Shown in pieces: positions 1 through 64,000 of a stretch of DNA of 64,000 nucleotides. The DNA lies in the NCBI RefSeq assembly GCF_007856155.1, contig NZ_CP042266.1, forward strand, positions 2,480,001-2,544,000, in the 5' to 3' direction. The notes under the pieces were generated by a model. The model saw nothing but the letters and a program-made list of their open reading frames with translations. It did not search any database and was not told where the DNA came from. This stretch comes from Streptomyces qinzhouensis (lineage in GTDB: Bacteria; Actinomycetota; Actinomycetes; Streptomycetales; Streptomycetaceae). Within the stretch, counting starts at the first letter, position 1, and the number at the start of each line of letters is the position of its first letter. A program made the translations under genes and the position numbers.

Positions 1-445
1 CGAGGGTCATCAGGCGGGCACCGGTGCCCAGCAGCTCGTCGGCCGCGGCCTCGATGGTCTCCACGGCCTCGTTGATGTTGAACGGGTTGGCCGCGATATC
101 GCCCGCGTCGGCGACCTGGGCGAGCGCGAAGGGCGAGGCGTCCTGTGCCGGGTTGTACGGGCGCAGCAGGCGCGAGGCCTCCCGGATGGCGTTGCCGCCG
201 AAGCGGGCGCCGGGCCGGTAGGAGACCCCGGCGTCGAAGGGCACGCCGACGACGGCGACGTCGGCGCGGCCGACCTCGTCGAGCCGGGGCAGCCTGGCGA
301 AGGTGGCCGGGCCCGCGTAGCGGGGGATGCGGGAGGAGTCGACGGGGCCGCGCGGCTGCCCGTCGCCGCCGATGCCGGTTCCGGTGCCGGTGCCGCCGGT
401 GCCGCCGGTGCCGCCGGTGCCGCCGCTGTTCGGAGCAGTGCTCAT
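1..445 (-). CDS. speB: Agmatinase, N-terminal part (truncated by window edge)
   Basis: This is the first 148 codons of an agmatinase/ureohydrolase, which would hydrolyse agmatine to putrescine and urea in the cytosol. The segment [18 protein letters not shown] followed by [18 protein letters not shown] and [12 protein letters not shown] is the typical ureohydrolase N terminus. The metal-binding His/Asp motifs lie beyond the window edge. The ATG is at 445. The first 25 residues are a Gly-Thr low-complexity run made of short tandem DNA repeats, unlike the usual family start, so a later start is possible. It probably forms one catabolic unit with the symporter upstream on the same strand and the divergent PucR regulator. 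Family assignment is strong; substrate specificity is inferred. Confidence 0.88.
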
Positions 446-679
446 ACCCGTATGCCCTCTTTCCTGCGTTCTTCCTGCGTAGGGATGGCGCTGGTAGCGC
501 CTGGATGCCGCTGGTGGCCGCTGTTCTCTCGGGGCCACCCCGGCCGCTTTTCGCCCACTTTTGGGAGCTTCTCGTCCCCTTTTTAAGTCTTTAAGGGTTT
601 CGAGGATTTCCACGGTAACCAGCGGGCCGGGGTGTCCGGCGGCCGGGGGCGGGACCGTGACCCCCCGGCCGCCGGGGTC
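446..679. other. Intergenic region between symporter and agmatinase
   Basis: This 234-bp spacer holds no credible gene. It contains the T-rich stretch around 560-600 and must carry the agmatinase translation signals, but I could not assign a clear -35/-10 pair. Confidence 0.5.
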
Positions 680-2242
680 TCAGACCGCGGCCTTGGTCCC
701 GGGGTCCGCCGCCGGAGCGCCGGTCCCGGTCCCGTTCGCGACCCCGGTCCCGGTCCCGGTCTCGTCGTCGCCGCCGCGGCCCGCGAGCCGCTCCCGCCAG
801 TGGGCGAGGATCGCCTCGTCCGTGGGCCGGGTCAGCAGGCTGACGACGACATACACGGCGAGCGACGACAGCAGACCGTAGTAGACGGGTTCGTTGGCGA
901 GGATGCCGTACGCCGCCATCAGGCCGATCACCGCGAGTCCGCCGACGGCGATCGCGGCCAGCGCGCCCTGGACCGTGCCGCGCTTCCAGAGCAGTCCACC
1001 GAGGATCGGCACCAGCAGCCCGCCGACGAGGAGGTTGTACGCCACGGTGAGCGCCTCCACCACGTCGTTGAGCGCGATGGCGATGACGATCACCGCGACG
1101 CCCATGACCAGGATGAAGATCCGGTTGCCCTTGACCTCGTCGTGCGGCTCGTCCGCGGCCGCGCCCGATCCCGAACCGGAACCGGAACCGGAACCGGAAC
1201 CGGCCCCGGAGGCGAGGCCGCGCAGCTTCGACCAGATGTCGTTGTTGGCGACGGTGGCACAGGCGATCAGCGCACCGGAGGAGGTCGACATCACGGCGGC
1301 GAGCGCGGCGGCCAGCACCAGTCCGCGGACACCCATCGGCAGCTCGTCCTTGACGATCAGCGCGAAGGCGTCGTCGGGGTTGGCGAGGTTCGGGTAGAGC
1401 ACCTTGGCCGCGGTCCCGATGACGGCGCCGGCCAGGGCGTAGACCAGACAGTAAGTACCGGCGGCGGTGCCGCCCCAGCGGGCGACCTTGTCGCTGCGGG
1501 CGGTGAAGACGCGCTGCCAGATGTCCTGGCCGATGAGCATGCCGAAGGTGTAGATCAGCACATAGGTGAAGATCGTCTCGCCGCCGATACCGAGCGGGGC
1601 GAAGTACTCGTCGGGCAGTTCGGCCCGCATCTCGCTCCAGCCGCCCGCCTTGACGACCGCGATCGGCAGCAGGAGCAGCAGCACACCGACCGTCTTCACG
1701 ACGAACTGCACCATGTCGGTGAGGGTGATCGACCACATGCCGCCGAGCGTGGAGTAGGCGACGACGACGGCTCCGCCGAGCACGATCGACACCGTCCGGT
1801 TCACATCGAACAGGACGTCGAAGATGGTGGCGTAGGCGATCGTCGAAGTGACCGCCAGCATCAGCGTGTACGCCCACATCACGACGCCCGAGATGAGCCC
1901 GGCCCGGCCGCCGTACCGCAGGTCGAGCATGTCCGAGACGGTGTAGACCTTCAGCCGGGCGATCCGGGCGGAGAACAGGACCGACAGCGCGAGCAGACCG
2001 AGGCCGATGGCGAAGACCATCCAGGCACCGGACAGACCGTGCTTGTAGCCGAGTCCGACGCCGCCGATGGTGGACGCACCGCCGAGGACGATGGCCGCCA
2101 TGGTGCCGGAGTACATGCCGGGGCCGAGCCGGCGCCCGGCGACCAGGAATTCGCTCTTGGACTTGGCGCGGCGCATGCCCCACCAGCCCATACCAAGCAT
2201 TCCGGCCAGATAGACGACGATCACCGCATAGTCGACAGCCAT
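680..2242 (-). CDS. Sodium:solute symporter (SSS family)
   Basis: This 520-residue integral membrane protein should import a solute with Na+. It starts MAVDYAVIVVYLAGMLGMG and contains the SSS signatures FLVAGRRLGPGMYSGTMAA and GGASTIGGVGLGY, with about thirteen hydrophobic segments. I chose the ATG at 2242, which is preceded by GGGAGG; the open frame extends 23 codons further upstream without a family match. Two low-complexity tracts stand out: a Gly-Ser run near residue 365 (hexanucleotide repeats at about 1170-1206) and a Gly-Thr-rich tail encoded at 683-770. Neighbouring agmatinase and PucR suggest a nitrogen-rich substrate such as agmatine, another guanidino compound or a purine; this is inference. 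Upstream it shares a control region with the divergent PucR gene. Confidence 0.9.
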   Translation of the reverse strand: MAVDYAVIVVYLAGMLGMGWWGMRRAKSKSEFLVAGRRLGPGMYSGTMAAIVLGGASTIGGVGLGYKHGLSGAWMVFAIGLGLLALSVLFSARIARLKVYTVSDMLDLRYGGRAGLISGVVMWAYTLMLAVTSTIAYATIFDVLFDVNRTVSIVLGGAVVVAYSTLGGMWSITLTDMVQFVVKTVGVLLLLLPIAVVKAGGWSEMRAELPDEYFAPLGIGGETIFTYVLIYTFGMLIGQDIWQRVFTARSDKVARWGGTAAGTYCLVYALAGAVIGTAAKVLYPNLANPDDAFALIVKDELPMGVRGLVLAAALAAVMSTSSGALIACATVANNDIWSKLRGLASGAGSGSGSGSGSGSGAAADEPHDEVKGNRIFILVMGVAVIVIAIALNDVVEALTVAYNLLVGGLLVPILGGLLWKRGTVQGALAAIAVGGLAVIGLMAAYGILANEPVYYGLLSSLAVYVVVSLLTRPTDEAILAHWRERLAGRGGDDETGTGTGVANGTGTGAPAADPGTKAAV

Positions 2243-2284
2243 GGGCTCTCCCTCCCGCCTTCCGTTTCCCGTCCCCCGGGTCCC

Positions 2285-2343
2285 TGGTCGTACATGGTCG
2301 TACGTGGTCACACGTGTCGTATGTGGTCGTACGTGACGTACAG
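2285..2343. promoter_or_regulatory. Helically phased decamer array in the symporter/PucR divergent promoter
   Basis: Copies of TGGTCGTACR start at 2285, 2295, 2305 (TGGTCACACG), a 9-nt variant at 2315, and 2324, followed by TGACGTACAG. The 10-bp spacing places each copy on the same DNA face. The array lies 43 bp upstream of the symporter start, in the region shared with the PucR gene, so it is a natural candidate operator for that regulator. Regulator identity is inferred. Confidence 0.55.
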
Positions 2344-2438
2344 CCGCTCACCTACGGGTACGCGGGTGTACGTGATCACCCGGTCACCGGGCGGCGGCCG
2401 CACGCCGCCCCCCGACCGTAGGTGGCCGGAAAGAAACC

Positions 2439-4073
2439 ATGAAGTGTACGTTTCATCCATTCCTGATGTCCGCTATGGATGGACCGCCCATGCCGACCGT
2501 GCCGGAGCCGCCGGAGACCGCGCCGGAACCCCCCGGGGAAGGCGGTGCCGGGACCGCGGGCGCGCCCCCGACGCCGCCCGTGCCGCTGGGCGCTCTGCTG
2601 GCCCGGGAGGACCTCGGACTGCGGCAGATCGCGGGGCCCCGGGACCCGGAGCCGGTGGTGCACTGGGTGCACACCTCGGAGATGGCCGATCCGTATCCGT
2701 ACCTCCTCGGCGGGGAACTGCTGCTGAGCGCCGGAGTGCAGCTCACGAACCCGGACACCTATGTCGCCCGGCTGGTGGAGGCGGGCGCGGCGGCGCTCGG
2801 CTTCGGGGTGGCGCCGGTGTACGACACCGTGCCCGGCGGGCTGGTGGACGCCTGTGAGCGGTACGGGCTGCCGCTGGTCGAAGTGCCGCCGAGGACCACG
2901 TTCACGGCGGTGGCCCGGGCGGTGTGGCAGCTGATGGCCCTGGCCCGCCACCACGAGCTGCGCCGGGTGGCCCGGGCCCAGCAGGGCCTCGCGACGGCGG
3001 CGGCCCGGCCGGATCCGGTCCCGGCGGTTCTCGGACAGCTCGCGTCCCGGCTCGGCGGCCGGGCGGTGCTGCTGGCGGCGGACGGCACCGAACTCGCCGC
3101 CGCGGGGCGCCCGGTGTCCACCGCGGCCGGGCGGGCCCTGACCGGCCTGGCGGGCGTGGTGCGCCCGGCGCCGGACACCAGCGGCAGCAGCGGCAGCGGC
3201 AGCAAGGGAGTGGCCTCCGCGTCCGATACCGCCGGCGGTACGCATCTGGCCGCTTACGCCGTCGGCGGCCGCGGTCTCGTCCTCGGCCTGGCCACCCCGC
3301 ACCGCGAACCGGGCGACCACACCGTCGCCGGGGTCGCCGTCGTCCTGCTCTCCCTGCTGACCGCCCCCGGCCAGGAAGGCGGCGGCGGTACGGGCCGCGA
3401 CGCGGCGCTCGTCCGGCTGCTCCTGGGCGCCGATCCGGCCGCCACCGCCTGCGCGCTCGGCGGCGAACGGTGGACCGTCGTGCACGCCCGCGGCGGACAC
3501 GGCGGTACGGCCCCCTTCGCCGCGGCCGCCCTCGGCGCGGCCCTCGGCAGCCCGCTGGTCGACCCGGCGCCCGATGGAACGGTCCGCGTACTGCTGCCGT
3601 ACGCGGCCCACGACCTGCCCGCGCAGCCGGGCTGGGTCCTGGGCGCCGGTGAACCCGTCGGCCCCGGCGACCTCGCGGCCTCCGACGCCCAGGCCGCACG
3701 GGCGCTGCGCACGGCGACGGCCGCCCACCGGGACGTGGCCGTGCACCGCCCGGGCCCGCTCACCGCGCTGGTCCCGCCCGAGGAGGCCGCCGCCCACGCC
3801 CGGCGGCTGCTCGCCCCGCTCGCCGATACGCCCAGGCTCCGCGAGACCCTGCGCACCTGGCTCTCCCTGCACGGCAACTGGGACCGGACGGCCGCCGCCC
3901 TCGGCATCCACCGCAATACCGTCCGCCAGCGCATCGCCCGCTGCGCCGCCCTCCTCGGAACGCCCGCTTCCGGCGGGACGCCCACCACGGCGGCGACACC
4001 CGCCGTTCCCGTCGATCTCGACGACGCGGACGTCCGTACGGAGCTGTGGTTCGCCCTGCGATCGCTGCCCTGA
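2439..4073 (+). CDS. PucR family transcriptional regulator
   Basis: The protein is 544 residues. The N-terminal third carries the purine-catabolism-regulator-like (PucR) domain, with GALLAREDLGLRQIAGPRD and LLLSAGVQLTNPDTYVARL. The C terminus carries the PucR-type helix-turn-helix, with LSLHGNWDRTAAALGIHRNTVRQRIAR at roughly residues 474-500. It is divergent from the symporter, so it most likely controls the symporter/agmatinase unit through the repeat array between them. I used the first ATG, which has only a weak GGAAAG upstream; ATGs at 2466, 2475 and 2490 are possible because the first 20-50 residues are Pro-rich and poorly conserved in type. The inducer cannot be read from the sequence. 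Confidence 0.87.
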   Translation: MKCTFHPFLMSAMDGPPMPTVPEPPETAPEPPGEGGAGTAGAPPTPPVPLGALLAREDLGLRQIAGPRDPEPVVHWVHTSEMADPYPYLLGGELLLSAGVQLTNPDTYVARLVEAGAAALGFGVAPVYDTVPGGLVDACERYGLPLVEVPPRTTFTAVARAVWQLMALARHHELRRVARAQQGLATAAARPDPVPAVLGQLASRLGGRAVLLAADGTELAAAGRPVSTAAGRALTGLAGVVRPAPDTSGSSGSGSKGVASASDTAGGTHLAAYAVGGRGLVLGLATPHREPGDHTVAGVAVVLLSLLTAPGQEGGGGTGRDAALVRLLLGADPAATACALGGERWTVVHARGGHGGTAPFAAAALGAALGSPLVDPAPDGTVRVLLPYAAHDLPAQPGWVLGAGEPVGPGDLAASDAQAARALRTATAAHRDVAVHRPGPLTALVPPEEAAAHARRLLAPLADTPRLRETLRTWLSLHGNWDRTAAALGIHRNTVRQRIARCAALLGTPASGGTPTTAATPAVPVDLDDADVRTELWFALRSLP

Positions 4074-4151
4074 GCGCCCGAGCGCCCGTCACCGCCCCGG
4101 CGACTCTGGACAGGCCCGATGACCAACGGGTAACTTCGGCCGGGGCGACTG

Positions 4152-4170
4152 TCTGAGCAAGCGCTTAGCC
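4152..4170. promoter_or_regulatory. Candidate TetR-type operator upstream of acyl-CoA dehydrogenase
   Basis: The site CTGAGCAAGCGCTTAGCC holds the perfect octamer palindrome AAGCGCTT in a setting typical of TetR-family operators before actinobacterial acyl-CoA genes. It lies about 70 bp before the start at 4236. The outer flanks are not symmetric, so this is a tentative call. Confidence 0.35.
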
Positions 4171-4235
4171 GACGGCCGCTCAGTGCGAGGACAAGCGCAG
4201 GGACAGTCGCAGGCACCGGCGAGAAGGAGGCGCTC

Positions 4236-5393
4236 ATGCGCCGCACCGTGTACAACGAGGACCACGAGGCGTTCCGCGAGACCATCCGTGCCTTCATCGA
4301 GGCCGAGGTCGTGCCCGTGTACGACGAGTGGTACGCGGCCGGGCAGGCGCCCCGCGACTTCTACTACAAGCTCGCCGAGCTGGGCGTGTTCGGTATCGAG
4401 GTGCCCGAGGAGTACGGCGGCGCCGGGGAGACGTCCTTCAAATTCCAGGCGGTCATCACCGAGGAGGCCGCCCGGGCCGCGGTCTCCTTCGGCGGTTCCG
4501 GGGTGCATGTCGCGCTCTGCCTCCCCTATCTGCTGGCGTACGGCACCGAGGACCAGAAGAAGCGCTGGCTCCCCGACTTCGTCTCCGGCGCCGCCATGTA
4601 CGCGATCGCGATGACCGAACCCGGCACCGGTTCCGACCTCGCCGGGATGAAGACCACCGCCAGGCTCTCCGACGACGGCACGCACTACGTCCTCAACGGC
4701 GCGAAGACCTTCATCACCGGCGGTGTCCACGCCGACCGGGTCATCGTCTGCGCCCGGACCGCGCCGCCGACCGCCGAGGACCGCCGCCACGGCATATCCC
4801 TGTTCGTCGTGGACACGAAGCTGCCCGGGTACGCGGTGGGCCGCAAGCTCGACAAGCTGGGCCTGCGTACCTCGGACACCGCCGAGCTCTCCTTCACCGA
4901 CGTCAAGGTGCCCGCCGAAGACCTCCTCGGCGAGGAGCACCAGGGCTTCTCCTACCTGGGCCGTAACCTCCCGCAGGAGCGGCTGGCCATCGCCGTCGGC
5001 GCCTACGCCCAGGCCAAGGCCGCGATCCGGTTCGCCCAGCAGTACGTCACCGACCGCACGGTCTTCGGACAGCCGGTGGCCTCGTTCCAGAACACCAAGT
5101 TCGAACTGGCCGCCTGCCAGGCCGAGGTGGACGCCGCCGAGGCCGTCGCGGACCGCGCCCTGGAAGCCCATGACGCGGGCGAGCTGACCGCCGCCGAGGC
5201 CGCGTCGGCGAAGCTGTTCTGCACCGAGGTCGCCCATCGGGTCATCGACCGCTGCCTCCAGCTCCACGGCGGCTACGGCTATATGAACGAGTACCCGATC
5301 GCCCGCCTGTACGCGGACAACCGCGTCAACCGCATCTACGGCGGCACCAGCGAAGTGATGAAGTCCATCATCGCCAAGTCCATGGGCCTCTGA
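4236..5393 (+). CDS. Acyl-CoA dehydrogenase
   Basis: This 385-residue flavoprotein has the usual family length and should introduce an alpha-beta double bond into an acyl-CoA thioester, passing electrons to ETF. The signature YAIAMTEPGTGSDLAGM lies near residue 130 and LHGGYGYMNEYPIARLYAD with the C-terminal RIYGGTSEVMKSIIAKS marks the flavin/tetramer region. The start is well placed, with GAGAAGGAGG just upstream. A TesB thioesterase follows 36 bp downstream, so the two are probably cotranscribed in fatty or branched acyl-CoA turnover. Chain-length preference cannot be read. Confidence 0.93.
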   Translation: MRRTVYNEDHEAFRETIRAFIEAEVVPVYDEWYAAGQAPRDFYYKLAELGVFGIEVPEEYGGAGETSFKFQAVITEEAARAAVSFGGSGVHVALCLPYLLAYGTEDQKKRWLPDFVSGAAMYAIAMTEPGTGSDLAGMKTTARLSDDGTHYVLNGAKTFITGGVHADRVIVCARTAPPTAEDRRHGISLFVVDTKLPGYAVGRKLDKLGLRTSDTAELSFTDVKVPAEDLLGEEHQGFSYLGRNLPQERLAIAVGAYAQAKAAIRFAQQYVTDRTVFGQPVASFQNTKFELAACQAEVDAAEAVADRALEAHDAGELTAAEAASAKLFCTEVAHRVIDRCLQLHGGYGYMNEYPIARLYADNRVNRIYGGTSEVMKSIIAKSMGL

Positions 5394-5429
5394 GTCGATA
5401 GACCGCTGAGGCGACAGGACGCGACCCTT

Positions 5430-6347
5430 ATGAGCATCGCACCACCCGCCGGGCCCGGGGATCCGCCCCCGGGCCCGGACACCGCGCTGGACGATCTCCT
5501 CGGTCTGCTCGACCTCGAACCGATCGAACGGGACATCTTCCGCGGCGAGTCCCGCCCGACGATCGTCCCCCGGGTCTTCGGCGGCCAGGTCGCCGCCCAG
5601 GCCCTGGTGGCGGCGGGCCGTACCGTCCCCGCCGAGCGCGGAGCGCACTCCCTGCACGCGTACTTCCTGCGCATGGGGGACCCCGGCGCGCCCATCGTCT
5701 ACACCGTCGACCGGATCCGCGACGGCATGTCCTTCACCACCCGGCGGGTGGTCGCCGTCCAGCACGGCCGGCCGATTTTCCACCTCTCGGCCTCGTTCCA
5801 GACGTACGAGGAGGGGCTGGACCACCAGGCGCCGATGCCGTCCGCGCCGGACCCCGACTCGCTGCCGACAGCGGCCGAGGCGCTGCCCTCGTACGCCCGG
5901 CACTTCACCGATCCGGCCACCGCCGAGCGGCTGCTGGAGGCCCGGGCGGCGGTCGATCTGCGGTACGCCAACCCGCCGCCGTACGCCACCGTCGGCGAGG
6001 TCCGCGAACCCCGTTCGCAGGTCTGGTTCCGGACCGCGGGCAAACTCGACGACGATCCGCTGCTCCATGTCTGTCTGGCGACGTACGTCTCCGATATGAC
6101 CCTGCTGGACTCGGTGCTGCTGGCCCACGGGCGCGGCGGCTGGGCGGTCGGGGATGTGATGGGGGCGTCCCTGGACCACGCGATGTGGTTCCACCGGCCG
6201 TTCCGGGCCGACGAGTGGCTGCTGTACGACCAGGAGTCACCGTCGGCGGCCGGCGGCCGGGGCCTCGGCCAGGCCCGGATCTGGACCCGGGACGGACGGC
6301 TCGCGATCACGGTCATCCAGGAGGGCGTCATCCGGGCGCTGGGCTGA
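5430..6347 (+). CDS. tesB: Acyl-CoA thioesterase II (TesB-like)
   Basis: The protein is 305 residues, matching the double-hotdog TesB family that hydrolyses acyl-CoA to free acid and CoA. DLEPIERDIFRGES and RVFGGQVAAQALVAAGRTV open the first hotdog. HSLHAYFLRMGDP and DGMSFTTRRVVAVQHGRPIF follow, and DHAMWFHRPFRADEWLLYD lies in the second hotdog. It follows the acyl-CoA dehydrogenase closely on the same strand. The physiological substrate is not evident. Confidence 0.92.
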   Translation: MSIAPPAGPGDPPPGPDTALDDLLGLLDLEPIERDIFRGESRPTIVPRVFGGQVAAQALVAAGRTVPAERGAHSLHAYFLRMGDPGAPIVYTVDRIRDGMSFTTRRVVAVQHGRPIFHLSASFQTYEEGLDHQAPMPSAPDPDSLPTAAEALPSYARHFTDPATAERLLEARAAVDLRYANPPPYATVGEVREPRSQVWFRTAGKLDDDPLLHVCLATYVSDMTLLDSVLLAHGRGGWAVGDVMGASLDHAMWFHRPFRADEWLLYDQESPSAAGGRGLGQARIWTRDGRLAITVIQEGVIRALG

Positions 6348-6414
6348 GCCCGCACCGCGGGCGCAGGGGCGTGGCGCACCGGCCGGGGCGCCCGCGCCGC
6401 ATACCGTCCCCGGT

Positions 6415-7452
6415 ATGACCGATCCGGATCTTCAGCCCCGTACCGCTCCCCCGCCCGGGGAGCCGGAGCGGCCGGAGAGCGTCACCACGGTGATCGTCGC
6501 CGCCCTGGCCAATCTCGGGATCGCGGCCGCCAAGGCCGTCGCGGGCCTGCTCAGCGGCTCCAGCGCGATGCTCTCCGAAGCCGCGCACTCGGTCGCCGAC
6601 ACGGTCACCGAGGTGATGCTGCTGACGGCCCTGCGGCGCAGCGAGCGGCCCCCCGACGAGGACCACCCCCTCGGATACGGGCCGGAGCGGTACGTCTGGG
6701 CACTGCTCGCCGCGGTCGCCACCTTCGTCGGCGGGGCGGTCTTCTCGGTGTACGACGGGATCCACACGCTCACCCACGGCGAGGAGCCGGGCGATCCCCT
6801 GCTCTCGTACCTCGTCCTCGGGGCCGCCTTCGTGCTGGAGGCCCTCTCGCTGCGGACCGGGCTGCGCCAGGTCCGGGCGGAGGCGGCCGGGCTCGGCGTT
6901 CCGGCCGGGCACTATCTGCGGTTCACCCCGGACACGGCCGTCAAGGCGGTGGTGATGGAGGACTCGGCGGCGCTGGTGGGTCTGCTGCTCGCCGCGGGCG
7001 GTCTGCTGGGCACACAGCTCACCGGCTCGGCGGTGCCCGACGGTATCGCGTCGATCCTGATCGGGCTGCTGCTGGTGTACGTGGCGTGGGTGCTGGGCCG
7101 CAGCAATGCCGGGCTGCTGATCGGCAGACCCCTGCCGCGGCCGCTGCGGGACGCGGTGCGCGAGGAGATCCTGACCGTGCCGCACATCGTGGCGGTGCTG
7201 GAGCTGACGACGCTCATCCAGGGGCCGCGGGAGGTGCTGGTGGCGGCGAAGGTCGACTTCCGGGACGCGTCGAGCGCCCGCCAGGTGGAATGGGCCTGCG
7301 AGGAGGCGGAACAGCAGGTCAGAGAGCGGTTCCCGGCGATCCGGCGGGTCTATCTGGACCCGACGCCCGGAATCGCGGCGGAACGGGACCCGGGCGCCGG
7401 CCCCGCCGGGGACCCGGCGGGCGGCGGCGGCCCGGCCGCCGGGGCGGGCTGA
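6415..7452 (+). CDS. Cation diffusion facilitator family transporter
   Basis: This 345-residue inner-membrane protein belongs to the CDF family of divalent metal/proton antiporters. It shows the N-terminal helix motif GLLSGSSAMLSEAAHSVAD, with HxxxD metal-site geometry, and the loop HPLGYGPERYVWALLAA. A matching metal-site helix is VVMEDSAALVGLLLAAGG, and the C-terminal cytoplasmic domain contains LEVLVAAKVDF-like strands. The last 25 residues are Gly/Pro/Ala-rich and probably unstructured. Which metal is exported (Zn, Mn, Fe or Co) cannot be decided here. Confidence 0.9.
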   Translation: MTDPDLQPRTAPPPGEPERPESVTTVIVAALANLGIAAAKAVAGLLSGSSAMLSEAAHSVADTVTEVMLLTALRRSERPPDEDHPLGYGPERYVWALLAAVATFVGGAVFSVYDGIHTLTHGEEPGDPLLSYLVLGAAFVLEALSLRTGLRQVRAEAAGLGVPAGHYLRFTPDTAVKAVVMEDSAALVGLLLAAGGLLGTQLTGSAVPDGIASILIGLLLVYVAWVLGRSNAGLLIGRPLPRPLRDAVREEILTVPHIVAVLELTTLIQGPREVLVAAKVDFRDASSARQVEWACEEAEQQVRERFPAIRRVYLDPTPGIAAERDPGAGPAGDPAGGGGPAAGAG

Positions 7453-7625
7453 CGTACCGCCGCGCCCGGTCGGTTCGGCGAGGTCCGGGCCGACCGGGGC
7501 CGGAACGGCAGGCGCCCGGGACCCGGTAGTGGGCCGGGTCCGGCCCGGCCCGCGTAACGCCGCTGCCGCCGCTGTGGTCCGGGACCGGCTGACGTACCGC
7601 CGCCGCCGTGGGATCGGGCCGGTGA

Positions 7626-8417
7626 TCAGACCGGCAGGCCCGCCGCGTCCAGCAGATAGTCCGTCATCGGCTCGTAGAACCGGGGGTCGAAGACATGGTC
7701 GTCGAGGGGGACCGTCACCTGGAGAGTGCCCTCGGCCTCCCCGATGAAGAGCGCCGGGTCGTTCGAGTCCGCGTAGCCGACCGTGTCGAAACCGCGCTGT
7801 GCGGCACAGCCCGCCCAGCCGTGGTCGGCGACGACGAGATCGGGCAGCGGGCTGCCGTCGCGGGCGAGCCCGTCCAGGATCGCGGCCATCGGCACCGGCG
7901 AGTGGGTGTGCCACAGGGTCGCGCCGCGCTCCAGCACGGCGACCCCGCCGACCTGGAAGACCATGCCCTCGTCGGCGATCAGCCCGCCCGGGATGGCGAC
8001 GATCTCGCAGCCCGCGGCGCGCAGCGCGTCGGCGGTCCTGCGGTGGGCGTCGAGAAGGCCGCCGGGGTGCCCGGTGGCGAAGAGGACCCGCTCCTTCCCG
8101 GCGGCGGCCTTGCGCAGCCGGGCCGCGAGGCGGTCCAGGGCGGCCACGGTCAGCTCGGGGTCGATGGTGTCCTGCCCGGCCCGGTGCTCGGGGTCGTCGC
8201 TGACGCCGCAGCGCTCGGCCATCACGGCGAGCACATCCTGCTCGTCCGTCCAGCGGTCGCCCAGTTCGAGGCCCAGCCAGTAGTGCCGATCGCCGTTGGC
8301 GAGCTTGCGGTAGTGGGAGAGGTTGTTGTCGCGGGGTGTGGCGACGTCGCCGGCGATGCGGGTGCGGACAAGATGCTCGACGAGGGCGGCGCGGCTGGGT
8401 ATCGGCATGGTCCCCAT
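7626..8417 (-). CDS. Phosphatase-family protein (PF15698-like)
   Basis: The protein is 263 residues and resembles the actinobacterial 'phosphatase' family often found beside housekeeping genes. Recognisable stretches are RDNNLSHYRKLANGDRHYWLG, FATGHPGGLLDAHRRTADAL and LVVADHGWAGCAAQRGFDTV, with GYADSNDPALFIGEAEG near the C terminus. The conserved His/Asp residues suggest a metal-dependent active site. It is soluble, with no signal peptide. The start could be the ATG at 8417 or three codons later at 8408; neither has a strong ribosome site. Substrate unknown; the family name is from memory. Confidence 0.72.
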   Translation of the reverse strand: MGTMPIPSRAALVEHLVRTRIAGDVATPRDNNLSHYRKLANGDRHYWLGLELGDRWTDEQDVLAVMAERCGVSDDPEHRAGQDTIDPELTVAALDRLAARLRKAAAGKERVLFATGHPGGLLDAHRRTADALRAAGCEIVAIPGGLIADEGMVFQVGGVAVLERGATLWHTHSPVPMAAILDGLARDGSPLPDLVVADHGWAGCAAQRGFDTVGYADSNDPALFIGEAEGTLQVTVPLDDHVFDPRFYEPMTDYLLDAAGLPV

Positions 8418-8491
8418 TGTGCCGTCACGGCCGCGCGGGCGTCGGCGGCAGCGGTAGCGGCCGTACGGGAAGGTGCCCCGGAGGCACTCCG

Positions 8492-8561
8492 CACGGCGTC
8501 ACGGCGTCAGGGACACCGGACCCGGCAACGTCAGGGCGTCACGGCGTCACGGCGTCAGGGA
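8492..8561. repeat. Duplicated 22-bp GGCGTCA-rich repeat
   Basis: A 22-bp unit made of tandem CACGGCGT heptamer-like blocks ending in CAGGGA occurs at 8492-8513 and again at 8540-8561, 48 bp apart. The second copy overlaps the last codons of the TetR gene. It probably arose by slippage; no function is evident. Confidence 0.6.
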
Positions 8562-9143
8562 CGCGAACGCTCCGTGCGCCAGCCTCCGCAGCAGCGTCTC
8601 GGTACGGGCTCGCGCCCCCGAGGCCCCGTCGGAGCGCGCGCCCAGGTGCGGGGTGGAGTTCAGCAGCCCGAAGACGGCGTGGACGGCGGCCCGGGCCTCG
8701 GCCTCCGGGACCTCGGGGTGCAGTTCGCGCACCGCGGTCACCCACAGCTCCACGTACTGCCGCTGGAGCTGCCGCACCAGCTTGCGGTCGCTCTCCCGGA
8801 GCCGGTCCAGCTCCCGGTCGTGCAGGGTGATCAGCGGCCGGTCGTCGAGCGCGAAGTCGATATGGCCGTCGATGAGGGAGGCCAGCAGCACCCCGGGGTC
8901 CTCGGCCGCCTCCTCGACCCGCAGCCTGCCGCCGCTCAGCAGCCGCTCGCTGATGCCGACGAGCAGTTCGGCGAGCATCGCCTCCTTGCCCGCGAAATGG
9001 CGGTAGAGGCCCGGTCCGCTGATCCCGACGGCGGCCCCTATCTCGTCCACGCCGACGCCGTGGAATCCGCGCTCGGCGAAGAGGCGCGCGGCCTCTTTGA
9101 GGATCTGCTCGCGGCGGGTGGGCGCGTCCGTCCTGGTGCTCAT
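8547..9143 (-). CDS. TetR family transcriptional regulator of the acyl-CoA carboxylase operon
   Basis: This is a regulator of 198 residues from the ATG at 9143; a TTG three codons upstream is a weaker option. The N-terminal TetR DNA-binding domain reads RREQILKEAARLFAERGFHG, VDEIGAAVGISGPGLYRHF, with the rest an all-helical ligand-binding domain. The gene is divergent from the methylcrotonyl-CoA carboxylase operon. Two matching 16-bp inverted repeats lie in the 98-bp divergent region, so it most likely represses both itself and that operon, presumably released by an acyl-CoA; the ligand is inferred. Confidence 0.88.
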   Translation of the reverse strand: MSTRTDAPTRREQILKEAARLFAERGFHGVGVDEIGAAVGISGPGLYRHFAGKEAMLAELLVGISERLLSGGRLRVEEAAEDPGVLLASLIDGHIDFALDDRPLITLHDRELDRLRESDRKLVRQLQRQYVELWVTAVRELHPEVPEAEARAAVHAVFGLLNSTPHLGARSDGASGARARTETLLRRLAHGAFASLTP

Positions 9144-9166
9144 GGAAAACAATTCTAGACAAGCTG

Positions 9167-9210
9167 GTTAGCGATCGTTAACCTGAAGGGGAGTGTTAAC
9201 GCTCATTAAC
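9167..9210. promoter_or_regulatory. Pair of TetR-type operators
   Basis: GTTAGCGATCGTTAAC at 9167-9182 and GTTAACGCTCATTAAC at 9195-9210 are two near-identical 16-bp inverted repeats whose starts are 28 bp apart. They sit between the TetR gene and the carboxyltransferase gene, the second ending 31 bp before its start codon. Binding by the adjacent TetR protein is inferred from position and symmetry. Confidence 0.72.
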
Positions 9211-9241
9211 TGACGTCGTCCGGGCAAGGGGGCTCGATTCG

Positions 9242-10894
9242 ATGCCGCAGACACCCGTCCCGCCACGGCAGGCGCCCGCGCTGAGGAGCGCGGCCGATCC
9301 GGCGTCCGCGGCCTGGCAGGCCAATGAGGCGGGCCACCGGGAGCTGGCCGACGCGCTGCGCACCGCGCTCGCCGCGGCCCGGCTCGGCGGCGGCGAGAAG
9401 GCCCGCGCCCGGCACACCGCCCGCGGCAAGCTGCTGCCCCGCGACCGTGTCGACACCCTGCTCGACCCCGGCTCCCCCTTCCTGGAGCTGGCCCCCCTCG
9501 CGGCCCACGGGATGTACGAGGGCGCGGCCCCGGCCGCCGGGGTCGTCGCGGGTATCGGCCGGGTCGCCGGGCGCGAGACGGTGATCGTCGCCAATGACGC
9601 GACCGTCAAGGGCGGGACGTACTACCCCATGACGGTCAAGAAGCATCTGCGGGCCCAGGAGGTGGCCCTGGAGAACCGGCTGCCGTGCGTCTATCTGGTG
9701 GACTCCGGCGGCGCGTTCCTGCCGATGCAGGACGAGGTCTTCCCCGACCGGGAGCACTTCGGCCGGATCTTCTACAACCAGGCCCGGATGTCCGGTGCGG
9801 GCATCCCGCAGATCGCCGCCGTCCTCGGTTCCTGCACGGCGGGCGGGGCGTATGTCCCCGCGATGAGCGACGAGGCCGTGATCGTACGGAATCAGGGGAC
9901 GATCTTCCTGGGCGGTCCGCCCCTGGTGAAGGCCGCGACCGGCGAGGTCGTCACCGCCGAGGAGCTGGGCGGCGGCGAGGTGCACTCGCGGATCTCCGGG
10001 GTCACCGACCATCTCGCCGAGGACGACGCGCACGCGCTGCGCATCGTCCGGACCATCATGGAGACGCTCCCGGCCCGCGCCCCGCTGCCCTGGGCGGTCG
10101 CGCCCGTCGAGGAGCCCGCCGCCGACCCCGCGGGGCTCTACGGGGCGGTGCCGGTCGACCCGCGGACGCCTTACGACGTCCGGGAGGTGATCGCCCGGAT
10201 CACCGACGGCTCCCGGTTCGCCGAATTCAAGTCCGAGTTCGGACAGACGCTGGTCACCGGCTTCGCCCGGATTCACGGCCATCCGGTCGGCATCGTGGCC
10301 AACAACGGCATCCTGTTCGCGGAGTCCGCCCAGAAGGGCGCGCACTTCATCGAGCTGTGCGACCAGCGCGGCATCCCGCTGCTCTTCTTCCAGAACATCT
10401 CCGGCTTCATGGTCGGCAAGGACTACGAGCACGGCGGGATCGCCAAACACGGCGCCAAGATGGTGACCGCCGTGGCGTGTACGAGAGTCCCCAAGCTGAC
10501 GGTCGTCATCGGCGGTTCGTACGGCGCGGGGAACTACTCGATGTGCGGCCGCGCCTATTCTCCCCGCTTCCTGTGGATGTGGCCCAACGCCAAGATCTCC
10601 GTCATGGGCGGCGAGCAGGCCGCCTCCGTACTGGCGACGGTCCGGCGCGACCAGGCGGCGGCCCGCGGCGAGGAGTGGCCGGCCGCCGACGAGGAGGCGT
10701 TCAAGGCCCCCATCCGCGCCCGTTACGAGGAGCAGGGCAGCGCGTACTACGCCACGGCCCGGCTCTGGGACGACGGGATCATCGACCCGCTGGAGACCCG
10801 CCGGGTGCTGGGACTCGCCCTGACCGCCTGCGCGAACGCGCCGCTGCCCGCCAAGGACCCGTCGGCGCCGGGCTTCGGCGTCTTCCGGATGTGA
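9242..10894 (+). CDS. Acyl-CoA carboxylase carboxyltransferase subunit (methylcrotonyl-CoA carboxylase beta type)
   Basis: This 550-residue subunit transfers carboxyl from biotin to an acyl-CoA. The crotonase-fold halves are clear: [20 protein letters not shown] and [19 protein letters not shown] in the first half; [20 protein letters not shown] and [18 protein letters not shown] in the second. The [16 protein letters not shown] segment is typical of methylcrotonyl-CoA rather than propionyl-CoA carboxylases. The next gene, a biotin carboxylase, starts 8 bp after its stop, and HMG-CoA lyase follows, so leucine degradation is the likely pathway. Start at the ATG preceded by AAGGGGG. Confidence 0.93.
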
Positions 10895-10902
10895 GGACCA
10901 CC

Positions 10903-12855
10903 GTGACCATGTTCGACACCGTCCTCGTGGCCAACCGGGGCGAGATCGCGGTCCGTGTCATCCGGACCCTGCGCGCCCTCGGTATCCGTTCGGTCGCCGT
11001 CTTCAGCGACGCCGACGCGGGAGCCCGGCATGTACGGGAGGCGGACACCGCGGTCCGGATCGGCCCCGCGCCCGCCGCCGAGAGCTATCTCTCCGTCCCC
11101 CGACTGCTGGAGGCCGCGGCCAGGACCGGCGCCGACGCGGTCCACCCCGGCTACGGCTTCCTCGCCGAGAACGCCGCCTTCGCCCGGGCCTGCGCGGACG
11201 CCGGGCTGGTCTTCATCGGGCCGCCGCCGGCCGCGATCTCCCTGATGGGCGACAAGATCCGGGCCAAGGAGACGGTCCGGGCCGCCGGGGTGCCGGTGGT
11301 CCCGGGCTCCACCGGCTCCGGGCTGACCGACGCCGAACTGGCGGCGGCGGCCCGGGAGATCGGCATGCCGGTCCTCTTCAAACCGTCCGCGGGCGGCGGC
11401 GGCAAGGGCATGCGGCTGACCAGGCTGGAATCCGATCTGCTCGACGAGATCGCGGCGGCCCGCCGGGAGGCCGGTGCCTCCTTCGGCGACTCCACCCTGC
11501 TGGTGGAGCGGTGGATCGACCGGCCGCGCCATATCGAGATCCAGGTGCTGGCCGACGGCCAGGGGCGGGTGCTCCACCTCGGCGAGCGCGAATGCTCCCT
11601 CCAGCGCCGCCACCAGAAGATCATCGAGGAGGCGCCGTCCGTCCTCCTCGACGAGGAGACCCGGGCGGCGATGGGCGAGGCGGCCGTCCAGGCGGCCCGC
11701 TCCTGCGGCTACACCGGCGCCGGGACGGTCGAGTTCATCGTCCCCGGCAACGACCCTTCGCGGTACTACTTCATGGAGATGAACACCCGTCTCCAGGTCG
11801 AGCACCCGGTCACGGAGCTGATCACCGGCCTGGACCTGGTGGAGTGGCAGCTCCGGATCGCGGCGGGCGAGCCACTGCCGTACGAACAGCGGGACATCAC
11901 GCTCACCGGCCACGCGGTGGAGGCCCGGATCTGCGCCGAGGACCCCGCGCGCGGCTTCCTCCCCTCCGGCGGAACCGTCCTCGCCCTGCGCGAACCGGAC
12001 GGCGACGGGGTGCGCACCGACTCCGGGCTGAGCACCGGCACCGAGATCTCCAGCCTGTACGACCCGATGCTGTCCAAGGTGATCGCGTACGGCCCCGACC
12101 GGCCCACCGCGCTGCGCCGGCTGCGGGCCGCCCTCGCCGAGACGGTCACCCTCGGCGTCCCCACCAACGCGGGCTTCCTGCGCAGACTGCTGGCCCACCC
12201 CGCGGTGGTCGCGGGCGAACTGGACACCGGCCTGGTGGAGCGGGAGGCGGCCGGGCTGCTGCCGGACGCCGTGCCCGCCGAGGTGTACGCGGCGGCCGCG
12301 GCGGTACGGGCGGCCGCGCTGGCCCCCGTCCCCGACGCCGCCGGCTGGACCGACCCGTTCGGGGACCCGGGCGGCTGGCGGCTCGGCGGACCCCCGGCAC
12401 GGCTCGCCTTCCCGCTGCGAGTGCCGGGACATGAACCCGTCGTACAAGAGGCCCCCCGGGCGGCCGTGATCACCACCACCACGGTCACCGTCACCCTCGA
12501 CGGCATCACCCACACCTTCCACCGGGCGGACGACTGGCTGGGGCGCGACGGCGACTCCTGGCAGGTCCGGGACCACGACCCGGTGGCCGCCGCCCTCTCC
12601 GCCGCCGGGCACACCGGTGCCGACACCCTCGCGGCCCCCATGCCCGGCACGGTGACGGTGGTCAAGGTCGCCGTCGGCGACGAGGTCACGGCCGGGCAGA
12701 GCCTGCTCGTCGTGGAGGCGATGAAGATGGAACACACGATCTCCGCACCGCACGCGGGAACCGTCACCGAGCTGGATGTGACGCCCGGGGCGACCGTGGC
12801 CATGGACCAGGTGCTGGCCGTGGTCACACCTTCGGAAGAAGGGGACGGGCGATGA
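10903..12855 (+). CDS. Biotin carboxylase/biotin carboxyl carrier protein (methylcrotonyl-CoA carboxylase alpha)
   Basis: The protein is about 650 residues. It carries an ATP-grasp biotin carboxylase ([52 protein letters not shown]), a linker, and a C-terminal biotinyl domain with [14 protein letters not shown]. The biotinylated Lys is about 45 residues from the C terminus. Ribosome spacing to GAGGA favours the GTG at 10903 over the ATG two codons later. The frame stays open far upstream inside the preceding gene, but that is a shadow. The stop overlaps the next start by 4 bp. With the upstream carboxyltransferase it forms a two-subunit carboxylase. Confidence 0.93.
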
Positions 12856-13793
12856 CCGCCCCCGGACTGCCGATGCGCTTCCCGGCCCCCGGCCTGCCGG
12901 CCCGGGTCACGATCCACGAGGTCGGCCCCCGGGACGGCCTCCAGAACGAGAAGACCACAGTCCCCACCCCGGTCAAGGCCGAATTCGTCCACCGCCTCGC
13001 CGCCGCCGGACTCACCACCGTCGAGGCCACCAGCTTCGTCCACCCCTCGTGGGTGCCCCAGCTGGCCGACGCGGAAGAGCTCTACCCCCTCCTCGGTGAT
13101 CTGCCCGGCGTCCGGCTCCCCGTCCTCGTACCCAACGAGAAAGGGCTGGAGCGGGCGGTCGAGCTCGGCGTCCGGAGCATCGCCGTCTTCGGCTCGGCGA
13201 CCGAGACCTTCGCCCGGCGGAATCTGAACCGGACCGTCGACGAATCCCTCGCCATGTTCGAGCCGGTGGTCAGCCGCGCCAAGGCCGACGGGATCCGGGT
13301 CCGCGGCTATCTCTCCATGTGCTTCGGCGACCCCTGGGAGGGCCCGGTCCCCCTCGAACAGGTCGTCCGCGTCGCCCGGCGGCTGCGCGACCTGGGCTGC
13401 GACGAACTCTCCCTCGGCGACACCATCGGCACGGCGACCCCGGGCCATGTCCGGGCCCTGCTCGACCGGCTCGGCGAGGAGGGCGTGCCCGACTCCGTAC
13501 TCGCCGTCCACTTCCACGACACCTACGGCCAGGCCCTCGCCAACACCCTCGCGGCCCTGGAGCACGGCGTCACCACCGTCGACGCCTCGGCCGGCGGGCT
13601 CGGCGGCTGCCCCTACGCGCGCAGCGCCACCGGGAACCTCGCGACCGAGGACCTGGTGTGGATGCTCCACGGCCTCGGCATCGAAACCGGCGTCGACCTC
13701 GGTCTGCTCGCCGCCACCAGTCTCTGGATGGCGGAGAAGCTGGGCCGCCCCAGCCCCTCCCGCACCGTCCGCGCCCTGTCCCCCAAGGAGTGA
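12852..13793 (+). CDS. Hydroxymethylglutaryl-CoA lyase
   Basis: This 313-residue enzyme cleaves HMG-CoA to acetoacetate and acetyl-CoA. It has the TIM-barrel signature [16 protein letters not shown] at residues 19-34 and the catalytic-cysteine loop [17 protein letters not shown] near residue 250, with metal-binding [10 protein letters not shown] in between. It overlaps the carboxylase by ATGA and is followed 4 bp later by an acyl-CoA dehydrogenase, completing most of a leucine pathway. No methylglutaconyl-CoA hydratase is present in the operon. Confidence 0.94.
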
Positions 13794-13797
13794 CCCC

Positions 13798-14952
13798 ATG
13801 CCGCTGGACCACCGGCTCACGCCCGAGCACGAGGAACTCCGCCGCACGGTGGAGGAGTTCGCCCATGAGGTGATCGCTCCGAAGATCGGCGATTTGTACG
13901 AGCGCCATGAGTTCCCGTACGAGATCGTCCGCGAGATGGGCCGGATGGGACTGTTCGGGCTGCCGTTTCCCGAGGAGTACGGCGGTATGGGCGGCGACTA
14001 CCTCGCCCTCGGTATCGTCCTGGAGGAGCTGGCCCGGGTCGACTCCTCGGTCGCGATCACCCTGGAGGCGGCGGTCTCCCTCGGCGCCATGCCCGTCTAC
14101 CGCTTCGGCACCGAGGAGCAGCGCCGTGAGTGGCTGCCGCGGCTCTGCTCCGGGGAGCTGCTGGGGGCCTTCGGGCTCACCGAACCCGAAGGCGGCTCCG
14201 ACGCGGGCGGCACCCGCACGACGGCCGTCCGCGACGGCGACGAGTGGGTGATCAACGGCTCCAAATGCTTCATCACCAACGCGGGCACCGATATCACCGG
14301 TCTGGTCACGGTCACCGCGGTCACCGGGCGCGGGACGGACGGCAGGCCGGAGATCTCCGCCGTCATCGTCCCCTCCGGCACCCCCGGTTTCACCGTCGCC
14401 CCCGCCTACTCCAAGGTCGGCTGGAACGCCTCCGACACCCGCGAACTCTCCTTCGACGGTGTCCGGGTGCCGCTGGCCAATCTGCTGGGCGAGGAGGGCC
14501 GCGGGTACGCCCAGTTCCTCCGCATCCTCGACGAGGGCCGCATCGCCATCTCGGCCCTCGCCACCGGGCTGGCCCAGGGCTGTGTCGACGAGTCCGTGAA
14601 GTACGCCGGGGAACGGCACGCCTTCGGCCGCCCCATCGGCGCCAACCAGTCGATCCAGTTCAAGCTCGCGGACATGGAGACGCGGGCGCATATGGCCCGC
14701 GTGGGCTGGCGCGACGCGGCGTCCCGGCTGGTGGCGGGCGAGCCTTTCAAGAAGGAGGCGGCGATCGCGAAGCTGTACTCGTCGACGATCGCGGTCGACA
14801 ACGCCCGCGACGCCACCCAGATCCACGGCGGCTACGGCTTTATGAACGAGTACCCGGTGGCCCGCATGTGGCGCGACTCCAAGATCCTGGAAATCGGCGA
14901 GGGCACGAGCGAGGTCCAACGCATGCTGATCGCCCGCGAACTGGGCCTGTGA
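13798..14952 (+). CDS. acdH: Acyl-CoA dehydrogenase (isovaleryl/short branched-chain type)
   Basis: The enzyme is 384 residues. It has LGAFGLTEPEGGSDAGGTRT and FITNAGTDITGLVTVTAVTG around the FAD site and IHGGYGFMNEYPVARMWRDS with EIGEGTSEVQRMLIAREL at the C terminus, all typical of acyl-CoA dehydrogenases. Its place at the end of the carboxylase/HMG-CoA lyase operon suggests oxidation of isovaleryl-CoA or related branched acyl-CoAs. AcdH of S. coelicolor and S. avermitilis, described for branched-chain amino acid catabolism, occupies the same place as I recall it, hence the symbol. A longer open frame upstream is a shadow of HMG-CoA lyase. Confidence 0.9.
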   Translation: MPLDHRLTPEHEELRRTVEEFAHEVIAPKIGDLYERHEFPYEIVREMGRMGLFGLPFPEEYGGMGGDYLALGIVLEELARVDSSVAITLEAAVSLGAMPVYRFGTEEQRREWLPRLCSGELLGAFGLTEPEGGSDAGGTRTTAVRDGDEWVINGSKCFITNAGTDITGLVTVTAVTGRGTDGRPEISAVIVPSGTPGFTVAPAYSKVGWNASDTRELSFDGVRVPLANLLGEEGRGYAQFLRILDEGRIAISALATGLAQGCVDESVKYAGERHAFGRPIGANQSIQFKLADMETRAHMARVGWRDAASRLVAGEPFKKEAAIAKLYSSTIAVDNARDATQIHGGYGFMNEYPVARMWRDSKILEIGEGTSEVQRMLIARELGL

Positions 14953-15260
14953 CCCGGGCCCGGGGGGCCCATTTCGGCGGTTGGGCACGGTTGCGACGGG
15001 GGTAGGTCGAGGGTCTTGTCGGGTGCGGGTGGGTCGGGTGCCTCCGGGCTTGCCCGTACCGTCACTGGATTGGTTGCCCGCCAGGAGGTTTCCCCCTTTC
15101 CCGTGGGGCGAGGGAAGGGCATTTGGGGGCGCGGGGAACTGCGCGAGCAGCCCATGACGGCCCGCGGCGGGAACACAACCCCGCCGGACACGGCGCTCGC
15201 CACGAGGTCGCCGCACCCGACAAGTGCGTGCACAGGGAGCCTGGGGGCCACCCCCAAGAA
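14953..15260. other. Intergenic region with repeated elements, no receptor gene
   Basis: This 308-bp spacer between acdH and the siderophore reductase contains no credible reading frame. It holds a partial copy of the interspersed element (14989-15051) and, at about 15126-15163, a GGCGCGGGGAACTGCGCGAG block that I recognise as a frequently repeated Streptomyces intergenic sequence. Just before the iron box, CTGGGGGCCACCCCCAAG forms a small hairpin. Confidence 0.55.
14989..15051 (+). repeat. Interspersed intergenic element, copy A (partial)
   Basis: About 63 bp here, containing TTGTCGGGTGCGGGTGGGTC and CCTCCGGGCT, is roughly 90% identical by eye to the reverse complement of 56637-56699. It carries only the outer half of the longer element seen at 44735-44879 and 56504-56699. 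Confidence 0.65.
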
Positions 15261-15287
15261 GAGGCAAGGTTAGGCTAACCTTGCCTC
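15261..15287. promoter_or_regulatory. Iron box: perfect 27-bp palindrome abutting a start codon
   Basis: The left arm GAGGCAAGGTTAG (15261-15273), one central G (15274) and the exactly complementary right arm (15275-15287) make a perfect palindrome. It contains the TTAGGCTAACC core of DmdR1/DtxR-type iron boxes. It ends directly against the ATG at 15288. TAGGCT at 15271-15276 could be the -10 element, which would put transcription initiation at or next to the start codon and give a leaderless mRNA. Iron-dependent repression by DmdR1 is the established role of such boxes. Confidence 0.88.
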
Positions 15288-16142
15288 ATGGTTCCGTTCC
15301 GGTTCTTCGACCTTCGGGTCGCCCGCACCCGCGGGCTCACGCCCTCTCTCATCCGCGTGACGTTCCAGGGGTTCCCCGACGACGACGCGCTCGACGCGTT
15401 CGACTCCGGTGGGCGCGACCAGTCGCTGTCGCTGTTCCTGCCGCACCCTCACCAGGACGCCCCGGTCGTCCCGGTGGACGCCGGGGACGGCAGTGCGATC
15501 TTCGCCGCCTGGCGGGCGCTGCCCGAGTCCACCCGCGCGGTGATGCGCTCGTACACGGTCCGGGAGCAGCGGCGGACCGAGACCGGCGGGCGGGAGTTCG
15601 ACATCGACTTCGCCGTGCACGAGGACGGCGGACCGGCCTGCCGCTGGGCGCAGACCGCCGCGCCGGGGAAGCGGGCGATGGTGCTGGGGCCGGCGATCGC
15701 GGAGAACACCTCCGTACGCTGCCAACCGCCCGCCGACACGGAGTGGGTGCTGCTCTGGGGCGACGAGACCGCGCTGCCCGCGATGGCCGCGATCCTGGAA
15801 TGGCTGCCGGTGGGCATGAAGACCCGGGTATGGGTGGACGTCCCGCACGCGGCGGACCGGATCGAACTGAAGACGGACGCGGACGCGGAGATCGTCTGGC
15901 TGGTCCGGGACGAGGGCGCACCGTCCGCCGTGGCGGCGGTGGCCGCCGCCGAGCTCCCCGAGGGGACTCCGTACGCCTGGATCGCCGGGGAGTCGGGCGG
16001 CGTCAAGGCGCTGCGGCGGCATCTCGTGGGTGAGCGGGGTATCGACCGCCGCCGGGTGACGTTCGTGGGCTATTGGCGGCGCGGGGTGAGCGAGGACGGT
16101 CTGCGCGACGATCCCGCTCTCGCGGAGATCGACGAGAGCTGA
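15288..16142 (+). CDS. Siderophore-interacting protein (FAD-dependent ferric-siderophore reductase)
   Basis: This 284-residue cytosolic flavoprotein should reduce ferric siderophore to release iron. It has an FAD-binding beta-barrel with MRSYTVREQRR (R-x-Y-T/S flavin motif) and DIDFAVHEDGGPACRWAQTA, followed by an NAD(P)H-binding SIP domain with LLWGDETALPAMAAILEWLP and AYAWIAGESG-like IAGESGGVKALRRHLV. It corresponds to the gene preceding desA in S. coelicolor. The iron box runs right up to its ATG, and no ribosome site precedes it. Confidence 0.9.
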   Translation: MVPFRFFDLRVARTRGLTPSLIRVTFQGFPDDDALDAFDSGGRDQSLSLFLPHPHQDAPVVPVDAGDGSAIFAAWRALPESTRAVMRSYTVREQRRTETGGREFDIDFAVHEDGGPACRWAQTAAPGKRAMVLGPAIAENTSVRCQPPADTEWVLLWGDETALPAMAAILEWLPVGMKTRVWVDVPHAADRIELKTDADAEIVWLVRDEGAPSAVAAVAAAELPEGTPYAWIAGESGGVKALRRHLVGERGIDRRRVTFVGYWRRGVSEDGLRDDPALAEIDES

Positions 16143-16906
16143 CGGGCCGCCTCCGGCGGAGGGGCGGGGTCATCGCCCTGTACGGCGGGTGCCCGGGCCA
16201 CCACTTGGGCGGATACGCGACGGGCCCGCACCCGAGGCCGGATCTCCGGCACGGGACCAGGGGCAGGCGCCAACCGAAGAGCGGGTGCCCGCACCGCCCC
16301 GGGAGGGACGCACGGGCCGGACCCCGACCGCCCGTGCCGCCCGGAGCGGCGGACGCACGCGGGGCCGGACCTCCGGCGCGGGACCGGCAGCGGGTGCCCA
16401 CCGCACGGCGGGCACCCGGGCCACCTCGGGGCGGATACGCGCCGGGGCCGGACCCCGACCGCCGGGGCCGCACGGGGCAGCGGGCGCCCGGCCCGTACGG
16501 GCAACTCCCCCGGGCCGCACGGCCCGAGCGGCAGTCACGTGCCGCGCGGACGCACTACGGGCCGCGAGGCCCGTGCGGCGGACCAGCACCAGGCGCCGCC
16601 CGGGCGCTCGTCGGCCACGGCTGGTTGATATCCGGCCAAAATATAAGCAACCACCGCATACGCGGTCTTGCGGGGCGCCCAGCGGGCATGCATGTTCCGG
16701 GCAGTCGCGGATCACTCCTGTTCAGGCGGGAACCACCGACCGCCCGCAAGACCCGCAACACCCCTCCCTCCGCGCCGGTTCACCCGCCCGGAGGGGCCCG
16801 CACCACCCCGTGCGACCCGTCGAGTGCGACAACCGGTCAACCGGCGTGTGAACAACGCCATACGCAGGCCGTCTCATCAGGGGCGGAGGCCGATTCCCAA
16901 GGGAAG
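16143..16906. other. Long intergenic region before desA, with degenerate repeats
   Basis: About 760 bp separate the reductase from the desA iron box, and I see no convincing gene. The first half (about 16186-16332 and 16357-16467) holds degenerate repeats. CGGGCCAC...GCGGATACGCG occurs near 16192 and 16416, GCCGGAYCTCCGGCRCGGGAC near 16233 and 16363, and GGGCCGGACCCCGACCGCC near 16313 and 16449. The second half is less GC-rich, with an AT stretch around 16636-16650. Several long open frames run through it on both strands, but they are low-complexity Arg/Gly/Pro translations. Confidence 0.55.
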
Positions 16907-16925
16907 TTAGGTTAGGCTAACCTTC
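16907..16925. promoter_or_regulatory. Iron box upstream of desA
   Basis: TTAGGTTAGGCTAACCTTC is a close match to the 19-bp actinobacterial iron box, with the 15-bp perfect core AGGTTAGGCTAACCT at 16909-16923. It lies 69 bp before the desA start. It shares its centre with the box before the reductase gene, so one DmdR-type repressor would control both units. Confidence 0.9.
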
Positions 16926-16994
16926 CTCACGTCGCCCTCGCACCCCCACCTGTCCGGAGGCGCGACCAAGTCCCCGTATCCGGGAGGACATTGC

Positions 16995-18437
16995 ATGCGC
17001 TCGCACCTGCTCAATGACGTAACGGCGGAGAGCTACCGGCGCTCCGTGACCGAAGGAGTCGAGCGGGTGGCGAACCGACTCGCCACGACCCGGCAACCGT
17101 TCACGGGGGTCACCGCCGAAGAACTCGCGCCGGTGATCGCCGAAATCGACCTCGACCGGCCGCTGGGCGACTCCTCCGCCGCCCTCGACGAGCTGGAACA
17201 GGTCTATCTGCGGGACGCCGTCTACTTCCACCACCCCCGCTATCTCGGCCACCTCAACTGCCCGGTCGTCATCCCCGCCGTACTCGGCGAAGCCGTGCTC
17301 TCCGCCGTCAACTCCTCCCTGGACACCTGGGACCAGAGCGCCGGCGGCACCCTGATAGAGCGTCGGCTGATCGACTGGACGGCGGCCAGGATCGGCCTCG
17401 GCGGCGCCGCCGACGGCGTGTTCACCAGCGGCGGGACCCAGTCCAACCTCCAGGCGCTGCTGCTCGCCCGGGAGGAGGCGAAGACCGCCGACCTCGGCAA
17501 ACTGCGCATCTTCACCTCGGAATGCAGCCACTTCAGCGTCCAGAAGTCCGCGAAACTCCTCGGCCTCGGCCGGGACGCGGTGATCGCCCTGCCCACCGAC
17601 CGCGACCGGCGGATGCGCACCCTGGCGCTCGCGACCGAGCTGGAGCGGTGCCGGGCCGATGGCCTGGTCCCGATGGCCATCGTCGCCACGGCCGGGACCA
17701 CCGACTTCGGCTCCATCGACCCACTGCCGGAGATCGCCGAACTGGCCCAGCGGTACGGGGCCTGGATGCACGTCGACGCCGCGTACGGCTGCGGACTGCT
17801 CGCCTCCCCCACCCGCCGGCACCTCATCGACGGCATCGAGCACGCCGACTCCGTGACCGTGGACTACCACAAGTCCTTCTTCCAGCCGGTCAGTTCCTCC
17901 GCCGTGCTGGTGAAGGACGGCGCGACCCTGCGCCACGCCACCTACCACGCGGACTATCTGAACCCCCGCCGGACCGTCGAAGAGCGCATACCCAACCAGG
18001 TCGACAAGTCCCTGCAGACCACCCGCCGTTTCGACGCCCTGAAGCTGTGGCTGACGCTGCGCGTCATGGGCGCCGACGGGGTCGGCGGGCTCTTCGACGA
18101 GGTCTGCGAGCTGGCCGCGGCCGGCTGGGAGATGCTGGCCGCCGACCCCCGCTACGACGTCGTCGTCCAGCCACAGCTCTCCACACTGGTCTACCGCTGG
18201 ATCCCGCCGAATGTCACCAGCCCCGCCATGATCGACCGGGCCAATCTCTACGCCCGCAAGGCACTCTTCGCCTCGGGGGAGGCCGTCGTGGCCGGAACCA
18301 AGGTCGACGGCCGTCAGTACTTGAAGTTCACCCTGCTCAATCCCGAGACGACGACCGACGACATCGCCGCCGTACTCGATCTGATCGCCGGCCATGCCGA
18401 GCAGTACCTGGGAGAGAACCTTGTCCACGCCTCTTGA
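16995..18437 (+). CDS. desA: DesA, lysine decarboxylase of desferrioxamine biosynthesis
   Basis: This 480-residue group II PLP-dependent decarboxylase converts L-lysine to cadaverine, the first step to desferrioxamines. The PLP-binding lysine is K293 in [18 protein letters not shown]. Other marks are [36 protein letters not shown] and [15 protein letters not shown]. Translation starts at the ATG after GGAGG, downstream of the iron box. It is the first gene of an operon with desB, desC and desD, and its 3' end overlaps the desB start by 17 bp. Confidence 0.96.
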
Positions 18438-19704
18438 GCCCCCCGCCGAACCCTATGACTTCATCGGGATCGGGCTCGGCCCCTTCAATCTGGGTCTGGC
18501 CTGCCTCACCGAGCCCATCGAGGAGCTGAACGGGCTCTTCCTGGACTCCAAGCCCGACTTCGAATGGCATTCGGGCATGTTCCTGGAGGGCTCCCACCTC
18601 CAGACGCCGTTCATGTCGGACCTGGTCACCCTGGCCGATCCGACCTCCCCGTACTCCTTCCTCAACTATCTGAAGCAGTCCGGGCGGCTCTATCCGTTCT
18701 ACATCCGCGAGAACTTCTATCCGCTGCGGACCGAGTACAACGACTACTGCCGCTGGGCCGCGGCCCGGCTGACCAACGTCCGGTTCAGCACCACGGTCAC
18801 CCGCGTCGAGCACAACGGCGAGCTGTACGAGGTCCGCACCGAGAGCGGCGAGGTGCTGCGCGCCCGCCGGATCGTGCTCGGCACCGGCACCCCGCCGTAC
18901 ACCCCGGAGTGCTGCCGTGATCTGGGCGGCGACTTCCTCCACAACTCGGCCTACCTCCCCAACAAGGAGGCCCTCCAGGCCAAGGAGTCGATCACGCTGG
19001 TCGGCAGCGGCCAGAGCGCCGCGGAGATCTACTACGACCTGCTCTCCGAGATCGACGTCCACGGCTACCGGCTCAACTGGGTGACCCGCTCCCCGCGCTT
19101 CTTCCCGCTGGAGTACACCAAGCTGACCCTGGAGATGACCTCTCCCGAATACATCGACTACTTCCACGCCCTGCCGGAGAGCACCCGCTATCGGCTGGAA
19201 TCGCAGCAGAAGGGCCTCTTCAAGGGCATCGACGGGGATCTGATCGACGCGATCTTCGACCTGCTCTACCAGAAGAACCTCAAGGGCCCGGTCCCGACCC
19301 GGCTGCTCACCAACTCCGCCCTCAACGACGTCTCCTACGACGAGGCGTCCGGCTCCTACACCCTGGCGCTGCGCCAGGAGGAGCAGGGCAAGGAGTACGA
19401 GCTGAGCACCGAGGGCCTGATCCTGGCGACCGGCTACAAGTACGTCGTCCCCGAATTCCTCGCCCCCGTGCACGACCGCCTCCGCTGGGACGGACAGGGC
19501 CGTTTCGACGTCGCCCGCAACTACTCCGTCGACACCACCGGCCGTGAGGTCTTCCTCCAGAACGCGGGCGTGCACACGCACTCCATCACCTCACCCGACC
19601 TGGGCATGGGTGCGTACCGCAATGCCTACATCATCGGCGAGATGCTCGGTACCGAGTACTACGCCGTGGAAAAGTCCATCGCGTTCCAGGAGTTCTCCGT
19701 ATGA
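18421..19704 (+). CDS. desB: DesB, cadaverine N-hydroxylase
   Basis: This flavin-dependent monooxygenase of the lysine/ornithine N-hydroxylase family makes N-hydroxycadaverine. It has [17 protein letters not shown] (FAD motif), [18 protein letters not shown] (NADPH motif) and the C-terminal LILATGYKY signature. I prefer the TTG at 18421, giving 427 residues ([15 protein letters not shown] after the start). It has GGGAGAG a few bases upstream and begins inside the last codons of desA. An ATG at 18394 would add nine residues without a ribosome site. The stop overlaps desC by ATGA. Confidence 0.94.
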
Positions 19705-20270
19705 CCGCCCCCGATCCGCTGAGCTTCACCGTACGACCGCTCGACCCGCTCGCCGACGCACCGCTGGTGCACCGGTGGGTGACCCACCCCAAGTCCGGCT
19801 TCTGGCAGATGTCGGACTTCGACCTGGAGCAGGTCGAACGGGCGTACTCGGCGATCACGGCACACCCGCACCACCATGCCTTCATCGGGGAGACCGAGTC
19901 CGGTGACCCGGTCTTCCTGATGGAGAGCTACGACCCGGCCGAGGTCGAACTGGTGGGGCTGTACGACGCCCTGCCGGGCGACGCCGGGATGCACTTCCTG
20001 GTGGCACCGGCCGACACCCCGGTGCACGGTTTCACCCGGGCCGTGATCACGGCCGTGCTGAGGAAGCTGTTCGACGATCCCGAGACCCTGCGGGTCGTCG
20101 TCGAGCCGGACGTCCGCAACGCCGCCGTCCACGCCCTCAACGCCTACGCGGGCTTCGAGATCGCCGGCCGGATCCGCACCCCGGAGAAGGAGGCGTATCT
20201 CAGCTTCTGCACCCGGAAGGCGTTCGAGAACAGCGCCGCCATGGCGGACCGTCCGGCGGTGGGACGATGA
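19701..20270 (+). CDS. desC: DesC, N-acyltransferase of desferrioxamine biosynthesis
   Basis: This 189-residue GNAT-type acyltransferase acylates N-hydroxycadaverine with succinyl- or acetyl-CoA. The family is shared with siderophore acetyltransferases such as Iuc[32 protein letters not shown], and [21 protein letters not shown] near the acyl-CoA site. It overlaps both neighbours by 4 bp, which indicates tight translational coupling within desABCD. Confidence 0.95.
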
Positions 20271-22045
20271 CCGCCGACGCCGTCGCCCATCTGACGCCCG
20301 GACTGTGGGAGCGGGCCAACCGGCTCCTGGTCCGCAAGGCGCTGTCGGAGTTCGCCCATGAGCGGCTGCTGACGCCCGAGCCGCTGGACGAGGCGGGCAC
20401 CTACCGCGTCCTCGCCGACGACGGGACCGTCGAGTACCGCTTCACCGCCCGGCTGCGGGCGCTGGACCACTGGGACATCGCCGAGGAGTCCATGGTCCGC
20501 AGCCGCGCCGGGGAACTCCTGCCGCTGGACGCCACCGATCTCTGTATCGAGCTGCGGGCGGCGCTGGGGCTGAGCGATACCGTCCTGCCGGTGTATCTGG
20601 AGGAGATCTCCGCCACCCTGGCGGGGACCGCCTACAAGCTGAGCCGGGAGCCCGTCTCCTCGGCGGAGTTGACCCGGGCCGGTTTCCAGGCCGTCGAGAC
20701 CGGGATGACCGAGGGCCACCCCTGTTTCGTCGCCAACAACGGACGGCTCGGCTTCGGGGTTCACGAGTTCCATTCGTACGCGCCGGAGGCGGCGAGCCCG
20801 GTCCGGCTGATCTGGCTGGCCGCCCACCGCGAGCGGACCACGTTCACCTCCGGTGCCGACCTCGACTACGAGACCCTGGTCCGCGAGGAGCTGGGCGAGG
20901 AGACCCTCGCCCGGTTCGCGGCCCTGCTCACCGGGCAGGGGCTCGACCCGGACGACTACTATCTGCTGCCCGTCCACCCGTGGCAGTGGTGGAACAAGCT
21001 CTCCGTCACCTTCGCGGCCGAGGTCGCCGAGCGGCGTCTGGTCTTCCTCGGTCCGGGCGACGACGAGTATCTGGCCCAGCAGTCGATCCGGACCTTCTTC
21101 AACACCACCGCCCCGCACAAGCACTATGTGAAAACGGCCCTGTCCGTCCTCAACATGGGCTTTATGCGCGGCCTCTCAGCGGCCTATATGGAAGCCACCC
21201 CCGCGATCAACGACTGGCTGGCCGGGCTGATCGAGCAGGACCCGGTGCTCAAGGAGGCCGGCTTCTCGATCATCCGGGAGCACGCGGCGATCGGCTACCG
21301 CCACCGCCAGTACGAGCTGGCCACCGACCGCTACTCGCCCTACCGCAAAATGCTCGCGGCACTGTGGCGGGAGAGCCCGGTGCCGTCGCTGGGCCCGGGC
21401 GAGAGCCTGGCGACCATGGCGTCCCTGCTCCATATCGACCGGGACGGTGCGTCCTTCGCCGGTGCCCTGATCGACGCCTCGGGACTGTCGCCCGCCGACT
21501 GGCTGCGGGACTATCTGCGCGCCTATCTCGTCCCCGTACTGCACAGCTTCTACGCGTACGACCTGGCCTATATGCCCCACGGCGAGAATGTGATCCTCGT
21601 CCTCGGCGCCGACGGCACGGTCCAGCGGGCGATCTTCAAGGACATCGCGGAGGAGATCGTGGTCATGGACCCCGACGCGGTCCTGCCGCCCGCCGTGGAG
21701 CGCGTCCGGGCCGAGATCCCGGACGATATGAAGCTGCTGTCGGTCTTCACCGACGTCTTCGACTGCTTCTTCCGCTTCCTGTCGGCGGCGCTGGCCGCCG
21801 AGGGCCGGATGGACGAGGACGCCTTCTGGGCGGCGGTGGCCGACTGCGCACGGGAGTACCAGGCGTCCGTACCGCATCTGGCGGACCGGTTCGCCGAGTA
21901 CGACCTGTTCGCACCCGAGTTCGCGCTCTCCTGCCTCAACCGGCTCCAGCTGCGGAACAACCGGCAGATGGTCGATCTCGCGGACCCGTCCGCCGCACTC
22001 CAGCTCATCGGCACCCTCCGCAACCCGCTGGGGGCTGTCACGTAA
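20267..22045 (+). CDS. desD: DesD, NRPS-independent siderophore synthetase
   Basis: This 592-residue ATP-dependent synthetase of the IucA/IucC family oligomerises and cyclises the hydroxamate building blocks into desferrioxamines. The family marks are EGHPCFVANNGRLGFGVHE and LLPVHPWQWWNKL. SIRTFFNTTAPHKHYVKTAL and AYMPHGENVILVLG lie around the active site. It is the last gene of the operon, and two strong hairpins follow it. No receptor or exporter gene adjoins it. Confidence 0.96.
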   Translation: MTADAVAHLTPGLWERANRLLVRKALSEFAHERLLTPEPLDEAGTYRVLADDGTVEYRFTARLRALDHWDIAEESMVRSRAGELLPLDATDLCIELRAALGLSDTVLPVYLEEISATLAGTAYKLSREPVSSAELTRAGFQAVETGMTEGHPCFVANNGRLGFGVHEFHSYAPEAASPVRLIWLAAHRERTTFTSGADLDYETLVREELGEETLARFAALLTGQGLDPDDYYLLPVHPWQWWNKLSVTFAAEVAERRLVFLGPGDDEYLAQQSIRTFFNTTAPHKHYVKTALSVLNMGFMRGLSAAYMEATPAINDWLAGLIEQDPVLKEAGFSIIREHAAIGYRHRQYELATDRYSPYRKMLAALWRESPVPSLGPGESLATMASLLHIDRDGASFAGALIDASGLSPADWLRDYLRAYLVPVLHSFYAYDLAYMPHGENVILVLGADGTVQRAIFKDIAEEIVVMDPDAVLPPAVERVRAEIPDDMKLLSVFTDVFDCFFRFLSAALAAEGRMDEDAFWAAVADCAREYQASVPHLADRFAEYDLFAPEFALSCLNRLQLRNNRQMVDLADPSAALQLIGTLRNPLGAVT

Positions 22046-22248
22046 TCCCAGGCGGGCGCACGACGACAGCTACGGCACTCCCCCTGGGCCTTCGGCCCGG
22101 GAGGTACCCCCTCGCTGCGTTGTCGAGACAACCGAATACATCCAGTATGCGAATGTCCCTCCGCCTTGCGATGCACCGCATCTGACGCCGCGCGCTGATC
22201 CACCCGGGATTACGGGACAGCCCCGGCCGCCACGCCGGCCCCCTGAGC
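22046..22248. other. Intergenic region downstream of desD
   Basis: No gene is seen. TGGGCCTTCGGCCCGGGAGG near 22083 forms a small hairpin. The stretch 22110-22220, with CCTTGCGATGCACCGCATCT, looks like a conserved Streptomyces intergenic sequence, but I cannot assign a function. Confidence 0.4.
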
Positions 22249-22340
22249 GGACGGGCATCCCCCGAACACGGTCCCTCGGGGGGTGCCCGTCCTTTCCCCG
22301 TTGGGTCCGTACGGCCCGGGAGGCCGTACGGACCCAACGG
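22249..22340. terminator. Double hairpin between convergent desD and hexosaminidase genes
   Basis: The first hairpin pairs GGACGGGCATCCCCCGA (22249-22265) with 22276-22292, 17 bp with one G-U, followed by TTT. The second is perfect: CCGTTGGGTCCGTACGGCC (22298-22316) pairs over 19 bp with 22322-22340 around a 5-nt loop. Placed between convergent genes, they should terminate transcription from both sides. Confidence 0.85.
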
Positions 22341-22347
22341 CACATGG

Positions 22348-24009
22348 TCAGTTCTTCGGCCAGGCCACCGTCGGGGAGCGGTGGAAGGCGATGCCCAGTG
22401 CGGACATCCGCCCGGCCTGCGCCGCCAGCCTCGGCTCGTACTCCGCCCAGGGGATGCCCCCGCCGGACCAGCCCTTCTCCGCCACGCCGAGCAGCCTCGG
22501 GAAGGCCATCTGTTCCAGTTGCGCGCTGTTGACCAGCGTCTCCGTCCATATCGGGGCCTCGACCCCGAGGACCGCCTCGTCCGGTATGCCGTCGTCTTCC
22601 AGGTACCGGGCGGGGTCCCAGTCGTAGGAGCGGTCGACCTCGATCCGGCCCGCCCAGGAGAGCCCCAGCGGATGCCGGTAGGTGTACTGCATATCCAGAT
22701 AGACCCGGTCGGCCGGGGAGAGGATCAGCTTCGTCCCCTTCTTCACGGCCTCGGCGACCCGCTTCCGCTCCCCCTTCTCCGTCCGGTCCGTGCCCCAGTA
22801 CTGGGCGGTCACCTTCTCGTCGGCCCCGGCGCCGGTGATCTCGTGCCAGGCGATCACCTTCTTGCCGTGCCGGGCGACGATCTCGCGCACCCGGTCCATG
22901 AAGATGCGGTAGTCCTTCTTACTGGTGCTGTCGGCCTCGTCCCCGCCGATGTGGAGGTACTCGCCGGGGGTCATCGCGGCCAGTTCCCGGATGACGTCGT
23001 CCACGAAGTCGTACGTCTTCTCCTTGCCGACGCACAGCGAGCTGAATCCGGTGTCGAGACCGGTGTGGACGGGATCGCGGAAGCCGTTGCAGCTCAGGTC
23101 GGGATAGGCGGCGAGGGCCGCCGCCGTATGACCCGGCAGACCGATCTCGGGGATCACGTCCATATGACGGCTCGCCGCGTACGCCACGAGCTCCCGGTAC
23201 TGCGCCTTGGTGTAGAAGCCGCCCTTGCCGCCGCCGACGGCGGTGGCCCCGCCGACAGTGGTCAGCTTCGGCCAGGAGTCGATCGTGATCCGCCAGCCCT
23301 GGTCGTCGGTGAGATGAAGATGCATCTTGTTGATCTTGTAGAGGGCGAGCTGGTCGATGTACCGCTTGACCTGGTCCACCGTGAAGAAGTGCCGGGCGAC
23401 ATCGAGCATCGCGCCGCGGTAGGCGTACCGGGGGGTATCGGTGATCGTGCCGCCGGGAACCCGCCAGACACCGGTCTGCCGGGTGTCCTTCTCCACCGCG
23501 GCCGGAAGCAGCTGCCGCAGGGTCTGGACCCCCCGGAAGAGCCCGGCGGGCTCCCGGGCCACCACGGAGACCGTGGTCCACGACGACGTCAGACGGTAGC
23601 CCTCGGCACCCAGCGCCCGCTGGGCCGGGTCCAGCCGCAACTGGATACCGTCACTGCCCGCCCCGGGGGTCACGGGCAGCCGATACCCGGTGGACGGCCG
23701 GAGGATCGCGGCCAGATAGTCGCCGACGGCACGGACGGCGGGCCGGTCGTCGATCCGGATCGCGGCACCGGGCGCGAGCGTGTACCCGGGGCCGGAGGGG
23801 CTCACGGAGGCGGGGGCGGGCACCACATTCCCCAGCGGCGCGGAAGAGACCGGCGGGCGGCGGGACTGCTCCCCGCCGGAACCGGCGTCTCCCCCACCGC
23901 CCAGACACCCCGTGGCCGCCACGGCGACGAGGAGCAGCGCGCCGAGCAGGCGCGGCCCGGGGCTGCGTGGGGCCCGGAGGGGGCCGGGACGGGGTCGGAG
24001 CAGTCGCAC
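22348..24009 (-). CDS. Beta-N-acetylhexosaminidase, GH20 lipoprotein
   Basis: The enzyme is 553 residues from the GTG at 24009, with GAAGGGA upstream. An Arg-rich n-region and hydrophobic LLGALLLVAVAATGC form a lipoprotein signal peptide with Cys as the lipidation site, so the enzyme is anchored outside the membrane. A GH20b-like N-terminal domain precedes the (beta/alpha)8 catalytic domain with LHLTDDQGWRI and the catalytic Asp-Glu pair in YLHIGGDEADS. It should release N-acetylglucosamine from chitin or peptidoglycan fragments. An upstream extension of the frame to 24174 lacks any signal features. GlmS lies nearby, and a chitinase at the window end would supply chito-oligomers. Confidence 0.92.
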   Translation of the reverse strand: MRLLRPRPGPLRAPRSPGPRLLGALLLVAVAATGCLGGGGDAGSGGEQSRRPPVSSAPLGNVVPAPASVSPSGPGYTLAPGAAIRIDDRPAVRAVGDYLAAILRPSTGYRLPVTPGAGSDGIQLRLDPAQRALGAEGYRLTSSWTTVSVVAREPAGLFRGVQTLRQLLPAAVEKDTRQTGVWRVPGGTITDTPRYAYRGAMLDVARHFFTVDQVKRYIDQLALYKINKMHLHLTDDQGWRITIDSWPKLTTVGGATAVGGGKGGFYTKAQYRELVAYAASRHMDVIPEIGLPGHTAAALAAYPDLSCNGFRDPVHTGLDTGFSSLCVGKEKTYDFVDDVIRELAAMTPGEYLHIGGDEADSTSKKDYRIFMDRVREIVARHGKKVIAWHEITGAGADEKVTAQYWGTDRTEKGERKRVAEAVKKGTKLILSPADRVYLDMQYTYRHPLGLSWAGRIEVDRSYDWDPARYLEDDGIPDEAVLGVEAPIWTETLVNSAQLEQMAFPRLLGVAEKGWSGGGIPWAEYEPRLAAQAGRMSALGIAFHRSPTVAWPKN

Positions 24010-24200
24010 GGGAGTTCCCTTCAACGGGCGTCGTACGCGCCATGGTCGCGCAGCCTGCCGAATCCGGTCCAGACCTCTGGCCGGCCTGTGGATAACTCCG
24101 CGGGGCCGGGGCGCCGGGCCGCGCCCCACGGCCCGAACCGCCCTGCCCCGCCAGGGGATCCGGCCCGACCGCACGGTGACGGGAATGAAAGGATCGGCCC

Positions 24201-25070
24201 ATGGCGGAAATCATTCAAAAGGACGGGACCTGGAGCTTCGACGGGGACTCCGTGCGCATCGTGCCCGGCTCCGACAAGGGTGTCGGCGTGCTGCGCCAGG
24301 CCCTCGGGGAGCTGAATGTGCCGCTGGAGGCCATCGCCGGGGTGTCCTACGAGCCGGGGCGGAAGTCCGGGCGGCTGCGGCTGCGGCTGCGCGGCGGCGC
24401 CGATCCGCTGCTCCAGCTCGCCGGCGGCCGTCTCAAGGAGAGCTGGGACCCCTATGCCCTCAGTGTCGAGGCGGACCGCGCCGGGGTGGCCGAGTACTTC
24501 GTGGACGAGGTCCGCAACGCCCTGCTGATCGAACAGATCGGCACCGATCAGGTCGACCGCTATCTGATGCCGGGGCCCTCGATCCCGGTCACCGCGTCGG
24601 CGGGCGACGGCACGGCCGAGTTCGACGGCGACCAGATCCGGCTCTCGTGGAACTGGAAGACCGAGGACGCCAAGGCCTCCGGCGGGCCGCGCACCATCAG
24701 TATCGGGGATGTCGAGGGCGTGGACTGGCTGCCGGCCGCCACCCTGGAGAGCGGCTACCTCCGCTTCACCGTGGCAAGGATCAGCTCCTCCGCACCGGCC
24801 AAGCACGATCCGCACGCCATCGACCTGTGGGGCTTCCGGAAGGACCCCCTGATGGGTCTGGTGGGCGCCGCCGTGGTGGCAAGGCTGCCGCATCCGTACG
24901 CCCCCAAGGCATCCGCGGCTCCCGAGTTGCCCCCGGCCGGGACCGCCCCGGCGGAGGATCACGACACCCTGCTGCGGCGGCTCCGGGAGCTGGGCGAACT
25001 GCACCGCTCGGGCATCCTCACCGACGAGGAGTTCAGCACCGCCAAACAGGCCGTACTGAAGCGCCTCTGA
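24201..25070 (+). CDS. DUF4429 domain protein with C-terminal SHOCT domain
   Basis: This 289-residue soluble protein has two similar beta-rich DUF4429 halves: TWSFDGDSVRIVPGSDKGVG with RKSGRLRLRLRGGADPLLQL, then TAEFDGDQIRLSWNWKTE with LESGYLRFTVAR. It ends with a short oligomerisation/C-terminal (SHOCT) helix pair, LLRRLRELGELHRSGILTDE and EFSTAKQAVLKRL. The start has AAAGGA at good spacing and faces away from the hexosaminidase. Molecular role is unknown; the SHOCT tail suggests self-association. An 11-bp tandem repeat begins right at its stop codon. Confidence 0.85.
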   Translation: MAEIIQKDGTWSFDGDSVRIVPGSDKGVGVLRQALGELNVPLEAIAGVSYEPGRKSGRLRLRLRGGADPLLQLAGGRLKESWDPYALSVEADRAGVAEYFVDEVRNALLIEQIGTDQVDRYLMPGPSIPVTASAGDGTAEFDGDQIRLSWNWKTEDAKASGGPRTISIGDVEGVDWLPAATLESGYLRFTVARISSSAPAKHDPHAIDLWGFRKDPLMGLVGAAVVARLPHPYAPKASAAPELPPAGTAPAEDHDTLLRRLRELGELHRSGILTDEEFSTAKQAVLKRL

Positions 25071-25249
25071 GCCCCTTCCCGGCCCCTTCCCGGCCCCTTC
25101 CCGACCGCTGACCGACCGCTGACCGACCCCTTCCCAGCACCTTGCCGACACCTCTGACCGGCCACCGACCAGCCACCGACCAGCCTCCGACCAGCCACCG
25201 ACCAGCCACCGACCAGCCTCCGACCGGCCTCTGACCGGCCTCCGACCGG
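25071..25249. repeat. Minisatellite of about sixteen 11-bp units
   Basis: From 25071 the sequence repeats with an 11-bp period: three GCCCCTTCCCG units (25071-25103), two ACCGCTGACCG units (25104-25125), two divergent units to 25147, a 3-bp phase shift, then nine CCWCYGACCRG units (25151-25249). It starts directly after the DUF4429 stop. Because 33 bp equals 11 codons, it creates long artificial open frames on the minus strand. Confidence 0.93.
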
Positions 25250-25260
25250 AGGCAGCCGGG

Positions 25261-25290
25261 GAATCCTGCCCGAAATCGGGCAGGATTCTT
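25261..25290 (+). terminator. Intrinsic terminator after the DUF4429 gene
   Basis: GAATCCTGCCCGA (25261-25273) pairs perfectly with 25276-25288 over 13 bp and is followed by TT. It lies just after the minisatellite and before the next gene. Confidence 0.8.
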
Positions 25291-25323
25291 GCATTCGAAG
25301 GCATCGGCCCGCAGTATCGACGG

Positions 25324-25647
25324 GTGCTCGAACACCGCCGGACCGGTCGTCCCTCATCCTCCGCGTCGCCACCCTCACACCCCGCGCACGCGCACGACGA
25401 CCTCGTCGACCATCTGGTCCGCTCCACCGCGCTCCCGCGCGGCGAGGCGGTCCGGGTCGTCCTCGACGTACTGGCGTACTTCGACGAGAAGACAGAGATC
25501 TACGTCCGCCGCCGCCACCGGGAACTCCAGTCGGGCGGACTGGCGAACACCGAGATCTTCGAGCGGATCGCGGCCGAACTGCCGCACCGCGCGGTGGCAC
25601 CGCCGGAACTGTCGCTCCGGCAACTGCGCCGCATGATCTACGGCTGA
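25324..25647 (+). CDS. Conserved small protein upstream of glmS
   Basis: This predicted protein is 107 residues, starting at GTG. After a variable first 22 residues it reads HDDLVDHLVRSTALPRGEA, VRVVLDVLAYFDEKTE, YVRRRHRELQSGGLANTEIF and AELPHRAVAPPELSLRQLRR, a pattern I recall as a conserved Streptomyces small protein at this locus. It looks like a soluble helical protein; no catalytic motif is visible. No clear ribosome site precedes the GTG, so the true start may differ. It ends 37 bp before glmS and may be cotranscribed with it. Confidence 0.65.
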   Translation: MLEHRRTGRPSSSASPPSHPAHAHDDLVDHLVRSTALPRGEAVRVVLDVLAYFDEKTEIYVRRRHRELQSGGLANTEIFERIAAELPHRAVAPPELSLRQLRRMIYG

Positions 25648-25684
25648 CGGACGATCTCTCACCTACGGAGGGGCAAGAACCTTT

Positions 25685-27502
25685 ATGTGCGGAATTGTCG
25701 GATACATCGGTAAGCGTGATGTGGCACCCCTGCTGCTGGAGGGTCTCCAGCGGCTGGAGTACCGGGGCTACGACTCCGCGGGCATCGTGATCACCGGCCC
25801 CAAGGGCGGTGGCCTCAAGCTGGTCAAGGCCAAGGGCCGGGTCCGCGATCTGGAGGCCCGGGTCCCCAAGCGGTTCGCCGGGACCACCGGGATCGCCCAC
25901 ACCCGCTGGGCCACCCACGGCGCGCCGAGCGACGAGAACGCCCACCCCCACCTCTCGGCCGACGAGAAGGTCGCCGTCGTCCACAACGGCATCATCGACA
26001 ACGCCTCCGACCTGCGCGCCAGGCTGGAGGCCGACGGTGTGGTCTTCGCCTCCGAGACCGACACCGAGGTCCTCACCCATCTGATCGCCCGCTCCGCGGC
26101 CGAGACGCTGGAGGAGAAGGTCCGCCACGCCCTGAAGGTGGTCGAGGGCACCTACGGCATCGCCGTGATGCACGCCGACTTCACCGACCGGATCGTGGTC
26201 GCCCGCAACGGCTCCCCCGTCGTCCTCGGCATCGGCGAGAAGGAGATGTTCGTCGCCTCCGACGTCTCCGCCCTGGTCACCCACACCCGCCAGATCGTCA
26301 CCCTCGACGACGGCGAGATGGCCACCCTCAAGGCCGACGACTTCCGGACCTACACCACCGAGGGGTCCACCACGACGGCGACGCCGACCACCGTGGAGTG
26401 GGAGGCCGAGTCGTACGACATGGGCGGCCACGACACGTATATGCACAAGGAGATCAGCGAGCAGTCCGACGCGGTCGACCGGGTGCTGCGCGGCCGAATC
26501 GACGACCGGTTCTCCACCGTGCACCTGGGCGGCCTCAACCTCGACGCCCGCGAGGCCCGCTCCATCCGCCGGGTCAAGATCCTCGGCTGCGGCACCTCGT
26601 ACCACGCGGGCATGATCGGCGCCGGACTGATCGAATCGCTGGCCCGGATCCCCGCGGACGCCGAACCCGCCTCCGAGTTCCGCTACCGCAACCCGGTCGT
26701 CGACCCCGACACCCTCTACATCGCCGTCTCGCAGTCCGGCGAGACCTATGACGTCCTGGCCGCCGTCCAGGAGCTGAAGCGCAAGGGCGCCCGGGTGCTC
26801 GGTGTGGTCAACGTGGTCGGCTCGGCGATCGCCCGGGAGGCCGACGGCGGCGTCTACGTCCACGCGGGCCCCGAGGTCTGTGTGGTCTCCACCAAGTGCT
26901 TCACCAACACCGTCGTCGCCTTCGCGCTGCTCGCGCTGCACCTCGGCCGGATCCGTGATCTCTCGGTATCCGAGGGCAAGCGGATCATCGAGGGGCTGCG
27001 CAGGCTGCCGGAGCAGATCACGGAGATCCTCCAGGCCGAGGACGACATCAAGAAGCTGGCCGAGGAGTACGCGGGCGCCCAGTCGATGATGTTCATCGGA
27101 CGGGTACGCGGCTATCCGGTGGCGCTGGAGGCTTCGCTGAAGCTCAAGGAGATCTCGTACATCCACGCCGAGGCCTACCCGGCGTCCGAGCTGAAGCACG
27201 GTCCGCTGGCGCTGATCGAGCCCGCGCTGCCGACGGTCGCGATCGTCCCCGACGACGATCTGCTGGAGAAGAACCGCGCCGCGCTGGAGGAGATCAAGGC
27301 CCGCAGCGGCCGGATCCTGGCCGTCGCCCACCGGGAGCAGGAGAAGGCCGATCACACGATCGTCGTCCCGAAGAACGAGAACGAGCTGGACCCGATCCTG
27401 ATGGGCATCCCGCTCCAGCTCTTCGCCTACCACACGGCCCTGGCCATGGGCCGGGACATCGACAAGCCGCGCAACCTGGCGAAGTCCGTCACCGTGGAGT
27501 GA
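25685..27502 (+). CDS. glmS: Glutamine--fructose-6-phosphate aminotransferase (isomerizing)
   Basis: This 605-residue enzyme makes glucosamine-6-phosphate, the entry to UDP-GlcNAc and cell-wall synthesis. The N-terminal glutaminase domain begins MCGIVGYIG with the Cys2 nucleophile exposed after Met removal, then HTRWATHGAPSDENAHPH. Two SIS sugar-isomerase domains follow (VKILGCGTSYHAGMIGAGLI and MMFIGRVRGYPVALEASLKL), ending in DKPRNLAKSVTVE. GGAGGGG lies upstream, and a strong hairpin follows. From memory this corresponds to the second GlmS (GlmS2) locus of S. coelicolor. Confidence 0.96.
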   Translation: MCGIVGYIGKRDVAPLLLEGLQRLEYRGYDSAGIVITGPKGGGLKLVKAKGRVRDLEARVPKRFAGTTGIAHTRWATHGAPSDENAHPHLSADEKVAVVHNGIIDNASDLRARLEADGVVFASETDTEVLTHLIARSAAETLEEKVRHALKVVEGTYGIAVMHADFTDRIVVARNGSPVVLGIGEKEMFVASDVSALVTHTRQIVTLDDGEMATLKADDFRTYTTEGSTTTATPTTVEWEAESYDMGGHDTYMHKEISEQSDAVDRVLRGRIDDRFSTVHLGGLNLDAREARSIRRVKILGCGTSYHAGMIGAGLIESLARIPADAEPASEFRYRNPVVDPDTLYIAVSQSGETYDVLAAVQELKRKGARVLGVVNVVGSAIAREADGGVYVHAGPEVCVVSTKCFTNTVVAFALLALHLGRIRDLSVSEGKRIIEGLRRLPEQITEILQAEDDIKKLAEEYAGAQSMMFIGRVRGYPVALEASLKLKEISYIHAEAYPASELKHGPLALIEPALPTVAIVPDDDLLEKNRAALEEIKARSGRILAVAHREQEKADHTIVVPKNENELDPILMGIPLQLFAYHTALAMGRDIDKPRNLAKSVTVE

Positions 27503-27522
27503 CCCACGGCGGGTAATCCGCG

Positions 27523-27560
27523 GATACGGGCCCGGCGCCGCCCGGCGCCGGGCCCGTATC
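27523..27560 (+). terminator. Intrinsic terminator after glmS
   Basis: GATACGGGCCCGGCGCC (27523-27539) pairs perfectly over 17 bp with 27544-27560 around a 4-nt loop, 20 bp past the glmS stop. Confidence 0.85.
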
Positions 27561-27988
27561 CCGTCTCAGCACGGCCGTTCCCCCGCGTGTCGCCGCCGAG
27601 TCACGCGGGGGAAGGCACCGGCCGGTACGGCATACCGCCCGGCCGTACCCGCTCGGCTCGCGGCCGTCACTCCGCGGCCGGCGGGACGCCCCGAGAAGGT
27701 CGGCCACTCGGCGAGTGCGGAGGTCGTACGCGCCATTCCTGAGCCGATGCGGTACGTCGCGGGGCGGGGTGCCGGACAGCGGATACCGGCGAACACCTCC
27801 GGCCCGGCCGCCCGTTATATGCCCTTCCCGAGCGCACAAAGCACCTCGGAACGGCCATCGATTTCCGCCGACTCCCCCGCACGGTGGCCGAGTTGGACGC
27901 CCCGGCACCATGCGTCCCGCGTGTCACGGACAGCACGGGCAGCACGAGCACGGAGAGGTACGGAGCGGAGGATGTACGGAGCCGGGCG
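27561..27988. other. Intergenic region between glmS terminator and universal stress gene
   Basis: About 430 bp show no reading frame with recognisable protein character. The frames present are Arg/Pro/Ser-rich in all phases. It receives converging transcription from glmS and the stress-protein gene. Confidence 0.5.
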
Positions 27989-28510
27989 TCAGGGAATGAC
28001 GACGACGGGGCGCTGTGCCCGCCGGGCCAGCCGGCCCGCGACCGAGCCGAAGATCCGTCCCACGATCCCGTGCGTCGAACCGACGACGATGGCGTCGGCC
28101 GAGTACTCCCTGCCGACCTCCTCCAGCTCATGACAGATGTCGCCACCGCGCTCCACCAGGATCCACGGGACCTCGGAGAGATAGTCGGCGCACGCCAGCT
28201 CAAGACCGAGGACCTCGGTGCGGTGGTCGGGAACGTCGACGAAGACGGGGGGCTCACAGCCCGCCCAGACCGTGGTCGGCAGCCGGTTGGCGACATGGAC
28301 GATGATCAGGCCCGAACCGGAGCGCCGGGCCATGCCGATGGCGTAGGCGAGCGCCCGCTCACTGGAGGTCGAGCCGTCGAAGCCGACGACGACGCCGTGA
28401 CGGAACGCAGGATCGCAGGAAGGGCGCACTTCTTCCGCCGCTTGCAGATCCGACAGAGGGTCGGCTACCTGCTTGCGGTCCGCGGGTTCGGGGATCTCAT
28501 GACCGGCCAT
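27989..28510 (-). CDS. Universal stress protein (UspA family)
   Basis: This 173-residue single-domain Usp has an ATP-binding fold. GVVVGFDGSTSSERALAYAI opens the alpha/beta domain at about residue 39, and ADAIVVGSTHGIVGRIFGSV with AGRLARRAQRPVVVIP carries the G-x2-G-x9-GS nucleotide motif at the C terminus. The first 38 residues are an acidic extension. It stands alone between the glmS and adpA units; such proteins usually respond to oxygen, nutrient or redox stress. Confidence 0.9.
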   Translation of the reverse strand: MAGHEIPEPADRKQVADPLSDLQAAEEVRPSCDPAFRHGVVVGFDGSTSSERALAYAIGMARRSGSGLIIVHVANRLPTTVWAGCEPPVFVDVPDHRTEVLGLELACADYLSEVPWILVERGGDICHELEEVGREYSADAIVVGSTHGIVGRIFGSVAGRLARRAQRPVVVIP

Positions 28511-29020
28511 GGGTATCTCGGCGAAGAAAGTCCTCTGTGGGATCAGCGGAAGGGGAGAACAACAGAACAGGCTGAGCGGTGCTGTGTCCGGGAATCATCT
28601 TCCCTGGCCCATACCCGTAAGGGTACGGCGACACTCCTCTCCTGCCCAGGGGCGGCCGCCCCAACCTGGCGTCCCAGGGAGCATGCCCGAGGGCGTCCTC
28701 GTTGGCAATGCCATGTGGTGCCTACAGCGGACCGGAAGCCACCGGCGGCCCGTCACCGGCCCGGCCACCGGGACCGGTCGCCGGGACCGCCGAGGGGGGT
28801 GGGGCCCGCTCGGCGGCGGGCGGGGGTGTTCGAGGGGGCCCGGCGGTCCGGAAACCGCCGTACAGCAGGTCACGGGGGAAGCGCCGGACGGCCCACCGTG
28901 TTCCGTTCGGGTGCGGTCCATGCGGTCGAGACAGCGTCTGCCGCAGTGACCGGAAGGCAACGGTCCTCGTTGGCTCCTCGGACACCCGCAGCCGTGACCG
29001 CAGCCCGGAGGAGGCTTTCC
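28511..29020. other. Intergenic region between divergent usp and small membrane protein genes
   Basis: About 510 bp without a supported gene. It should carry promoters for both flanking genes. A T-rich segment around 28596-28640 is the most promoter-like part. The long frames crossing it on either strand are low-complexity. Confidence 0.45.
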
Positions 29021-29434
29021 GTGCCGACGCACCCGTCCGCCGCCCCGCCGACCGCCTCGTCCGAGCGCACCGCCCCGTACTCCGCCCCCGCCGACACCCC
29101 TTCCTCCCCCTCCGCACCCCCGCCGGCCGGCCCCACCGCCCCCTGCCCCTTCGACGGCGGCGGCGACCCGGCCGGCGACGTCGTCCGCTGGGCCGCCTTC
29201 AGCTGCCTGCTCGTGCCGGTCGTACTCGTCGTGTACGGGGCATCCGTCGGAGGCGCCGCGACGGCGGCGCTCGGCCTGGCCGCGGTGACCGCGGCCTGCC
29301 GGGTACTGCTGCGCCATTCCGAACGCAACGCCGCCCGGGCCGCCGCGGCGGGAGCCCCGGAGCGGACCGAGCGGACCGGCGGAGAGGCCCGGCCCCGCGG
29401 CCGTCACAGCGCCGGGAGTACCACCGGCGAGTGA
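29021..29434 (+). CDS. Small membrane protein with disordered N terminus
   Basis: This 137-residue protein starts at a GTG preceded by GGAGGAGG at ideal spacing. Residues 1-55 are Pro/Ser/Ala-rich. Two hydrophobic helices follow, VVRWAAFSCLLVPVVLVVYG and GGAATAALGLAAVTAACRVL, separated by a two-residue turn, and the tail is basic (LLRHSERNAARAAA). It is probably a hairpin membrane protein with both ends cytoplasmic. It precedes adpA, from memory as in S. coelicolor. No function is known to me. Confidence 0.75.
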   Translation: MPTHPSAAPPTASSERTAPYSAPADTPSSPSAPPPAGPTAPCPFDGGGDPAGDVVRWAAFSCLLVPVVLVVYGASVGGAATAALGLAAVTAACRVLLRHSERNAARAAAAGAPERTERTGGEARPRGRHSAGSTTGE

Positions 29435-29832
29435 GCGGGATCCGGCCCGTTCGCACACCTGGACCCATATAGTTTCAGCCAACTTCACGCCATGGCGCAT
29501 CCCTTGGCGAAATGGCCTGCCAACCCCCTTGTCAGCAGGCCGGAAAGGGTCTTCGCCGACGGTGGGACCCTATGGGGACGGGCCATGCACGAGAGGCGCA
29601 CTTCCCTCACGGGCTTGCAGATGGAACGCTTCGTGATCGAATGCTTCGCGCCAAGTTGCCGGACCGACATAGCGGGGCATGCCGAACTTGTCTCGTCGGC
29701 ACCACGGGACGCAGTAGATTCGATCATGAGTATCGAAGGCTCCGGTACTCGCGCACAGCCGAGGGGAAAAGTGCAGGAGCGAACGGCCCGAAAAGAACGG
29801 GGAGACGCGAAAACCGAGGGGGGCTTAGCGTC
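29435..29832. other. Long adpA leader/promoter region
   Basis: About 400 bp separate the small membrane protein from adpA. Long untranslated leaders and AdpA autoregulation are known for adpA in Streptomyces. TAGATT at 29715-29720 is a possible -10. One frame (29492-29836) is open throughout and ends in an ATGA overlap with adpA, but its protein shows no recognisable features. Confidence 0.5.
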
Positions 29833-31014
29833 ATGAGTCAGGACTCCGCCGCACCGGAGGCAGCACGAAAGCTCTCCGGGCGTCGGCGCCGGGAAGTCGT
29901 CGCGGTACTGCTGTTCAGCGGCGGTCCCATCTTCGAGAGTTCCATACCGCTCTCGGTGTTCGGTATCGACCGCCAGGACGCCGGGGTACCCCGCTACCGA
30001 CTGCTCGTCTGCGCAGGCGAGGAGGGACCGCTGCGGACCACCGGCGGCCTCGAACTCACCGCGCCGTACGGTCTGGAAGCAATCAGCCGGGCAGGGACCG
30101 TCGTCGTCCCGGCATGGCGTTCCATCACATCACCGCCGCCGCCCGAGGCGCTCGACGCACTGCGCCGGGCCCATGAGGAAGGCGCCCGGATCGTCGGACT
30201 GTGCACGGGGGCCTTCGTGCTCGCCGCGGCCGGTCTGCTGGACGGCCGGCCGGCCACGACGCACTGGATGTACGCGCCGACGCTGGCCAAGCGGTATCCG
30301 TCCGTACATGTGGATCCGCGGGAGCTCTTCGTCGACGACGGCGATGTGCTCACTTCGGCCGGAACGGCCGCCGGAATCGACCTGTGTTTGCACATCGTGC
30401 GTACTGATCACGGTACGGAGGCCGCCGGGGCGCTTGCCCGCAGGCTGGTCGTCCCGCCGCGGCGCAGCGGCGGGCAGGAACGCTATCTGGACAGGTCTTT
30501 ACCAGAGGAAATCGGGTCGGACCCGCTGGCCGAGGTCGTCTCGTGGGCGCTGGAGCACCTTCACGAACAGTTCGATGTGGAGACTCTGGCGGCCCGGGCG
30601 TACATGAGCCGCCGCACGTTCGACCGGCGATTCCGTTCCCTGACCGGCAGTGCGCCGCTCCAGTGGCTGATCACCCAGCGGGTGCTCCAGGCCCAGCGGC
30701 TGCTGGAGACCTCGGACTACTCGGTGGACGAGGTCGCGGGCCGCTGCGGCTTCCGGTCGCCGGTGGCGCTGCGGGGCCACTTCCGGCGTCAGCTCGGCTC
30801 GTCCCCGGCCGCCTACCGGGCGGCGTACCGGGTCCGGCGCCCCCAGGGCGAACCGGCTCCGCCTTCGATGGTCGAGTCCGTGGTTCCGTCACAGGCCAGA
30901 CGGGCCCCGGGCGGCCCGCCGGGGCTGCCGCCGGAGCTGGGAAAGCCCTCGCACGGCGCTTATGCGGCAGGACCGGGGCGCCCGAGTCTGCCGGGCCAGC
31001 GGAGTGCGCCATAA
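29833..31014 (+). CDS. adpA: AdpA, AraC-family master regulator of development (TTA-containing)
   Basis: This 393-residue regulator has an N-terminal DJ-1/PfpI-like dimerisation domain (VAVLLFSGGPIFESSIPLSV, GLCTGAFVLAAAGLLDGRP) and a C-terminal AraC/XylS DNA-binding domain with two helix-turn-helices (FDVETLAARAYMSRRTFDRR, VDEVAGRCGFRSPVALRGHF). The leucine codon at 30499-30501, codon 223, is TTA. It sits in the linker between the domains, in DRSLPEE, so translation needs the bldA tRNA, as established for adpA/bldH. AdpA activates aerial growth and antibiotic genes. The C-terminal 60 residues are Pro/Gly-rich and variable. ornA follows 9 bp later. Confidence 0.96.
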   Translation: MSQDSAAPEAARKLSGRRRREVVAVLLFSGGPIFESSIPLSVFGIDRQDAGVPRYRLLVCAGEEGPLRTTGGLELTAPYGLEAISRAGTVVVPAWRSITSPPPPEALDALRRAHEEGARIVGLCTGAFVLAAAGLLDGRPATTHWMYAPTLAKRYPSVHVDPRELFVDDGDVLTSAGTAAGIDLCLHIVRTDHGTEAAGALARRLVVPPRRSGGQERYLDRSLPEEIGSDPLAEVVSWALEHLHEQFDVETLAARAYMSRRTFDRRFRSLTGSAPLQWLITQRVLQAQRLLETSDYSVDEVAGRCGFRSPVALRGHFRRQLGSSPAAYRAAYRVRRPQGEPAPPSMVESVVPSQARRAPGGPPGLPPELGKPSHGAYAAGPGRPSLPGQRSAP

Positions 31015-31023
31015 AGTGGACGC

Positions 31024-31626
31024 ATGAACGATCGCATGGTGTGGATCGACTGCGAGATGACCGGGCTCTCGCTGGCCGACGACGCACTCATTGAGGTGGC
31101 CGCACTGGTCACCGACTCGGAACTGAACGTGCTCGGTGAAGGGGTGGACATCGTGATCCGCCCACCGGACGCGGCGCTGGAGACCATGCCCGAGGTGGTG
31201 CGGCAGATGCACACCGCCTCGGGTCTCCTCGGCGAACTCGCCGGGGGGACCACCCTGGCCGATGCCGAGGCCCAGGTCCTGGCGTATATCCGCGAGCATG
31301 TGAAGGAGCCCCGTAAGGCCCCGCTCTGCGGGAACTCGGTGGGCACGGACCGCGGCTTCCTGGCCCGGGACATGTCCGCGCTGGAGCAGTACCTCCACTA
31401 CCGGATCGTGGACGTCTCCTCGGTGAAGGAGCTGGCCAGGCGCTGGTACCCGAGGGCGTACTTCAACAGTCCCGAGAAGAACGGCAACCACCGGGCGCTG
31501 GCGGATATCCGCGAGTCCATCGCCGAGCTGCGGTACTACCGCGAGGCGGTCTTCGTACCGCAGCCCGGCCCGGACTCCGAGACCGCGAAGGCGATCGCGG
31601 CGAAGCATGTGGTGTCCTCGGGCTGA
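31024..31626 (+). CDS. orn: Oligoribonuclease
   Basis: This 200-residue DEDDh 3'-5' exonuclease degrades di- to penta-ribonucleotides and pGpG from c-di-GMP breakdown. The exonuclease motifs are [10 protein letters not shown] (Asp, Glu), [16 protein letters not shown] (Asp) and [20 protein letters not shown] (His, Asp). It sits right after adpA, as in S. coelicolor ornA. This pairs well with the c-di-GMP enzyme encoded at 60.2-62.0 kb. Confidence 0.96.
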
Positions 31627-31755
31627 CCGGCCCGAGAGGTACCTGTTCGGACGGGTTCGTCCGGAGTCGGACCGGGGGCGGGAAAACCCTGGTACGAGCA
31701 CCCTCCGGAACCCTGTACACTTTTTCTCGGCCGGTCGGAAAAGCGACCGGTCATG

Positions 31756-31828
31756 GTGGGTGTAGCTCAGCTGGCAGAGCACCTGGTTGTGGTCCAGGAT
31801 GTCGCGGGTTCAAGTCCCGTCACTCACC
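31756..31828 (+). tRNA. tRNA-His (anticodon GTG)
   Basis: The cloverleaf has acceptor stem GTGGGTG (31756-31762) with CACTCAC (31821-31827). The D arm is GCTC...GAGC, and the anticodon stem CCTGG/CCAGG frames the loop TTGTGGT with anticodon GTG at 31789-31791. The T arm contains GGGTTCAAGTCCC. G31755 can provide the G-1 that pairs with C31828, typical of tRNA-His. TACACT at 31716-31721 is a suitable -10. Confidence 0.97.
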
Positions 31829-31837
31829 CTGCAGGGT

Positions 31838-31871
31838 GCAAGGGCCCCGGTCTTCGGACCGGGGCCCTTGC
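31838..31871 (+). terminator. Intrinsic terminator after tRNA-His
   Basis: GCAAGGGCCCCGGTC (31838-31852) pairs perfectly over 15 bp with 31857-31871 around a TTCG tetraloop and is followed by CGTTTT. Confidence 0.92.
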
Positions 31872-32036
31872 CGTTTTCAGAGCTCTTGCCGCTGTCCGTC
31901 CGGGGGCGGTACGGGGGGCAGCACCCGTACCGAGGCACCGGCGAGCGGGATGGAGCCGGCGGGCCCGGGGCCGGACGATGGCAGGGGGACCGCTGCCGCA
32001 CGGGGCCGGGGTCGGGATGCACGGAGGTACGGAGGG

Positions 32037-32369
32037 ATGGCGGCCTTCTGGGACGGTCCTGGTCCGGTCTGCCGCTCGGTCGCGACGGCGGCGCTCCTGG
32101 CCGTCGCGGCCGGGACGGCGCTCCCACTGGGTCCGGTGCGGGCCGCGACCGGGCCCGAGGCGCAGTCCCCGCCCCACCGGGTGTGGTGGGCGGGCGGGGC
32201 GGAGACCGCGCGGGCCGTTCCGGCGCCCCCGCAGCCGGAAACGAAGGCGCGCGCCCCGGTCGGAATGTGGGGGGATGGGGAACCGACCGGGACGCGCGGT
32301 GGGGGGTGTGGTGCGGATGGTTCGTCGAGTGCCCCCGAGGGGGGTGCACAGCACGTTACCGGGCCGTGA
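32037..32369 (+). CDS. Possible small secreted protein
   Basis: This predicted protein is 110 residues with GGAGG at 9-bp spacing. It begins MAAFWDGPGPVCRSVATAAL and continues LAVAAGTALPLGPVRAATG, a plausible signal peptide with cleavage after RAA or VRA. The mature part is short, rich in Gly/Pro/Ala and without domains. Support is limited to the ribosome site and signal-like segment; other frames here are also open. The flanks 31872-32036 and 32370-32615 hold no gene; the latter has a direct repeat GGGGGTCCGGA near 32451 and 32471. Confidence 0.4.
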   Translation: MAAFWDGPGPVCRSVATAALLAVAAGTALPLGPVRAATGPEAQSPPHRVWWAGGAETARAVPAPPQPETKARAPVGMWGDGEPTGTRGGGCGADGSSSAPEGGAQHVTGP

Positions 32370-32615
32370 AGAAACGGAGCGGGCATTCCGGGCGGAGACC
32401 GTAGTTCTTAGGGCACCGTTAAGGGCCTCATCGGAACCTGTTAACCCAGAGGGGGTCCGGACCTGCTCCAGGGGGTCCGGAGGCGGACCTCCCGGGGCCC
32501 GGCGGAGCGGCCGGCGGGCGGCTGCGGAGTCCGGGGAGGCGGCGCCGGGACGGACCCGGGGCCGACGGTTCCGGACGGTCCGCGGTGCGGCGGTCCTGGC
32601 GGCCGGTCCGGAAGC

Positions 32616-34036
32616 TCAGATGTCGCCGCGAACGCGGCGTCCCGCCGAGATCAGGGTACGGCGTCGGTCCGGCACCCGGTGACCGCCCCGGCGGCGCTCC
32701 TCGGGGTCGGCGGCGCGGGTGTCCAGTCCGATCCAGATCCGCACTTCGGTGCCGCCGAGCACCGAGCTGCCGATGCGGACGTCCCCGCCGGTCGACTCGG
32801 CGACCCGGCGGACGATGTCGAGACCGAGTCCGGTGGAGCCGTCGCGGCCGCCGCTGTTGCCGCGGGCCAGTGCGGCGGCCGGATCGGCGATACCGGGTCC
32901 CGCGTCGGAGACCAGCACGATCACCGCGTCCTCGCCGTTGTGGACGTCGACGGAGAAGGCGGTTCCCTCCGGGGTGTGGCGGAAGACATTGCCGAGCAGG
33001 GCGTCGAGCGCGGCGGCCAGTTCGGGGCGGCCGACCGGTATCCGCACCGGCCGCTCGACCCCCGCGACCCGCACCCGGCGGCCCTCGTCCTCCGCCAGCG
33101 CCGACCAGAAGTCCATCCGTTCCCGAACCACCTCGGCGGCGTCACAGCCCGCGCCGGTCCCGACCGCGGTGGTCTGCGGTTTGGCCTCGCGCGCGGTGCG
33201 GATGATGATGTCGACCTCCCGCTCCAGCTGCTCGACGGCGGCCCTGGTCTGCTCGGCGGCGGGCCCGTCGCCGAGGGACGCGGCGTTCAGCCGCAGCACG
33301 GTCAGCGGGGTGCGGAGCCGGTGGGAGAGATCGGCGGCGAGTTCCCGCTCGTTGGCCAGGAGCTGGACGACCTGGTCGGCCATGGCGTTGAAGGCGATGG
33401 CGGCGGACCGCAGCTCCTTCGGGCCCTCTTCGGGGACCCGGGCGCCGAGCTGCCCCTCCCCCAGCTCATGGGCGGCGCCGGCCAGCTTCTGAGCGGAGCG
33501 GACCATCCGTACGCCCAGCCGGTCGGCCACCGCGACCGAGCCCACGATCAGCGCGAGCCCGACACCGGCCAGCATCAGCCAGGCGGTGGTGACCCCCCGG
33601 CTGGTCTCGGCGTTCGGAACGTACACCTCGACGATGGCGACCTTGTCGTTCCGCAGATGGATGGGCTGGATCAGCGCGGTACCGCCGGTCACCTTGGTGG
33701 TGGAGGCCCGGACCAGCCGCTGGGCGAAATCGTGGTCGGCGCGTCCGGCGCGGGGCGTGCCGATGTCCACGGGGGCCGGCAGACCGGCGTCGGGGTCGGC
33801 GGGGATATGGACGGACATCCGGCCGGTCATACCCATCTCGGTGGCCTGGAGGGCCACTTCCAGCGGCGCGCGTTCGGTGGTGATGGACAGGATCGGAAAG
33901 AGGCCGGCCGCATGGCGCTCGGCGTTGCTGAGCGCCCGGTCCCGCGCCATCTCCTTGATCACGAGACCCAGTGGTACGGCGAAGGCGACCACGACCATCA
34001 CGGTGACGGCCAGTGCGACCTTGACCAGCGCCCATC

Positions 34037-34040
<4 letters not shown>
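32616..34040 (-). CDS. Two-component sensor histidine kinase
   Basis: This 474-residue membrane kinase has a first membrane helix, VALAVTVMVVVAFAVPLGLV, an extracytoplasmic sensor domain of about 120 residues and a second helix, AWLMLAGVGLALIVGSVAVA. A HAMP-like linker follows, then the dimerisation/phosphoacceptor helix with LAADLSHRLRTPLTVLRL and a catalytic domain with LLGNVFRHTPEG (N box), DAGPGIAD (G1) and GSTGLGLDIVRRV (G2). It overlaps the upstream response regulator gene by ATGA. The signal is unknown. Confidence 0.94.
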
Positions 34041-34759
<719 letters not shown>

Positions 34760-34913
34760 GACCGGCACCGTACGCCATTCGGGGGACCCCGGTCCCCCTC
34801 CGGCCCTCTCCGTTCACGCCTCGGACGTGGCAGGGAGCGGGAGTTGACGGCCGGTGCGGTGATCCGGAGCAGGGCGATCCTCTTGGGGACAGGGGAGGGG
34901 TGTGTGGTGCAGT

Positions 34914-35546
34914 ATGGCCCCGATGCGTAGAGGACTTGTACATGCCATAGCGTGGACGCTGTCCACCGGGGCGGCGGTCACGCTGTCGTGGTGGGGCGTT
35001 CACACGGTGATGTCGGGAACCGCGTACGACCGGCCGCGCGCCCTGCCGATCAACGCCGGGGAAGACCCCACCACCCAGGCGAAGCCCCGGGTCTCCGCCA
35101 CCCACCGGCCGCAGCCGGTCCCGGATGTCCGCCCTTCGAAGACCTCGGACACCCCCGGGTCGCGGATCACGGAAGACACACCCCGGACGCCCGGTGGCGG
35201 CGGCGACAGTGGCGGCAGCGGTGACGGCGGTAAACCGGACACCCCCTCGGGCCGTCCCGACGGCGGCTCACGCCCCTCCAGCACCTCGCCCACCCCGGTG
35301 AGCAGCAAGCCGACGGGCACGGTCAAGGGCCAGACGGTCGACGGCGGACAGGTGCTGTTCGATGTGGGCCCGGCTTCGGCGGAGCTGCTGTCGGCGACCC
35401 CGAACGAGGGCTGGCGGATGGACGTCTACAAGGAGACGACCTTTATCCGGGTGGTCTTCACCAGCGATACCCGCGAGATCTCGGTGTTCTGCATCTGGAA
35501 CGGGCATCCGCCGCGCTTCGACTTCGACGAGCGCAAGGCGCCGTAG
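34914..35546 (+). CDS. Membrane-anchored or secreted protein with disordered linker
   Basis: The protein is about 210 residues. An N-terminal helix, LVHAIAWTLSTGAAVTLSWW, would be a signal anchor. A long Pro/Thr/Ser/Gly-rich linker follows (about residues 60-130), then a compact C-terminal domain, VDGGQVLFDVGPASAELLSA, GWRMDVYKETTFIRVVFTSD and REISVFCIWNGHPPRFDFDE. The domain is conserved in style but unknown to me. The gene is divergent from the two-component system, so it may be a target of it. The start could be GTG 34902, ATG 34914 or ATG 34923; AGGGGAGGGG lies at 34891-34900. Confidence 0.75.
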   Translation: MAPMRRGLVHAIAWTLSTGAAVTLSWWGVHTVMSGTAYDRPRALPINAGEDPTTQAKPRVSATHRPQPVPDVRPSKTSDTPGSRITEDTPRTPGGGGDSGGSGDGGKPDTPSGRPDGGSRPSSTSPTPVSSKPTGTVKGQTVDGGQVLFDVGPASAELLSATPNEGWRMDVYKETTFIRVVFTSDTREISVFCIWNGHPPRFDFDERKAP

Positions 35547-35556
35547 GTCCGGGCGT

Positions 35557-36447
35557 TCAGTCGAAGGCGCCCGGCGGCGGGGACGGGGAAGGGCGGGCCG
35601 TGGCGTCGGTGACGGCGGGCGCGCCGCCGGTGAAATCGGCGAGCGTACGGCCGTGCTCGACCCGGCCCGGATGGGGGTCGCTCGCGATCCGGCGGGTCAG
35701 TTCGGCGATCGGCAGTTCGCCCGCCGCGCCGACCAGGACCGCGTTGCCGAAGCGGCGGCCGCGCAGTACGGCCGGGTCGGCGGCGAGGGCCAGTTCCGGG
35801 AAGACCGCGGCCGCCGTGGCGACCTGGCCGCGCAGATGGACCAGCGGACCGCCGTCGGTGATGTTCGCCGCGTACCAGCCGCCCGGTTTGAGGACCCGGC
35901 GGACCTCGCCGAGGAATTCCGTACTCGTCAGATGGGCCGGGGTGCGCGCCCCGGCGAAGACGTCCGCGATCACCAGATCGGCCCAGGCGTCCGGGATCCG
36001 GCCCAGGGCGGCCCGGGCGTCCGCGGTCCTGACCCGGATCCGGGCCCGGGAGTCGAGCGGCAGCCGGGTCCGGACGAACTCCACCAGCGCCCCGTCCAGC
36101 TCGGCGATCTGCTGGGTGGAGCGGGGGCGGGTGGCCGCGATGTAGCGGGCGAGGGTGAAGGCCCCGCCGCCCAGGTGGAGGGCGTGCACCGGCCGGCCGG
36201 GCGGTGCGGCGAGATCGGCGATATGGCCGAGCCGCCGCTGGTAGGCGAAGGAGAGCCGCTCCGGGTCGTCCAGGTCCACATGGGACTGGGGCGCCCCGTC
36301 GACCAGCAGTGTCCAGGCCCGGGGCCGCTCCGGGTCGGGCACCAGTTCGGCCGTGCCGCCGCCCACGGCGGCGGCGAGGTCCTCCGCGGGCCCGGACCCG
36401 GACCCGGGCTCGGATCCGCCGCCGCGCCGCCGTCTGCTCTTCTTCAT
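35557..36447 (-). CDS. Spermidine synthase-like protein
   Basis: This 296-residue soluble protein has a Rossmann methyltransferase-like fold of the spermidine synthase type. After a basic, Gly-Ser-rich N terminus it reads LLVDGAPQSHVDLDDPERLS, GRPVHALHLGGGAFTLARYI and STQQIAELDGALVEFVRTRL, then DLVIADVFAGARTPAHLTST. The acidic catalytic Asp of true aminopropyltransferases is replaced in context by DVFAGA, so polyamine synthesis is not certain. These short SpeE-like proteins are common in actinobacteria and poorly characterised. It is convergent with the preceding gene, with only 10 bp between stops. Confidence 0.82.
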   Translation of the reverse strand: MKKSRRRRGGGSEPGSGSGPAEDLAAAVGGGTAELVPDPERPRAWTLLVDGAPQSHVDLDDPERLSFAYQRRLGHIADLAAPPGRPVHALHLGGGAFTLARYIAATRPRSTQQIAELDGALVEFVRTRLPLDSRARIRVRTADARAALGRIPDAWADLVIADVFAGARTPAHLTSTEFLGEVRRVLKPGGWYAANITDGGPLVHLRGQVATAAAVFPELALAADPAVLRGRRFGNAVLVGAAGELPIAELTRRIASDPHPGRVEHGRTLADFTGGAPAVTDATARPSPSPPPGAFD

Positions 36448-36553
36448 CCGCTCATTATCGGCCCCCGTCCGGCCGCCGCCTGCGAAGAAGCGTTTCCTCC
36501 GGGGTATCCGGCCGGACCGTGGAACTGCTCGGGGGGTACGGGCTCCGCCGGGC

Positions 36554-37018
36554 TCAGGTGCAGCGGTCCACGACTTCGATCAGCCGGGCGGCCTCGCCGA
36601 GTGCCTCCCGCAGCACCGCGGGGTCGGTGACCCGCTCGGCTCCCTCGGGCGGCAGCAGCCAGCCGCCGGGGCCCGGCCGCGGGGTCTCCGTACAAGCACT
36701 GCCCGGGACGTCCCAGCCGTCCGCCGTGCCGGGCGGTACCAGAAACCCGAGGGTGTCGCAGGTGCCGTCGTGCAGCACCGGGCCGACCGCGGGGGCGGCC
36801 GTCCGCCGCAGGATGTCCACGGCCTCCAGACCCTGCCGGGTGGGGACGGTCACCAGATCGCACGGCTCGGGGGCGGGCCCGCCGGGGCCGTCCGGTCCGC
36901 CGCCGGGGGCCGCGCCCCGGCCCTCGTTCTCCTCGGCGTCCACGGCCCTGCGGACACCGCCGCCGACGTTGGTCTCCATGCCGGCCTCCAACAAGAGGAT
37001 CCCCTCCTCGTACACCAC
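36554..37018 (-). CDS. Conserved hypothetical protein
   Basis: This predicted protein is 154 residues. Notable parts are CDLVTVPTRQGLEAVDILRR, GPVLHDGTCDTLGFLVPPGT, GWDVPGSACTETPRPGPGGW and a C-terminal helix LREALGEAARLIEVVDRCT. The pattern of 'VPPG...WDVPGSACT' recurs in Streptomyces proteins next to XRE regulators, from memory. It has several cysteines but no known catalytic motif. The GTG start is uncertain; an internal ATG lies at 36979. It is divergent from the XRE/TPR regulator. Confidence 0.6.
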   Translation of the reverse strand: MVYEEGILLLEAGMETNVGGGVRRAVDAEENEGRGAAPGGGPDGPGGPAPEPCDLVTVPTRQGLEAVDILRRTAAPAVGPVLHDGTCDTLGFLVPPGTADGWDVPGSACTETPRPGPGGWLLPPEGAERVTDPAVLREALGEAARLIEVVDRCT

Positions 37019-37219
37019 GAGGCACGGACTGCGCCTCCAAGAAGTTCAACGCCCCAACGCGTCAAGGGCTACGGCAACACTCCGCCGCAAAGGATGGCAG
37101 TTCATGGCAGATCCGGGGGGAGTTATCCCTTTTGTAGCCAAAGTCCCGGTGAACCACCCTCCGCAGCCGGTACGTTCGGCCTCGCCGGGAACAACGGTGC
37201 ACCAAGAGAGGGCTCGGCC

Positions 37220-38656
37220 ATGGCGTCGTCGTCACGGACATCGCGGCAGGCATCACCGGTCCCCAATTCCGCCTTCCGGGAGCTGCGCGGACAGCGCTCC
37301 CCCGGTGAGTTCGCGGCGGCCGTACGGAAGGCCGCCCGCGAGATCGGCGAGCAGGTCTCGTGCGACGCCCGGTACATCGGGCGCGTGGAGGCCGGCGAGA
37401 TCCGCTGCCCCAACTACGCGTACGAGCGGGTCTTCCTGCATATGTTCCCCGGGCTCGGCCTGACGGACCTGGGGTTCACTGCCCGGGACGAGGTACGGGG
37501 CGGCGGACGCCGTCGGGCCCCCCGCCCCGCCGCGGTGACCGTCGTCCGGGAACGGCCGCCCGACGGGGCCGGGACCGGCGGCACCATGAACGATGACGGC
37601 AAGAACGACGAGGAGAGCGACGTGTTGCGTCGCGCATTCATGACGAGCGGCTCCGCCACGGTGGCGGCCGCGTCCTTCGGCCCGGTGCTCGGCGCCGTAC
37701 TCGGCACTCTGCCGGAACAGGGCTCCGGCTCCGTACCGGCACGGCGGCGGATCGGGGAAACGGAGGTCGATGCCGTCGAGGACGCCGTACGGCGGATCCG
37801 GCTGCTGGACGACCGGCACGGCGCCGACGGCCTCTACCAGCGCGCGGCACAGCCGCTGCGGGCCGCGTACGCCCTGCTGGATTCCGGGGTCACCGCGCAC
37901 CGTGACACCTCCGACCGGCTGCACGCGGGCGCGGGCGAGCTGGCGATCTCCGTCGGCTGGCTGGCCCACGACTCCGGCCGGATCGAGGACGCCCGCTCCC
38001 ACTACGCGGAGGCGCTGGCGACCGCCCGGATGTCCGGGGACCACGGGCTGGAGGCGCACGCCTTCTCCAACGCCTCCTTCCTCGCCCGGGACGCCGGGCG
38101 CCACCGGGAGGCCGTCCGCTCGGCCCAGGCGGGCGGCCGGGCCGCCCGTGACCTCGGCTCCCCCCGGCTGCTCTCGCTGCTCGCCCTGCGCGAGGCCGGC
38201 GGCTGGTCGGGGCTGGGCGACCGGGCGGGCTGCGAGGCGTCCCTGGGGCGGGCGCACAGCCACTTCGAACGGGGGGCGGCGGAGGCGGACCCCGAGTGGA
38301 TGTCCTTCTTCGGGGAGCCGGAGCTGGAGTTCCTCCAGGCCCAGTGCTGGGCCCGGCTCGGCGACTGGTCCCGCGCGGTCCACCACGCCCGCCGGGCGGC
38401 GTCCGTCGAGGACGACCACTTCACCCGCAATCTGGCGCTCTACCGTGCCGAACTCGCCACCTCGCTGGCCCGCGGCGGCTGCTACGAGGAGGCGGCCGCG
38501 GCCGGCCGGGAGGCGCTGAGCCTGCTGCGGGGCGTCCAGTCCTCCCGTATCCAGTCCATGCTCAACACCACGGCGGCGCTGCTGGCCCCGCACCGGGCCG
38601 CCGAGGAGGTGGCGTCCTTCCTGGCCTACCGGGACGAACAGGCGCTACGGGTCTGA
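37220..38656 (+). CDS. XRE-type regulator with TPR-like C-terminal domain
   Basis: The protein is 478 residues from the ATG at 37220, chosen because homologous character begins there; the open frame upstream is antisense to other genes. Residues 15-75 form an unusual HTH region with SPGEFAAAVRKAAREIGEQV and SCDARYIGRVEAGEIRCPN. A Tat-like segment, LRRAFMTSGSATVAAASFGP, sits at about residue 140. The rest is helical repeats (DSGRIEDARSHYAEALATAR, GDWSRAVHHARRAASVEDD) of TPR type. This architecture matches NsdA-like regulators of Streptomyces development and antibiotic production; the exact role here is unknown. Confidence 0.82.
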   Translation: MASSSRTSRQASPVPNSAFRELRGQRSPGEFAAAVRKAAREIGEQVSCDARYIGRVEAGEIRCPNYAYERVFLHMFPGLGLTDLGFTARDEVRGGGRRRAPRPAAVTVVRERPPDGAGTGGTMNDDGKNDEESDVLRRAFMTSGSATVAAASFGPVLGAVLGTLPEQGSGSVPARRRIGETEVDAVEDAVRRIRLLDDRHGADGLYQRAAQPLRAAYALLDSGVTAHRDTSDRLHAGAGELAISVGWLAHDSGRIEDARSHYAEALATARMSGDHGLEAHAFSNASFLARDAGRHREAVRSAQAGGRAARDLGSPRLLSLLALREAGGWSGLGDRAGCEASLGRAHSHFERGAAEADPEWMSFFGEPELEFLQAQCWARLGDWSRAVHHARRAASVEDDHFTRNLALYRAELATSLARGGCYEEAAAAGREALSLLRGVQSSRIQSMLNTTAALLAPHRAAEEVASFLAYRDEQALRV

Positions 38657-38740
38657 CCCGGGGTCCGCTCCACCTCAGGCACGGACTCCGCCCGGGCCGC
38701 AGCCATCGGCCGCCTCCGTCCGGCACACCAACCCCATCCC

Positions 38741-40081
38741 TCAAGGCCGCCAGACCACCCGGTGCTCCGCCAGATGCGCCAGCACCGCGTGGTTCGCCTC
38801 CCAGCCGTCGGGGAACTTGACCGTGACGCCGAGGCGGACGGGTTCGGTCGAGGGGTGGGCGTCGAGGAGGGCGGGGACGCCCGCGCGGCAGACCACGATG
38901 CAGGCATGGCGGTGGCGGGAGGCCAGCACGCACAGCCGGCCCGTCTCCAGATGGAAGGCCGTGGCGTCGGGGCGGCCCGACAGGGGGTGCAGGACGACCG
39001 TCACATCGAACTCCCGGCCCTGGAGGCGGTTCGCCGTGTCGACGGTGACGTCGTGGACCCCGAGGGCCGCGAGCGCGGTGCGGACCGCCGCCGCCTGGTC
39101 GCGGTGGGCCGTGCCGACGGCGACCCGGTCGGCGGTGACCGGTGTCGGCTCCGCCCCCGCCGTCGCGGTCGCCGCACCGCCGCGGTCCAGCAACCGGCGG
39201 ACGGTCATGGCCACCACCCGGACCGCCTCCGGATCCGTCCGCGGGGTGTGCCGCGCGGGCAGCTCCAGCAGCCCCCAGCCGGATTCCGCGGCCTCGTCGA
39301 CGACCCGGTCGTACGCCGAGCCGTCCGAGGGCACACCAAAGCTCAGGCGCCGGTCCCCGGGGCCCGTACCGCTGCGGAACGGCGTGTACGGATAGAACGC
39401 GGCGGACACCAGCGGCGCGGCCGACGCGGGCAGCCGCCACGACACCGGCAGCCGGTGCTGGGGCAGCCCGGGATTGTGCGAGAGCAGGGTGGAGACCGCG
39501 CTCGCCGAGGGGTCGTACGACAGCCCGGCCCACTGGTCGGCGCCGACGATGGAGAAGGGGTCGAGCTGGCCCGGGTCGCCCACGAACAGCGCGCGCTCGA
39601 ACAGTCCGGCGACGGCGAGCAGGGCGTCGGAGCGCATCTGGTACGCCTCGTCCACGATCGCGTGCGGCCAGGGTTCGACGCCCCGCACATGCCCCCACTT
39701 CGCGGCCGTGGAGATCACGACGTCCAGCCCGGCGAGGTCCGCCGCCTTCGCGGACTTCCGGACCGACGGCAGCTCGTCGAGCGCCTTGTCGTACGGGTCG
39801 GGGTCATTGCTGTGGAGCCGGCCGACCGGCAGCTCGGGGTCCTTCTCCGCGATACGCAGCACCAGATCGTCGACCTGGGCATTGGTCTGGGCGATGACCA
39901 TCAGGGGGCGGCCCGCGGCGGCCAGTTCGCGGGCGGCGCGGACCACGAGCGTGGACTTGCCGGCGCCGGGCGGGGAGTCCACGACGACACCCCGGTCCGT
40001 ACCGTCCAGGGTGTCCGCGAGGATCGCGTCGGTGGCGCGGGCGGCCGCGGTGCCGGGGTCGTCGCCGAGTGCGGTCGTCAC
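38741..40081 (-). CDS. SF1 (Upf1/Dna2-like) helicase-type ATPase
   Basis: The protein is 446 residues from the GTG at 40081, which overlaps the upstream stop as GTGA. Helicase motifs are in order: I SPPGAGKSTLVVRAA (about residue 36), Ia AQTNAQVDDLVLRIAEKD, II IVDEAYQMRSDALL, III LFVGDPGQLDPFS, V VDTANRLQGREFDVTVVLHP and VI LCVLASRHRHACIVV. This is the SF1B pattern of Upf1/Dna2-type 5'-3' helicases, reduced to a compact core. It is the last gene of an operon with an unknown protein and a PD-(D/E)XK nuclease. DNA or RNA processing is inferred. Confidence 0.82.
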   Translation of the reverse strand: MTTALGDDPGTAAARATDAILADTLDGTDRGVVVDSPPGAGKSTLVVRAARELAAAGRPLMVIAQTNAQVDDLVLRIAEKDPELPVGRLHSNDPDPYDKALDELPSVRKSAKAADLAGLDVVISTAAKWGHVRGVEPWPHAIVDEAYQMRSDALLAVAGLFERALFVGDPGQLDPFSIVGADQWAGLSYDPSASAVSTLLSHNPGLPQHRLPVSWRLPASAAPLVSAAFYPYTPFRSGTGPGDRRLSFGVPSDGSAYDRVVDEAAESGWGLLELPARHTPRTDPEAVRVVAMTVRRLLDRGGAATATAGAEPTPVTADRVAVGTAHRDQAAAVRTALAALGVHDVTVDTANRLQGREFDVTVVLHPLSGRPDATAFHLETGRLCVLASRHRHACIVVCRAGVPALLDAHPSTEPVRLGVTVKFPDGWEANHAVLAHLAEHRVVWRP

Positions 40082-41664
40082 AGCAGGTCCTCCGGGGTGA
40101 CGGGGTCCGGGTCCTCCGCGGACGCGGACGGCGGCCCGCCGTGGGTCCACGGCGTCTCCTCGGGTTCGGGCAGCTTCGGCCCGCCCCGCTGGTCGTGTTC
40201 GAACAGGGTCCAGGCGATCCGGTCGCCCTTGGCGGGCACCGAACCCTCCGCCGGATCCTTGGACCGCCCCATCCGGTCCAGCAGTCTCAGCACCAGCGAC
40301 CCGTCGGGCTCCGGCCACGCGAGCTCGGCCGACTGGGGGCGGCCGTCCAGCGAGCGGTACACCTTGGTCCGCTCGCCCAGCTGAGGGCGGTCGTCCGTAC
40401 GGAAGGTGATCAGCGGCCGGGGCGACGGGCGCTTCGACTCCGACCAGGCCATCACCACCTCCGTGACCTCGCCGGTGAACGCCTCCCCCGCGAGCCGCCG
40501 CCCCGCCAGCACCAGCGGATCGTCCAGCGCCTCCTGGGCGTCGAGCTCGGCCTGCGCGGTCTCCCGGCCGGCGAGCTTACGGGCGGCGGTCACCGCGTCG
40601 TCACGGCGCGGCTGGGGCGGCTCCCCGGCCGCCACCCGGTCGCGGTGGGCGGTGAAGGACCAGCGGTCCCGGGTCCAGCGGTCGGGCACCCGGGCCCCCT
40701 CGGGCAGCTCCCGCAGCAGGTCCAGGGCCCGCCACACCGCATGCCAGGTGGGTTCCAGCTGGGACAGCAGCAGTCTGCGGATCTCCCGCTCGGCGACGGC
40801 GAGCTCGCCCAGCCAGCCCTCCGCGTAGGCGCCGTCCTCGGCGGCGGCCAGCCGCAGCCGCAGCCGGTCGTAGCTCTCGACGGCGGGGGCGAGGAGACGG
40901 TTGTCGAACGCCGGATCGGTGGCCGGACCGGCAGGCGGGCACAGCAGCTGACCACGGGCGTCCCGGCCCAGTTCGGCCCGGAGCGCCGCATCGGCGCCCG
41001 ATACCCCGTCCGGCGGATCGACCCAGGCCAGCAGCGCGCCGAGGTGCTGGTCCTCCAGCGACGACTGGCCGGTCGCCCAGTGCCGGTTCAGCAGATCGGT
41101 CGCGGCGAGCAGCAGGGACGAGCCGGGGACCCTGGCCCGCTCCCCGTAATGCGTGAACCAGCGGCCGAGGAGGGGCACCCGCGGCGGCGCCGGATAGGCC
41201 GCTTCCGGATCCTCCTCGGACGTACGGCGGAAGCGCATCGACCGGCCGAGGAGCCGGACGAAGTCGACCGCGGCCCGGCCGGGCACGACGATCTGGGGCG
41301 CGTCGGCGCAGAGTTCGGCCTCGACCTTGGTGCGTTGACCGGTCTCCGGGTCGGTGGCGGCCCGTTCGACGAGTTCGACCTCGTCGGCGTACGACTCGAG
41401 ATGGGGCAGCACCGCGTCGGCGAGCTCGGCGAGGAAGGCGAACCGCAGCTCGCGGTCGCGGGGCTGGGCGACGGTCAGCAGCCTGGGCGCGTCCCGGTCG
41501 GTCCCGACGAGCGCGCCCAGCGGTGCGCCCGCCTCACCGGCGGTGGTCAGCGGCACGAACACCAGCGGCCGTCCCGAGACCCTGCGGTGCCGCACGGTCG
41601 CCAGCGGGCGGGCCCGCCCGCACTCCAGCGCCTCCAGCCGGGCCAGTGTGGCGATCAGGCTCAT
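40078..41664 (-). CDS. Unknown protein between nuclease and helicase genes
   Basis: This 528-residue soluble protein matches no family I recognise. It has an N-terminal alpha/beta region (HRRVSGRPLVFVPLTTAGEA, GALVGTDRDAPRLLTVAQPR) and a long helical middle (YDRLRLRLAAAEDGAYAEGW, AEREIRRLLLSQLEPTWHAV). A C-terminal beta-rich part follows (AFTGEVTEVVMAWSESKRPS, LVLRLLDRMGRSKDPAEGSV). Its start overlaps the nuclease stop and its stop overlaps the helicase start, both by 4 bp, so it is likely a partner subunit. No catalytic motif was found. Confidence 0.75.
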   Translation of the reverse strand: MSLIATLARLEALECGRARPLATVRHRRVSGRPLVFVPLTTAGEAGAPLGALVGTDRDAPRLLTVAQPRDRELRFAFLAELADAVLPHLESYADEVELVERAATDPETGQRTKVEAELCADAPQIVVPGRAAVDFVRLLGRSMRFRRTSEEDPEAAYPAPPRVPLLGRWFTHYGERARVPGSSLLLAATDLLNRHWATGQSSLEDQHLGALLAWVDPPDGVSGADAALRAELGRDARGQLLCPPAGPATDPAFDNRLLAPAVESYDRLRLRLAAAEDGAYAEGWLGELAVAEREIRRLLLSQLEPTWHAVWRALDLLRELPEGARVPDRWTRDRWSFTAHRDRVAAGEPPQPRRDDAVTAARKLAGRETAQAELDAQEALDDPLVLAGRRLAGEAFTGEVTEVVMAWSESKRPSPRPLITFRTDDRPQLGERTKVYRSLDGRPQSAELAWPEPDGSLVLRLLDRMGRSKDPAEGSVPAKGDRIAWTLFEHDQRGGPKLPEPEETPWTHGGPPSASAEDPDPVTPEDLL

Positions 41665-42914
41665 CGGACGCCCCCGGCCGCCAGGGCCTCCGCGCGCAGG
41701 GCCGCGGCCCGGCGCAGCGCGGCGACCGCCGGATCGTCCGGGTCGCCCGCCGTGCCCCGGGCGGCGGCCAGCACATCGGCGACCGTCGTCAGCCCGCCCA
41801 GCTCACCGCGGACCGAGCGGCCGAGGGCCTCCACGGCACCGGCCTCCCGGGCCCGGTCCCGGCAGTGGAAGGCCAGTTCGCAGGCGGCCAGGCATTCGGG
41901 GGCGTAGGCCGCCGGAACGCAGGCCACCGCGGCGGACAGCTCGTCGGACGGCCGGTCGAGGGCGAAGGTCGTGCCCTCCGGGAGGGCCGCCGCGAGGTCC
42001 TCGACCCGGGTGAGCCGGGCCAGCTGGCGACGGGTCACGGACAGCTGCTTACGGATGTCCACGAACGATCCGGTCGGCAGATTGGAGAAGTCCTTGGGGC
42101 AGACCAGCAGCACGCTGTCCGCGACCCGGGCGCCCGGCACCAGCCGGGCGGTGTGCTCCAGCGCCAGCGCGTACACCGCGGCCTGGCGGGCGGCGGCGCC
42201 CACCTTCGAGGCGTCGGCGGAGGCGTCGATCATCGGGAAGGACTTGATCTCGACGACCGTCCACCCGCCGTCGGGGCGGACCACCACCGCGTCGGGCTCC
42301 AGATAGGCCGGGGAGCCCGCGACCTCCAGCGCCAGCAGCGGATGCCGCAGCAGGCTCCAGGCTCCCGCGGCGGTCGCCTCGCGCAGCGCCAGCGCGGTGC
42401 GGGCGGCCCGGCCCTCCGGTCCCGCGGCGGACAGATCGGGCAGCCGGAACCCGCCCTCCGCCTCGGCCCCCAGCAGTCTCATCAGCTCCGCGCCGCCGTC
42501 CGAAACGACCCTGGCCTCGAAGGCGTTCCCCCGCATGAAGGCGAACTGCGACTGGCCGAAGACCGCGGTGGAGCCCAGCGCGGCGGCCAGGGCGCCCTTG
42601 TCGACCCCCGCGCCGTCCAGCAGGGCACGGCGCTCGCAGCCGGGATTGGCGGCCAGGGCGGCCAGCGCCCGGGCGTCGAGCGGCCGGGGCCGGGCCCCGG
42701 CGCCCCTCAGCTCAGCGAGCCGCTGCCGAAGCGGCGTCGTCGGCGCCTCCGGCGTGGCTGCGGTGCGCGACGGCTCCCGAGGCGGCGTCCGGCGAGGCGC
42801 CTGCGGTGCTGGTGGTGTCCGCGGTGATGGTGGTGCTTGTGGTGGTGCTTGTGGTGCTTGTGGTGCTTGTGGTGCCTGCCGCGGAGGAGGTCCGCTGCCC
42901 TGGGATGCGCTCAC
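41661..42914 (-). CDS. PD-(D/E)XK nuclease with Cas4-like cysteines
   Basis: The protein is 417 residues from the GTG at 42914; no later ATG precedes the conserved part until about residue 128, and an upstream reading to 42977 is possible. Residues 14-45 are a Gln-Ala-Pro repeat. The nuclease core shows FAFMRGNAFEARVVSDGG (Glu133), YLEPDAVVV (Asp208) and WTVVEIKSF (Glu222-x-Lys224), the PD-(D/E)XK order. Cys93 in NPGCERR plus Cys341, Cys345 and Cys351 (C-x3-C-x5-C) resemble the iron-sulfur cluster ligands of Cas4, AddB and Dna2 nucleases. It is the first gene of the helicase operon. Confidence 0.78.
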   Translation of the reverse strand: MSASQGSGPPPRQAPQAPQAPQAPPQAPPSPRTPPAPQAPRRTPPREPSRTAATPEAPTTPLRQRLAELRGAGARPRPLDARALAALAANPGCERRALLDGAGVDKGALAAALGSTAVFGQSQFAFMRGNAFEARVVSDGGAELMRLLGAEAEGGFRLPDLSAAGPEGRAARTALALREATAAGAWSLLRHPLLALEVAGSPAYLEPDAVVVRPDGGWTVVEIKSFPMIDASADASKVGAAARQAAVYALALEHTARLVPGARVADSVLLVCPKDFSNLPTGSFVDIRKQLSVTRRQLARLTRVEDLAAALPEGTTFALDRPSDELSAAVACVPAAYAPECLAACELAFHCRDRAREAGAVEALGRSVRGELGGLTTVADVLAAARGTAGDPDDPAVAALRRAAALRAEALAAGGVR

Positions 42915-43743
42915 CCGTGGAAGTGTGGCATCCGCCACCGACAACCGGGGCTCCCGCGGCCGCCGGAGCCGCCGCACCGCCCCGCGCGAACCGGACCCGG
43001 ACCCGGTCCGCCAGCCGCATCGCGGGCTTCGCCAGCAGCAGGCCCGCGCCCATCACGGCCGCCCCGGCGGCCGCGTCGAGGAAGTAGTGGTTGGCCGTCC
43101 CCATCACCACGATGACGGTGACCAGCGGGTACGCGACGGCGAGCGTCCGCATCAGCGGCGTACGGCCGTACCGCCACAGCAGCACCCCGCACCACAGGGC
43201 CCAGCCGACGTGCAGGCTCGGCATCGCCGCGTACTGATTGGTGAAGCCGCCCATCCCGCGCGGCGCGCTCGCCTCCGCGCCCCACCAGCCGTACGAGCTG
43301 TACTGGGCCATGGTGTCGACGAAGCCTTGACCGGCCTCCAGGAGCCGGGGCGGGCAGGTCGGCATCAGGATGAACCCGACGAGACCGAGGAGGGTGGAGA
43401 CCATCAGCCAGGTCCGGGCCGCGCGGTACTGCAACGGTCTGCGGCGGAACAGCCAGACCAGGATCGCGGGCGTCACCAGATAGTGCAGTGAGGCATAGAC
43501 GAAGTCCGCGGGGACGCCGATGGCGGCGTGCTCGGTGAACAGGCGGTTCAGCGGGGTCTCGAAGTCGAGGGAGACCAGCCGCTCCGCCCTGAGTATCGCC
43601 AGGCCGTTGTCGACGGCCGTCGACACATCACCACGGGCCAGCAGCCGGCCCGCCGAATACGCGACGTACACCAGCGCCAGCAGCGCCAGCTCGGTCCACC
43701 AGCGTGGCCGGTGGTGAGCCGTGGTGGCCGTGGTGTGCGTCAT
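42712..43743 (-). CDS. PAP2-family membrane phosphatase
   Basis: The protein is 343 residues with about six transmembrane helices. The phosphatase motifs are MPSLHVGWALWCGVLLW and TANHYFLDAAAGAAV, which hold the active-site His and His/Asp residues of the inositolphosphotransferase/PAP2-like branch. The long tail after residue 265 is Thr/Ser/Ala-rich, with repeated TTS units, and overlaps the 5' end of the nuclease gene for about 200 bp in another frame of the same strand. A lipid phosphate or lipid-linked substrate is likely. Confidence 0.87.
   Translation of the reverse strand: MTHTTATTAHHRPRWWTELALLALVYVAYSAGRLLARGDVSTAVDNGLAILRAERLVSLDFETPLNRLFTEHAAIGVPADFVYASLHYLVTPAILVWLFRRRPLQYRAARTWLMVSTLLGLVGFILMPTCPPRLLEAGQGFVDTMAQYSSYGWWGAEASAPRGMGGFTNQYAAMPSLHVGWALWCGVLLWRYGRTPLMRTLAVAYPLVTVIVVMGTANHYFLDAAAGAAVMGAGLLLAKPAMRLADRVRVRFARGGAAAPAAAGAPVVGGGCHTSTGERIPGQRTSSAAGTTSTTSTTSTTTSTTITADTTSTAGASPDAASGAVAHRSHAGGADDAASAAAR
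42817..42890. repeat. GTGGTGCTT 9-bp repeat read in two frames
   Basis: About seven imperfect copies of GTGGTGCTT lie here. On the minus strand one frame gives Thr-Thr-Ser units in the PAP2 tail and another gives Gln-Ala-Pro units in the nuclease N terminus. A slippage change here would alter both proteins. Confidence 0.8.
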
Positions 43744-43959
43744 CCGTTCGTTCCCCCTCGTGCGCGTTCGCCGGCCGGACCGGCCACCGGTCCACCGTAC
43801 GGTGTACGACGCGGTGCCGGGTCAGCGGGTACCGGCTCAGAGAGGGACGCTCCGGGCACTGTGGAGGTTGCCTCGGCCGCCCGGCCGCGCTCCCCGGATC
43901 GGTGGCCGGACCATGCATGATGGAGGCCCACTTCTCTGATCATCAGGGGGCTTCGCACC

Positions 43960-44562
43960 ATGGCACCGCGCATTCTGCTCGTCCGGCACGGCCAGACCGA
44001 ATGGTCGCTGCTCGGCAAGCACACCGGCCGCACCGATATCCCCCTGGTGGCAGAGGGGCGGCGCGGGGCGGCCCTGCTGGGCGAACGGCTGCGGGGCGCT
44101 CCCTTCGGCGGGCTCCCGGACGTCGAGGTGTGGACCAGCCCGCTGGCCCGCGCGGCGCAGACCTGCGAACTCGCCGGCTTCGGCGACCGTGCCGAGCCGT
44201 GGGACGCGCTGATGGAGTGGGACTACGGCGACTACGAGGGCCGTACGACTCCGGAGATCCGGGCCGACGGGCGCCCGGGGTGGGTCATCTGGCGCGACGG
44301 TGTCGAGGGCGGCGAGAAGCTCACGGACGTGGCGCACCGGGCCGACGAGGTCGTCGCGCGGGTCCGCGAGGCCGACCGCGACGTCCTCCTCTTCGCCCAC
44401 GGGCATGTGCTGCGGGTGCTGTGCGCGCGGTGGCTGGGCCTGGAGCCGGAGTTCGCGGCCCGGATCTCACTGGCCCCGACGTCCCTGTCGGTCCTGGGCT
44501 GGGCGTACGGCGACCCGGCGCTGGACTCCTGGAACGACACGGCGCATCTCGACTCCCTCTGA
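43960..44562 (+). CDS. Histidine phosphatase family protein (phosphoglycerate mutase-like)
   Basis: This 200-residue cytosolic protein has the catalytic RHG motif in [20 protein letters not shown]. The second half of the active site follows: Glu in [20 protein letters not shown] and His in [26 protein letters not shown] precedes the ATG. It could act on sugar phosphates or other small phosphoesters; a general acid phosphatase role is as likely as mutase activity. It is the last conserved gene before the accessory island. Confidence 0.92.
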
Positions 44563-44902
44563 GGGGTGCGCCCCGGGTCCCTGGGGGCGGTTCGCCCTGG
44601 CGGGTGCGGGTCCCGGGTGCCCCGGGGTGGCCTACCTGGCGGTGTGAGGGTCCTGCGGGCCCTGTGGCTGGTCCACCTGCGGTGTGCGGGTTTCTCGCTG
44701 GTCGAGTCGCGTTTCTCCGTGGGGTATGACCAGGGCCCTGTCCGGTGCGGCCGGGTCGGTGGCCTCCGGGCTCACCTCCTCGCGGCCTGCGATGCACCGC
44801 CCATAAGCGCCTCCTCCTTGTCGCAGGACCACTGCGGGGGCGACCCTGCACCCCCCTCCGGAGACACTCAACTCGATCAGCGGCACGAGGCTCAGCACAA
44901 CT
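44563..44902. other. Intergenic region at left edge of the accessory island
   Basis: About 340 bp without a credible gene. It includes copy B of the interspersed element (44735-44879), which marks the transition from conserved to accessory genes. Confidence 0.55.
44735..44879 (+). repeat. Interspersed intergenic element, copy B (left flank of island)
   Basis: This segment matches the reverse complement of 56504-56699 in blocks: GTCGG...CCTCCGGGCTCACCTCCTCG, GCGATGCACCGCCC, GCGACCCTGCACCCCCCTCC and CACTCAACTCGATCA. It lacks about 30 bp present in copy C. It faces copy C across the 11.6-kb island in inverted orientation. Confidence 0.75.
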
Positions 44903-44933
44903 GAGCCCCGTACGGAGCGGCCGTACGGGGCTC
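44903..44933 (-). terminator. Terminator of the XRE/DUF397 pair
   Basis: GAGCCCCGTACGG (44903-44915) pairs perfectly with 44921-44933 around a 5-nt loop, 16 bp past the DUF397 stop. Confidence 0.75.
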
Positions 44934-44948
44934 GGGGTGCGCGGTTCC

Positions 44949-45152
44949 CTACAGCTCGGAGGTCCGGGCGAGCGTCACCAGTCCGGCGAACGCGCTGGTG
45001 GAGATCATCAGTGCGGGACCGTCCGGATTTTTACTGTCCCGGACCGGGACTATGTCAGTCGCGGATGCGTACTCGGGGGCCCACTCGATGCACTGCCCAC
45101 CCTGGCCGCTGTAAGAAGACTTGACCCAAGTCAGGTTCGTCGCAGTCGTCAC
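44949..45152 (-). CDS. DUF397 domain small protein
   Basis: The protein is 67 residues and has the DUF397 signature: NLTWVKSSYSGQGGQCIEWA, VPVRDSKNPDGPALMISTSA and FAGLVTLAR. Such proteins pair with an XRE-DUF5753 regulator in most Streptomyces and are thought to modulate it or to form an antagonist pair. The GTG start overlaps the stop of the regulator as GTGA, so the two are translated together. Confidence 0.92.
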   Translation of the reverse strand: MTTATNLTWVKSSYSGQGGQCIEWAPEYASATDIVPVRDSKNPDGPALMISTSAFAGLVTLARTSEL

Positions 45153-45979
45153 GTGGTGCCCTTTCGGATCTGATCAATCATGTCCACTGAAGCATCCTGG
45201 GACAGTGCCCCTACGTGCAACTGATGGTAGGCGGCAAGCATCGGGACAACTGCGGCACTCTCACGTTCAAAGTGCCCATGCTGGCTGGACTGCGCGTACG
45301 CCATAAGCCCTCTGTCCGGAAGCGTCAGGATCGTGATTGGCAGGGTGTAGGGACGTCGTTCCGCCATCGAAAACGGGGCCACGTGAAGAGCGGTGTGTGG
45401 GTTGTCTGCGAACTCGAGCAACCGAGCAAGCTGCACTCCCATGACTGAACGGCCGCCAACCGGTCGTAATAGGCAGCTCTCGTCGAGGATCACGAAGACC
45501 AACGGCGGGGGTGTCCGGACCAGAGCAGCTTGCCGACTCTCCACTAGTGCGACCCGCTCGTGAGCCTGCTCGGGCGTAATGGCCCCGCGCTTGACCTCCT
45601 GATCTTCGATTGCAGCTGCGTACTGCGGTGTCTGAAGCAGCCCCGGTATCACTCCGACTTCGTATAGACGGATCTCCGCCGCGTGAGCCTCACGGGCCAC
45701 GTACTCCGGGAACCCTTCAAGCAGGGCGGTGTACCGCGCTGCCTGAATCTGTTGCTCCAGGCGTGCCCCGGTCCCAAACACACGGTCAAGTTTTCTCGCA
45801 AATTGTTGAGTTGCTGCTCTGCGACCAGTTTCAACAGCGGAGATATGCGACCCAGTGCACCCAACTCGTTCCGCTAGCTCCTCTTGAGTCCAGCCCCGCT
45901 CATCCCGCAATGTGCGTACGAGCAGGCCAAACTTCTCGCGCGGGGATCGTTCAGGGTGCAGTTGCTTGCGGTTCGACAT
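45149..45979 (-). CDS. XRE-family regulator with DUF5753 (TTA-containing)
   Basis: The protein is 276 residues. The XRE helix-turn-helix at about residues 17-70 reads FGLLVRTLRDERGWTQEELA, ERVGCTGSHISAVETGRRAA. The DUF5753 domain begins with YEVGVIPGLLQTPQYAAA and includes FVILDESCLLRPVGG. Leu171 is encoded by TTA (plus strand 45467-45469), preceded by another rare codon, CTA. This makes expression potentially dependent on the bldA tRNA. The region is less GC-rich than its surroundings. It forms an operon with the DUF397 gene. Confidence 0.92.
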   Translation of the reverse strand: MSNRKQLHPERSPREKFGLLVRTLRDERGWTQEELAERVGCTGSHISAVETGRRAATQQFARKLDRVFGTGARLEQQIQAARYTALLEGFPEYVAREAHAAEIRLYEVGVIPGLLQTPQYAAAIEDQEVKRGAITPEQAHERVALVESRQAALVRTPPPLVFVILDESCLLRPVGGRSVMGVQLARLLEFADNPHTALHVAPFSMAERRPYTLPITILTLPDRGLMAYAQSSQHGHFERESAAVVPMLAAYHQLHVGALSQDASVDMIDQIRKGTT

Positions 45980-46084
45980 ACAACCGACCTAACTCTCTCA
46001 ACAATGTGGGCAAGTTGAGCCGATCCCAACTGTAGGCCACGCTGGCGTCCCTTGGTAGCGAATCCGCTACGGAGAGGGATGGTC

Positions 46085-46306
46085 GTGCCTGAAGACATCC
46101 ACGTGGGCGGTCTCGCCTACGACACCGTGAACAAGTGCATCGGCGTCGTCATGGACACATACGGCGGTCGAATCGCACTCCGCCCGCCCGCCGGCGGTTG
46201 CGAGTGGGACGTACGCAGAGAAGACGTACGACCGGCCACCGTGTTCGACCGAATTCGAGCCGAACTGGCCGACGTGAACGCACAGAGCAGCAAAGGTATG
46301 CCGTGA
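46085..46306 (+). CDS. Small hypothetical protein, first of a coupled series
   Basis: This protein is 73 residues: PEDIHVGGLAYDTVNKCIGV, VMDTYGGRIALRPPAGGCEW and RREDVRPATVFDRIRAELAD. It looks like a small beta-barrel-like soluble protein. I chose the GTG at 46085 because GGAGAGG lies 7 bp upstream; an ATG two codons earlier overlaps that site. Its stop overlaps the next start. It is divergent from the XRE regulator, as in many Streptomyces copies of this pair. Confidence 0.7.
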   Translation: MPEDIHVGGLAYDTVNKCIGVVMDTYGGRIALRPPAGGCEWDVRREDVRPATVFDRIRAELADVNAQSSKGMP

Positions 46307-46530
46307 CCTGGACGTTGAAACGCGTGCCGACATTGCCCGTTCTCGCGCATATGACCTGTGAGTCGGGGACCCCGCCCTGTCGGGCCGAGCCCTCGGCCGG
46401 GGCCGGTCAACTGACGGCCGGTGAGGTCGCTTCGTGGGCGCGAGAGCATGTACTGACCACCGGGCATACCGATTTCGAGTTGCTCGTGTCCAGCTATGTG
46501 CGGTGGGAGAGCAGCGGGGACGTCTCGTGA
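46303..46530 (+). CDS. Small hypothetical protein
   Basis: This protein is 75 residues starting at GTG within a GTGA overlap. It contains MTCESGTPPCRAEPSAGAGQ, with two cysteines four residues plus apart, then LTAGEVASWAREHVLTTGHT and FELLVSSYVRWE. It resembles small proteins found beside XRE/DUF397 pairs but I cannot name it. It is coupled to both neighbours by 4-bp overlaps. Confidence 0.65.
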   Translation: MTWTLKRVPTLPVLAHMTCESGTPPCRAEPSAGAGQLTAGEVASWAREHVLTTGHTDFELLVSSYVRWESSGDVS

Positions 46531-46964
46531 ACGCTCCTGCCACCCCCGGCTACGGTGCGGCTGTGCTTCTCTCCGGGCCGCACCTCCGCTGGTTTCCGCG
46601 TGCGGTGTTCAGCAGTCCGTACCCGAGACGTGTGTTCCGGTGGCTCCGGGGGCAGGCGCTGAGCCTTGCCGACCGGCTCGACCCGGACCCGGCACAGGTG
46701 ACGTGGGCATCCGTACTGCACCCCGAGCCGGCCACCCGGTACAGCGGTATCGCGGACGTGCCGTGGGCGCTGCGCGCGTGGGCGGCGAACGGTGCGAACC
46801 GGAGAGACGAACGCCGACTTGCGGCAGGGATCCCCGTCTTCATGCTCCGGGCGGACCGCACCGGGTCGTATGCGTTCATCGCATGGCCCGTCGGACCCGG
46901 CACTACCCCACCGGACGATGCGCTGCGGTGGCTCTCGGCAGCCGGATACGAGTGGTCACAGTGA
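46527..46964 (+). CDS. Hypothetical protein
   Basis: This 145-residue protein starts at GTG in a GTGA overlap. It contains LLSGPHLRWFPRAVFSSPYP, VPWALRAWAANGANRRDERR and YAFIAWPVGPGTTPPDDALR. No domain or catalytic motif is recognised. It is coupled to the Nudix gene by another GTGA overlap, so it belongs to the same transcript. Confidence 0.6.
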   Translation: MNAPATPGYGAAVLLSGPHLRWFPRAVFSSPYPRRVFRWLRGQALSLADRLDPDPAQVTWASVLHPEPATRYSGIADVPWALRAWAANGANRRDERRLAAGIPVFMLRADRTGSYAFIAWPVGPGTTPPDDALRWLSAAGYEWSQ

Positions 46965-47386
46965 CGCGGGAGAGCGACCACACCGTAGCCGTCGCCGTGG
47001 CTGTCATCGTCCGGCCCGTGGACGGGCGGATCGTGCTGGTGCGCCGCCGTGTCCCGGAAAGCGAGCTCGTGTGGCAGTTTCCCGGCGGGAAGGTGGAGCC
47101 GGGAGAGGCCCCGGAGGCCGCGGCGGTTCGGGAGACCCGGGAGGAAATCGGGCTGACCGTGGTCGATCGGGCGCGGATCGGGGCCCGTATCCATCCGCTG
47201 ACCGGCCGCCGGATCGTCTACATCGCCTGCGACGTCGTGTCCGGCGTCGCCCAAGTCACCGCCCCTCGGGAGATCGCCTACACGGCCTGGATCCCGCCCT
47301 CCCGTCTCGACACCTACGCCCCCGGCGTCTATGAGCCGGTCCGGCAGTACCTCAGCATCACCGCTCCCGGAAGGAAGTCACCATGA
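46961..47386 (+). CDS. Nudix hydrolase
   Basis: This 141-residue protein has a complete Nudix box GKVEPGEAPEAAAVRETREE followed by IGL, and an upstream strand VAVIVRPVDGRIVLVRRRVP. It resembles MutT-type (d)NTP pyrophosphohydrolases, cleaving a nucleoside diphosphate linked to another group. It starts at GTG in a GTGA overlap and ends overlapping the methyltransferase gene by ATGA. Substrate unknown. Confidence 0.9.
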   Translation: MTRESDHTVAVAVAVIVRPVDGRIVLVRRRVPESELVWQFPGGKVEPGEAPEAAAVRETREEIGLTVVDRARIGARIHPLTGRRIVYIACDVVSGVAQVTAPREIAYTAWIPPSRLDTYAPGVYEPVRQYLSITAPGRKSP

Positions 47387-48528
47387 CCGCATGGAATTGG
47401 GAAACCAGGGCTGGAGCCCTCGCGGACCGGGTGACCGACCCGGATTCGCGGTGGCTCGCTCCCTTGGCGGTCGTGCCCCGTCACCGACTGGTCCCCCGCT
47501 GGTGGGAGCGGGACCACGACGGGCGCTGGGCGCTGCGGATCGGTTCGGACGACCCTGTCGCCTGGATGGACGCCGCCTACGGGGACCAGTCCTTGGTCAC
47601 CAGGGTGGGCACCCTCCACGCGGACCACGCCGAGCCCGACGACCACCCCGAGGGGCGCCCCACATCATCGGCGACCATGCCGAGCCTGGTCGTCTCGATG
47701 CTGCGGTACGCCCGGCTCGGAGCCGGTCTGGATGTTCTCGACGTCGGCACCGGGGCGGGCGGTCTCGCCGCCTATGCCGCCACCCGGTTCGGGGCACGGC
47801 ACGTCACCAGTCTTGACGTAGACCCCTATCTCACCGGCGCGGCGGCGGAACGGCTCTCCGGGCTCGGGCTGAAGCCCGGGTTCCGCACCCAGGACGCGAC
47901 GACGGAAATCACCGGGACGTACGACCGGATCATCGCCACGGTCGGCATGCCACCGGGTCCAGGACTCCGGCCCCTGCTCGGCGCACTCCACCCGGGCGGA
48001 CGCCTTGTCACCGCGCTGGATCGCATGGGCGTGATCATCACCGGGTGGAAACGTGCAGACGGTGATGTGGTGGGAACCGTCGAACGGACGCCCGCCGGGT
48101 TCATGCCGGCCCGCTCGGGAGCCGACTACGGACCAACGCCCGACTTCGCCGTAGCGGAGGCTGCTGACGGACAGTCCGTCAGCACCGGCCGGTATCCGGT
48201 GCTCGACATCCCGAACACCTGGGAGTTGCGGTCGATGCTGGAACTCGCCGCCCCCGGTGTGGAGGCCACCTTCCACGAGCAGGGGCGGACCCGCACTGCC
48301 TGTCTGATCCACCCGGACGGTTCATGGGCCCGGGCATCCGCCGAGTGGACCGACCCGCCCACCGTGCAGCAGAGCGGCCCCCGAAGGCTGTGGGACGTCC
48401 TCGAACACATCCGGACCCGGCTGAACATCGAGGGCAGCCTGCCGTTGCTCGGAGCACGCGTCCGGATCACACCGGATGGCGTCTGCCACTTCTCCCGAGG
48501 CCAGTGGAGAGCAGCCATCGGCGCATGA
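47383..48528 (+). CDS. PCMT/PIMT-like O-methyltransferase with C-terminal extension
   Basis: This 381-residue protein belongs to the protein-L-isoaspartate methyltransferase superfamily. The SAM-binding motif I is GLDVLDVGTGAGGLAAYAAT, with HVTSLDVDPYL (motif post-I) and YDRIIATVGMPPGPGLRPLL (motif II). About 110 C-terminal residues beyond the core (LEHIRTRLNIEGSLPLLGAR and similar) recall the tailed PCMTs of actinobacterial RiPP clusters. No precursor peptide was seen next to it. It is the fifth gene of the coupled series, with a terminator-like hairpin 30 bp downstream. Protein repair is an alternative role. Confidence 0.82.
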   Translation: MTAWNWETRAGALADRVTDPDSRWLAPLAVVPRHRLVPRWWERDHDGRWALRIGSDDPVAWMDAAYGDQSLVTRVGTLHADHAEPDDHPEGRPTSSATMPSLVVSMLRYARLGAGLDVLDVGTGAGGLAAYAATRFGARHVTSLDVDPYLTGAAAERLSGLGLKPGFRTQDATTEITGTYDRIIATVGMPPGPGLRPLLGALHPGGRLVTALDRMGVIITGWKRADGDVVGTVERTPAGFMPARSGADYGPTPDFAVAEAADGQSVSTGRYPVLDIPNTWELRSMLELAAPGVEATFHEQGRTRTACLIHPDGSWARASAEWTDPPTVQQSGPRRLWDVLEHIRTRLNIEGSLPLLGARVRITPDGVCHFSRGQWRAAIGA

Positions 48529-48557
48529 CAGCCCCACTCCGGGCCACCACTGAAAAC

Positions 48558-48593
48558 GCCCCGAGCGACCGGGCCTAATCGGTCACTCGGGGC
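48558..48593 (+). terminator. Hairpin after the methyltransferase gene
   Basis: GCCCCGAGCGACCG (48558-48571) pairs with 48580-48593 with one mismatch around an 8-nt loop. It could terminate or attenuate the coupled operon before the next small gene. Confidence 0.65.
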
Positions 48594-48627
48594 TCCGACC
48601 GAACAGCTTCACAGGAGCTGAACGACC

Positions 48628-48933
48628 ATGCGCGACTCTATCGCCCGCGCCCTCGCATGGGTGCTGTCCCTCTTCTTCCCCGCCCGGGGCCGACACCGCG
48701 CCCCCAAACCGTCCACACCGGTCATCATCTGCGCCCCCCTCCTCGCCCGGACCATGCCCGTCCCCGAGAGGCTCAGCATCCCGCCGTACACGGATACGTG
48801 TTCCGCTCGCCAGGAGCAGGAGGAACAACGGCGTCGGGAACGCCGTACCGCACTCGCCTTCGCGGTCATCGGTATCGACTACCCATACGTCGCCGAGGGC
48901 GTTCACCAGGTCACGACGGGGGTAGCCGCATGA
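48628..48933 (+). CDS. Small hypothetical protein
   Basis: This protein is 101 residues with AGGAG upstream of the ATG. It begins MRDSIARALAWVLSLFFPAR, an amphipathic/hydrophobic N-terminal helix. RERRTALAFAVIGIDYPYVA near the C terminus is a second distinctive stretch. It overlaps the next gene by ATGA. The sequence type recurs in Streptomyces accessory loci, from memory, but function is unknown. Confidence 0.65.
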   Translation: MRDSIARALAWVLSLFFPARGRHRAPKPSTPVIICAPLLARTMPVPERLSIPPYTDTCSARQEQEEQRRRERRTALAFAVIGIDYPYVAEGVHQVTTGVAA

Positions 48934-49127
48934 CCCGCGAGGGACTGCTCACCAGCGCGCCGGAACCGTTCACCGCACCCTGTGTCCACTGCGGACGCAC
49001 CACCACCGCACCGGTTGTCGTTGGAGTCACCGAGCGCGCCAGCGGACCCCCGATGGTCCAGTACGCGTGCCCCCAGGACGCCGCACGATACGGCGCCGGA
49101 CCGTCACCTGAGGACGAGATCGGGTAG
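48930..49127 (+). CDS. Small cysteine-motif protein
   Basis: This protein is 65 residues. CVHCGRTTTAPVVVGVTERA with a later Cys in YACPQDAARYG suggests a tiny zinc-ribbon-like fold, though the fourth ligand is unclear. It is translationally coupled to the preceding gene by an ATGA overlap. Function unknown. Confidence 0.65.
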   Translation: MTREGLLTSAPEPFTAPCVHCGRTTTAPVVVGVTERASGPPMVQYACPQDAARYGAGPSPEDEIG

Positions 49128-49264
49128 TTCCCGGACAGTGACCAGCTCCGTTCGGCCTCGCACCGGACGGGCCTCCCGCTGATCCCCTCTGAGCGGGTCT
49201 TCGGCTGCTTCGTCGTTCCTTCGGGAGAACAGGGCCGCACCGGCTGTGGCCACCCCGGTCGGGC

Positions 49265-50629
49265 TCAGTCGTTCTGCGGCGGAACCCCGGGGCGGAACTC
49301 CACCAGCGGGCCGTAGGAGTAGCGCTTGCCGTTGACGCTGTCGCCGGTGGCGGTGTTGCCGGTGACCACAACGTCCGTCACCTTCGAGTCAAACCCGCCT
49401 TCGCTCACCGAGTTGATCCGCACCGCGTGACGCGTGACGCCCGCCGCGCTACGCGCCAGCGTCACCGTGTTGCCGGTGATCTCCACCCCGTTCAGGGGGT
49501 TCGCGGCGACGGGTACCGGCGGCTGAACCGGTGTCTTCGCCGTCATCGGGCTGACGTAGACGCCGCCGCACCCCCTGTTGACCGTGTTCCCCCGGATGAC
49601 CAGGGCGGTGGTGTTCATGGGGCCGATGGCGTCCCACTTGGCGTCGTCCACCACATTGCCCTCGATCAGCACGCGGGCGTGCACCTGACCGGCCTTCTGG
49701 CCGCCGGTGTGCGAGCCGATCAGCTTGGCCCAGGAGGGCTGGGAACCGGAGGCGGCCACGTGGTTGCGCAGGACCCGCACGTCCACGGTCGGCGTGCCGT
49801 CGGCCGCACCCGCCCAGGTGTTGCTCGTGCTCGGCAGGTCGAGCTGGACGGCCTCGCCCTGCCAGAGCCCCGCGGTCGGGTTCTCGACCCAGCCCTTGAA
49901 GAAGGAGTCCTGGACCACGGCACGCCGTACGGCGTTGAGTTCGACCGCGTGCCACCACTTGACGTTGTAGACCGTGACGCCCTCGATCTCGATGTCCTGG
50001 GTGTGGATGAAGGTGAGGGCGTTCATCGGCGGAGCCTTGTCGGCGCGGGCACGCGCGGCCCCCGTGTCCTCCCACACGTACGCGGAGATGGGGTCCCACT
50101 CGCCGCCCTTGATCTTGATGTTGCCGGGTGCGGCGTACCCCTTGGTGGTCGCTGCGGGCACGTGATTGATCAGCATTGTGGCGGCCTTGGCGCCGCTGAC
50201 CTCGGGCGCCGTGAACATCCCCTGCCCGTCGACCTGGTACACGGGCGTGGGCGAGTGGTCGTTCGTCTTGTCCAGCTTGTACTCCCGGCCGGCCGTCCCG
50301 AACTTGGCGACGAAGCGGGCGCCCGTCGCGTCCAGGAGGGTATTGCCCCCGATGACGAGGGTGTTGAGGAGCGTGTAGGTCGGTACGCCCGCGTACCCGG
50401 CCTTCACGATGATCCGCCCCGCGCTGTCGACACCGTCCGGACCCGCGATCCCGGCCGCCGCGTCGTCCAGCGCCTTGCGCAGCCTGCGTACGTGAGCCGC
50501 CTCGCCCGGCACGGACGGATTCACGCCCGCCGCGGTGGCCTGCGCGGCCGTGTGCACACCCCCGGATGCGGAGGCCACCCCGACCACCGCTCCACCGCGG
50601 AGCACACTCCGCCGACTGATCCCTGTCAT
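49265..50629 (-). CDS. Tat-exported right-handed beta-helix protein
   Basis: The protein is 454 residues from the ATG at 50629. It begins TGISRRSVLRGGAVVGVASA, a twin-arginine signal peptide, so a folded protein is exported. The body repeats parallel beta-helix coils: IEIEGVTVYNVKWWHAVELN, VRVLRNHVAASGSQPSWAK, ARVLIEGNVVDDAKWDAIG and VEITGNTVTLARSAAGVTRH. This is the fold of pectate lyases, rhamnogalacturonases and other polysaccharide enzymes, but I cannot see a diagnostic catalytic set. It lies on the same strand as the lasso genes, 190 bp downstream of the methyltransferase. A link to the peptide is unproven. Confidence 0.78.
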   Translation of the reverse strand: MTGISRRSVLRGGAVVGVASASGGVHTAAQATAAGVNPSVPGEAAHVRRLRKALDDAAAGIAGPDGVDSAGRIIVKAGYAGVPTYTLLNTLVIGGNTLLDATGARFVAKFGTAGREYKLDKTNDHSPTPVYQVDGQGMFTAPEVSGAKAATMLINHVPAATTKGYAAPGNIKIKGGEWDPISAYVWEDTGAARARADKAPPMNALTFIHTQDIEIEGVTVYNVKWWHAVELNAVRRAVVQDSFFKGWVENPTAGLWQGEAVQLDLPSTSNTWAGAADGTPTVDVRVLRNHVAASGSQPSWAKLIGSHTGGQKAGQVHARVLIEGNVVDDAKWDAIGPMNTTALVIRGNTVNRGCGGVYVSPMTAKTPVQPPVPVAANPLNGVEITGNTVTLARSAAGVTRHAVRINSVSEGGFDSKVTDVVVTGNTATGDSVNGKRYSYGPLVEFRPGVPPQND

Positions 50630-50819
50630 GGTCCCCGCCCCGTCTCGTCCACCGGCCGCCCAATGTGAACAGTCTTGCGAATACAGTACGGTTCGGCGGC
50701 GCGAGCGGCCGCCGCTGTGCGACATCCGGTGAGTTCCCATGAAGTCCTTGGAGAACATCCAAACGACCCCAGGACCGGGCCCCGGCAGCGCCCGTCGGGG
50801 CCGGTGGGGCGGGTGCCGG

Positions 50820-51845
50820 CTACGGGGTCAGCCGGAGGTTCCACCCGTCGGCGCCTTGGCCGTCGTCATAGCGAACCAAGGTGGTCCGGTGGGTTTCGGG
50901 TGCGGGTCGCCCGGCGTCTTCCCATGCGCTGAGCCAGCCGCGCAGGGCGGTGAGGGAGGGGGAGTCGACGGTGTCGGCGAGGACGGTGGCGTCCTGCTGG
51001 ATGACGGCGGCCGTGGTCGGGGTGGAGTGGCCGAGCGCCCACAGGTCCGGGTTGAGTCCGGCCATGGTCAGCTGTGGGCCGGCGGTGGCCGCCGCCCAGG
51101 TCCGCCAGGACGGCCAGTCGAGCTTGGGGCCGTCGTAGGGCTCGGTGTGCGCGTTATTCAGCAGCCGGTCCAGAGTGGTGCGGGCGCCGGTGTGGAGGTC
51201 GTCGTCGCCCTCGCGCCAGGCAACGGAGATCCAGGACGGTGCGGGAACACGGTTCTCCCAGTCGATCCAGCGGCCGGGCAGGTCGAGATCGGTCTTCGGA
51301 GAGGTGGTGGCCTCGATGTACCCGCCGTTGAACACGGCCTCCACGGACGGCTGGCAGCCACTCACCCGGATCTTGGCGACGAGGGTCATGTTGGGCACGG
51401 CCGCGATGGGCAGCGGGGCGACGATCAGGCCTCCGTCGGCGGTCTGGTCGACCCACGCCCGAGGCAGCAGCGGCGGGGTGCACCAGGCCACGATCCGGTC
51501 GTACGGGGCCCGGTCGGCGAACCCCGCGGTGCCGTCGGCGGTGTGGCAGCGGATGTTGCCGACGCCGCGCTGGTGGTGGATGAGGCCGGCCCACCGCACC
51601 AGGTAGTCGTCGATGTCGAGACTGGTCACCGTGCCCTGCGGGCCGACAAGGTGAGCAAGGAGGGCGCCGGAGTAGCCGGAGCCGGTGCCGAACTCGGCGA
51701 CGTTCATATCCGGGCGGACATCCAGGGTGGTGAGTTCGCGGTGGATCACCTTGGGGTTGGAGCGGTGCGGGGTGGCACCGCGGCCTTCGTGGTGGGTGTA
51801 GTGGCGTTCGGGAACGGTCTCGGCGGCCAGGGCGACAGGGGGCAC
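50820..51845 (-). CDS. Lasso-cluster PIMT-like methyltransferase (aspartimide-forming type)
   Basis: The protein is 341 residues from the GTG at 51845, which has AAGGAG 5 bp upstream; the longer open frame reads through the B2 gene. The SAM motif is VAEFGTGSGYSGALLAHL at about residues 49-66, then GTVTSLDIDDYLV and YDRIVAWCTPPLLPRAW. A C-terminal domain of about 130 residues follows the methyltransferase core. PIMT homologues in lasso clusters methylate an Asp in the macrolactam ring, which then closes to an aspartimide (cellulonodin-2 and lihuanodin). The precursor here has Asp6-Thr7 in its ring, so the same role is inferred. A C-terminal carboxyl methyltransferase role is less likely. Confidence 0.82.
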   Translation of the reverse strand: MPPVALAAETVPERHYTHHEGRGATPHRSNPKVIHRELTTLDVRPDMNVAEFGTGSGYSGALLAHLVGPQGTVTSLDIDDYLVRWAGLIHHQRGVGNIRCHTADGTAGFADRAPYDRIVAWCTPPLLPRAWVDQTADGGLIVAPLPIAAVPNMTLVAKIRVSGCQPSVEAVFNGGYIEATTSPKTDLDLPGRWIDWENRVPAPSWISVAWREGDDDLHTGARTTLDRLLNNAHTEPYDGPKLDWPSWRTWAAATAGPQLTMAGLNPDLWALGHSTPTTAAVIQQDATVLADTVDSPSLTALRGWLSAWEDAGRPAPETHRTTLVRYDDGQGADGWNLRLTP

Positions 51846-51925
51846 GTTCACTCCTTGGAGGGACAGGCGGGTACATGTGTGCAACTGCTCCGGGCAGGTG
51901 AAGGACACGTCCGGGGGAATGTTGG

Positions 51926-52348
51926 TCAGATCCTCAGAGCGGCGTAGTGGTGCCAGCCGCCCTCGGTGTACTCGCCAACCGGTCCGGCGCCGGGCAGTTC
52001 GGTCCAGGCGTGGTACTCGGTCGGTGGCGGCAGGAACCGGGCACCGAGGCACCAGGTCAGCTCCTGCCGCAGAAAGGCCGCCGCGAGGGCGGAACCGAGG
52101 CTCGTCTCGGCGCACGCGACACGTCCCGGCCACCACCGCCCCGCGTGCCGTACCGCGGCGACCAGAGCGTCGGCCCGTGCGGGGGTGAGCGGCCGGTGTC
52201 CGAGCCGCCTGGCCCAGCGGACGGCGCGGACGGTGTGCCGGAAGGGCAGCCGCAGCAGCACCAGGGCGAGCGCGATCCCGGCGAGGGCCGCGACGCGTTC
52301 GGGGAAGGTGCCGGTGCGAGTGGTGGAGTACGCCTCCGTGCTCGTCAC
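51926..52348 (-). CDS. Lasso peptide B2 leader peptidase (transglutaminase-like)
   Basis: The protein is 140 residues starting at GTG in a GTGA overlap with the B1 gene. It fits the lasso maturation protease: a hydrophobic helix, VAALAGIALALVLLRLPF, then the catalytic Cys79 in RVACAETSLGSALAAAFLRQ and His113 in EYHAWTELPG. The third (Asp) residue of the usual triad is not obvious after HAWTELPGAG, where a Glu is present. It removes the leader once B1 has bound it. Placement between B1 and the methyltransferase fits known lasso operons. Confidence 0.88.
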   Translation of the reverse strand: MTSTEAYSTTRTGTFPERVAALAGIALALVLLRLPFRHTVRAVRWARRLGHRPLTPARADALVAAVRHAGRWWPGRVACAETSLGSALAAAFLRQELTWCLGARFLPPPTEYHAWTELPGAGPVGEYTEGGWHHYAALRI

Positions 52349-52641
52349 CGCCACCACCCCCACCAGCAACGGCGGTGCGGGGCCGGTGCTTTCCGGGCAA
52401 GTCCGGCGGAAGTAAGGGCGTTGGAGACGGTCCGGATGTCGTCCCTGGCGTGGTCGGTGGTCAGCCGGTAGCGGGAGGCGTACTCGACGGCTGCCTGGGC
52501 GGGAGTGTTGCCCGCCAGCAGGAGCATGACCGCCGCTGCGGCGGTCGGGGTCAGGTGGGTCCACCGGCCAGTGAGCTCGTCCAGGATCGCCCCGCCCTCG
52601 TCGGTGAGGACCGGGTGGGTGCCGTCACGCAGTTGCCACAC
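52345..52641 (-). CDS. Lasso peptide B1 protein (PqqD-like RiPP recognition element)
   Basis: This 98-residue PqqD-type RRE has the winged-helix pattern GGAILDELTGRWTHLTPTAA, AVMLLLAGNTPAQAAVEYA and DHARDDIRTVSNALTSAGLA. It binds the precursor leader at its Tyr-x-x-Pro motif and delivers it to B2 and the cyclase. It begins at a GTG 17 bp inside the end of the cyclase gene and overlaps B2 by 4 bp. Confidence 0.9.
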   Translation of the reverse strand: MWQLRDGTHPVLTDEGGAILDELTGRWTHLTPTAAAAVMLLLAGNTPAQAAVEYASRYRLTTDHARDDIRTVSNALTSAGLARKAPAPHRRCWWGWWR

Positions 52642-54463
52642 GGGAGTCCACCTTTCGCCAGACGGGCGCGGGTGCCGTGTCGAGCCGGCGGAGCCAGATT
52701 TCGGCGCTGGTCACCAGGTGCAGGGCTCCTTGGGCGGTCGGCTGTCCGGCCGCGGCGCGCTTCAGCATCGCGTTGACGGGGGCTTCGGCGGCCAGTCCGA
52801 GAGCGGCGAGCCGGGAGGCGGGACCGAGCAGGTCCCGCAACTGGCCGGCGTGACGGCGCAGGCCGTCGTAGGCGAGAGCGTTGAACCCGCCCTTCGTGAC
52901 GCGGGCGAGGACGAAGCCCGGCAGGACTCCGGTGCCGGTGAACGCCGAGGCCAGCAGAGGCTTGTACCTCCCCGGTGCCCCGCGCTGTTCGGCCGGGACG
53001 GCGAGGCAGGCCCGGACGACCTCATTGTCCAGGTAGGGGGCGGCCAGCTCGATCCCGTACCCGGCCAGGGCGATCTCGCGCCATCCACCGGTGTTCGCCC
53101 CGACCCGTACGAGGTCCTGGCGGTCCACCCAGGGGGCCAGCAGTGTCGGCGGGTCCGCCAGTTCATCGGCTGCCCGGATGAGGGCGTCGGCAAGCCGACT
53201 GCGGGCCTCCGGGCTCATCCAGTCGGCCGTGGCCAGCAGCGGCGTCCAGCTCACGGGCCGCTGAGCCTGCGGCACCCAGGCCCGCACGGGACCGCGCAGG
53301 TCGGCAGCAATCTGCCGCCAGGCACCGGGGAGGGCAGTACGGCCGGCCGGGCGGGCCCGGCGAAGGGCCGTGAAGGCGGAGGTGTGCCGCAGCCGACCAT
53401 GTCCGAGCGCGTGCCGCCAGGCGTCGCGGCGCCGCCGCGTCCGCAGCAGATCCGCCAGATAGGACGACGGCGCGGACAGCAGAGCGTCCCCGGCCGCCCC
53501 CGTCAGATGGACACCGGGCACGGTGTGCCGGGCCGCGACCGCGTCCAGCACCGCCCGTTTGATCGCCGCGGTGACCGTGTAGGCGTTCGGTGCATCGGTG
53601 ACCGGCAGAGCGGCGAGGTCGTCCAGGCCCTGGTAGTACACGGTGTCCGGATTCCCGGACACCACCTGGTGGCGCAGGCCCTGGACGGTGGCCGCGGTAC
53701 GGGCCGCGTAGGTGAGGTCGTCGTCCCGCAGCCTGGGGTCGGCGAAGGTCACGGCGGTCACCGGTCCGCTGCGGGCGGCGAGGCAGGCCAGGGTGGTGGA
53801 GTCCAGACCCGCCAGGTCCGCGCTGACCGGCCGGTCGTCGATCCTGGCTGCCACCGCCTCGAAGAGTGCGGCCCGCACGACCGGACCGGCCTGGTGAAGG
53901 TCCACCGGCTCGTAGACGGCCGGTTCATAGGGCACCGTACCGGCCTCCTCGGGGCCGATCAGCAGCAGATGGCCCGGCGGGACGCGGCGCACAGTGCGGA
54001 ACAGGCTCCGCTCGCCGAGGACATCGGGTTGCCCGAAAGCCAGATGGGCGGCGAGCCCGACCGGGTCGACCGGTGCCCCGTCGAGTGAGGCGAGCGCACT
54101 GGCCGAGGTGGCCCACCAGGTCCCGGCCGCGTCCGTGCGCCAGTACACCGGGTGCTGACCGGTGAGGTCGCCGATCACCGCAAGCACCGGGCCGCTGCGT
54201 GCAATGGTCAGATAGGAGCCGGGCCAGCGGGTCAGCGCCCGCCATTTCCCGGCCCGCACCAGGGCCGGCGCGGTCGCCAGCTCGCGATCGTCGGCCCCGC
54301 ACTCGCCGATGACAGCCAGCACCGCCCGACCCTCACCAGCCGTCCTGATCCGGGCCGAGGGCCAGCCACAAGTCCATGCAGCGTCCAGGCCCGGCACCGC
54401 CCGCCCCCCGGCGGGCAGCCGGTCACAGGCGCTGTCGCCGTACCACCCCGCACTCCACCTCAT
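52625..54463 (-). CDS. Lasso peptide macrolactam synthetase (asparagine synthase-like)
   Basis: The protein is 612 residues, starting MRWSAGWYGD after AAAGGGG. It has an N-terminal glutaminase-like domain without the Cys2 nucleophile and a C-terminal asparagine-synthase domain. It would adenylate the ring Asp of the precursor and join it to Gly1. The ATP pyrophosphatase loop reads SADLAGLDSTTLACLAARSG with DLAGLDS at residues 216-222, one residue shorter than the textbook SGGxDS. Later stretches GVHLTGAAGDALLSAPSSYL and GIELAAPYLDNEVVRACLAV match lasso cyclases. The precursor gene lies just upstream. Confidence 0.9.
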   Translation of the reverse strand: MRWSAGWYGDSACDRLPAGGRAVPGLDAAWTCGWPSARIRTAGEGRAVLAVIGECGADDRELATAPALVRAGKWRALTRWPGSYLTIARSGPVLAVIGDLTGQHPVYWRTDAAGTWWATSASALASLDGAPVDPVGLAAHLAFGQPDVLGERSLFRTVRRVPPGHLLLIGPEEAGTVPYEPAVYEPVDLHQAGPVVRAALFEAVAARIDDRPVSADLAGLDSTTLACLAARSGPVTAVTFADPRLRDDDLTYAARTAATVQGLRHQVVSGNPDTVYYQGLDDLAALPVTDAPNAYTVTAAIKRAVLDAVAARHTVPGVHLTGAAGDALLSAPSSYLADLLRTRRRRDAWRHALGHGRLRHTSAFTALRRARPAGRTALPGAWRQIAADLRGPVRAWVPQAQRPVSWTPLLATADWMSPEARSRLADALIRAADELADPPTLLAPWVDRQDLVRVGANTGGWREIALAGYGIELAAPYLDNEVVRACLAVPAEQRGAPGRYKPLLASAFTGTGVLPGFVLARVTKGGFNALAYDGLRRHAGQLRDLLGPASRLAALGLAAEAPVNAMLKRAAAGQPTAQGALHLVTSAEIWLRRLDTAPAPVWRKVDSRVATA

Positions 54464-54631
54464 CTGTGCCCCTTTCCGTGCACGCACTTGCGTGGTTTCG
54501 TAGAAACGCGAAGGCGCCGGGCCGCCCGCCCCGTGTCCCAAGCACGGGAGGCGGGCAGACCCGGCGCCCTGGTGGCGCCGGAGCCGGTCCATGGCTCAAG
54601 GTTTCCTTCCCGGCCCCGGCGGATCAGAAGG

Positions 54632-54757
54632 TCAGGCGTTCTTGTACTCGGTGTCGTCCGCAGTGTCGAAGGTCTCGGTGCCCAGCGTCACCTCGACGAC
54701 AGCGCCCGCGTCCAGCACGACGGGCGCCTCGTAGACCGCAGTGAGGGTGTCTTCCAT
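54632..54757 (-). CDS. Lasso peptide precursor
   Basis: This 41-residue gene has AAGGAG 6 bp before its ATG. The leader (residues 1-25) contains YEAPVVLDAG, the Tyr-x-x-Pro-x-x-Leu recognition motif, and ends Thr24-Leu25, giving the conserved Thr at position -2. The predicted core is GTETFDTADDTEYKNA (residues 26-41). Gly1 can be joined to Asp9 in a nine-residue ring, leaving a seven-residue tail in which Tyr13 and Lys14 are candidate steric plugs. Asp6-Thr7 inside the ring is the candidate site for aspartimide formation by the cluster's PIMT. The core is strongly acidic, unlike most described lasso peptides. Cyclase, B1, B2 and methyltransferase genes follow on the same strand. Confidence 0.9.
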   Translation of the reverse strand: MEDTLTAVYEAPVVLDAGAVVEVTLGTETFDTADDTEYKNA

Positions 54758-54916
54758 AGCGTTCTCCTTCACTCGCCGCCCCGTGCGCATCCTGATGAGC
54801 GCACAGCCGGGCGGGATGTTCCAGTCCGGCTGTCACTGGCGTTCACGCTGCCGGGCTGTGACCGACAGTCAACTGGCCTACACGCACCGCGAGTAGAGTC
54901 CGGGCCGGGCCAGGCC

Positions 54917-54931
54917 GTATATCGGGTATAC
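54917..54931. promoter_or_regulatory. Small inverted repeat before the XRE/TPR regulator
   Basis: GTATATCGGGTATAC has GTATA/TATAC arms around a 5-bp centre and lies 15 bp before the regulator start, within the 189-bp region divergent from the lasso precursor. It may be an operator or a -10 region. Confidence 0.35.
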
Positions 54932-54946
54932 GAGGGCGAGGACCCC

Positions 54947-56323
54947 ATGACCCAGCGCATGCCGAACCACCAGCTCAGCGAACTGATCGAGGAATCCGGG
55001 CTGCCGTACGACGGCATCGCCCGCGCCGTGAGAGCGGTCGCGACAGAAAGCGGCCAGCACCTGGGGACCAACAAATCGGCTGTCCACCACTGGGTGGCGG
55101 GCGTCGTGCCGTCCGGTTCGACGCCGCAGTACCTGGCCGAAGCACTCTCCCGCCGCCTCGGCCGGCGCATCACCCGAGAGGACCTCGGCCTGCCCTCCCC
55201 GGGCAGCGGTGAAGATGGCAGCATCGGACTGACACTCGACTTCGACCCCGTCGAAATCCTGGCCGCCATCGGGAAGGCTGACGTGAACCGCCGTAGATTC
55301 CTCTCCGCCTCCGCCTACTCCATGGCCGCCGCCGCCCTGCCGCTGGAGACCGTCCGGGAAACCGCCGCCCGCGCCCGGGCCGCCGCGAGCGGGGCCATGG
55401 CCGGACACGCCGATGTCGCAGCCGTACGGGACATGGTCCGCTTCTTCATGGACATGGACGAACGCCACGGCGGGCAGCACGGACGCTCAGCCTTCGTCCA
55501 GTACCTCGTCACCGACGTACTCGACCTGTGCCGGTCCCGCTTCAGCAGTGAACAGGCCCGCGCCGAGGCCCTGTCCGTCGCCTCAGCAGGCGCCCACCTG
55601 GCCGGGTGGAAGGCATACGACAGCGGCGAACAAGGACTCGCACAGCGCTACTACCTGCAATCACTGGCCCTCGCCCGCGAATCCGGTATCCCCGGCCAGG
55701 ACGGCTTCGTCATGCGCACCATGTCCCAACAGGGCATGAAACTCCACCGGGCCGAACACTGCCTCGCCCTCGCCGAAACCGGCTGGGCACGCGCCCGGGG
55801 CCGGGTCGACGGCCAGACCGAAGCCCTGTTCGCCATCACGCACGCCCACGCGCTCGCCAAGACCGGACAGACCAATCGAGCCCTGGCCGGCGCCAAGCAG
55901 GCCCACGCCTCACTCACGGCCGGGGCCGACGACCAAGTGCCCTTCTGGGCCCTGGTCTGGGGGCCACCGGCCGCCACCGTCCACTCCCGAACCGCGAAGG
56001 TCTTCGAAACCCTCGGCGACCGCCCCAATGCCGCCCGCCAGTACGCCACCGCCGCCGCCAGCCGCCCCGGCGCCACCTACGCGCGGATCATCGCCCTCGA
56101 CCTCGTCGCCGAGGCCGAACAGCAGGCCAAACAGGGCAGCATCGAGCAGGCATGCGCCACCTGGACCCGAGCCATCAACACCATGGACGGCGTGCGGTCC
56201 GCTCGTACCCGCAAGGCCATCCGCTCCCTCCGCGGCGAACTGAACATCTACCGCGCCCGGGGTCTGCGATGCGCGACCGAACTCGACGAGCACGCACGGG
56301 CCTTCCTCGCCAACCAGCGCTGA
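54947..56323 (+). CDS. XRE-like/TPR regulator divergent from the lasso operon
   Basis: This 458-residue protein has an N-terminal helix-turn-helix region (LSELIEESGLPYDGIARAVR, NKSAVHHWVAGVVPSGSTPQ, YLAEALSRRLGRRITREDLG). A Tat-like segment NRRRFLSASAYSMAAAALP sits at about residue 110, followed by a helical TPR-like domain (EQGLAQRYYLQSLALARESG, TNRALAGAKQAHASLTAGAD, FETLGDRPNAARQYATAAAS). It shares the layout of the regulator at 37.2-38.7 kb. Its position opposite the precursor gene makes it the likely pathway regulator; this is inferred. Confidence 0.84.
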   Translation: MTQRMPNHQLSELIEESGLPYDGIARAVRAVATESGQHLGTNKSAVHHWVAGVVPSGSTPQYLAEALSRRLGRRITREDLGLPSPGSGEDGSIGLTLDFDPVEILAAIGKADVNRRRFLSASAYSMAAAALPLETVRETAARARAAASGAMAGHADVAAVRDMVRFFMDMDERHGGQHGRSAFVQYLVTDVLDLCRSRFSSEQARAEALSVASAGAHLAGWKAYDSGEQGLAQRYYLQSLALARESGIPGQDGFVMRTMSQQGMKLHRAEHCLALAETGWARARGRVDGQTEALFAITHAHALAKTGQTNRALAGAKQAHASLTAGADDQVPFWALVWGPPAATVHSRTAKVFETLGDRPNAARQYATAAASRPGATYARIIALDLVAEAEQQAKQGSIEQACATWTRAINTMDGVRSARTRKAIRSLRGELNIYRARGLRCATELDEHARAFLANQR

Positions 56324-56932
56324 CCGGAAAGCTCCACCGACGCCGGAACTCGCTGTCAAACCGGTCAGACGCCCGACACGCTCCCCGCCTACCTCCGCGA
56401 TTTCACGGGCGCAATCTTCGGGCTCATGGACGCCCTCGGGATCGGTGACCATGAGGTCTTCCCTTCCCCCGGTGACGCGCGATATCACAGGGACCTTGGG
56501 GCCCGATCAAGTCGAGTGACGTGGGAGGGGGGTGCAGGGTCGCCCCCTGGGGGCACCCCCAAAGGCAGCTTTGGGGGCCGACCGGCGAACAGGAGGGTTC
56601 GCCCTCGGGCGGTGCATCGCCGGCGGCGAGGAGGTGAGCCCGGAGGCATCCGACCCACCCGCACCCGACAAGACCGACGCCCTACCCCCCGTCGCAACGG
56701 TCACCCATCTTTTGAGCCCCGCCGGCGTCTGAGGCGCAGGAGAGACCCGCACGCAGCGGGCCGCCCACCCCCGGGGCACGGGGACGCAGGGCCCGCACCA
56801 TGCGGAAAGGGGCATCCCCGGGCACGGGGACCGCACCCCACAGCGGGAGGCGACCTTGTGGGGAGGGGGAGAATAGACGCTGGACCCGTGCCGCCGCGCC
56901 CATTCCGCGCGCCCCGCCCCGAAGGACGTGAC
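56324..56932. other. Intergenic region at right edge of the accessory island
   Basis: About 600 bp without a supported gene. It contains copy C of the interspersed element. After it, around 56700-56880, is a GC-rich stretch with short inverted repeats such as GCACGGGGACGCAGGGCCCG. Confidence 0.5.
56504..56699 (-). repeat. Interspersed intergenic element, copy C (right flank of island)
   Basis: This is the longest copy. Its reverse complement matches copy A (14989-15051) at its outer end and copy B (44735-44879) over most of its length. It includes a hairpin CTGGGGGCACCCCCA near 56548. The same end (GATCA...) of copies B and C points into the island. Confidence 0.75.
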
Positions 56933-57274
56933 ATGACCGAGGCCCCTCAGGGACACCGCAAGCCGCGCCCCGCCGCGCTGCTGTTCGAGCCTGCGGAGGC
57001 CGTCGCCGATCCGGAGCACTTCTTCGACCTGGAGGCGATGGACGATCCGCGCGCCCTGCTCGCCCGGGCGACCGAGCTGACGCTGGCGTTCCGCGCGGCG
57101 ACGGACCGGGCGGTGGAGTATCAGGCGCTGGCGGCCGCGCAGCTCGCGGACCCGCGGCGGTTCGACCGGATGACGCCCGGGGACATCGCCGAGCGCGCGG
57201 GCTGGACCGAGGACTACGCGCGGAAGATGATCGAATTCGGCCGGGGCCTGGCCCGCGAGGACGGGCACGCGTAG
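56933..57274 (+). CDS. Small conserved actinobacterial protein
   Basis: The protein is 113 residues from the ATG at 56933, with GAAGGA upstream. It contains ALLFEPAEAVADPEHFFDLE, MDDPRALLARATELTLAFRA and a helical C terminus, MTPGDIAERAGWTEDYARKM, that resembles a helix-turn-helix but is too short for a confident call. It ends LAREDGHA. That 3' end is copied several times in the DNA downstream. Function unknown. Confidence 0.68.
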   Translation: MTEAPQGHRKPRPAALLFEPAEAVADPEHFFDLEAMDDPRALLARATELTLAFRAATDRAVEYQALAAAQLADPRRFDRMTPGDIAERAGWTEDYARKMIEFGRGLAREDGHA

Positions 57275-57413
57275 GGCAGTGGACACGCCCGGCCGACCGG
57301 CCCACGAGGACGGGCACGCGTAAAGCGGAGGCCTCGGGCCCGCGCCCGCGCCGCGAGGACGGGCACGCGCAACGCGGAGGTCCCGGGCGCGAGCCCGCGA
57401 GGGCGGGCACGCG
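57255..57413 (+). repeat. 49-bp tandem repeat derived from the 3' end of the preceding gene
   Basis: GCGAGGACGGGCACGCG ends the preceding gene at 57255-57271 and recurs with slight changes at 57303-57320, 57353-57369 and 57397-57413. Spacing is about 49, 49 and 44 bp. The intervening AAMGCGGAGG..CCGGGC sequence is also shared by the later copies. Only the first copy is coding. Confidence 0.85.
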
Positions 57414-57556
57414 CAACGGGCGGGACCACCCCTGGCAGCAAGCCGCCGCATGGCACCTGGCATATGCCGGGCCGCAAGATACCCCCTCCCACCCCGCCCT
57501 GTCATCGTTTCGCCGACAGAGTGGAATCGTGCGATCACTCCCGGTACACCTGGAGT

Positions 57557-58231
57557 ATGAGCGCCTCCACGAGTGCACCGTTACGCAACGACCACCGCCT
57601 GCCGCACGCCTCCGCGGAGGAGGACCGCCGGCAGGAGAGCGCGCGAGGGGCGGCCCGGATCACGGCCGCCGGGGCCGACTGGCTGGCCGCGGCGGGAGCG
57701 GGCCCGCGCCCTCAGGCGGAGCGCTGTCCCGGCGCGCCCGCCGTGCTGTCGTGCGGGCGGCTCTTCGACGTGGTGAGCGCACCCGCGGTGTTCGGGCGGC
57801 TGCTGCTGGACCGGATGTGGGAGGAGGGCCCGGGGTCGGGCCCGGTCGCGGCCCACCGGGGCCGGATGCTGGTCTTCACGACGCCGGGTACGGCGGCCCG
57901 GCTGCCGGCCCTGCTGAGCTGGGAGGAGTGGGGCGGTTTCGTACCGGCGCTGATGTTCCACGGCCGGGGGGACGCCGTCACGGTCCCCCCACTGGCCGCG
58001 CCGGGCGGGGGCGACCCCGGGGTCGCGCCGCGCTGGCTGGTCGCGCCGGGGGCCCGGCACCCCTGGCTGCCGGGCCCCGAGGTGCTGCTCTGGGCCTGTG
58101 TACGGGCCGTGAAGGCGGCGCGGGCGGTCGCCGGAGCCGTCCGTACGGGCGCCCCGGCGGGGCCGTACGGACCGATTTCTCCTCTCCCGGATCCGGGTGC
58201 TAATGTCTACGACGTCAGCAGGCGCCGCTAG
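57557..58231 (+). CDS. Conserved hypothetical protein adjoining tRNA-Lys
   Basis: This 224-residue protein contains CPGAPAVLSCGRLFDVVSAP, FGRLLLDRMWEEGPGSGPV and RMLVFTTPGTAARLPALLSW, followed by EEWGGFVPALMFHGRGDAVT. This resembles the N-terminal part of Streptomyces bifunctional primase/polymerase-like proteins, but the catalytic acids are not evident. It is a comparison from memory. Its TAG stop (58229-58231) lies inside the tRNA-Lys gene, positions 8-10 of the tRNA, so the mRNA may be cut by RNase P processing. Confidence 0.7.
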   Translation: MSASTSAPLRNDHRLPHASAEEDRRQESARGAARITAAGADWLAAAGAGPRPQAERCPGAPAVLSCGRLFDVVSAPAVFGRLLLDRMWEEGPGSGPVAAHRGRMLVFTTPGTAARLPALLSWEEWGGFVPALMFHGRGDAVTVPPLAAPGGGDPGVAPRWLVAPGARHPWLPGPEVLLWACVRAVKAARAVAGAVRTGAPAGPYGPISPLPDPGANVYDVSRRR

Positions 58232-58295
58232 CTCAGTTGGTTAGAGCAGCTGACTCTTAATCAGCGGGTCCGGGGTTCGAGTCCCTGGCGGCGCA
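58222..58295 (+). tRNA. tRNA-Lys (anticodon CTT)
   Basis: The acceptor stem GCGCCGC (58222-58228) pairs with GCGGCGC (58288-58294), discriminator A58295. The D arm is GCTC AGTTGGTTA GAGC. The anticodon stem GCTGA/TCAGC frames CTCTTAA with anticodon CTT at 58256-58258, and the T arm contains GGGTTCGAGTCCC. CCA is not encoded. Confidence 0.97.
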
Positions 58296-58303
58296 CAGAC
58301 GGG

Positions 58304-58336
58304 AAAAGCCCCCTCGCGAGAGCGAGGGGGCTTTTT
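58304..58336 (+). terminator. Intrinsic terminator after tRNA-Lys
   Basis: AAAAGCCCCCTCGC (58304-58317) pairs perfectly over 14 bp with 58322-58335 around GAGA, followed by T. It also lies 32 bp past the stop of the convergent protease gene. Confidence 0.92.
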
Positions 58337-58367
58337 CGTGCCCCAGGAGGCCCCTGAGGCCACCGCC

Positions 58368-59720
58368 TCAACCGGTGCTGATCTTGACGGTCCAGGCGCC
58401 CGTCGCCGTACGGTCGGCGACTTCGATCCGGATCCGCTCCCCCGACCCTCCGGCGAGAGTGAACGTTTCTCCAACCCCCAGCGGCGCATCCGCCAGCTTC
58501 GGATAGACCGACCGGTCCCAGCACGCCTCCGTCTCCGGATGGGTATCGATCACCTCGACCGGACCGCCGCCGGAGACCGTGTCGGCGCGGACCCGGTAGA
58601 GGAGGATGCCCTCGGTACAGGTCGTCCGGTCGTTGCCGGCCGCGCCGCGCGCCTCGATCGCCAGGGCCGTGCCGGCGCCGGTACGGACGACGGCGAGCCG
58701 GGTGCCGAGCGCCCCGCCCGGGGCGGGCGCCGCGCCCACCGGCTCCAGGGTGATCATCTCGGGCCGGGTGACACAGCGCACGTCCCCGGTGGCGAGCCAG
58801 CCCAGTTTCCACTTGTGCCAGGCGAACAGGTCGGGCGCGAGTCCGAACTGGCTGCCCATGACGTCCCAGTCGCCGACGTAGGTGTCCCAGTCGCCCTTGC
58901 CGTCGACGGGCCGCTGATAGAGGTCCGGCAGGTCGAAGACGTGCCCGGTCTCATGGGCCAGGACGTTCCGGTCCGGCGGGTGCTGTTCGAAGACGGTCAC
59001 GACGCGCCGCAGACCGGTGCCGTCGTAGGTCATGGGCTGAGCGAAGTTGACGACCTTGGTGGCGTCGGAGTCCACTCCGGGCGCGTCGGGGTCCGCGACC
59101 AGATAGACGATGTCGTACCGGGAGAAGTCGACGGTACGGTCGGCCGCGCCGAGGGCGTCCCGGAGGAAGGTCCGCCGCTGCCCGGCGCCCCAGTCCCGCC
59201 GTATCCCGTAGTCGGTGGACGCCTTCGGCATCCGTACCCATGCGGGCTGCGGATGGGCCCGCAACGCGAACCGGCCGTAGGAGGCGCGCTCGAAGAAGGC
59301 GCTGGTGGCCGGGAAATGGTCGGCGGTCAGCTGGGCCGGAGTGGTGCGCGGGGCCGAGTCGGGGAAAGAGAGGAACACCATCACGGCGTCGAGGCTCCGG
59401 ACGGGCCGGGGATAGGCGGTGTTCCAGGTGTCGAGCCCCAGGGAGTGGTGCGCGGGCGTACGGGCCAGCGCACAGGAGGCGGACGAGGCCTTGGCCACGG
59501 CCGGTCCCGCGACGAGGGAGGTGGCCGCGAGGGCCAGCAGGGAGGTCAGCGCGGCGGCCGCGCTGCGGGCCCGGCTGCGCTCACCGCCCGTACCACCCGC
59601 CCCACCGTTCGCTCGGCCACCATCGCCCCGGCCGCCCGCGGCCCCGGAACCGTCCGATCCGCACAGACGCCCGCCTCCCACACTCCCGGGTGGACCCGTG
59701 GGTGACTGCTGACGCTCCAC
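58368..59720 (-). CDS. Secreted M6-like zinc metalloprotease
   Basis: The protein is 450 residues from a GTG preceded by GGAGG. About 50 Gly-rich residues precede a signal sequence, AAAALTSLLALAATSLVAGP ending AVAKA, so the n-region is unusually long. The catalytic zinc motif is NVLAHETGHVFDLPDLYQRP (HExxH with a downstream Asp), typical of immune-inhibitor-A/M6-type peptidases. DWDVMGSQFGLAPDLFAWHK and KWKLGWLATGDVRCVTRPEM follow. The C-terminal 100 residues form a beta-rich domain. Extracellular proteolysis during growth or development is likely. Confidence 0.87.
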   Translation of the reverse strand: MERQQSPTGPPGSVGGGRLCGSDGSGAAGGRGDGGRANGGAGGTGGERSRARSAAAALTSLLALAATSLVAGPAVAKASSASCALARTPAHHSLGLDTWNTAYPRPVRSLDAVMVFLSFPDSAPRTTPAQLTADHFPATSAFFERASYGRFALRAHPQPAWVRMPKASTDYGIRRDWGAGQRRTFLRDALGAADRTVDFSRYDIVYLVADPDAPGVDSDATKVVNFAQPMTYDGTGLRRVVTVFEQHPPDRNVLAHETGHVFDLPDLYQRPVDGKGDWDTYVGDWDVMGSQFGLAPDLFAWHKWKLGWLATGDVRCVTRPEMITLEPVGAAPAPGGALGTRLAVVRTGAGTALAIEARGAAGNDRTTCTEGILLYRVRADTVSGGGPVEVIDTHPETEACWDRSVYPKLADAPLGVGETFTLAGGSGERIRIEVADRTATGAWTVKISTG

Positions 59721-60246
59721 GTCGACCTCCGGCTGCGGAAAGGCTGCGGAATGAGGGACACCTCGACCACCTTGTGCGGGTTTCCAGCCGTACGACCACT
59801 TCCGATGCCCCAGTCGGGTGACCGCTCCGACACCGGCCCGAAACCGAGCTGAGACCACGGGGCGGTGGACACTTGCGGAGGCACCATCCGGATCAGCGGT
59901 TCCGGTCAATGAAGTATCAGATCGAAGACATGAGGCGAATAACTTCGGACACAGGTACGCAGAAACGATCTGTCAGAGACTGTCGGGACACCGCGCCACG
60001 GCGGTGAAGGTGGAACGGCCCACAGGGCAGCCTCTATGATCGGCACACTTTCCCCGGTCCGTTTCCTCAACGTTCCTGAGCTTTCCTCAACTTTCCACAT
60101 CTATACCTTGGTTTCCCTGCTTTAGGTTGTTTTTGGATCTCTGCCGATCGTTCCCCGGCGGCTCTCGTCCGCCTCGGCCGGTCGACGGTTCGTCTGACGC
60201 ATTCCGACCACATCCACGACACAACTGCACTGCGGGAGTGAAAGCG
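59721..60246. other. Divergent promoter region between protease and c-di-GMP genes
   Basis: About 525 bp without a gene. The part from 59900 to 60140 is clearly richer in A/T than the rest of the window, with repeated TTTCCTCAAC (around 60060 and 60082), and probably carries the promoters. I looked for a BldD box (TNAC-N5-GTNA) and did not find a clear one. Confidence 0.5.
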
Positions 60247-62034
60247 GTGAGCGGAACCCCCGAAGGAACAGGGCCCGGGCGGGACTATCGGGCCGCGTTC
60301 GACGCGGCACCCCTCCCCATGGCCGTCGTCGGCGCCGACGGCCTCGTCACCGGGGCGAACCCGGCCTTCGCCGGTCTCTTCGGCGGGGACACGACGGGCC
60401 GCAGCGCCGAGGAGCTCACGGGACTGGCGGCCGACCACGACAACCGGAAGACCTATCGCGACGTCCTGCGCGGCCGGCGTCCCCGGCTCTGCTGCACCCG
60501 CCGCGTCAAACGCGCCGACGGCGGCACGCTGTGGGCGGAGATCACCCTCACCCCGCTGACCGGCCCCGGCGAGAACGGCCGGGACGGCGACAACGGCCGG
60601 GGCGGTGCGGACAGCGGGGACGGGCGCGGCGCTCTCCTGTGCGTCACGGACGTCGGCGAACGGCGGGAGCTGCGCGCCCGTCTGCGCCATCTGGAGATGC
60701 ACGACGCGGTGACCAAACTGCCGAACCGGGCGCTGTTCTTCGAACGGCTCACGGCCGTGCTGGAGTCCGCCGCGTACGAGCGGGGCGCCACCGGCCGGAT
60801 CGGGCTCTGCTATCTCGACCTCGACGGCTTCAAGGCGGTCAACGACACGCTCGGGCACCGCATCGGCGACAAACTGCTGACGGCCGTCGCGGCCCGGCTC
60901 GCCGAGTGCGCGGAGAGCGTGGGCGCGTCCCGGGGCGGCGGCCATCTGGTGGCCCGGCTGGGCGGCGACGAATTCGCCGTACTCGTCGAGGAGTCCACGG
61001 GTACGGAGCAGCTCGCCGATCTGGCCAGATCGGTGCTGGCGGCGCTGCAGCGACCGTTCGACCTCGACGGGCAGCGGCTCTCGGTGTCGGCGTCGATCGG
61101 CGTGGTCGAGCGGGCGGCGGCCGGGACGTCGGCGACGGCTCTGATGCAGGCCGCGGATACCACCCTCTACTGGGCCAAAGAGGACGGAAAGGCCCGCTGG
61201 ACGCTCTTCGACCCGGAGCGGAACGCCCACCGGATGACCCGGCAGGCGCTCTCCTCCTCGCTCCGCCCGGCTCTGGAGCGGGGCGAGTTCGCGCTGGAGT
61301 ACCAGCCGCTGGTGGGGCTGGCGGACGGGGTCACACACGGGGTGGAGGCGCTGGTGCGCTGGCACCATCCGCGGTTCGGGACCCTGGCGCCGAATCGGTT
61401 CGTCGGAATCGCCGAGGAGGACGGGTCGATCGTCCAGCTGGGCCGCTGGGTGCTGCGGACGGCCTGCCGGCAGGCCCGGCGCTGGCAGCTCGACCATCCG
61501 GGGAGCCGGTCGCTGTTCGTGAGCGTCAATGTCGCCGTACGGCAGGTATGGGACTCGGATCTGGTGGCGGACGTGGCCCAGACCCTGGAGGAGACCGGGC
61601 TGCCGGCGCATCTGCTCCAGCTGGAGCTGACGGAGTCGGCGGTGATGGGATCGGCCGGGCGGCCGTTGCAGGCGCTCCAGGCGCTGAGCGATATGGGGGT
61701 ACGGATCGCGATCGACGACTTCGGTACGGGCTACTCGAATCTGGCCTATCTGAGCCGGCTGCCGGTCTCGGCGCTCAAGCTGGACGGCTCGTTCGTCCGC
61801 GGTTTCCAGGACGAGGCGCATCCGAACCCCGCCGACGAGACGATCGTGGAGGCGCTGGTGCAGTTGGCGCACCGGCTGGGGCTGACCGTGACGGCGGAGT
61901 GTGTGGAGACCGCGGGGCAGGCGGCGCGGCTGCGGCGGATCGGCTGCGACAGCGGACAGGGCTGGCTCTACTCGCGGGCGGTGCCGCCGGACCGGATCGC
62001 CGAACTGGTCGGCCTCACCGCGCTCCCGGCCTGA
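60247..62034 (+). CDS. cdgA: PAS-GGDEF-EAL cyclic-di-GMP enzyme (CdgA type)
   Basis: This 595-residue cytosolic protein has a PAS domain (FDAAPLPMAVVGADGLVTGA), a diguanylate cyclase domain (DAVTKLPNRALFFERLTAVL, CYLDLDGFKAVNDTLGHRIG, LVARLGGDEFAVLVEE) and a phosphodiesterase domain (GVEALVRWHHPRFGTLAPNR, LQLELTESAV, IAIDDFGTGYSNLAYLSRLP, AECVETAGQ). Both GGDEF and EAL signatures are intact. I chose the GTG at 60247 because GGGAG lies 8 bp upstream; a GTG three codons earlier is possible. In S. coelicolor CdgA (SCO2817) controls development and is a BldD target; position and domains match. Confidence 0.92.
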   Translation: MSGTPEGTGPGRDYRAAFDAAPLPMAVVGADGLVTGANPAFAGLFGGDTTGRSAEELTGLAADHDNRKTYRDVLRGRRPRLCCTRRVKRADGGTLWAEITLTPLTGPGENGRDGDNGRGGADSGDGRGALLCVTDVGERRELRARLRHLEMHDAVTKLPNRALFFERLTAVLESAAYERGATGRIGLCYLDLDGFKAVNDTLGHRIGDKLLTAVAARLAECAESVGASRGGGHLVARLGGDEFAVLVEESTGTEQLADLARSVLAALQRPFDLDGQRLSVSASIGVVERAAAGTSATALMQAADTTLYWAKEDGKARWTLFDPERNAHRMTRQALSSSLRPALERGEFALEYQPLVGLADGVTHGVEALVRWHHPRFGTLAPNRFVGIAEEDGSIVQLGRWVLRTACRQARRWQLDHPGSRSLFVSVNVAVRQVWDSDLVADVAQTLEETGLPAHLLQLELTESAVMGSAGRPLQALQALSDMGVRIAIDDFGTGYSNLAYLSRLPVSALKLDGSFVRGFQDEAHPNPADETIVEALVQLAHRLGLTVTAECVETAGQAARLRRIGCDSGQGWLYSRAVPPDRIAELVGLTALPA

Positions 62035-62385
62035 CCGCCCGCCCGCCCGGCCCGCCGGGGCACCGGCCTCACCGGGCGCCCGGCGGGACGACGCGCCCGG
62101 CGGGAACGGCCCACCCGGCGGGGCGACGCGCCCGGCCGACCGCACGCCCGGCCCGGCCGTGCACCGCCCCGACCGCGCGCCCGGCGTGAACCGCGCGCCC
62201 CGCGGAAATGGGTACCGCCCCCGCCCGGGATGAACATCCGGGCGGGGGCGGTGTTGTGGGGGGAATACGGTGGTTCTGTTCTCCGGTACCGGTGACGCGT
62301 TCAGTGCAGGTGGTACCGGATGGTGCTCAGGGGCCGGATGGTGCTGTGGGGGGCGGCCCCTGATTCCGCGGCCTTCCGGCCGGGG
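62035..62385. other. Intergenic region between convergent cdgA and chitinase genes
   Basis: About 350 bp. From 62036 to 62205 it is a degenerate array of CGCCCGGCGGGAMSG-like units, and the remainder holds a terminator hairpin and a GGTACCGGATGGTGCTSWGG direct repeat near 62310-62350. No gene is seen. Confidence 0.55.
62214..62252. terminator. Hairpin between convergent cdgA and chitinase genes
   Basis: ACCGCCCCCGCCCGG (62214-62228) pairs perfectly over 15 bp with 62238-62252 around a 9-nt loop. It can serve both converging genes. Confidence 0.8.

Positions 62386-64000
<1,615 letters not shown>

Follow-up and report, generated by a model that had tools for sequence, protein, structure and literature searches.

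The presence of a PIMT-like methyltransferase gene in a lasso peptide locus of Streptomyces qinzhouensis raises the question of what product the locus specifies, which residue the methyltransferase acts on and how the genes are controlled. The window analysed is a stretch of 64,000 nucleotides. The best explanation, in which we have high confidence, is a group 1 lassimiditide operon in which the methyltransferase M gives rise to an aspartimide at Asp6 and a divergent regulator probably acts via a GTATAC palindrome. The peptide genes and their parts are as follows.

54632-54757, minus strand: lasso precursor A, 41 aa (translation; NF033521; identical precursor in S. jumonjinensis; 55 protein matches)
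54683-54757, minus strand: leader, precursor residues 1-25 (translation)
54635-54682, minus strand: core GTETFDTADDTEYKNA, with Asp6 at 54665-54667, Thr7 at 54662-54664 and Asp9 at 54656-54658
52625-54463, minus strand: lasso cyclase C, 612 aa, of the albusnodin/ikarugamycin-type macrolactam cyclase subfamily (PF00733, NF033561)
52345-52641, minus strand: B1, PqqD-like leader recognition protein, 98 aa, GTG start (profile matches below cut-off, and position)
51926-52348, minus strand: B2, transglutaminase-like leader peptidase, 140 aa, GTG start (PF13471, NF033537)
50820-51845, minus strand: M, PIMT-like O-methyltransferase with a C-terminal extension, 341 aa, GTG start (PF01135)

The cluster spans 50820-54757 on the minus strand in the order precursor, cyclase, B1, B2, M. 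C and B1 overlap by 17 bp and B1 and B2 by 4 bp; gaps of 80 bp and 168 bp separate B2 from M and A from C respectively. Translations and profile matches confirm the arrangement described in the first-pass annotation, namely five genes on one strand in this order with overlaps at C/B1 and B1/B2. The translation also contains the Tyr-x-x-Pro-x-x-Leu leader motif, the Thr at -2 and the core residues D6-T7 and D9 that had been reported there. Identical gene order recurs in other genomes; consequently, the cluster is more than a chance assembly.

A lasso-leader precursor, an Asn-synthetase-like cyclase, an RRE (B1) and a B2 peptidase are adjacent, as expected of a lasso peptide biosynthetic gene cluster. 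The precursor leader matches NF033521 at 23.0 bits (cut-off 19), and the cyclase matches NF033561 at 349.5 bits (cut-off 300) and Pfam PF00733 at 95.3 bits. B2 exceeds the cut-off of both its profiles (NF033537, 53.4 bits, cut-off 33; PF13471, 42 bits), and M matches Pfam PCMT PF01135 at 84.2 bits (cut-off 20.3). B1 falls below both curated cut-offs (NF033530, 53.3 bits, E 2e-14, cut-off 70; PF05402, 23.0 bits, cut-off 23.4); its position between C and B2 is the same in relatives.

Several neighbouring genes were considered as cluster members and rejected. The 497-aa gene beyond M (49265-50758) has no tblastn match at 1e-10 in related loci. A second PIMT-like gene (47383-48528), a NUDIX gene and the gene at 45149-45979 have dispersed matches with no fixed place beside lasso genes. 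None of the ten flanking ORFs tested was identified as a transporter or isopeptidase.

Aspartimidylated lasso peptides are termed lassimiditides. According to the accessible text of the review PMC13001092, only two have been characterised, cellulonodin-2 and lihuanodin, and Cao et al. 2023 found 58 further clusters; the accessible text of PMC10787088 gives 67 BGCs of this kind. The same part of PMC13001092 reports DTAD at core positions 6-9 as their signature and WxxxGxP as a motif in the C-terminal domain of their methyltransferases. Core residues 6-9 here are D-T-A-D, in agreement with the group 1 signature D-(T/S)-A-D, and M, the in-cluster PIMT homologue, carries WEDAGRP at residue 308. 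The exact motif is found in 19 of 23 methyltransferases checked and is absent from the other 4. The AF2 model of M (pLDDT 87.8) has PIMT structures as its best Foldseek matches. In group 2 lassimiditides the conserved modified Asp is predicted in the loop, not the ring; here the D-[T/S] that tracks M sits in the ring, at core positions 6-7.

Cellulonodin-2 from Thermobifida cellulosilytica and lihuanodin from Lihuaxuella thermophila share with this cluster DTAD at 6-9, a ring-closing Asp9 and a PIMT homologue with WxxxGxP (TceM and LihM). They differ in host and core; the comparison covers the core and PIMT features described in the available part of PMC13001092. Unlike these two, the present subgroup shares FDTxDDT[E/Q]Y and has a divergent regulator in most loci seen. 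The cluster is a further member of a small, recently described class, and its kind is not new.

Evidence for the site of M action comes from a natural control. Where a precursor was recognised at an M-positive locus, D6-[T/S]7 is present (42/42 loci), against 0/19 cores from clusters of related cyclases scored as M-free. Counted by distinct core, the figures are 30/30 and 0/16 (Fisher P 1e-12, for rows that are not independent). The M-free clusters (17 judgeable of L206-L225) have the same leader type; Asp9 is kept in all 19 cores and DDT[E/Q]Y in 8, but there is no M within the fetched region. L216, L220 and L224 were omitted from these cores and from the redone cyclase tree because their regions end too near the cyclase for M to be judged. 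On this tree the M label needs three changes, and strongly supported branches force at least two; with the three doubtful rows kept, they force three. More than one split therefore underlies the link between D6-[T/S]7 and M.

Asp6 by itself also occurs outside M-positive clusters: L212 contributes two M-free cores in which Lys or Asp follows Asp6. At L073 an M copy lies about 2.5 kb beyond the B2 match of the lasso cluster, and the core has no D6-T7; this locus was scored M-free on the grounds that a complete M-positive cluster (L074) is also present in DH12. With the DTAD match, as reported in the accessible part of the literature, and the M-linked D6-[T/S]7, the earlier proposal of a PIMT-type lasso peptide with Asp9 closing the ring and an aspartimide site at Asp6-Thr7 is well supported.

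M might instead act elsewhere, at the C-terminus or at D10, which is also followed by Thr and makes D10-T11 a second D-T pair in the core; or the aspartimide might open to isoAsp, the hydrolysis outcome that the PIMTs of lanthipeptides and graspetides favour according to the accessible text of PMC13001092. This is quite unlikely. D10-T11 is common to M-free cores also, as part of the DDT[E/Q]Y kept in 8 of the 19, and position 10 is not constant in M-type precursors (P0010 has N, P0048 S and P0023 E); D6-[T/S]7, by contrast, is invariant among the M-positive loci. A silent or decaying locus, with genes present and product not made, is very unlikely: related loci do have fragmentary M genes, or M but no intact cyclase (L034, L041, L044, L045, L047, L051, L057, L059-L061), but all five reading frames are open in the window, and the S. 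jumonjinensis precursor is identical, as against identities of 89% for M and 93% for C, which suggests purifying selection. Several relatives retain only M or have a damaged cyclase, and so the pathway is often dispensable.

For the group 1 lassimiditide operon, the chemical steps, threading and timing can be proposed from characterised relatives. By this analogy, B1 would bind the YxxPxxL leader and B2 would cut after Leu25. C would activate Asp9 and join it with Gly1, closing the ring about the threaded tail. M would then methylate Asp6 of the already folded lasso, and the methyl ester would collapse to give the Asp6-Thr7 aspartimide. Thr7 may direct hydrolysis back to Asp, in which case the ring would not grow. 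Calculated monoisotopic neutral masses are 1758.72 Da for the lasso and 1740.71 Da for the lasso bearing the aspartimide.

The first-pass annotation took the precursor to be too short to be picked up by ordinary gene calling. This is not so; gene callers annotate such precursors, and of 55 matches in a protein search 29 are named 'lasso RiPP family leader peptide-containing protein', 15 are 'hypothetical protein' and 11 are unnamed. Nor is the product, which it suggested may be new, unique to this genome. An identical 41-residue precursor is present in S. jumonjinensis NRRL 5741 (L062), where the regulator is 94% identical and the palindrome is the same; no difference of substance was seen between the two loci. 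Among PDB sequences the precursor has no solved relative at E 10. Literature searches with short sequence strings gave five hits, all unrelated judging by title and abstract, and no description of the core was found in the accessible text; a published mining table may contain it.

Three features upstream of the precursor may bear on control of the cluster.

54947-56323, plus strand: divergent type I regulator, 458 aa, with an HTH-like N-terminus and a TPR-like array by model (homologues, AF2 model)
54917-54931, minus strand: operator-like palindrome GTATACCCGATATAC, at a distance of 15 nt from the start codon of the regulator, which it precedes (conservation in type I loci)
54866-54873, minus strand: GTTGACTG, putative -35-like element pointing to the precursor (alignment, position)

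The regulator and palindrome were absent from the earlier list of features. Regulator homologues occupy the same divergent place in relatives. The AF2 model (pLDDT 84.2) matches TPR proteins in structure, and chains of the RRNPP receptors Rap and NprR are among its best structural matches (PlcR is a further receptor of this kind), which makes the regulator a possible RRNPP member. The putative HTH is read from model helices and position only; in a Pfam-A search of the regulator no family reached E 0.5. The type I regulator was rejected as lasso-specific: relatives of similar identity adjoin other gene sets, including radical SAM genes and an Asn-synthetase-like and ABC transporter pair. Among the papers listed in literature searches on lasso peptides with RRNPP, tetratricopeptide or XRE regulators in Streptomyces there was no account of it, and the accessible parts of PMC12224297 and PMC8068269 contain no description of it.

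The palindrome is present in 13/13 related lasso loci with a type I regulator and in 0/8 with the second regulator type. It occurs once in its own genome; 0.03 occurrences with at most one mismatch are expected by chance in the window. A bare count of the palindrome was rejected as evidence: the pattern is found in 33/384 genomes and a backward control in 29, and the S. qinzhouensis genome holds the control too. Only the place of the palindrome is therefore telling. In the 384 same-genus genomes, 16/17 sites of the asymmetric form immediately precede a type I regulator. The palindrome is linked to the regulator and not to the lasso genes. Related loci with either regulator type have GTT[G/C]ACT at the aligned GTTGACTG position. 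The regulator probably acts on its own gene via the GTATAC palindrome and, judging by position only, is likely to control the operon through it as well.

The purpose of the aspartimide is treated as open in the accessible part of PMC10787088. It is conceivable, but unlikely, that the regulator is a receptor for the neighbouring lasso peptide, perhaps reading its aspartimide or Asp state, with the lassimiditide as signal and the palindrome as switch. On that reading the aspartimide, whose purpose is unexplained, would serve regulation. The related M-free clusters, whose cores all differ from M-positive cores at ring positions 6-7, share D9 and in part retain DDT[E/Q]Y, lend themselves directly to testing what the imide contributes. 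The linked regulator and its candidate operator provide a genetic handle on the timing of peptide production.

The locus comprises a five-gene lasso peptide cluster, an operator-like site and a divergent regulator gene:

50820-54757, minus strand: lasso precursor (A), cyclase (C), PqqD-like protein (B1), leader peptidase (B2) and PIMT-like methyltransferase (M), in that sequence
54917-54931: palindrome, before the regulator gene
54947-56323, plus strand: divergent regulator gene (458 aa), read away from the precursor and starting at a distance of 189 bp

The C/B1 and B1/B2 overlaps claimed in the first-pass annotation are present (17 bp and 4 bp). Model matches of the leader (NF033521), cyclase (NF033561) and B2 (NF033537) pass curated cut-offs; B1 matches lasso PqqD-like models with scores below the curated cut-offs. 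M matches Pfam PCMT (84.2 bits), and PIMT structures are the best Foldseek matches of its AlphaFold2 model (pLDDT 87.8). The long enzyme 1dl5, the top match, superposes poorly on the model over its full length (rmsd 8.8); the catalytic domain superposes well on some short PIMT structures (4l7v, rmsd 1.5). The review PMC13001092 ascribes the motif WxxxGxP to lassimiditide methyltransferases, the enzymes of aspartimidylated lasso peptides. WEDAGRP at M residue 308 fits this motif, which is present in 19 of the 23 methyltransferases checked and absent from those of loci L042, L048 and L050 and the second copy in L040. Gene content and motif support well a lassimiditide-type cluster of an already described class; the product chemistry is predicted from sequence.

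Relatives of M are widespread, and several genomes retain M alone or parts of the cluster. M is matched at E 1e-20 in 122 of 392 same-genus genomes (own included), mostly partially; 15 near-full-length matches at ≥52% identity occur in 14 genomes (own included). A scan of named genomes found 119 relatives, and 79 loci were retained. The 41-residue precursor of S. jumonjinensis (L062) is identical to that of the window. A precursor protein search gave 55 matches (29 named as lasso leader proteins, 15 hypothetical proteins and 11 nameless); one, P0006, has the identical core and a leader with one change. Ten loci (L089, L090, L092-L096, L098, L078 and L079) in Actinoplanes kin, Actinoalloteichus caeruleus, Saccharothrix and S. 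barkulensis have M relatives of 47-67% identity with no C or B2 match in the fetched stretches; these relatives may serve another peptide class. A second PIMT-like methyltransferase gene lies in the window at 47383-48528 (plus strand) and overlaps a NUDIX gene (46496-47386, plus strand) at the end of the latter. Its match to the graspetide-type family TIGR04188 is nearly full-length and scores 195 bits, below the cut-off of 380.

Core positions 6-7, the putative aspartimide site, vary with the presence of M. D6-[T/S]7 is found in 42/42 M-positive loci (the window and 41 others having M and a recognised precursor) versus 0/19 M-free cores. The M-free set derives from 20 fetched loci without an M match at E 1e-3, L212 having two cores; L216, L220 and L224 were left out, as their sequence stops <0.9 kb from the cyclase and M cannot be judged, and L073 was added. 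L073 deserves separate weight, having an M copy ~2.5 kb past the B2 match of its cluster and a core without D6-T7. Including the three omitted loci gives 0/22; by distinct core the counts are 30/30 versus 0/16 (Fisher P 1e-12, the rows being related). The ring-closing D9 is kept in 42/42 M-positive and 22/22 M-free cores. Positions 6-7 of the 22 M-free cores are NN (9), ND (5) and, once each, GH, DK, DD, GT, QS, GC, GS and GN; Asp6 is retained only in DK and DD, both from L212. DDT[E/Q]Y is common to the window core and 8 of the 19 M-free cores, e.g. GSASANNADDTEYWQ (L207). Mapped on a 61-cyclase tree, presence or absence of M requires three changes, each forced by well-supported branches; without L216, L220 and L224 it still requires three, two of them forced. 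M-positive loci without a recognised precursor (L113 among them) were not counted, nor were L075, L081 and L085, where the cyclase is seen only in parts. The choice of precursors relied on motif search and visual inspection, a procedure biased to lasso-like cores; residues 6-7 were no criterion.

The divergent regulator was surveyed in 27 M-positive loci akin to the window: L077 and 26 from the window's cyclase clade. Thirteen of the 27, counting the window, have a divergent type I homologue; the other 12 homologues are 60-94% identical to the window's, and two (L039 and L077) are apparently broken. Eight loci have a divergent regulator of a second kind (type II, 26-30% identity), and two (L040 and L043) have other kinds. 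By tblastn, L033, L069, L088 and L091 have no regulator at the divergent place; in L091 a homologue sits at the opposite end of the locus. The regulator family is large: a search of the own genome at E 0.001 gives 28 matches, and the best after the regulator itself is 47% identical. L202 encodes a type II regulator (9263-10540) that shares 87% identity with the lasso-linked query; the 18 kb fetched for this locus contain no lasso-gene match.

Intergenic regions sort by regulator type. The palindrome GTATACNNNRTATAC directly precedes the regulator in 13/13 type I loci and occurs in 0/8 type II loci, whose intergenic regions share a different conserved block. This block (e.g. L038, L064), around CTGGCCTACAGCTGGC..ACATT.TGGCAGCT before the second regulator kind, is likely a separate operator. 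A single copy of the palindrome is present in the own genome (8.15 Mb); this is weak by itself because the pattern occurs in 33 of 384 same-genus genomes versus 29 of 384 for a backward control. Its position, rather than its number, is what counts. The GTATACNNGATATAC form has 17 sites in the 384 genomes. At 16 of these a type I regulator gene follows directly, with a gap of 11-15 nt at 15 (the sixteenth is in G356); at the remaining site, in G163, the 5.8 kb fetched holds no type I regulator gene. The symmetric form occurs at 19 other places, none beside any of the 27 collected type I regulators. Among these 27, the site is exact at 16, a near match at six (G150, G035, G057, G290, G265 and G344), degenerate at two (G056, and G206 with a frame-shifted regulator), absent at one (G363) and not judgeable at two (G165 and G090). 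The palindrome is a good footprint of a putative self-regulating operator. Its putative role in controlling the lasso operon follows only from position. Locus L256 of G056 has a type I regulator and degraded palindrome beside a precursor-like ORF, with no C, B1, B2 or M match at E 1e-5 in the fetched 12 kb; this fossil-like ORF (5839-5961) has Ile in place of Asp6.

The regulator model has an N-terminal helical HTH-like region and a TPR-like array. Its best structural matches include the peptide receptors Rap and NprR, and Pex5, LGN and others score similarly; peptide sensing is a possible role. Type I relatives adjoin radical SAM genes (L199, L205), an Asn-synthetase-like gene (L200) or an Asn-synthetase-like gene and ABC transporter pair (L198). 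Short ORFs ending EKPQESSDQGRFED are divergent from the type I regulator in L198 (6410-6532, followed by the Asn-synthetase-like and transporter genes) and L270 (5901-6029), and are perhaps another lasso family without a methyltransferase. Additions to the original finding are the regulator, its palindrome and the sister cores without M; since type I relatives lie beside varied gene sets, regulator and palindrome look like a portable regulator-operator module.
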